IMG/VR virus record: IMGVR_UViG_3300009176_000082
Coordinates: 1-22,375 of that record
Origin: a virus
Reading direction: 5' to 3' (one strand)
DNA length: 22,375 nucleotides
The notes under the pieces are model-generated. The model was given only the letters and a program-made list of their open reading frames with translations. It did not search any database and had not been told where the DNA came from. Of the stretch, positions 1 to 22,375 are shown piece by piece (position 1 is the first letter of the stretch; the number at the start of each line of letters is the position of its first letter). The translations under genes were made by a program, and so were the position numbers.

Positions 1-2
1 AC

Positions 3-143
3 GCCACGAACGCCGCCAAGCTCGGCCCGCTCGGCTACGTCGCATCACCGACGAGTGCGTGGACGACGGGGCAACGCATCAGGGTGAGCGGCTTCTCGTT
101 CTTCTGGAACGGGACCGCGTGGACAGCAGGGAGCGCACCATGA
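3..143 (+). CDS. C-terminal end of a virion protein (5' partial)
   Basis: An open frame enters from the left edge and ends with TGA at 141-143; only 46 residues are visible. They include GYVASPTSAWTTGQ and FFWNGTAWTAGSAP. From memory, this kind of Trp/Gly-rich ending occurs in virion proteins encoded near the capsid gene of actinobacterial siphophages; this was not searched. Its position directly before the connector genes fits a capsid, decoration or capsid-associated protein. The stop overlaps the next start as ATGA, so the two genes are probably translationally coupled. The specific role cannot be decided from this fragment. Confidence 0.75.
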   Translation, partial: ATNAAKLGPLGYVASPTSAWTTGQRIRVSGFSFFWNGTAWTAGSAP

Positions 144-481
144 CCGACGAGAACGAAGTCGAGGTCGAGGAGTCGACGTACGTGGACCCGACCGTCGAAG
201 TGTTTGAGCGTGAAGCGGCAGCAGCCGCCGAAGCCGAAGATGTCGACGAGCTCGAGTACACGGACCCGACTGTCGACGTGTTCGACAACGCGGCAGCGAA
301 CGCCGAGGACTCCGCTGGCGGGTCGCCGGTCGACTCGCCGCAGTCGTATTCGATCCCGGCGATCCAAGACTGGGTCGCTGATCATCCCGATGACGCTGAG
401 GCGATCCTCGACGCCGAAGAAGCACGAGGCAAGCAGGCACGCAGCTCGCTCGTGTCGTGGCTTGAGTCGCGGATCGACTGA
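140..481 (+). CDS. acidic head-connector-associated protein with duplicated DPT motif
   Basis: This gene encodes 113 residues. The ATG at 140 is chosen because it overlaps the previous stop (ATGA) and has GGGAG seven bases upstream. The N-terminal half is very acidic and holds an imperfect duplication: YVDPTVEVFEREAAA at residues 14-28 and YTDPTVDVFDNAAAN at 40-54, a 26-residue (78-bp) period. The C-terminal part, about residues 66-113, reads like a small helical domain (IQDWVADHPDDAEAILDAEE, then SSLVSWLESRID). Similar endings occur in small actinophage proteins encoded between capsid and connector genes. The exact role is unknown; a scaffold-like or connector accessory role is inferred from position only. 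Confidence 0.8.
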   Translation: MTDENEVEVEESTYVDPTVEVFEREAAAAAEAEDVDELEYTDPTVDVFDNAAANAEDSAGGSPVDSPQSYSIPAIQDWVADHPDDAEAILDAEEARGKQARSSLVSWLESRID

Positions 482-492
482 CCGGCACCACG

Positions 493-498
493 TAGGCT
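493..498 (+). promoter_or_regulatory. putative leaderless -10 (TAGGCT) of connector gene
   Basis: TAGGCT lies 7 bases before the ATG at 506, and no Shine-Dalgarno sequence is present. Transcription would begin at or next to the start codon. No good -35 hexamer is seen at 16-18 bases. Confidence 0.5.
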
Positions 499-505
499 CG
501 GCGAC

Positions 506-1222
506 ATGACCGCCGTCGAGAACGAAGTGTCGCCGTCGTGCGAGGACTGGCCGATCGCTTGGGCGTGCGATACCGGCGACGTTGATCCCGAGCTGCTCGT
601 GCTCGCCGAGGACGGCGCACGGTCGATCCTGTGGGCGTACGGCGGTCGCAACGTCGGTCGCTGCACGTTCACCGAGGGCTACTACCCGGGTTGCGATGCG
701 TGCCCCGGTGCCCCGTACAAGACGGCGAGCGGCCAGTGGCGCAACGGTGGCGGGGCGCACGACTGCTGCCGCATCCTGCTCGTGCGCCAGCCGGTCGCTT
801 CGATCGAAGCCGTGACCGTGAACGGCGAGCTGCTCGACCCAGCGGCCTACACGACGGACGGGGCCTGGCTCCGTCGCAACGGCGAGTGCTGGCCGTGCGG
901 CGGCGACGACTGCTCGGCACCACCCGTGGTCGTCACGTACACGGCTGGACGCCCGCTCCCGGCGTTCACCCCGGCTGCGATGGGCGAAGTCGCATGCGAG
1001 GTGCTGTACGGCCTCCAAGGCGCAGCGTGCAAGCTGCCGTCCCGAGCCGTCTCGGTGACCCGCCAGGGCGTCACGGTGCAGCTCGCCGCGGCCGACGACC
1101 TCGCCGGACGCAACCGTCTCGGCCTGCCGATCGCCGATGCGTGGATCACGATCATGAATCCCGGTGGGCTACAGGCGGCGTCGCGCGTCTACTCGCCGGA
1201 CCTCGCTCGACGAGGCTCGTAG
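506..1222 (+). CDS. head-tail adaptor (connector) protein
   Basis: This 238-residue protein resembles the actinophage head-to-tail adaptor family related in role to HK97 gp6, which forms the ring below the portal. Supporting features are the central CCRILLVRQPVASIEAVTVNG stretch (visible from residue 90), the VVTYTAGRPLPAFTPAAMGE segment with following Cys residues, and the RQGVTVQL motif followed by a C-terminal NPGGLQAASRVYSPD. It is unusually Cys-rich, with about 12 Cys, several in CxxC-like pairs (CDACPG, CWPC); this may mean disulfides or metal binding. The start has a TAGGCT hexamer 7 bases upstream. The stop shares a base with the next GTG (TAGTG). The family call rests on remembered similarity. 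Confidence 0.75.
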   Translation: MTAVENEVSPSCEDWPIAWACDTGDVDPELLVLAEDGARSILWAYGGRNVGRCTFTEGYYPGCDACPGAPYKTASGQWRNGGGAHDCCRILLVRQPVASIEAVTVNGELLDPAAYTTDGAWLRRNGECWPCGGDDCSAPPVVVTYTAGRPLPAFTPAAMGEVACEVLYGLQGAACKLPSRAVSVTRQGVTVQLAAADDLAGRNRLGLPIADAWITIMNPGGLQAASRVYSPDLARRGS

Positions 1223-1716
1223 TGGAGCAGACAGCGGCAACGGTCTGCGAGGCCGTCAGGGCGTACGTCGCCGACCGGTTGACGGCGTGCGGGTTCGTGA
1301 TCTCGACCACGTACGTCGGTGCCGGTCTGATCGCTTGGGACGACTGCTGCGGGATGCTCGTCGTGGTCCCCGAACGCATCTACCGGAGCGCGGTGTGGCC
1401 GATCGAAGGACCGGACCAGAACGGCTGCTACGAGGGCCTTGCGGCGATCCAGATGACGGCCCTGTGGTTGTCGTGCATGCCGACCGTGGACGACCGTGGC
1501 AGGCCGCCAACGGTGAAGGCGATGACGGCGGCGTACACCGAGTTCTTGAACGCTGCGGCGGTCGTGTGGAATGCCCTCACGGAGCTGCCGTGGGAGTGGG
1601 AGACGACCGGCCTCAACCAGACGTTCCTCGGGACCGAGGGCGGATGCATCGGTGTCGAGACGCGGCTCACGGTCGGGATCGACGAAGACCAGTGGTGCGT
1701 GGCGAGCTGCCCGTGA
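1222..1716 (+). CDS. tail terminator / neck protein
   Basis: The protein has 164 residues. The GTG start at 1222 overlaps the upstream TAG by one base, which points to termination-reinitiation coupling. Residues AGLIAWDDCCGMLVVVPERI, then IYRSAVWPIEG, LSCMPTVDDRGRPPT and the C-terminal TEGGCIGVETRLTVGIDED match, from memory, a conserved actinophage family placed after the head-tail adaptor and usually named tail terminator or head-tail connector complex protein. Such proteins cap the tail tube or join neck and tail. Nine Cys residues echo the Cys-rich upstream adaptor, and the two may be structurally linked. The alternative is a neck protein; the exact ring assignment is uncertain. Confidence 0.7.
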   Translation: MEQTAATVCEAVRAYVADRLTACGFVISTTYVGAGLIAWDDCCGMLVVVPERIYRSAVWPIEGPDQNGCYEGLAAIQMTALWLSCMPTVDDRGRPPTVKAMTAAYTEFLNAAAVVWNALTELPWEWETTGLNQTFLGTEGGCIGVETRLTVGIDEDQWCVASCP

Positions 1717-1729
1717 AACACTTGCGGCC

Positions 1730-2503
1730 ATGACGTTCAAGCTGATGCCTCGTGGCGCGGTGTGGCCGCACGAGCTGCCGTCGAACATGAACGGCACGCC
1801 ACGCCCGCTGCTGCGTCCCGGTCGACCGTGGCTGACGATCCACTACACGGGCGGCGGTACGTGGCTCGACCCCGGCGACACACCGAGCGAGATGCGAGCG
1901 ATTCAGGATTACGCCGCAGGGCCAGGCAAGGCGACCCCGTGGGAATACAACTGGGTGATCGACGGTCAGGGCGTCATCTGGGAGTACGCAGGCGACTACC
2001 GGGCGGCGCACTCGGGCGGCGAGAACGACGACGCCATCGGTGTGCTGCTGCTCGTCGGTTTCAAGGGGAAGTATCCGGACGGCATCGAGTACTGGGAGCA
2101 CCCACCGACCGCGATGATCACCGCGGTACGTCAGCTCCGGTTCGTCCTCGTCGAGCGGGGCATGCTCGCCGCCGACCACAAGATGCTGCCGCACAAGGAG
2201 ATGCCAGGCGCAGCGACCGCATGTCCCGGCCAGGCCGTGATGGCAGCATGGACGTTGCTCACCGCCCCGTGGACGACCACGCCACCAGCAGTAGGAGATG
2301 ATGAGATGTACCTTGCATACCTCGACGACGGAACCGTCTGCGTTGTCGGCTCGGCCGTGCGGCCCGTGTCGAGCGAGGAGATCGAACCGGGCGGCATCCT
2401 CGCCGGTCTGCCCCGCGTCACGCCGGACCCCGGCTCCAACCAGCACTACTGGTTGCGCATGGGAGTCGACGAGTACATCCGTCGCGTGCAAGGTGATGGG
2501 TGA
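1730..2503 (+). CDS. endolysin, N-acetylmuramoyl-L-alanine amidase (Amidase_2/PGRP type)
   Basis: This 257-residue protein would cut the bond between N-acetylmuramic acid and L-alanine in peptidoglycan for host lysis. The Amidase_2 fold is supported by IHYTGGG (zinc ligand His38), YNWVIDGQG (Tyr73 at the usual catalytic Tyr site), AAHSGGENDDAIGV, and LPHKEMPGAATACPGQ (His155 and Cys165 as remaining zinc ligands). There is no signal peptide, so export by a holin is expected. Residues about 190-257 form a separate C-terminal region of unknown family, possibly cell-wall binding. A perfect AGGAG eight bases before in-frame Met193 suggests it may also be made alone. The ATG at 1730 has no clear Shine-Dalgarno sequence. 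The gene sits inside the head-tail connector region rather than after the tail genes. Confidence 0.88.
   Translation: MTFKLMPRGAVWPHELPSNMNGTPRPLLRPGRPWLTIHYTGGGTWLDPGDTPSEMRAIQDYAAGPGKATPWEYNWVIDGQGVIWEYAGDYRAAHSGGENDDAIGVLLLVGFKGKYPDGIEYWEHPPTAMITAVRQLRFVLVERGMLAADHKMLPHKEMPGAATACPGQAVMAAWTLLTAPWTTTPPAVGDDEMYLAYLDDGTVCVVGSAVRPVSSEEIEPGGILAGLPRVTPDPGSNQHYWLRMGVDEYIRRVQGDG
2293..2308 (+). promoter_or_regulatory. internal ribosome binding site and ATG within endolysin
   Basis: AGGAG at 2293-2297 is followed by eight bases and an in-frame ATG at 2306. Translation from here would give a 65-residue product equal to the C-terminal domain (starts MYLAYLDDGTV). The main endolysin start lacks such a site, so this one stands out. 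Confidence 0.5.
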
Positions 2504-2717
2504 CGGGCGCGAACCTGTCGGCGATCCCGACCATGTCGGTCCGAGGATCGCGCCGCGCTGGTTCGACGTGGTACGCCAGGTCGTCATCTTCGTGCTCGGC
2601 GTCTGGCTGATCGTGTTCGCCGCAACGACGACCGGCCACGACCTGCCGTTCATCGTCACCGGCCTCGTGCTGCTCGGGATGATCCCGATGGAACGCGCGA
2701 TGCGGCGGCGAGACTAG
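2496..2717 (+). CDS. small membrane protein, holin candidate
   Basis: This 73-residue protein has a charged N-terminus followed by two hydrophobic segments: about residues 25-44 (VVRQVVIFVLGVWLIVFAA) and about 51-67 (LPFIVTGLVLLGMIPM). It ends in a short basic tail, RAMRRRD. Two transmembrane helices, small size, a basic C-terminus and a position overlapping the end of the endolysin gene by 8 bases fit a holin with two membrane spans. The family is not recognised, and many phages also carry other tiny membrane proteins, so the role is inferred from context. The ATG at 2496 is preferred; a GTG at 2493 is also in frame. Confidence 0.6.
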   Translation: MGDGREPVGDPDHVGPRIAPRWFDVVRQVVIFVLGVWLIVFAATTTGHDLPFIVTGLVLLGMIPMERAMRRRD

Positions 2718-2723
2718 GTCGCA

Positions 2724-3152
2724 ATGGCAACGGTCGAAGTCCGAGTCGTTCACTACCCCGATGTCGTCGAGCACATCACCAGCTCGCCGCAGGGCGACGT
2801 GATGCAAGACCTCCTCAAGCGCGGCAACCGGGTCCTCAACGCCGCACGCCGACTGTGCCCCGTCAACACGGGCCAGCTCCGAGCCTCGCTGTACATGGAG
2901 GCCGTGACGATGGACGGCGGGCCAGCGGTACGCATCGGATCGAACCTCGACTATGCGACCTACGTCCACGAGGGCCACGGCGACATCTACCCGGTGTCGG
3001 CGAAGATCCTGGCCTGGCCTGGCATCAACAACTCGGGCAAGGGATCGAGGCGCTACCGGGGCGGGGCAACCTCGGGATACGTGTTCGCCCACCACGTCCG
3101 ACCCGTCGCCGGGCAACCGTTCCTGCTCAATGCGCTCGACGCCGCCCGATAG
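2724..3152 (+). CDS. HK97 gp10-like neck/tail completion protein
   Basis: The protein has 142 residues. The pattern CPVNTGQLRASLYMEAV (about residues 49-65), then IGSNLDYATYVHEGHGDIYP, and the ending HHVRPVAGQPFLLNALDAAR is the classic layout of the HK97 gp10-like family: a P-x-x-TG-x-L-x-x-S helix, a YAxxVHEG strand, and RPxxGxPFL near the end. These proteins act in head-tail joining or tail completion. The gene follows the holin candidate by six bases and probably continues the connector transcript that the lysis genes interrupt. A hairpin follows immediately after the stop. Confidence 0.82.
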   Translation: MATVEVRVVHYPDVVEHITSSPQGDVMQDLLKRGNRVLNAARRLCPVNTGQLRASLYMEAVTMDGGPAVRIGSNLDYATYVHEGHGDIYPVSAKILAWPGINNSGKGSRRYRGGATSGYVFAHHVRPVAGQPFLLNALDAAR

Positions 3153-3170
3153 GGGCCTACGTGCGCCCCT
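3151..3170 (+). terminator. hairpin after gp10-like gene
   Basis: AGGGGC (3151-3156) and GCCCCT (3165-3170) form a perfect 6-bp stem with an 8-base loop, overlapping the TAG stop. No U-run follows, so terminator function is uncertain. Confidence 0.35.
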
Positions 3171-3171
3171 G
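3157..3171 (+). repeat. 15-bp direct repeat, left copy
   Basis: CTACGTGCGCCCCTG occurs here and again at 3762-3776, one copy on each side of the DUF6884-like gene. Flanking bases differ, so the match is confined to these 15 bases. Confidence 0.7.
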
Positions 3172-3218
3172 GCGGCCTCCACGGGTTCGCCGGGGCACTT
3201 GGGCCATCCGGCCTGGTT

Positions 3219-3241
3219 CCCCTGATAGATCGCAGCAGGGG
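3219..3241 (+). terminator. hairpin upstream of DUF6884-like promoter
   Basis: CCCCTG (3219-3224) pairs with CAGGGG (3236-3241) around an 11-base loop. It ends 21 bases before the CTAG element of the next promoter. It may insulate the cargo gene from upstream transcription. There is no U-run. Confidence 0.35.
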
Positions 3242-3262
3242 CCGACCAAGGTGTCACCGGGG

Positions 3263-3279
3263 CTAGGCCCGCCTACGAT
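3263..3279 (+). promoter_or_regulatory. CTAG-N7-TACGAT promoter of DUF6884-like gene
   Basis: CTAG at 3263-3266 and TACGAT at 3274-3279 are 7 bases apart, as at three other sites in the window. TACGAT is 7 bases before the GTG start, which fits leaderless transcription. GTGTCA at 3251-3256, 17 bases upstream of the -10, is a fair -35 match. Confidence 0.6.
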
Positions 3280-3286
3280 TATCCCC

Positions 3287-3739
3287 GTGAACGCAATCCC
3301 CACCCCGAGCCGCCGAGTCGTGTTCGTGATCCCCTGCTCGGCAGGCAAGGCCGACGAGGCCCGCCCCGCCGCCGAGCTGTACACGTCGGTGTTCTTCGGT
3401 CAGGCGCTCGCCGCGGCCCGCTCCGAGGTCGCCGACGCCGACATCCTCGTCCTGTCGGCCCGCCACGGCCTGCTGGCACTCGACGACGAGGTCGCCCCGT
3501 ACGACACGAAGATGGGCGACGCCGGTTGCGTGGACGTGTCGAAGCTGGCAGCGCAAGCGATCGGTCGAGGCCTGGTCGACGCCGACGTGTACGCCCTGCT
3601 CCCGGCGAGCTACTTCGCTCGGCTCGACGAGGCCCTGCGGATCTTCGACACGTACGCCACCCCCGTGTACGAAGCGACTGGCGGGATCGGCGACCAGAAG
3701 CACGTGTGCTCGGTGCTGGCAGCTCGGGACGCCGCCTGA
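3287..3739 (+). CDS. DUF6884-like protein (cargo gene)
   Basis: This 150-residue protein looks like the DUF6884 family: VVFVIPCSAGKADEARPAAE near the N-terminus with a Cys after the first strand, ELYTSVFFGQALAAAR, then the hallmark LVLSARHGLLALDDEVAPYD and a later Asp/Tyr-rich C-terminal half. The family's biochemical role is not established as far as I know. The GTG at 3287 is chosen because an in-frame TACGAT lies exactly 7 bases upstream and no Shine-Dalgarno sequence exists. The gene interrupts the structural module, has non-coding DNA on both sides (134 and 159 bases), its own promoter of the early type, and flanking 15-bp direct repeats. These are signs of a moron-like insertion. Confidence 0.75.
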   Translation: MNAIPTPSRRVVFVIPCSAGKADEARPAAELYTSVFFGQALAAARSEVADADILVLSARHGLLALDDEVAPYDTKMGDAGCVDVSKLAAQAIGRGLVDADVYALLPASYFARLDEALRIFDTYATPVYEATGGIGDQKHVCSVLAARDAA

Positions 3740-3761
3740 TCCCACGAGCCGCCCAGACCCG

Positions 3762-3776
3762 CTACGTGCGCCCCTG
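3762..3776 (+). repeat. 15-bp direct repeat, right copy
   Basis: Second copy of CTACGTGCGCCCCTG (first at 3157-3171), in the intergenic space after the DUF6884-like gene. The 605-bp offset encloses the gene and its promoter. Confidence 0.7.
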
Positions 3777-3814
3777 CTGCGAGCAATCGCCAGCCGGGGC
3801 GCCTTATGCGTTTT
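3768..3814 (+). terminator. hairpin plus TTTT after DUF6884-like gene
   Basis: GCGCCCC (3768-3774) pairs with GGGGCGC (3796-3802) around a 21-base loop, and TTTT follows at 3811-3814. This is a weak but plausible intrinsic terminator for the cargo gene. The left arm lies within the direct repeat. Confidence 0.35.
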
Positions 3815-3885
3815 GGGGGTGGGTCGCCAGCAGATCGCAACGTAGCGCCTCTCGCCCACGTTGCCGGGTCGAGGCGAGGTCCGGC

Positions 3886-3891
3886 TAGGGT
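3886..3891 (+). promoter_or_regulatory. putative leaderless -10 (TAGGGT) of tail chaperone
   Basis: TAGGGT is 7 bases before the ATG at 3899. TTGCCG at 3861-3866 could be a -35 with a long 19-base spacer. No convincing Shine-Dalgarno sequence is present. Confidence 0.5.
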
Positions 3892-3898
3892 CGAGGCT

Positions 3899-4324
3899 AT
3901 GGCTCGCTATGAGTTCGGCCGGTCGCTCGACGACCCCGACACCCTCGTCATCCAAGGCAGGGAGTACACGATGATGCCGATTGGCGTCCGCGTGATGCGC
4001 TCGGTCCTCACCAAGCGGCGGGCGCTCGTCGCCGACCTCGCCTCGACCGATGTCGAACGCCAGGCGGAAGCGAGCGACGAGATGCTGTCGCTGATGCTCG
4101 ACCTGATCGTCTCGGCAGTGGTCCCCGACGAACGGGAGCAGCTCCGCACGCAGCTCGACGAGTCGGTCGGCGCTGTGCTGGTCGGCGAGATCGCCGGGGC
4201 GTTGCTCGGCAACTTGAGCGACCTGAACCCTACTCAGCCGGGGTCGTCCTCCAATGGATCGACGCCAACTGGTCGGACTTCGACGGTTGGTGCGGTGCCC
4301 GCGGAGTCGACCCCGGCGAGCTGA
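3899..4324 (+). CDS. tail assembly chaperone (short product)
   Basis: This 141-residue protein sits directly before the tape measure gene, where siphophages encode the chaperone that wraps the tape measure protein during tail assembly (lambda G-like). Residues 1-110 form a plausible helical domain (REYTMMPIGVRVMRSVL, MLSLMLDLIVSAVVPDE, LRTQLDES). After about residue 115 the sequence becomes Ser/Thr/Pro/Gly-rich, typical of a short tail read after a frameshift point. A second conserved-looking frame in the -1 phase starts to be meaningful at about 4231 and runs to 4509. The pair therefore looks like a G/GT system. No similarity by name can be checked here; the call rests on position and frame structure. 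Confidence 0.78.
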   Translation: MARYEFGRSLDDPDTLVIQGREYTMMPIGVRVMRSVLTKRRALVADLASTDVERQAEASDEMLSLMLDLIVSAVVPDEREQLRTQLDESVGAVLVGEIAGALLGNLSDLNPTQPGSSSNGSTPTGRTSTVGAVPAESTPAS

Positions 4325-4509
4325 GCGCACGACGAGCCGTCAACCTGTACCTGTTCTCGCTGCGCGAGTGGGCTGACGAGGAACGCAGCGAGGAGATCGA
4401 AGCGGCGCTGATGCCACCGAACCAGATGGACTCGATGCGCAAGGTGCCGGTGTGGTGGAAGGACGACGAGGACGCCTGGTCATCGTTCGCTGCGGCGACG
4501 AGGGTCTAG
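4243..4509 (+). CDS. -1 frame extension of tail assembly chaperone (GT-type)
   Basis: In the -1 frame relative to the chaperone, codons from about 4231 read YSAGVVLQWIDANWSDFDGW, later VNLYLFSLREWADEERSE and VPVWWKDDEDAWSSFAAA, ending at TAG 4507-4509. There is no start codon near its beginning, so expression by ribosomal frameshifting from the 3899 gene is expected. The GT product would be about 203 residues. The best slip site I see is the four-G run at 4240-4243 (codons CCG GGG TCG), where a GGG-reading tRNA can move back one base and re-pair perfectly. It is not a standard XXXYYYZ heptamer. The junction coordinate is therefore approximate. The TAG stop forms part of the -10 of the tape measure gene. 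Confidence 0.72.
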   Translation, partial: VVLQWIDANWSDFDGWCGARGVDPGELSARRAVNLYLFSLREWADEERSEEIEAALMPPNQMDSMRKVPVWWKDDEDAWSSFAAATRV

Positions 4510-4512
4510 CCT
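4507..4512 (+). promoter_or_regulatory. putative leaderless -10 (TAGCCT) of tape measure gene
   Basis: TAGCCT starts with the stop codon of the chaperone extension and ends 6 bases before the GTG at 4519. No Shine-Dalgarno sequence is visible. Confidence 0.45.
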
Positions 4513-4518
4513 GCTGCG

Positions 4519-7278
4519 GTGGCCGGTCAGACAATCGCAGAGGCGTTCGTTGCGATCAAACCGGACTTCGACCAGATGGAGCGGGCGCTCAAGAACGTCG
4601 ACTTCTCGCCGGTCGTGGCCGACGCCAACCGTGCTGGCGAGAAGGTCGAGAAGGAATTCAAGGAAGCAGGCGACAAGTCCGAGGGCCACCTCAAGTCGCT
4701 CGGCGGCAAGATCGCCGGGATCGGATCGCTGCTCGCCGGTGCCGGACTCGGCATGTTCCTCAAAGGGGCGACCGAGGACGCTGCGTCGGCGAACGCCGTC
4801 CTAGAGACGACCCGCCAGCTCGTCGAGACGACCGGAGGCGCAGCAGGCCGTAGCGCCGACCAGATCGCCGACATGGCGTCGAAGATGTCGTTCAAGATCG
4901 GGATCGACGACGACGACATTCTCGCCGCCTCGGACGTGATGCTGACGTTCAAGAACGTCTCGGGCGACACGTTCGATCAAGCGATGGCGTCGGCTGCCGA
5001 CATGAGCGCCGTGTTCGGCCAGGACTTGACCGCCTCGGCCACGCAGCTCGGCAAGGCGCTCAACGATCCGATCGCAGGCGTGTCGGCACTCGGCAGGGTC
5101 GGCGTGCAGTTCACCGACGCGCAGAAGGACCAGATTGCGGCGATGATGGAAGCCGGTGATGTCGCCGGGGCGCAGGGCATCATCATGAACGAAGTCGCCA
5201 ACGAAGTCGGCGGTGCTGCCGAGGCGTCGGCGACCGGGGCGCAGAAGATCGGCGTTGCGTGGGGCGAGGTCAAGGAGTCGGTCGGTGGCGGACTCGCTGG
5301 CGCGGTCGAGGGGTTCGCCCCGGCGATTATGGATGCGCTCGGCTCGATCCAAGAACCGCTCGCCGCGGTGGGCGACAGGCTCGGCGAGTCGCTCGGCACC
5401 CTGGTCGAAGCGATCGGTCCCGCCCTGGCCCCGCTCGCCGAGAGCATCGGTTCGATCCTCGGCGTGGTCGGCCTCGCCTTCCAAGCGTTGACGCCGCTCG
5501 TGCAACCGTTGGTCGGCATCATCCAACTGCTCGTCAACGTCCTGGCGAACGGACTCGGCGCAGCGATCACCGCGCTGATGCCAACGTTCCAGATCCTCGG
5601 CCAGGTCATCACGACCCTGCTCGACATCCTCGGTCCCGTCTTCATGGGCATCATCGAGTCGGTCGCCGATGCGTTCGACCAGATGGGTCCGGTCATCACC
5701 GAGATCGCCGGGCAGCTCGGCGGCGTTCTCATCACCGCCGTCACCGCGCTCGCCCCGCTACTCGAGACGGTCGGCGAAGTCCTCGGTGCGATCCTCCCGC
5801 TCTTCATGGACCTCGTCGGCGTGATCGCTGGCGCGGTCCTCGACGCCCTCGGCGAGCTGCTCCCAGTCGTCGCCGATGTCGCAACGATGCTGGTCGACTC
5901 GCTCGCCCCGATCCTGCCCGTGGTCATGAAAGCGTTCGTCAAGCTCGTGTCGGCGATCGCCCCGATCCTGCCGGTGCTCGCCGACCTCGTCGGGATGCTC
6001 GTCGAGCAGCTCGCCCCGTTCCTCCCACCGATCATCGACCTCATCGGCAAGGTCGCCACCGTCCTGCTCGACGCACTCGGCGGGGCCGTCGCAGCGATCC
6101 TCCCGCCGCTCGTCGACCTCGTGAAGAACGTGCTGGCCGCGCTGATGCCGATCCTGCCGATCCTCGCCGACGCCTTCCTCCAGATACTCGACGCCCTGTT
6201 GCCGTTGCTCCCGGCGCTCATCCAGATCGTGACGGTCGCCCTGCCTCCGCTCGTCGAGCTGCTCAACCTCGTGCTGCCACCGATCGCCGAGCTGATCACG
6301 TTGCTCGTGTCGGGCCTCGTGCCGATCCTGACGACCGTCATCACGTTCATCGCCGACGTGGTGACCGCCATCGCCAACTGGGTCGCCAACATGATCGAGA
6401 CGCCATCGAAGATCGGCGAGGCGATCGGCGCGATCATCGACTGGTTCAACCAACTGCCGGGGTTGATCGGTGGGGCGATCGCCGACGCTGCGCTCGCCGT
6501 GTGGAACTGGGTCACCGATCTGGGCGGCAAGGTCAAGACCGCCATCGGTCAATTCATCACGGACGCCGTCCAATTCTTCATCGACCTGCCAGGCAAGATT
6601 CTCGGTGCGATCAGCTCGCTGGCGTCGTCCGTTGCGGGCGTGTTCGGCGGCATCTGGAGCGCGGTCACGACCAAGCTCGACGAGCTGTGGACGAACATCT
6701 CGACGTTCTACGGGGCGCTCCCCGGCAAGATCGTGACGGCGATCGGCGACGTGGCCGGATCGGTCGCCGGGGTGTTCGGCAACATCTGGTCATCGGTGAC
6801 GACCAAGCTCGACGAGTTGTGGACGAACATCAGCGGCTTCTTCTCGGGCCTGCCTGCCAAGATCGTCGGGGCGTTGGAGGGCATCGGCGGGGCGTTGGCC
6901 AGCGGCATCAAGGGTGCGTTCAAGACGGCGTGGAACTCGATGATCGGTTTCCTGCCCGAGTTCTCGTACGACATTCCCGGCCCGCTCGGCAAGATCGGGT
7001 TCTCGCTCGACTTCCTCAAGCTCGCCAACGGCGCGATCCTCGACGGGCCGACCGCAATGATCGGTGGCGAAGCCGGACGAGAAGCCGTCATCCCGATCAC
7101 CAGGCCTGCTCGCGCGTTGCAGCTGATGAACGCCACGGGCCTCACCGACCTCGCCCAGTCGCAAGCAGGCGGGCGTTCCATGGTCAACATCGAGCACGCC
7201 ACATTCGCCGACGCAACGGACGCCGACCTCGTCGCGCAACGCACCGTGTCAGCGCTCGCAGCAATGGCCCTGTCGTAG
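4519..7278 (+). CDS. tape measure protein
   Basis: This 919-residue protein sets tail length and is packed inside the tail tube. It has the usual layout: N-terminal region with a FKEAGDKSEGHLKSLGGKIAG-type helix and GMFLKGATEDAAS; a residue 110-230 domain (ADMASKMSFKIGIDDDDILA, QLGKALNDPIAGVSALG); a long central array of amphipathic Leu/Ile/Val/Pro-rich helices, about 270-640; two 44-residue tandem repeats at 692-735 and 736-779; and the typical C-terminal motif ILDGPTAMIGGEAGREAVIP. By the known rule of about 1.5 angstrom per residue the tail would be near 140 nm. The GTG start has TAGCCT 6 bases upstream. No lysozyme or peptidase motif was seen. Confidence 0.92.
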   Translation: MAGQTIAEAFVAIKPDFDQMERALKNVDFSPVVADANRAGEKVEKEFKEAGDKSEGHLKSLGGKIAGIGSLLAGAGLGMFLKGATEDAASANAVLETTRQLVETTGGAAGRSADQIADMASKMSFKIGIDDDDILAASDVMLTFKNVSGDTFDQAMASAADMSAVFGQDLTASATQLGKALNDPIAGVSALGRVGVQFTDAQKDQIAAMMEAGDVAGAQGIIMNEVANEVGGAAEASATGAQKIGVAWGEVKESVGGGLAGAVEGFAPAIMDALGSIQEPLAAVGDRLGESLGTLVEAIGPALAPLAESIGSILGVVGLAFQALTPLVQPLVGIIQLLVNVLANGLGAAITALMPTFQILGQVITTLLDILGPVFMGIIESVADAFDQMGPVITEIAGQLGGVLITAVTALAPLLETVGEVLGAILPLFMDLVGVIAGAVLDALGELLPVVADVATMLVDSLAPILPVVMKAFVKLVSAIAPILPVLADLVGMLVEQLAPFLPPIIDLIGKVATVLLDALGGAVAAILPPLVDLVKNVLAALMPILPILADAFLQILDALLPLLPALIQIVTVALPPLVELLNLVLPPIAELITLLVSGLVPILTTVITFIADVVTAIANWVANMIETPSKIGEAIGAIIDWFNQLPGLIGGAIADAALAVWNWVTDLGGKVKTAIGQFITDAVQFFIDLPGKILGAISSLASSVAGVFGGIWSAVTTKLDELWTNISTFYGALPGKIVTAIGDVAGSVAGVFGNIWSSVTTKLDELWTNISGFFSGLPAKIVGALEGIGGALASGIKGAFKTAWNSMIGFLPEFSYDIPGPLGKIGFSLDFLKLANGAILDGPTAMIGGEAGREAVIPITRPARALQLMNATGLTDLAQSQAGGRSMVNIEHATFADATDADLVAQRTVSALAAMALS
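6592..6855 (+). repeat. two 132-bp tandem repeats in tape measure gene
   Basis: Copy 1 is 6592-6723 and copy 2 is 6724-6855, each encoding 44 residues with a shared SSVTTKLDELWTNIS-type core preceded by VAGVFG and followed by a LP(G/A)KI junction. A shorter diverged unit precedes them. The repeat is in frame. Confidence 0.8.
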
Positions 7279-7281
7279 GAT
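7276..7281 (+). promoter_or_regulatory. putative leaderless -10 (TAGGAT) of Dit-like gene
   Basis: The TAG stop of the tape measure gene is the first half of TAGGAT, which lies 7 bases before the GTG at 7289. No Shine-Dalgarno sequence is present. Confidence 0.5.
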
Positions 7282-7288
7282 CGCCGCC

Positions 7289-8173
7289 GTGGAGCTAAGC
7301 CTGTACGACGCATCGCTCGGAACGCTCGACCTCGGCTGCTACCCGTACGTCGTCACCAGCTTGCAGATCGGATCGCCAGCCGTGCGTCCCGTGGCCCGCA
7401 ACCGGGCGCTCGCAGATGGCGCATTCGACGACACGAAGTACATCGGCGGGCGTGCCGTCACCGCGACCCTGGCGCTCAACAACCGCGGCGCATCGTGCGG
7501 CGGGGCAGCGTCCGACATGCAAACCCTCATCGACCAGGTCGTCCCGTACATGAGTCCACGCCTCCGACCGTCGCTCACCTACCAGCTCCCAGGCGCACCA
7601 GAGGCCCGCTCGATGATCGTGCGTGGCGAGTCGTGGCCCGTCGCTCTCGACGGCCCCAAGTATCCGACCCTGCCGCTGCAATGGGTGTGCCCGACCGGCG
7701 AGATTTTCTCCGGTGCCGCAGGCGAGCAGAACTGCGAAACGATCGTCCCGTCTGCCGACACCGAGCAGGGCCGCACGTATGATCTCGTGTTCGACCGTTC
7801 CTACCCGGCGTCGGCGCAGATCGGTGGGCGCATCATCCACAACACGGGCAACGCCACCGCCCACTGGACGCTGACCCTGTTCGGCGTTGCGACCAATCCG
7901 ACGTTCACGATCAACGGTGTCCTCGTCGCGTTCAACCGCAACGGCGGCCTCACATTGAACATCGGCCAGAACGTTGTGATCGACACGAGGACACGCACGA
8001 TCCTGCTCAACGGCGACCCGGCGTCGTCGCGTTACGACCGCACGAACTACGACCAGTGGTCGTGGGACCAGTTGCGTCTCGTGCCTGGCGACAACACGGT
8101 CGTGTTCGGCGGCACGAGCCTCGGCCTGACGGCAACAGCACAGCTCTGCTGGCGACCAACCTGGATGGCGTGA
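7289..8173 (+). CDS. distal tail (Dit-like) protein
   Basis: This 294-residue protein directly follows the tape measure gene, the normal place of the distal tail protein that forms the ring joining tube and tip. It starts with a strand-rich MELSLYDASLGTLDLG region and ITAT-like strands (YIGGRAVTATLALN), has a short segment about residues 75-140 with SLTYQLPGAPEARSMIVRGE, then a galectin-like C-terminal half (IIHNTGNATAHWTLTLFG, VVIDTRTRTILLNG, WDQLRLVPGDNTVVFGGTS). This order matches siphovirus-type tail components (Dit, PF05709-like). The GTG is supported by the hexamer upstream. One base separates its stop from the next ATG, implying coupling. The family call is from pattern and position. 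Confidence 0.78.
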   Translation: MELSLYDASLGTLDLGCYPYVVTSLQIGSPAVRPVARNRALADGAFDDTKYIGGRAVTATLALNNRGASCGGAASDMQTLIDQVVPYMSPRLRPSLTYQLPGAPEARSMIVRGESWPVALDGPKYPTLPLQWVCPTGEIFSGAAGEQNCETIVPSADTEQGRTYDLVFDRSYPASAQIGGRIIHNTGNATAHWTLTLFGVATNPTFTINGVLVAFNRNGGLTLNIGQNVVIDTRTRTILLNGDPASSRYDRTNYDQWSWDQLRLVPGDNTVVFGGTSLGLTATAQLCWRPTWMA

Positions 8174-8174
8174 C

Positions 8175-9290
8175 ATGCCCGAGACGCTGACGATCGGCGT
8201 TGGCCCGTCCACGGGCAGCATCGCAGTGCAGGAGGTCACGTTCTTCGACGCCCTGCGTCTCTCGTTCAACCTCGACACGGGCGACACGCTGTCGTTCACG
8301 GTGCCAGCGTTCTCGCCAGAGGCCGTCTATCTCGACGAGCTGGCGTCGGACATCTGGGCCAGTGGGATCGTCCGCCAGCGCTACCGGGTCATCGACCTCT
8401 CGCAAGCGTGGGACGAGGACGGCAACGACCAGATCGCCGTCACCGCCGTGTCGTACAAGCGTCTCCTGTCGGCCCGTCACCTGCGGTCCAACATGGACTT
8501 CGGACCGACCCCGCTGGTCGAGCAGGGCGACATCTTGTGGGGCCTCGTCGCTCACACGCAGGCAGCGGTCGGCGGCAACTGGGGCATCACCAAGGGCGCA
8601 ACGGCGACCGGCCAGCTCCGTGAACGCCACTACCTCGCCGGGGAGAACATCGGCGACCTGTGCGCCAAGATGGCGGCGGTCATCAACGGCTGCTGGTACG
8701 GGATCGACGCCGACCTGATCTTCACGGCGAAGCTCCCGGCAACGTTCCGGCATCAGGCGATGCCGTTGCAGCTCGGCGTCACCGCCCGCAAGCTCGCCCG
8801 CAAAGGCGCAGCCGACAAGTTCGCCAACGCGGTCCTCGCCACGGGCGACAACATCTCGACCTCGCCGGTGTGGGCCGAGACGCCAGCGCTCGCCGCCGAC
8901 CCTCGTGGCCGATGGGAGAACGTGTCGTCGCATCCGTCCGTGATCGTGCAGTCGACGTTGACCGAGATGGCGCAGGGCGACCTCGCCTCGGCCCAAACCC
9001 CGACCGCGACGTGGACCGCCGAGATCGAACCTGACCGCTGGATCGCCGACTCGACGTACACGCCTGGCGACTTCGTTGTCGCCCTGACCCCGTTGACGCT
9101 CGCCGCGCCGATCGGTTCGCCAGCATCGGCGTTCCTGCTGCAAGTGATCGAGACGACAGCGACGTACACGGCAGACGGGGCGCTCTCGGTCAGCCTCACC
9201 GCGGTCGAGTTGTCGACCATCGACTTGCACGGCGGCAGCGCCCGTGTCGGCACCGCACGGGTCGGCGTCGCCCGAGTCGGCGCATCGTAA
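8175..9290 (+). CDS. tail tip hub / Tal-like minor tail protein
   Basis: This 371-residue protein follows the Dit-like gene by one base. N-terminal residues SFNLDTGDTLSFTVPAFSPE and later YRVIDLSQAWDEDGNDQIAV, SYKRLLSARHLR, then IGDLCAKMAAVINGCWYGID resemble gp27/Tal-like hub proteins of actinophages, which close the tail tube and support fibres. The last 17 residues hold three ARVGx pentapeptide repeats (9240-9284) before a TAA stop. The C-terminal part (about 230-350) contains a region with RWIADSTYTPGDFVVAL. No peptidase domain is visible, so it is shorter than Tal proteins carrying cell-wall hydrolases. Assignment rests mainly on gene order. Confidence 0.7.
   Translation: MPETLTIGVGPSTGSIAVQEVTFFDALRLSFNLDTGDTLSFTVPAFSPEAVYLDELASDIWASGIVRQRYRVIDLSQAWDEDGNDQIAVTAVSYKRLLSARHLRSNMDFGPTPLVEQGDILWGLVAHTQAAVGGNWGITKGATATGQLRERHYLAGENIGDLCAKMAAVINGCWYGIDADLIFTAKLPATFRHQAMPLQLGVTARKLARKGAADKFANAVLATGDNISTSPVWAETPALAADPRGRWENVSSHPSVIVQSTLTEMAQGDLASAQTPTATWTAEIEPDRWIADSTYTPGDFVVALTPLTLAAPIGSPASAFLLQVIETTATYTADGALSVSLTAVELSTIDLHGGSARVGTARVGVARVGAS
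9240..9284 (+). repeat. three 15-bp repeats encoding ARVGx
   Basis: Three in-frame units at 9240-9254, 9255-9269 and 9270-9284 encode ARVGT, ARVGV and ARVGA at the C-terminus of the Tal-like protein. Synonymous codons differ between units, so the peptide is better conserved than the DNA. Confidence 0.7.
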
Positions 9291-9300
9291 AGGAGGAGCA

Positions 9301-9705
9301 ATGGCCACGCCCACCGCGCCAGCGAACCTGGCAACCAACGACATCATCGACGAGCTGTGGGTCGACGCGGTCACGGTCAACCTCGTGGCGCTCGCCGTCA
9401 CGGCATGGACGGCGATCACGTTCTCTGGGGCGTGGGTCAATCAGGGCGGAGCATTCCAGACCTGCCAGTACCGCAAGGAGGGCGATCGGGTCTACCTGCG
9501 AGGTTCGGCGAAGTCTGGTGCGATCGGCCCGCTCGGCGTGCTGCCCGCAGGGTTCCGGCCACCGGCCAACCTGATTCATCACACCGATGCGACCAACGCT
9601 CACTCCCGAGTGGACATTCAGCTCGACGGGACCATCTACGTGCAGACCGGGACGCTGACCGGCTGGTTGTCGCTCGACGGCATCTCGTTCTCGACGGTCG
9701 CATGA
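9301..9705 (+). CDS. short tail fibre / minor tail protein
   Basis: This 134-residue protein has an N-terminal region (MATPTAPANLATNDIIDELW) and a C-terminal beta domain with CQYRKEGDRVYLRGSAKSG and VLPAGFRPPANLIHHTDA, ending VDIQLDGTIYVQTG...SLDGISFSTVA. The pattern of a YRKxGDxVxLRG strand followed by LPxGFRPP is common in receptor-binding ends of actinophage tail proteins. The gene has one of the strongest Shine-Dalgarno sites in the window (AGGAGG, 9291-9296, four bases before ATG), unlike most neighbours, suggesting abundant expression. Its TGA overlaps the next ATG (ATGA). Its ligand cannot be inferred. Confidence 0.75.
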   Translation: MATPTAPANLATNDIIDELWVDAVTVNLVALAVTAWTAITFSGAWVNQGGAFQTCQYRKEGDRVYLRGSAKSGAIGPLGVLPAGFRPPANLIHHTDATNAHSRVDIQLDGTIYVQTGTLTGWLSLDGISFSTVA

Positions 9706-11156
9706 GCAGAGGGCACACTTCCCCCGTCGACGAGCTGGCATCGGTCATCGCCGAGACGCAGGCGCGCGTCGCCGGTCTGGAACGCACCACGCACCTGCAT
9801 ATCGGTGGGACGGGCGGCGGCGGTGGAGGCGAGGTCGTCACCGCTGGCGCTGGCCTGACCAAGACCGGCACGACGATTGATGTGGTCGGCGACTCGACGA
9901 TGAGCGTCACCGCCGACCAGCTCGGCGTGATCAACGATGGCATCACCAACTTGAAGCTCGCCAACATGCCGACCCTCACCTTGAAGGGCAACAACACCGG
10001 GGCGACCGCCGATCCGAAAGACCTCACCGTCGCCGAGGTCAATGCGATGCTCGGCCTCTCCGCTGGCGGCGATGAAGTCTGGGTCGGCCCTCTCGACCCT
10101 GGCACCGGGGTCGGCTACGAGATGTGGTACGACTCCGACGCAGTCTCGCCGTTGGCGAACGACGCACGATGGAACACGGCGTGGGGCGTCGTCGGTGTGA
10201 CGCCGTTGATCACCGTCGACCAGACCGGCATCGGCCTGACGTTGACGAACCTCACCGGGTACGCCATGCCGTTCACCGCGGTCGCGAACCGGGTCTATCG
10301 GGTGACGTGGTTGTTCGCTGCGGCGCAGATCGGCGGGGCAGGCAACCAGACCTTCCGGCTGCTCGACGGCGGCGTGTCGCTCGGCGACATCGAGACGCAG
10401 AACTCGTTGATCAGCGTCCAGAATTCGTTGCGCACGATCGGCGGCGGTCGAGAGCTCACCGACCTCGCCGCGGGTGCCCACAACCTGACGATCGCCGGGG
10501 TCTGCTCCACCGGGACGATCTCGATCTACAACGCCACGATCAACGGGCGCATGGCGGTCATCGACATCGGTCCGGTCGCTGGCGTGATCCCGTCGATCCC
10601 TGGCGGCAACATGTACGGCTTGGAGGCCATCCGGCCTGCCGTGTCGACGGTGGTTCCCGGTTCGCACTTCTACGCCACCGACACGTTCCGCGAGTGGTTG
10701 AGCGACGGCACGAGATGGGTGCAGGTCGCCGGGGTGATGCCACGCTTCCGGCTGATCGGTGGAGGCTCGGGCCAGTCGCTCCCGTCCGGTTGGAACAACT
10801 GCACGTGGGCCACGGGCACCCCGACCGATCCGATGGCGTTGACGAGCGGCGGCGTGTTCACGTGCCCCGCTTCGCATCCCGGTCGCTGGCGCTTCGACTA
10901 CACGATCGACATTCAGGCGTGGAACGCAGGCTTCCGGCAGGCGACGTTGCAGGCGCAACCCGGCTCGGTCAACTTCGCATACCAGTCGACGACCGCGGTG
11001 TCGGCAACGATCGCCAACTACTTCACCGGCTCGGCCGAGTACGTGCTCACGGCAGGGCAGACCGTGCGGGCGATGGCCTACCAGGACGCCGGGACGCTCG
11101 CCGCGAACAGCAACGCCCTGTCGTACTTCCAAGGCCAGTTTGTGGGACCGGTCTGA
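9702..11156 (+). CDS. tail fibre protein with C1q-like C-terminal domain
   Basis: This 484-residue protein starts with a short coiled-coil-like helix (DELASVIAETQARVAGLE), then a His/Gly-rich hinge of six Gly, and a fibre-like region containing LKGNNTGATADPKDLTVAEV, a motif typical of phage fibres. A linker with DEVWVGPLDPG and YEMWYDSDA follows (about residues 127-147). The middle part has beta-rich sequence (NLTGYAMPFTAVANRVYRV). The C-terminal ~140 residues (from FRLIGGGSGQSLPSGWNN to SYFQGQFVGPV) look like a C1q/TNF-like jelly roll often used for receptor binding. ATG overlaps the previous stop. It is probably trimeric. Domain names are by eye. Confidence 0.75.
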   Translation: MSRGHTSPVDELASVIAETQARVAGLERTTHLHIGGTGGGGGGEVVTAGAGLTKTGTTIDVVGDSTMSVTADQLGVINDGITNLKLANMPTLTLKGNNTGATADPKDLTVAEVNAMLGLSAGGDEVWVGPLDPGTGVGYEMWYDSDAVSPLANDARWNTAWGVVGVTPLITVDQTGIGLTLTNLTGYAMPFTAVANRVYRVTWLFAAAQIGGAGNQTFRLLDGGVSLGDIETQNSLISVQNSLRTIGGGRELTDLAAGAHNLTIAGVCSTGTISIYNATINGRMAVIDIGPVAGVIPSIPGGNMYGLEAIRPAVSTVVPGSHFYATDTFREWLSDGTRWVQVAGVMPRFRLIGGGSGQSLPSGWNNCTWATGTPTDPMALTSGGVFTCPASHPGRWRFDYTIDIQAWNAGFRQATLQAQPGSVNFAYQSTTAVSATIANYFTGSAEYVLTAGQTVRAMAYQDAGTLAANSNALSYFQGQFVGPV

Positions 11157-12406
11157 TGGGCGTCCTCTACGTCAACGTGGGCGGCTCGTGGGTGCCGGTC
11201 GGTGGCGGCACGACCGACGAGGTCGCTATCGGCCCCGACGACCCGGTCGCAGCGAACCCGAACGTCGAGCTGTGGTATGACACCGATGCGCCGTCTGCTG
11301 GGGCGTCGCTGTACGCCAACCGCAACCTCCTCGACAACGGGCAGCACTCGGTCAACCAGCGACAAGTCGGCAACATCGTGATCGGTTCGGCGACGTTCCT
11401 CGCGGACCGATGGATGGGCTACGACACCGGGGTCGGCACGGCGTACTTCTACTGGTCGACTGCCGCGGCGTTCGGCGTGTTCCCACCGGCAGGCCGACCT
11501 CGACCCGGCAACATCTTGGCGGTCCAGATGAACGTGGCCGAGGCCGCTGCGGCGTTGTCGGCTGGCGACTGGATCTACGTGCGCCAAGGCATCGAGGGCC
11601 AGTTCCTCCAACACCTCAACTGGGGCAGCGCCGACCCTCGACCGCTCGTCCTGTCCGTCGACGTGTACTCGCCGATCGCCACGACCTATGTCGTCGAGCT
11701 GGAACGCTTGGAGGCGACCGCACGATCCATCTCCAAGCTGCTCCCAGTCCCGGCTGGCTTCTCCACCCAAGTCCTGACGTTCCCCGGCGACTCGACCACG
11801 CCGATCACGAACGACAACGCCTCCCGTCTGTCGCTGAACTTCTGGCTCACCGCAGGCTCGTCGTGGACCTCGGGCGCGCTCAACACGTCATGGAACAACC
11901 GGGTCGACATCAACCGGGCTGGCGGCATCTCCAACGCATGGCAGGCCACCGTCTCGCAGCCGGTGGCGTTCACGAATGTCCAACTCGAGATCGGCACGAC
12001 GCCGACGCCGTACGAGGTCCGCCCGTTCGATCAGGAGCTGGCGAAGGCGATGCGCTACTACGAGAAGTCGTATCCGTATGCGACGATCCCCGGCTCCAAC
12101 GCTGGTGGCATCGGGGCGGCTGCGGCCAACGTGTTCGACGGGTCGGTCCCGACTCGTTTGCAGATGACCGGTGTCGACTTCCGAGTGACGAAACGGATCG
12201 CCCCGCTCACCTACCAGGCAGCCTGGACGTTGGACGGCACGCTCGGCTACATCGCTCCGTACAACGCCCCGGCGACCAAGCTGCAAGTCGGCACCTACGG
12301 TACGCACGGCGATCGCCAATGGGCCGCCGACTACATGACGCTCAACGTCAGCGGTGCGACCAACACGTACTACCAGTTCCACTGGGCAGGAGGATGCGAG
12401 ATCTGA
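11156..12406 (+). CDS. tail fibre protein with MGVL...GxW module (416 aa)
   Basis: The ATG overlaps the previous TGA (TGATG). The first residues MGVLYVNVGGSWVPVGGG form a short module that also starts the next two genes. A linker PNVELWYDTDAPSAG follows (about residues 36-50), shared with the next gene. The body opens with NLLDNGQHSVNQRQ and ADRWMGYDTG, a known start of phage fibre beta domains, then carbohydrate-binding-like sequence, and FTNVQLEIGTTPTPYEVRPF before AKAMRYYEKSYPYA. The C-terminal ~90 residues vary from its neighbours. Such proteins decorate tail tips and bind host surface sugars; the ligand is not predictable. The call rests on motifs and location among fibre genes. Confidence 0.75.
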   Translation: MGVLYVNVGGSWVPVGGGTTDEVAIGPDDPVAANPNVELWYDTDAPSAGASLYANRNLLDNGQHSVNQRQVGNIVIGSATFLADRWMGYDTGVGTAYFYWSTAAAFGVFPPAGRPRPGNILAVQMNVAEAAAALSAGDWIYVRQGIEGQFLQHLNWGSADPRPLVLSVDVYSPIATTYVVELERLEATARSISKLLPVPAGFSTQVLTFPGDSTTPITNDNASRLSLNFWLTAGSSWTSGALNTSWNNRVDINRAGGISNAWQATVSQPVAFTNVQLEIGTTPTPYEVRPFDQELAKAMRYYEKSYPYATIPGSNAGGIGAAAANVFDGSVPTRLQMTGVDFRVTKRIAPLTYQAAWTLDGTLGYIAPYNAPATKLQVGTYGTHGDRQWAADYMTLNVSGATNTYYQFHWAGGCEI

Positions 12407-12951
12407 TGGGCGTTCTGCGTGCTCGTGTGGGCGGGCAATGGGTCGACATCGGCGGAGCTACGGACGCCGTGTGGGTCGACACGGCCGCCCCGGCCGACCC
12501 GAATGTCGAGCTGTGGTACGACACGGACGCCCCGGCGAACGGGCCACCGGTCACGTCCAAGGTGTACAGCAAGACGATGACGCCGACCACGGTCAACTCG
12601 GGAGGCGCGGGCTATGCCGACTGGTTCACGATCGACGCTGCGGTGCCGGTGCCAGCGTGGGCGACCCGTTTCCGGATCGTGTTGATGATGAGCTACCTGC
12701 TGTACCAGACGGCGGGCGGCAACATCTACGGCGTGCGTGTCGCGCTCGGTGGCGCGGTCGGGGCGGGATGGAACTTCGACGACAGCAGCAAGTCGCACTT
12801 CGACATCAACCTCACCGACAACATGGCCGTTGTCGCGCCAGGCACGAACCAGGTCCTCAAGGTGCAGGCCTCTCGGATCGCCGGGACGGGCACATGGTCG
12901 TGCGGCACGTTCGGCTCCACGGTCGGCGCAACGATCGACTGGCTGGCCTGA
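12406..12951 (+). CDS. tail fibre/tip protein with MGVL...GxW module (181 aa)
   Basis: The ATG overlaps the previous stop (TGATG); an AGGAGG at 12388-12393 lies 12 bases upstream, longer than ideal spacing. The N-terminus MGVLRARVGGQWVDIGGA repeats the module of the upstream gene, and PNVELWYDTDAPANG repeats its linker. The remaining ~125 residues are a single beta-rich domain (PAWATRFRIVLMMSYLLYQ, VRVALGGAVGAGWNFDDSS, TNQVLKVQASRIAGTGTWS) of unknown family. It may be an adhesin or tail decoration protein that attaches through its common N-terminus. No catalytic motif is visible. Confidence 0.7.
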   Translation: MGVLRARVGGQWVDIGGATDAVWVDTAAPADPNVELWYDTDAPANGPPVTSKVYSKTMTPTTVNSGGAGYADWFTIDAAVPVPAWATRFRIVLMMSYLLYQTAGGNIYGVRVALGGAVGAGWNFDDSSKSHFDINLTDNMAVVAPGTNQVLKVQASRIAGTGTWSCGTFGSTVGATIDWLA

Positions 12952-13409
12952 TGGGCGTCCTGCGAGTCAAGGTCAACGGGCAATGGATCGACATCGGGTC
13001 CGGCGCGCCATCGGCCGGTGCGGTGTACGGCGTCAACCACTACGTTGCGCAGCTCGGCCCGTCGACCGTGATCCCGTCCGGCACGCCGGTCGTGTTGGGA
13101 ACGATCAACATGCCCGCCTCGCCCGCAGGGACGCTGCTCGACATCGGCTGGGTCGGCTACATGAACCAGGGCACGGGCGGCACCGGCTCGACGTTCCTCA
13201 CCGTGCGAGTCAACGGCGTCGACCAGTACCCGACCGTGGTGGTCGGTGACCGGGTCCAGTTGGAGTCGTACTGCGGTCGCTGCCTCGCTGCGGCCCCGGC
13301 GAACGTCGCCTACACGGTCACGCTCGTCGGGGTGAAGGCGTCGGCCGGTGGCACCATCCAAGCGCAGGGCAGCAACACGCTCCTAACCGTCGTGTCGTAC
13401 CGGCCGTGA
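12951..13409 (+). CDS. tail fibre/tip protein with MGVL...GxW module (152 aa)
   Basis: This is the third gene in a row starting with the module, here MGVLRVKVNGQWIDIGSG, again with a TGATG overlap. It lacks the WYDTDA linker; the module passes directly into a compact beta domain (YGVNHYVAQLGPSTVIPSG, LLDIGWVGYMNQGTGGTGS, FLTVRVNGVDQYPTVVVGD, YTVTLVGVKASAGGTIQAQ). The DNA around the GQW(V/I)DIG segment is nearly identical to the previous gene, so recent duplication or recombination of the module is likely. Function beyond a structural tail role is unknown. Confidence 0.7.
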   Translation: MGVLRVKVNGQWIDIGSGAPSAGAVYGVNHYVAQLGPSTVIPSGTPVVLGTINMPASPAGTLLDIGWVGYMNQGTGGTGSTFLTVRVNGVDQYPTVVVGDRVQLESYCGRCLAAAPANVAYTVTLVGVKASAGGTIQAQGSNTLLTVVSYRP

Positions 13410-13411
13410 TC

Positions 13412-13417
13412 TAGGCT
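13412..13417 (+). promoter_or_regulatory. putative leaderless -10 (TAGGCT) of minor tail gene
   Basis: TAGGCT is 8 bases before the ATG at 13426. A weak GAGG is too close to the ATG (2 bases) to act as a normal ribosome site. Confidence 0.45.
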
Positions 13418-13425
13418 GCGAGGCC

Positions 13426-13977
13426 ATGACCAAGGAGACGCCCGTCTGGTTGCAAGGCGGCACGTATCCCGCTCGCCTCGACCGCTACTTCGTCGAGGAA
13501 GTCATGCGCCGCCAGAACCGGGTCTTCCGTGGCCTGCTCGTCTCGCAGCGGGCCGGTGGGGCCACGCAAGGGATCGACGTGTCGGCGGGGTCGTGCGCGA
13601 TCCTCGGCACGTCCCAAGCGGACCAGGGCATGTACTTCATGCGGTCGACCGCGGTCGAGCAGATCGGTCCCGGCGCTGCGTTCCCACCGACGCCAGGGGC
13701 GAACCGAACCGACACGGTCATCGCCCACGTCAACGACCCGCAAGCAGGCGGCGCGGCGGGCAACAACTGGACGATCGAAGTGATCCCCGGTGGCACTTCG
13801 CTGCCGACCAACTGCCTCGTGTTGGCAACCATCGCACGCACTCCATCCGAACCGTCGATCCTCAACGCTGCGATCACCGACATGCGCCCTCTCGGCGAGT
13901 GGGCATGGACCGTGAGCACGGCTGCGCCAGGGTCGACACGAGGCGTGCCTGGCGACCTGTGGGTCGTCTGCCCGTAG
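13426..13977 (+). CDS. minor tail protein (baseplate/fibre-base type)
   Basis: This 183-residue protein has the pattern of a common actinophage minor tail family: N-terminal LDRYFVEEVMRRQNRVFRG, then GIDVSAGSCAILGTSQADQG, NRTDTVIAHVNDPQAGG, NNWTIEVIPGGTSLPTNCLV and LATIARTPSEPSILNAAITD with a closing MRPLGEW. Related proteins have a beta-sandwich core and sit at the tail tip between hub and fibres. It stands 16 bases after the previous stop with its own putative -10, and 3 bases before the next gene. The identification is from remembered family pattern. Confidence 0.72.
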   Translation: MTKETPVWLQGGTYPARLDRYFVEEVMRRQNRVFRGLLVSQRAGGATQGIDVSAGSCAILGTSQADQGMYFMRSTAVEQIGPGAAFPPTPGANRTDTVIAHVNDPQAGGAAGNNWTIEVIPGGTSLPTNCLVLATIARTPSEPSILNAAITDMRPLGEWAWTVSTAAPGSTRGVPGDLWVVCP

Positions 13978-13980
13978 CCG

Positions 13981-15714
13981 ATGCCGTACGCACCGGGGAA
14001 GTCGATCTATGGGTTTCCGAAGGAAACGGACGGGTCGCTCGCGCGGCTCGCCGCGGCGTTCCACGCGGTCAAGCCAGGGGCCACCCTGTACTCCCCGGCG
14101 ACGTACGTGTACCAGTGGTGCTCGACCGGATGGGAACTCGTGTGGGGCGCGACCGTCAACCCGCCCACGAGCGTCACCGCCGCCTACGTTGCGGCTGGCA
14201 CCAAGGTCACCGTCTCGTGGGCCGCTCCGGTGCCGAACCTGGCCACGTCGTACACGGTGCGCCGCTCCGATGGCCTGATCGTCGCGCAAGGCGTGACGGC
14301 CCTCACGGTCGATGACGATGCGGCGCTGCTCGGCTCGTCGTCGTACACGGTCGAGGCGGTCAGCGGTTCGGTCGTGTCGACCAGGACGGCGAGCAACACG
14401 GTCACGGTCGACATGCTTCCGGCGACCGCTACCGCGACCGTGGCGGGCGAAACGATTGTCGTGTCGTGGACCCCGAACGTTGCGCAGGGCGAACCCGACC
14501 AGTGGCGGATCTACAACGCCACGGACGGCGGCTGGCTCTCGGGTCTGCTGCCAGGCTCGCAACGATCGTTCACGACGGTGGCGATGACGCCGGGTCGCAC
14601 GTTCACGGTCGGCGTCTACCCGTACCTGTCGGGCGCTCAGGGCAACGGGCGCAACACGAACACGGTCGGCATCATCCCCCGTCCGACGCAACCGCAGTCG
14701 TTGGTGGCGTCGGGCATCTCCAACCTGGCCTACACGTTCAACGGACCTGCTGCCGGGGTCGCCACGAGCTACGACCTCGACTACTACATCTCGTCGTGGG
14801 TGCCGTGGAAGTACGGCATCACCAGCGGTGGCCCGCACAACCTCGGCACGACCTCGTGCGCCTACGTGCGCTCTCGGACCAACGCGCCAGGCGGCACCTC
14901 GGCGTGGACGCAGACGGGTCCGACGTGCCCCGTGAACGACGTGACCGGCCCGCCGTCGACCGCCGTGTCGGTCGGCGCATGGGACATCGGCCAGGCGGCC
15001 CTCAACGTCTCGTGGCCGTCGCACTACGACTCGTCGGGCAACGGGATCACCCGCTTGCAGTACTCGATCAATGGCGGCGGCTGGACCGAGCAGAACGTCG
15101 TCTATCCGGCTGGCCCCGCATGGTCGGGTTTGACTGGCGGGTTCGGTCGAGGCGTCCAAGTCAGCTTCCGGCTTCGCATGACCGACGCGCTGGGGAACGA
15201 GACGTACGGGCCTGCGTCCGGCAACGTGTGGACGAGGCCGCTCGGCGGGGCGATCGCCTACCCGAACCTCTCCAAGACTTGGGGCGCTCAATCCGGTTGG
15301 GGCTGGCTCGGCAACGACCGGGTCATCGGCGGCAACTACGGCGGTAACGAGAACTACGGGTTCTGGTTCTACGGCACCCAGATCAGCGACCTCTGCAAGG
15401 GCCACACGCCCGACCGCATGTACTTCTGGTCGCAGAAAGTCTCGGGCCTCTCGTCGGCCGGGAACGCCTACATCGCCTGGCACAACGCGGCCTACTACGA
15501 CGGCGGCGTCCCTGGCGTCGGCGATGTCTTCCACGCCCCGAACCTCGGCACGGCTGCCGACAACACCCAGTTCGGCGCAGGCTGGTACCCGGGGTTCGCC
15601 AACGGCACCTACCGCGGGGCGTGCGTGATCGGCAACGGGCAACCGTTCAAGGCGCTGTACGGCATGTCCGAGGCGGGCAGCTCGGGAGCGATCACGATCT
15701 ACTTCGACCAGTAG
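13981..15714 (+). CDS. minor tail protein with FnIII repeats and C-terminal adhesin domain
   Basis: This 577-residue protein begins with a short region (residues 1-57, YVYQWCSTGWELVWG), followed by three or four fibronectin type III-like domains: about 59-145 (PPTSVTAAYVAAGTKVTVSW...), 146-235 (ETIVVSWTPN...), 236-322 (PTQPQSLVASGISNLAYTF) and 323-418 (ALNVSWPSHYDSSGNGI, VSFRLRMTDALGNETYG). The C-terminal ~150 residues (WGAQSGWGWLGNDRV, YGFWFYGTQISDL, FANGTYRGACVIGN, SSGAITIYFDQ) match, from memory, a domain ending many actinophage tail proteins; receptor binding is likely. The stop abuts the stop of the convergent minus-strand gene with no bases between. Confidence 0.85.
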   Translation: MPYAPGKSIYGFPKETDGSLARLAAAFHAVKPGATLYSPATYVYQWCSTGWELVWGATVNPPTSVTAAYVAAGTKVTVSWAAPVPNLATSYTVRRSDGLIVAQGVTALTVDDDAALLGSSSYTVEAVSGSVVSTRTASNTVTVDMLPATATATVAGETIVVSWTPNVAQGEPDQWRIYNATDGGWLSGLLPGSQRSFTTVAMTPGRTFTVGVYPYLSGAQGNGRNTNTVGIIPRPTQPQSLVASGISNLAYTFNGPAAGVATSYDLDYYISSWVPWKYGITSGGPHNLGTTSCAYVRSRTNAPGGTSAWTQTGPTCPVNDVTGPPSTAVSVGAWDIGQAALNVSWPSHYDSSGNGITRLQYSINGGGWTEQNVVYPAGPAWSGLTGGFGRGVQVSFRLRMTDALGNETYGPASGNVWTRPLGGAIAYPNLSKTWGAQSGWGWLGNDRVIGGNYGGNENYGFWFYGTQISDLCKGHTPDRMYFWSQKVSGLSSAGNAYIAWHNAAYYDGGVPGVGDVFHAPNLGTAADNTQFGAGWYPGFANGTYRGACVIGNGQPFKALYGMSEAGSSGAITIYFDQ

Positions 15715-16014
15715 CTACCCGACCCACAGCGACACTTCCCAGTCCTCGCCAGCAGCGAGCGCCGTCCAGATGTGACCCACGGCAACGACCGAGAACACGA
15801 GGCCCCGCCGTTCGGCCTGCCGGTAGGCCTCGCCGATCTTCATCAGCCACTCGGTCTGCTGCTCGGACCATTGCCGATGCGTGCCGGATCCGCGTGCCCC
15901 GATCTCGGGCCAGATCGCCCCGCAGCGCGACCAGTAGTCGAGCTGGCGGAACGACAGGCCCGTCAGGACGGCGACCTCGTCGGTCGAGTAGTAGCCGGTC
16001 GTGGTCGTGGTCAT
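15715..16014 (-). CDS. MerR-like helix-turn-helix protein
   Basis: This 99-residue protein has a MerR-type winged helix: YYSTDEVAVLTGLSFRQLDYW followed by GAIWPEIGARGSGTHRQWSE (about residues 8-50), then a helix KIGEAYRQAERRG and a short C-terminal strand region. Phages use such single-domain proteins as regulators or excisionases; nothing here chooses between them. The ATG at 16014 is preferred to one 11 codons upstream because it overlaps the preceding stop (ATGA) and has GGAGG eight bases before it. It is the last gene of the minus-strand operon. Its stop directly touches the stop of the plus-strand fibre gene. Confidence 0.8.
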   Translation of the reverse strand: MTTTTTGYYSTDEVAVLTGLSFRQLDYWSRCGAIWPEIGARGSGTHRQWSEQQTEWLMKIGEAYRQAERRGLVFSVVAVGHIWTALAAGEDWEVSLWVG

Positions 16015-16277
16015 CGCTTCTTCCTCCATCGAGCTGCCTGTGGACAAGTGGCGAAGTGGCTGGTGTAACGGTACGGCGTGGCCTGCGTTCCTGTGGACGG
16101 GTTATATGCAACCACGGGCAACGGCAAACCCGGTGGACGCTCGACCCAGTCGACGATCCCGAGGTTGCCACCCTCGACCGCTTCGACGTTGAGGGGCATC
16201 TGCTTCTTCGTCGTCAACGACTCGACCCAGCGGATCGGCGCGCCGCACGACCCGCAGTTCCCATCGGACCTCAGCAC
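16011..16277 (-). CDS. small zinc-ribbon protein (88 aa)
   Basis: GTG start at 16277 overlaps the end of the upstream gene by seven bases. The protein has CGSCGAPIRWVESLTTKKQM near the N-terminus and YRYTSHFATCPQAARWRKKR at the C-terminus; the CxxC and the SHFATC (His, Cys) would together make one zinc site. MPLNVEAVEGGNLGIVDW lies between. Small proteins of this form, with CxxCxAPIxW and SHFATCPxA, occur in many actinophages with no known function. A nucleic-acid or protein binding role is only an inference. Confidence 0.72.
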   Translation of the reverse strand: MLRSDGNCGSCGAPIRWVESLTTKKQMPLNVEAVEGGNLGIVDWVERPPGLPLPVVAYNPSTGTQATPYRYTSHFATCPQAARWRKKR

Positions 16278-16504
16278 GGGATGACCAGCTCGTAGCGGGC
16301 GTGTCGAGTCTCGGCCAGGTGCCGGTCCTCGGACGCCGAGGTCGTGAACTCGACCCGGCACTCGGCGCAGCGAGTCCGGTACGGACCACCAGCCTCGTGC
16401 TTGGTGGTCCGTACCCTCGTCCTCCCAGCGACCCGTCCGCTGCCAGGTGGGACTCCTATGCCGAGGCGCTTGGCCTCCTCGGCGGTCAGCCGTGCAGCCG
16501 TCAT
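16271..16504 (-). CDS. small C2H2-type zinc finger protein (77 aa)
   Basis: The protein starts MTAARLTAEEAKRLGIG and has a C2H2-like finger with exact C-X2-C-X12-H-X5-H spacing (CAECRVEFTTSASEDRHLAE then TRHARYEL). A basic stretch (SGRVAGRTRVRTTKHEAGG) precedes the finger. ATG at 16504 overlaps the previous stop (ATGA). Single C2H2-like fingers are known in small phage proteins; DNA binding is plausible but not shown. No specific family is recognised. Confidence 0.7.
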   Translation of the reverse strand: MTAARLTAEEAKRLGIGVPPGSGRVAGRTRVRTTKHEAGGPYRTRCAECRVEFTTSASEDRHLAETRHARYELVIPC

Positions 16505-16719
16505 CGGCCTCGCCGGTCGAACGCACGCAACGCCGACACGAGCGTCTCCTCCGCAGCGACCAACACCTTGAGCTCTGCGAACAGGTCGAGCTTGTCCTGG
16601 CGGCGTTGCTTCAACGTGAGCTGGATGTCGGCGAGGTCTTGGCGCAGGGTCGCTTCGATGGCGTCGAGCGGATCGTCCGGCTCGGCGGCCTCGACCAGGT
16701 GCAGTCCGTCGTCACTCAT
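16501..16719 (-). CDS. small coiled-coil protein (72 aa), unknown function
   Basis: The protein is MSDDGLHLVEAAEPDDPLDA followed by a long helix (ATLRQDLADIQLTLKQRRQD and LDLFAELKVLVAAEETLVSA) with heptad-like Leu spacing, ending RAFDRRGR. A short coiled coil is the only structural prediction that can be made. The gene overlaps the upstream one by eight bases and the downstream one by four, so it clearly belongs to the operon. No function can be assigned. Confidence 0.68.
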   Translation of the reverse strand: MSDDGLHLVEAAEPDDPLDAIEATLRQDLADIQLTLKQRRQDKLDLFAELKVLVAAEETLVSALRAFDRRGR

Positions 16720-17089
16720 CGCTGCCCTCCCCGTCCAAGTCGAGTCGCTGGATGCCCTTGGCCTTCTCGATCGCCAGGCGTTGAGCTTCCAACACGTCGC
16801 TGACCAGCTCGGGCGACACGACCGTCGCGGTGCCAGCACGCAACGTGTGGACCCGGCGCAGGGCATCGACCCCGGTGAGGCCCTGGTAGTCGACCCTCGA
16901 CACCTGACACTCGAGAACGACGTACACGGTGTCGCCCAAGTGGTACTCGGCTGGGTCGACGAGCATCGCATCGCTGAGGCCGTCACCGGCGTTCGTGACC
17001 TTGATGCTCGACTGCAGCACGTCTCGGCCCTCAAACGACGAGAGGGCCTCTACGGGGTTCTTAGCTGGGTTTCTGGATGTTCGGGCCAA
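16712..17089 (-). CDS. hypothetical phage protein (125 aa), TTG start
   Basis: The start is TTG at 17089, supported by a perfect AAGGAGG (17101-17095) five bases upstream; no better start exists nearby. The protein contains FEGRDVLQSSIKVTNAGDGL, DPAEYHLGDTVYVVLECQV, ALRRVHTLRAGTATVVSPEL and an ending helix VLEAQRLAIEKAKG. Similar sequences with NAGDGLS and GDxVYVVL occur as hypothetical proteins in actinophages near recombination genes, as far as I recall. Function is unknown. It follows a 69-base gap, the only break inside the minus-strand operon. Confidence 0.7.
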   Translation of the reverse strand: MARTSRNPAKNPVEALSSFEGRDVLQSSIKVTNAGDGLSDAMLVDPAEYHLGDTVYVVLECQVSRVDYQGLTGVDALRRVHTLRAGTATVVSPELVSDVLEAQRLAIEKAKGIQRLDLDGEGSDE

Positions 17090-17158
17090 CGTGGCCTCCT
17101 TCTGGTTTGAACGCAGCAGAGGCGCATATAGGCCCCGATGCGGCGCATGTGGTGGGAA

Positions 17159-17584
17159 TCACGGGAGATACGACCGTGCGGCGTTGGTCGCTTCCCAGAC
17201 TTGGGCGTCGACCCCGGCACGGGTCCGGCGCTCGACCGGGGCACCGGCCGCGGTGAACATCGCCCGCGCCCATCCCCCGGTCACCAGCTCGATCCGGCGA
17301 GGCCGAACCGATGACGGGTTCATGGCGAGGCCCGTGGCGATCTCCTCGTCCGTGCGACCATCCCTGGCCGACCGCAAGTAGTTCAGCACCCTGGCCCGCT
17401 GCGTCCCGGTCCGCGGGTACACGGCGAGCGCCGCATTGCGGCTCGTGGCCGAGTGCGCTTGGAAGCGACCGAGATGGTTCGTGTCGGGCGGCTCCCAGAC
17501 GAAGCACGGCCCGTCGAGACGATGCACGGTCCCGAGCGTGCACGGCGACCCGCACACGCACGTCGGTTCGTCGAAGAGCGTCAC
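17159..17584 (-). CDS. winged-helix DNA-binding protein with N-terminal Cys cluster
   Basis: The GTG at 17584 overlaps the upstream stop (GTGA). The 141-residue protein begins MTLFDEPTCVCGSPCTLG, a Cys cluster (C-x-C-x3-C, later another Cys) that may bind metal. From about residue 55 a helix-turn-helix follows: YPRTGTQRARVLNYLRSARD, GRTDEEIATGLAMNPSSVRP and RRIELVTGGWARAM, which is a typical winged helix recognition pattern. Such proteins are common next to phage recombination genes and probably regulate early transcription. No catalytic motif is seen. Confidence 0.75.
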   Translation of the reverse strand: MTLFDEPTCVCGSPCTLGTVHRLDGPCFVWEPPDTNHLGRFQAHSATSRNAALAVYPRTGTQRARVLNYLRSARDGRTDEEIATGLAMNPSSVRPRRIELVTGGWARAMFTAAGAPVERRTRAGVDAQVWEATNAARSYLP

Positions 17585-18207
17585 GACTTGGCCTCCGAGG
17601 ACGGCGGCTTCAACCAGTCCAACACCCACTCAAGTGCTTCCCCGTGCTTCGACACCGGCAGGTCGACCAGGCCCATCCCGAACCGCTGCCGGAACTCGTT
17701 GCGCAACTCGACCTGCACGTCCACCGGCGCAGCGTTGATCGTCTCGCGGATCCGTTCCTCCGCGCCGGACCTCGACCCGGTCGCCTGCTGGTGGCGCAAC
17801 TCGTCGGTCGCCGCCTTCGCATCGTCATCGTCGACTGCCATCGTGAACAGGGTGACGAGGGCGTAGCGGCGCAGATACGTCAACGCCCCGCCCAACGCTT
17901 GCGGGTCACGGAGCTGCGGCAACCGGATCGGGTCGAACGTGATCCACTCGCCGGACGTGTGCAGCAACGTCGTGCGGATCGACAGCTCCCCATCGACCGA
18001 GGTCGGCACTTGGAACGGTCGCAACCCGTTCTCCTCGCAGACCCGTTTCACTTCGCCCAGCACGTCGGTCAGGTCGGCGTACGTGTACTTGTACTTCCCC
18101 GTGTCGACCTCATTGGTCTTGCGGACGATCTGCACGAGGCCGAGCGCCGCCCAGAACGCGGTGACGGCCTGGCCTCCCGGCTCGCTCGTGGTGAACGGCG
18201 CGGTCAT
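17581..18207 (-). CDS. ERF-like single-strand annealing recombinase
   Basis: This 208-residue protein resembles the ERF family of phage annealing proteins, which pair complementary single strands in phage recombination and replication. Typical parts are YKYTYADLTDVLGEVKRVCE followed by ENGLRPFQVP, TSGEWITFDPIRL, and ALGGALTYLRRYALVTLFTM followed by the acidic DDDDAKAA. A short C-terminal domain (EERIRETINAAPVDVQVELR) follows. The ATG at 18207 overlaps the upstream stop (ATGA). No separate exonuclease partner is seen in the window. The upstream unknown gene may be a functional companion because of the tight overlap. Confidence 0.85.
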   Translation of the reverse strand: MTAPFTTSEPGGQAVTAFWAALGLVQIVRKTNEVDTGKYKYTYADLTDVLGEVKRVCEENGLRPFQVPTSVDGELSIRTTLLHTSGEWITFDPIRLPQLRDPQALGGALTYLRRYALVTLFTMAVDDDDAKAATDELRHQQATGSRSGAEERIRETINAAPVDVQVELRNEFRQRFGMGLVDLPVSKHGEALEWVLDWLKPPSSEAKS

Positions 18208-18884
18208 GGCTGGCTCCACGTCGAAGCCTTGACCGGCTCGCCTCGATGCGGCGTGCGGACGGCGTTGTCGGCGAACCGAACGGACGGCACCTTCGCCGGT
18301 CGACCGTTGTCGTCCTCGGTGAACTCGCACCAGTCGTCGGGGTCGAGGCCGATCGCCCGCAGGCCCGTGAGCTTCCACGACGGGGTCAGGACGGCGAGCA
18401 GGCGCACGGCCAAGTCCTCCGCGGTGAACGCTTCGCCAGTCTCGGTGTTGATCAGGTGCTCGCACCCGAACGCTCGCAGCGCCGCTGGCAGCAGATCCTC
18501 GTGTCGCCAGGCGTGCCGGTCGTACGAGTTCGACGCCTCCAAGACGGCCACGCCTTCGATGACGAGACGCCGGACCTCGTACTGGGCGAGCGATGCCGCG
18601 GTCGCCGTGTTGAGCGTGGCCCGCACGAACCGCATATCGGCGAGCAGCGCATCGAGTCGTGCGAGCGCCTGGCCGGTAGCGATCGGGTCGTCCCGGTACT
18701 GGTCGACCTCGGCGTCCATCGCCATGAAGAAGCGGCGCAACGCTTCGACCCAGTCGGGCGCTGCGGTCGAGCTGGCGACGAGAGCGGTCGCTGCTGGCAC
18801 CGTCCAATCGGATCGGTGGCTGTTGGGAACGTGTCTCGACTTGACCCCGTAATGGTCGAGGGTGGCGGGAACGTTGGCGGTCAT
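18204..18884 (-). CDS. hypothetical recombination-associated protein (226 aa)
   Basis: First gene of the minus-strand operon, overlapping the ERF-like gene (ATGA). The ATG at 18884 has AGGAGG four bases upstream. A longer in-frame start at 18953 would add 23 residues and has a TACGAT hexamer five bases before it, so two forms are possible. Sequence features are a helix-rich middle (EALRRFFMAMDAEVDQYRDD, LDALLADMRFVRATLNTATA), VRRLVIEGVAVLEASNSYDR with RHEDLLPAALRAFG, and a late GLRAIGLDPDDWCEFTED motif. Proteins with this pattern sit next to phage annealing recombinases but have no known activity. Confidence 0.72.
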   Translation of the reverse strand: MTANVPATLDHYGVKSRHVPNSHRSDWTVPAATALVASSTAAPDWVEALRRFFMAMDAEVDQYRDDPIATGQALARLDALLADMRFVRATLNTATAASLAQYEVRRLVIEGVAVLEASNSYDRHAWRHEDLLPAALRAFGCEHLINTETGEAFTAEDLAVRLLAVLTPSWKLTGLRAIGLDPDDWCEFTEDDNGRPAKVPSVRFADNAVRTPHRGEPVKASTWSQP

Positions 18885-18927
18885 GTGGCCTCCTGAGCTG
18901 GTCGGTGGATTGGATTGCTCGTAGGCG

Positions 18928-18933
18928 ATCCTA
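18928..18933 (-). promoter_or_regulatory. putative -10 (TAGGAT) of minus-strand operon
   Basis: On the minus strand TAGGAT (18933-18928) would start transcription near 18921, giving a leader of about 37 bases that includes the AGGAGG of the 18884 start. No strong -35 is seen. Confidence 0.4.
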
Positions 18934-18958
18934 GTCGATGGGCGAGGGCGCATCGGCG

Positions 18959-18964
18959 ATCGTA
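18959..18964 (-). promoter_or_regulatory. putative second minus-strand -10 (TACGAT)
   Basis: TACGAT (18964-18959) lies five bases before the ATG at 18953, which is in frame with the 18884 gene. This is slightly closer than at other putative leaderless starts. A CTAG lies 11 bases further upstream instead of 7. Confidence 0.35.
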
Positions 18965-18987
18965 CGTAGCGACACCTAGGAATGACG

Positions 18988-19018
18988 GAGGGCCAGGCCG
19001 TTGACCGACCTGACCCTC
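18988..19018. other. inverted repeat in control region
   Basis: GAGGGCCAGG (18988-18997) and CCTGACCCTC (19009-19018) pair over 10 positions with one mismatch around an 11-base centre. It lies just upstream of the minus-strand promoters and may be an operator or RNA hairpin. Confidence 0.4.
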
Positions 19019-19157
19019 AAACGTCTGAGCAAACCAACCGAGCCGGGAACCACCCCGACGCTGCCGACCGCACGAAGCGATGACCGCATCATAGCCCGCA
19101 CTAGTCGTCGTTCGTCGAGTCGTTCGTGTCGAGTTCGCCACGCCCCGGCGAGCCGCC

Positions 19158-19163
19158 TACGAT
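19158..19163 (+). promoter_or_regulatory. orphan TACGAT -10 without a downstream gene
   Basis: The GCCTACGATCG context matches the early promoters, but there is no CTAG at the usual distance and no start codon 6-8 bases downstream. Transcription would begin near 19170, just before the AACCG repeats. Confidence 0.3.
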
Positions 19164-19411
19164 CGGCCCAGAGCAACCGAACCGAACCGACGCCATACGA
19201 ACGGCGGCGGCGTATCTCGTACCCGCCTCGACAGCGGTGCCCCTGGGTCAGAGCCAGCGTCGCAGCGCGCCCACACGTCGGCGAGGCGCGGCCAAGCGCG
19301 GCAAGATGCGGCCTGTCGAACACAGGTGAGGATGAGCAGGGGGATCTTTACCCGAGCGACGGTCGAGGCCGGAACGAAACGCTGCGAGCCACCCAGCCGC
19401 AAAGAGCACGG

Positions 19412-19426
19412 CGATCCGCAGGATCG
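19412..19426 (+). other. perfect short hairpin
   Basis: CGATCC and GGATCG pair around a 3-base loop (GCA). It lies 88 bases before the CTAG element of the 19538 gene; its role is unknown. Confidence 0.3.
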
Positions 19427-19514
19427 GCCAGGGACGATGAAACCGTCCGGCTCGACTCGGCGGCCACCGGCTCGACACCAAGTCTGCGACCGCGTTACGG
19501 GGCGCAAGAACGCC

Positions 19515-19531
19515 CTAGCTCGCCCTACGAT
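19515..19531 (+). promoter_or_regulatory. CTAG-N7-TACGAT promoter of zinc-knuckle gene
   Basis: CTAG at 19515-19518 and TACGAT at 19526-19531; the hexamer is 6 bases before the ATG at 19538. No Shine-Dalgarno sequence is present, so a leaderless mRNA is expected. Confidence 0.55.
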
Positions 19532-19537
19532 CGCTCG

Positions 19538-19834
19538 ATGCCCAACGCTTCCCCCTGCTCGACGTTCGACTGTCGCTGCGGCCATACGGCTCCATGCCCG
19601 AGCTGCGGGCGAGTCGTTCACGTCGCCGGTCGACTCGTCTCGTACCATCCACCCTGCCCCGCCGACATCGGCAACGCCCCGCCGAGGTCGAGACGGGAAC
19701 CGGGGCGCTGCTCGGCGACCACCAAGCGCGGCGCTCGATGTCCGAACCCGACCGACCGAGCATGCGGCCTCTGCCACGTCCACGACCCTGACGGGACATT
19801 CCGACGCCAGCAGCGGCGCAAACACAAGATGTAG
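19538..19834 (+). CDS. small double zinc-knuckle protein (98 aa)
   Basis: The ATG at 19538 is chosen from the promoter just upstream; the longer open frame before it is Arg-rich and looks non-coding. The protein has two Cys/His clusters: residues about 7-23 (CSTFDCRCGHTAPCPSCGR) and a C-terminal RCSATTKRGARCPNPTDRAC ending CGLCHVHDPDG. The second resembles a known short motif (R-C-x-A-x-T-x-x-G-x-x-C) found in small phage and bacterial proteins. The C-terminus is basic (RRQQRRKHKM). It is the first plus-strand early gene, so a host-takeover or nucleic-acid binding role is plausible but unproven. Confidence 0.7.
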   Translation: MPNASPCSTFDCRCGHTAPCPSCGRVVHVAGRLVSYHPPCPADIGNAPPRSRREPGRCSATTKRGARCPNPTDRACGLCHVHDPDGTFRRQQRRKHKM

Positions 19835-19865
19835 TGGTCGAGGCCCCGAGCAGCCACCACATCTT
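19826..19865 (+). terminator. bulged hairpin over stop codon of zinc-knuckle gene
   Basis: AAGAT (19826-19830) plus GTGGT (19834-19838) pair with ACCAC (19856-19860) plus ATCTT (19861-19865), leaving a 3-base bulge and a 17-base loop. The stop codon lies in the left arm. It ends 20 bases before the next CTAG element. Confidence 0.45.
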
Positions 19866-19885
19866 GACGCCTTCGCCACGACTAG

Positions 19886-19902
19886 CTAGCAGCGCCTACG
19901 AT
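19886..19902 (+). promoter_or_regulatory. CTAG-N7-TACGAT promoter of replication genes
   Basis: CTAG at 19886-19889 (a second CTAG is at 19882) and TACGAT at 19897-19902. Here the ATG is at 19942, so transcription would give a leader of about 33 bases rather than a leaderless mRNA. Confidence 0.55.
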
Positions 19903-19941
19903 CGACGACGAGCCAACCACCCGTCCACGAACCGAGGCCCA

Positions 19942-20328
19942 ATGCGCAGACCCGACCAAACCCCGCTACCGGGGTTCGACACGTTCCTCCCCGCCATGCC
20001 GATGCCGACCGACTTCGACACCTTCTGGCGTTGCTACCCGAACAAGCAGGGCAAGTCCGAGGCCCGCAAACGATGGGCCAGGATGACGCCCGCCGAACGA
20101 TGCGAGGCCGCCGACACGCTCGGCATGTGGGTCGAGTTCTGGAAGCTCGCCGGGACCGAGCAACGCTTCATCCCGCACGGCTCGACGTGGCTCAACCAAC
20201 GGCGCTGGGAAGACGACCTCCCCGAGCTGCCCGCCCCGACGCTGACCCGTGCCCGCGGCATGGCCGGACTCGCTGCCCTCCGAGCGATCGCCAACGCCCA
20301 GCAGCCACCGAAGGCGATCGGCCAATGA
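19942..20328 (+). CDS. putative replication protein, C-terminal DnaD/O-like domain
   Basis: This 128-residue protein contains DFDTFWRCYPNKQGKSEARK, RWARMTPAERCEAADTLGMW and FIPHGSTWLNQRRWEDDLPE. The pattern FxxFWxxYPxKxxKxxAxxxW, then helices, then TWLNxxRWEDxLP is the well-known C-terminal module of phage replication initiators; here it stands nearly alone without an N-terminal winged helix. The ATG at 19942 has a weak GAGG upstream; longer upstream starts lie before the promoter. Its TGA overlaps the next ATG. A role in helicase loading or origin recognition is inferred. Confidence 0.72.
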   Translation: MRRPDQTPLPGFDTFLPAMPMPTDFDTFWRCYPNKQGKSEARKRWARMTPAERCEAADTLGMWVEFWKLAGTEQRFIPHGSTWLNQRRWEDDLPELPAPTLTRARGMAGLAALRAIANAQQPPKAIGQ

Positions 20329-20729
20329 ACATCGACGATGCGATCGGAGCAATGGAGTTCCTCACGGCGATGACGACCGGCTGGTCCGACGACGCAGCCG
20401 CCGCCTACGCCGTCGAGCTGTCGAACCTCGCCGACCCAGAGGCCCTCTACCGAGCAGTCCACCAGGTCGCCGCGACATGGACCGATGCGTGGCGACCCTC
20501 CCTCGCTGTCGTTCTCGAGGCCTACAAGGTCGAGCGTGAGGCGCAACGTCGTCACGAGGAGGGCGGGCGCATCGACCGTGGCCCGTTCGTCCCGCTCTAC
20601 CGTGGCCTGGCGATCGCCTGGGAGACGTACGTCCACGACTGCAACGCTCGTGGCGTCGAGCCGTCTCGTGCCCTGTTCGGTCGCTGGGCCGCAAGCCTGC
20701 CACCGCCACCACCGGTCCCGGTCGAGTGA
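20325..20729 (+). CDS. putative replisome-loader-like protein (134 aa)
   Basis: This gene overlaps the replication gene (AATGA) and the HNH gene (GTGA). The N-terminal ~70 residues (AMEFLTAMTTGWSDDAAAAY, AVELSNLADPEALYRAVHQV, TWTDAWRPSLAVVLEAYKVE) have the helix pattern WxxxL...ALxxAV...WRPSxxxxxxA seen in small helicase-loader/inhibitor proteins such as SPP1 G39P. The C-terminal part (PLYRGLAIAWETYVHDCNAR) ends with a run of Pro. The coupling to a replication protein supports such a role. The similarity is weak and by eye only; a hypothetical protein is the safe label. Confidence 0.65.
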   Translation: MNIDDAIGAMEFLTAMTTGWSDDAAAAYAVELSNLADPEALYRAVHQVAATWTDAWRPSLAVVLEAYKVEREAQRRHEEGGRIDRGPFVPLYRGLAIAWETYVHDCNARGVEPSRALFGRWAASLPPPPPVPVE

Positions 20730-21001
20730 CACGCAATACGATCCCGCTGGGCGTGCGTTCGGAAGTGATGGCCCGTGACCGTCATTGCCAGGCGCACGCC
20801 CGCGGGTTCGCCCTCGACCTGCCGTGCGCCGGGTACCTGGTCGTTCACCATCGCATCCTCAAAGGCATGGGCGGCACGTCGATCCCCGAGCTGAACGAAC
20901 CGGGCAACCTCCTCGTGTTGTGCGACCGGCATCACGTCCACGCCCACGAGCGCGACCGAGCAGGAGCAGAGGCGACCGGAATAATCGTGCGCCGGTCGTA
21001 G
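20726..21001 (+). CDS. HNH endonuclease
   Basis: This 91-residue protein has HNH features: Cys21 and Cys34 near the N-terminus, VVHHRILKGMGGTSIPELNE with the first catalytic His pair (41-42), then GNLLVLCDRHHVHAHERDRA with Asn61, Cys66 and His69-His70. Cys and His residues would hold a structural zinc. The GTG start overlaps the upstream stop (GTGA). In phages such proteins may act in packaging, homing or resolution. It stands among early genes far from where a terminase is expected, so a packaging partner role is not assured. Confidence 0.85.
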   Translation: MTRNTIPLGVRSEVMARDRHCQAHARGFALDLPCAGYLVVHHRILKGMGGTSIPELNEPGNLLVLCDRHHVHAHERDRAGAEATGIIVRRS

Positions 21002-21008
21002 GGCGAGC

Positions 21009-21014
21009 TAGCCT
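21009..21014 (+). promoter_or_regulatory. putative leaderless -10 (TAGCCT)
   Basis: TAGCCT is 8 bases before the GTG at 21023; the same hexamer precedes the tape measure gene. No Shine-Dalgarno sequence is present. Confidence 0.45.
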
Positions 21015-21022
21015 GTGGCCTC

Positions 21023-21388
21023 GTGACCGTCGACCCGACCCACAACCTGCCAGGCCAGATCATCGCCGTGCTGGACGAGCTGGAAACGGCGACCCACGAC
21101 TACGGCGTGGCGCTCCGCAAGTCGAACGCATCCGAGGCCGACTACCGACTCGCCTTCGCCGGGGCCGCAATCAAGCTCGCTGACGGCGCGGTGGGGAAGA
21201 TGACCGTGGCGACACGAGAGGCCCACGCCCTGCTCCAATCACGCCACGAGTACCAGCGTTGGATGATCGACTCGGCGGTCGCCGACTCGTCACGCCAGCT
21301 CCTGTACTCGCTGCGGGCCAAGCTCGACGCCCTCCGCACGCTCAACGCAAACGTCCGCGCACTCACCGATCCGAGGCTCCCATCATGA
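21023..21388 (+). CDS. hypothetical helical protein (121 aa)
   Basis: The GTG at 21023 is favoured by the hexamer 8 bases upstream. The protein is almost all helix: LPGQIIAVLDELETATHDYG, SEADYRLAFAGAAIKLADGA, KMTVATREAHALLQSRHEYQ and SSRQLLYSLRAKLDALRTLN. Proteins with this pattern (REAxA...RxxLxALRTLxA) are common small hypothetical genes of actinophages, found near replication genes. No function is known to me. The stop overlaps the next ATG (ATGA). Confidence 0.72.
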   Translation: MTVDPTHNLPGQIIAVLDELETATHDYGVALRKSNASEADYRLAFAGAAIKLADGAVGKMTVATREAHALLQSRHEYQRWMIDSAVADSSRQLLYSLRAKLDALRTLNANVRALTDPRLPS

Positions 21389-21633
21389 CCACCGCACCCT
21401 CGACCTTGAACGGTCGCAAGCCAACCACCGAGGCTCGCAAGGCCCTCGCTCGACTACGCCGCGTGTCCGAGCAGATCGCCCAAGCGGACGCCCGCCAGCG
21501 TGCCAGGCTCGCCGAGCGTTACGACCTCGCCGTGGCAGCGCGCGAGGGCGGGGCGACGTGGCCGCAGATCAACGGCGCGGCAGGGGTCGCCAACATGCAA
21601 GCCACGGTCAATGGGAAGCGCCCCGAGGTGTAG
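21385..21633 (+). CDS. small helix-turn-helix-like protein (82 aa)
   Basis: ATG overlaps the previous TGA. The protein is basic and helical: KPTTEARKALARLRRVSEQI, then ARLAERYDLAVAAREGGATW, PQINGAAGVANMQATVNGKR. The end resembles a minimal helix-turn-helix (REGGATWPQINGAAGVANMQ), in which GVANMQATVNGK would be the recognition helix. DNA binding is plausible. A perfect 6-bp hairpin lies just downstream and may end this transcript. Confidence 0.66.
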   Translation: MTTAPSTLNGRKPTTEARKALARLRRVSEQIAQADARQRARLAERYDLAVAAREGGATWPQINGAAGVANMQATVNGKRPEV

Positions 21634-21640
21634 CCGTCGA

Positions 21641-21657
21641 CCCTGCGTCCGGCAGGG
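21641..21657 (+). terminator. perfect hairpin before last gene
   Basis: CCCTGC (21641-21646) and GCAGGG (21652-21657) pair around a 5-base loop, 7 bases after a stop codon and 15 bases before the next CTAG element. There is no U-run. Confidence 0.45.
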
Positions 21658-21672
21658 AATGTGGAAGTGGCG

Positions 21673-21689
21673 CTAGGCACCCCTACGAT
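21673..21689 (+). promoter_or_regulatory. CTAG-N7-TACGAT promoter of last gene
   Basis: CTAG at 21673-21676 and TACGAT at 21684-21689; the hexamer is 7 bases before the ATG at 21697. GTGGAA at 21661 is a poor -35 match. Confidence 0.6.
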
Positions 21690-21696
21690 TCTCGCC

Positions 21697-22365
21697 ATGA
21701 GCAAACAAACCACACCCACCCCCACACCCACCGCATCGACCGACAAGGTCGAGCGACTCAACCTGGCGAAGGTCGAGCACGAGGCCATCAAGGCATGGAA
21801 GAAGTCCGGCAGCAAGGGCGACGCCCCAGCGACACCGAACCTCGATGCGATCAACGCCGACAAGGCATCAGGAGGATCGACCGTGAAGAAGTCGACGAAG
21901 AAGTCCAAGTCCGACAACCCCCGCCCCGAGCGGGCAGAGGGCATCACGTTCATGTACAACGGCAAGCCGGTCGCCCACAACTTCCTGGCCCGCCTCGCCG
22001 CCAACTTGAAGATGCCCGTCACCGACCTGCGAGTCGAGCTGGCAGCCGCTGGGATCGAGACGCCCGAGATGCAGACGTGGTCGCTGGCGATCGGCGAAGC
22101 CGTCATCGGTGCCGTCCTGCCCGGCGACGAAGTCCCCGCCGACCTCGCCGTGATCCGGTCGAGCCGCAAGGCCAAGGTCGCCGACGAGCAGCCGGTCGAG
22201 TACGCCATCGTCCGCACCGCGGCCCGCAAGTACTCGGCGCTTCGCAACGGCGTCGAGCTTGACCGTCCGGTCGACTCGGCGAAGAAGGCGCAGGCGATCA
22301 TCGACGCCAACGGCGGCCCCGCCGACCTTGAGGTCGAGGACGTGCGGGAGGGCGCAGCAGCCTGA
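21697..22365 (+). CDS. hypothetical early protein (222 aa) with possible internal start
   Basis: The ATG at 21697 is 7 bases after a TACGAT hexamer and lacks a Shine-Dalgarno sequence. The first ~62 residues are low complexity or charged (TPTPTPTAS, KVERLNLAKVEHEAIKAWKK); a Lys-rich stretch VKKSTKKSKSDN follows. Residues about 80-222 look like a folded domain (ITFMYNGKPVAHNFLARLAA, PVTDLRVELAAAGIETPEMQ, VEYAIVRTAARKYSALRNGV, KKAQAIIDANGGPADLEVED). An in-frame GTG at 21883 has a perfect AGGAGG seven bases upstream and would give a 160-residue form. The family is not recognised; the basic stretch could mean nucleic-acid binding. Confidence 0.72.
   Translation: MSKQTTPTPTPTASTDKVERLNLAKVEHEAIKAWKKSGSKGDAPATPNLDAINADKASGGSTVKKSTKKSKSDNPRPERAEGITFMYNGKPVAHNFLARLAANLKMPVTDLRVELAAAGIETPEMQTWSLAIGEAVIGAVLPGDEVPADLAVIRSSRKAKVADEQPVEYAIVRTAARKYSALRNGVELDRPVDSAKKAQAIIDANGGPADLEVEDVREGAAA
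21870..21885 (+). promoter_or_regulatory. internal ribosome binding site and GTG in last gene
   Basis: AGGAGG (21870-21875), seven bases, then in-frame GTG at 21883. The predicted shorter protein starts VKKSTKK and keeps the whole C-terminal domain. Confidence 0.5.
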
Positions 22366-22375
22366 CCCGTTCGCA

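Follow-up and report, generated by a model that had tools for sequence, protein, structure and literature searches.

Does a single phage gene encode two endolysin polypeptides? The question is raised by the endolysin gene of an uncultured soil phage, studied here in a window of 22,375 bases (the whole uncultured-virus record, IMGVR_UViG_3300009176_000082), where a ribosome-binding sequence and an in-frame ATG lie inside the reading frame. The reading favoured here, with a probability of roughly 0.8, is that of a single-gene two-polypeptide endolysin, in which the full-length protein would be accompanied by a 65-amino-acid C-terminal domain produced from the internal start. Judged from comparative sequence evidence, internal initiation at Met193 is very probable, while assembly of the full-length and short chains is likely by analogy with characterized endolysins.

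The endolysin gene and its genomic context

The features of the locus are the following:

1730..2503, plus strand: endolysin gene, full-length product of 257 amino acids; open reading frame with an ATG start and without a Shine–Dalgarno (SD) sequence
1829..2233, plus strand: Amidase_2 catalytic domain, residues 34–168 (Pfam PF01510, E = 1.8e-11)
2261..2305, plus strand: linker (TAPWTTTPPAVGDDE region), Pro-rich and then acidic, with the SD inside the acidic codons
2293..2297, plus strand: internal SD AGGAG, 8 nt before an ATG; extended form AGGAGATGAT, with one mismatch to AGGAGGTGAT; kept in relatives
2306..2308, plus strand: internal start codon ATG (Met193), in frame with the reading frame from 1730
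2306..2503, plus strand: C-terminal domain of type A, predicted separate 65-amino-acid product; four strands and two helices, pLDDT 95
2496..2717, plus strand: candidate holin of 73 amino acids with one or two hydrophobic segments, overlapping the endolysin stop

The catalytic domain scores 44.9 bits against the Amidase_2 profile, above the curated cut-off of 26, and H38, H155 and C165 do not vary among eight aligned relatives, as would be expected of this family's zinc ligands. The PHROG endolysin match (phrog_1493) covers the catalytic part and ends at residue 184. A catalytic domain (34–168) and a separate, confidently predicted fold (193–257) are therefore found within one reading frame, as in the known single-gene two-polypeptide endolysins.

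The endolysin ATG at 1730 follows the stop of the preceding gene after 13 nt, and a search for a promoter-like site near the gene found none. The endolysin and holin-like genes stand within the head–tail connector block (506–3152) and not 3´ of the tail genes, flanked by a head–tail adaptor (506–1222) and a Neck1/HK97-gp10 gene (2724–3152). Homologues of the candidate holin also follow the endolysins of the related loci L002 and L046. The host is likely an actinobacterium, since phages of Streptomyces, Gordonia, Mycobacterium and other actinobacteria provide the closest sequences to its tape-measure protein and to the second amidase group described below.

Elsewhere in the window, three consecutive genes (11156–12406, 12406–12951 and 12951–13409) open with the same N-terminal module, MGVL(Y/R)xxVxGxWxxIG-like, with a one-base overlap between each start and the stop before it. 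PNVELWYDTDAP is a further feature common to the first two. The three resemble tail-appendage paralogues built on a common adapter.

The internal start site in the window

The first-pass annotation, made from the letters alone, had described an AGGAG at ideal 8-base spacing before an in-frame Met193 at the border of the amidase and the C-terminal region, and a full-length start without a visible site. These descriptions proved exact. The AGGAG (2293–2297) is separated by an 8-nt spacer (2298–2305) from the ATG (2306–2308), the linker that follows the amidase ends at Met193, and the product from Met193 of 257 does have 65 residues. The calculated anti-SD pairing is -7.8 kcal/mol at the internal site versus -2.4 kcal/mol at the full-length start.

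Within the window, AGGAGN8ATG occurs once, at the endolysin site. At least one occurrence was found in 35 of 100 shuffled versions of the window; given that about a third of them contain the pattern, the window alone is no proof of function, and it is the comparative evidence that excludes chance for this site. The internal SD is stronger than approximately 98% of the other in-frame NTG sites. Among the likely gene starts of the window that were examined, the internal endolysin start combines the strongest SD with the least mRNA structure.

Most likely gene starts between 506 and 21023 have no recognisable SD, the internal endolysin start being the best seen, which suggests that coupling or SD-independent initiation is the rule in this phage. 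Several of its genes abut or overlap their neighbours through TGATG-type junctions and may therefore rely on translational coupling. We infer that an in-frame internal start would be unable to use such coupling.

Conservation of the second start

Searches of uncultured viral contigs provided 24 usable loci, giving a set of 25 with the window. One further contig, present as L001, L006 and L030 and carrying a nucleotide-identical endolysin gene, was left out of this count. In L001 (IMGVR_UViG_3300025934_000065, 30.7 kb), the surrounding 5.5 kb compare with the window at about 89% identity without gaps; this pattern could stem from a recent exchange or from indels between phages that are otherwise near-identical.

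In all 25 loci, the in-frame codon at the domain junction that opens the C-terminal domain is ATG or GTG (GTG in L010, L015, L016 and L022, ATG in most loci), so that the internal start takes an equal relative position throughout, as in the known two-polypeptide group. An SD core of at least 5 nt precedes this codon in 84% of the loci, compared with 5.4% of the 370 in-frame NTG codons found elsewhere in these genes. The mean anti-SD pairing is -8.3 kcal/mol at the junction codon, -3.3 at the other in-frame NTG codons and -3.4 at the full-length starts. The site is thus conserved, as the first-pass annotation had asked of relatives. Examples of the junction are AGGAGATGACGATATG (L002), AGGAGGATGACGAAGTG (L022), AGGAGGACACCGCCGTG (L015), AGGAGTCCCCGCCGTG (L016) and GGAGGATCACATG (L033).

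The SD is weak in L034 and L044 (AAGGA, 10 bases away), has a shorter core in L004, L013 and L046, and is gone in L045. The near-identical endolysins of L044 and L045 differ at the internal SD (2465–2500; GAAGGACGAAG versus GAAAGAAGACG), constituting a natural SD-weakened variant. No corresponding internal SD or start was found in the amidase-related L012, whose C-terminal region is longer and carries repeats that are LysM-like as read by eye.

Regarding more distant relatives, the full-length protein had no match among cultured phages, the C-terminal domain had none there at a useful E-value, and two scans of bacterial genomes gave no confirmed relative. Free-standing copies of the C-terminal domains of type A or type B were searched for and none was found, every copy being fused.

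Exchange of modules around the internal start

Three kinds of N-terminal part are joined to at least five kinds of C-terminal part in these loci. The N-terminal parts are the Amidase_2 domain of the window, a second Amidase_2 group (L019, L031–L042 and L044–L046) and a third kind in L022, for which no Pfam match was obtained. The C-terminal parts comprise type A (the window, L013, L031–L042 and L044–L046), type B (L002, L010, L015, L019 and L022) and kinds with a single example each (L004, L014 and L016). In L004 (3004–3768), where the contig ends within the gene, the C-terminal part contains RVYDSRNVGQLGPNEIRTI, which we take to resemble repeats of the R-x-x-D-(T/S)-R kind, as they occur in surface proteins of actinobacteria.

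Pairwise identities change abruptly between the two parts. The window shares 75% of its N-terminal and 5% of its C-terminal residues with L002, and 8% and 63%, respectively, with L036. The corresponding values are 1% and 74% for L002 and L019, 1% and 79% for L010 and L022, and 59% and 5% for L019 and L036. At the nucleotide level, L010 and L022 are 23% identical from -60 to -20, 79% from -14 to 0 and 77% past the start, placing the exchange boundary, as far as the alignments tell, at or very near the internal SD.

The second start is kept even though the amidase or the C-terminal domain has been swapped for an unrelated one. That it might be a relic is hard to reconcile with its persistence while either flank is replaced. 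We lean slightly towards a broader proposal, in which the exchangeable endolysin unit of these uncultured soil phages would be a cistron-like cassette consisting of SD, start codon and C-terminal domain. Recombination at the internal SD, or directly beside it, would have brought in unrelated C-terminal domains and amidases while retaining the second start, making dual products a general, selected feature of the architecture rather than of one domain family.

Marks of initiation beyond the protein code

Initiation regions are usually marked by open structure and by A/T-rich codons right after the start. The SD of these genes lies on linker codons for Gly, Glu and Asp, and synonymous recoding of the linker often restores a similar SD pairing, the actual codon choice being mildly unusual (Fisher p = 0.02–0.03). 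Selection for acidity at the protein level could thus explain part of the internal SD. The synonymous-codon analysis of SD strength being too weak to decide, calibrated tests of mRNA openness and GC3 were added.

In 19 representatives, the 50 bases surrounding the internal start are far less structured than their own synonymous recodings (Fisher p = 1.9e-8). In the window, the minimum free energy around the internal start is -5.1 kcal/mol, against a gene mean of -14.8 kcal/mol. The same test on 228 control positions of the same genes gave a near-uniform p distribution (3.5% below 0.05), from which the internal sites differ with p = 9e-8. Furthermore, GC3 drops to 44% (25/57) in codons +1 to +3 past the internal start, versus 81% further on (589/729; p = 4e-9), when 83% would be expected from the amino acids at these positions. 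All these openness and GC3 p-values are approximate, as the two tests partly overlap and the representatives are related to each other.

The openness and the drop in GC3 after the internal Met indicate, at the level of sequence, selection for initiation. The earlier suggestion of a 65-residue product is supported by the conserved site, the open mRNA and the GC3 drop.

The 65-residue C-terminal domain

The AlphaFold model of the type A domain, built from a 17-sequence alignment, is confident (pLDDT 95) and consists of strands and two helices. Its first PDB match in Foldseek was LysIME-EF1, with an E-value of 0.45 that is not significant alone. On realignment, the cell-wall-binding domain (CBD) of LysIME-EF1 (residues 168–236) ranked first with a Z of 4.4 and that of Lys170 second with 3.9, the next match reaching 2.8; these scores are weak, and the two alignments span 55–57 of the 65 residues at an rmsd of 2.8–3.1. 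A viral structure library gave weak matches only.

Neither a Pfam nor a PHROG model matched the type A domain, hmmsearch of the PDB sequences with it returned no match, and hhalign found none between the type A or type B profile and an Enterococcus CBD profile. Because profiles reveal no sequence relation, the type A domain is said to resemble the CBDs of LysIME-EF1 and Lys170 and not to belong to their family. The designation of a new sequence family in the first-pass annotation holds for the tools used, and the domain is probably wall-binding.

Homology between types A and B was not detected by profiles. The type B model is of low confidence (pLDDT 61.5) and without a structural match, so nothing is concluded from it.

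Proposed mechanism and alternative explanations

It is proposed that ribosomes entering at 1730 would produce the amidase, the linker and the C-terminal domain, while those binding the SD at 2293 would start at Met193 and produce the C-terminal domain alone. The short product may then join the full-length one via its C-terminal domain, as in LysIME-EF1 and Lys170 (one full-length to three short chains), and the additional copies of the domain would raise wall-binding avidity.

An unlikely alternative is that both products are made without assembling, the free C-terminal domain acting alone; it might, for instance, occupy the wall sites of debris or set the timing of lysis. Dual-product endolysins without detectable interaction have been reported, as in LysJavan488 (PMC9430671). 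However, heteromultimers have been reported for six members of the group with one catalytic and one C-terminal domain (PMC9430671), and the best structural matches of the type A domain are CBDs that form oligomers.

It is improbable that the SD-like sequence is a side effect of protein-level selection for an acidic linker, with no initiation taking place. The frequent recovery of SD-like energy on recoding speaks for this explanation, but it leaves the strict junction NTG, the open mRNA and the GC3 drop without a cause. Moreover, L016 has no acidic residue at its junction (GIQTGVPA) and yet displays AGGAG-8-GTG, and the SD is built in different codon phases in different genes (GGA-GAT, CAG-GAG and ACG-GAG).

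Even less probable is a role of the internal SD in making elongating ribosomes pause, which would leave the amidase time to fold ahead of the next domain. The location of the SD at a domain boundary would suit such a role, whereas pausing requires neither a start codon at a fixed distance of 5–11 nt nor an open mRNA nor a downstream GC3 drop.

Finally, it is hardly credible that the SD serves the 139-amino-acid frame (2298–2717) running into the holin-like gene, which does open with ATG codons at 2298 and 2301, for these follow AGGAG at 0 and 3 nt, a spacing that is too short, and the frame is not kept in L002, where the holin-like reading frame starts only at 3785, past the endolysin stop.

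Novelty and significance

Internal initiation at Met193 would add new C-terminal domain families to the two-polypeptide endolysins, in phages without a close cultured relative. Besides these families, the group of uncultured phages is new, and so is the comparative evidence of a start kept through domain exchange, which no paper found in a search of the open-licence literature describes. Module exchange around a fixed start, together with initiation-like openness beyond the protein code, is stronger evidence than an SD match.

If confirmed, the making of surplus binding domains by one gene would be a solution arrived at repeatedly with unrelated domains. The C-terminal domains would then be candidates for small tags that bind uncultured soil bacteria. 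As a warning for expression work, codon-optimising such endolysins would erase the second start.

Comparison with known two-polypeptide endolysins

The principle named in the first-pass annotation, by which some endolysins add copies of their binding domain from an internal start, is known (PMC9430671, PMC7098653). A survey of 3,780 endolysins from phages infecting Gram-positive bacteria and mycobacteria yielded predictions of an internal start for about half of them, and four were confirmed (PMC9430671). A caution comes from two lactococcal endolysins, which in E. coli yielded a single product despite their predicted internal starts (PMC9371310).

In the clostridial phage endolysins CTP1L, CS74L and CD27L, a linker SD and a secondary ATG or GTG start likewise make a free binding domain, which is reduced or abolished by SD mutation; they differ in their binding-domain families and in the 2:2 complexes proposed for them (PMC4777826). 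The mycobacteriophage endolysins Ms6 LysA and Pollywog also have in-frame internal starts, in phages of Actinobacteria (PMC9430671), but their short product comprises a second catalytic domain and the binding domain, whereas that of the window would be a lone 65-amino-acid domain. With the PF01510 Amidase_2 endolysins and phrog_1493, the window endolysin has the catalytic domain in common.

Lys170 of Enterococcus phage F170/08 (CBD structure 7d55) is similar in kind, a single-gene two-polypeptide endolysin (PMC9430671) and the second structural match of the type A domain; it differs in the lack of a sequence match and in that its 1:3 complex is known.

The closest parallel is LysIME-EF1, which also forms 1:3 complexes (PMC7098653, PMC9430671) and whose internal start has been verified by mutation (PMC7098653). 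It too has one gene, an internal SD and ATG at the end of the linker and a short C-terminal product, of about 70 amino acids. Its junction, AAAGGAGACGATGATATTATG / KGDDDIM, closely resembles TAGGAGATGATGAGATG / VGDDEM of the window, the two being near-identical in GGAGACGATGATATTATG versus GGAGATGATGAGATG. Its CBD, aligned from its own internal Met168, is the top-ranking, if low-scoring, structural match of the type A domain. The catalytic domain is CHAP in LysIME-EF1 and Amidase_2 in the window, and the C-terminal domains have no detectable sequence relation; the known tetramer is that of LysIME-EF1.
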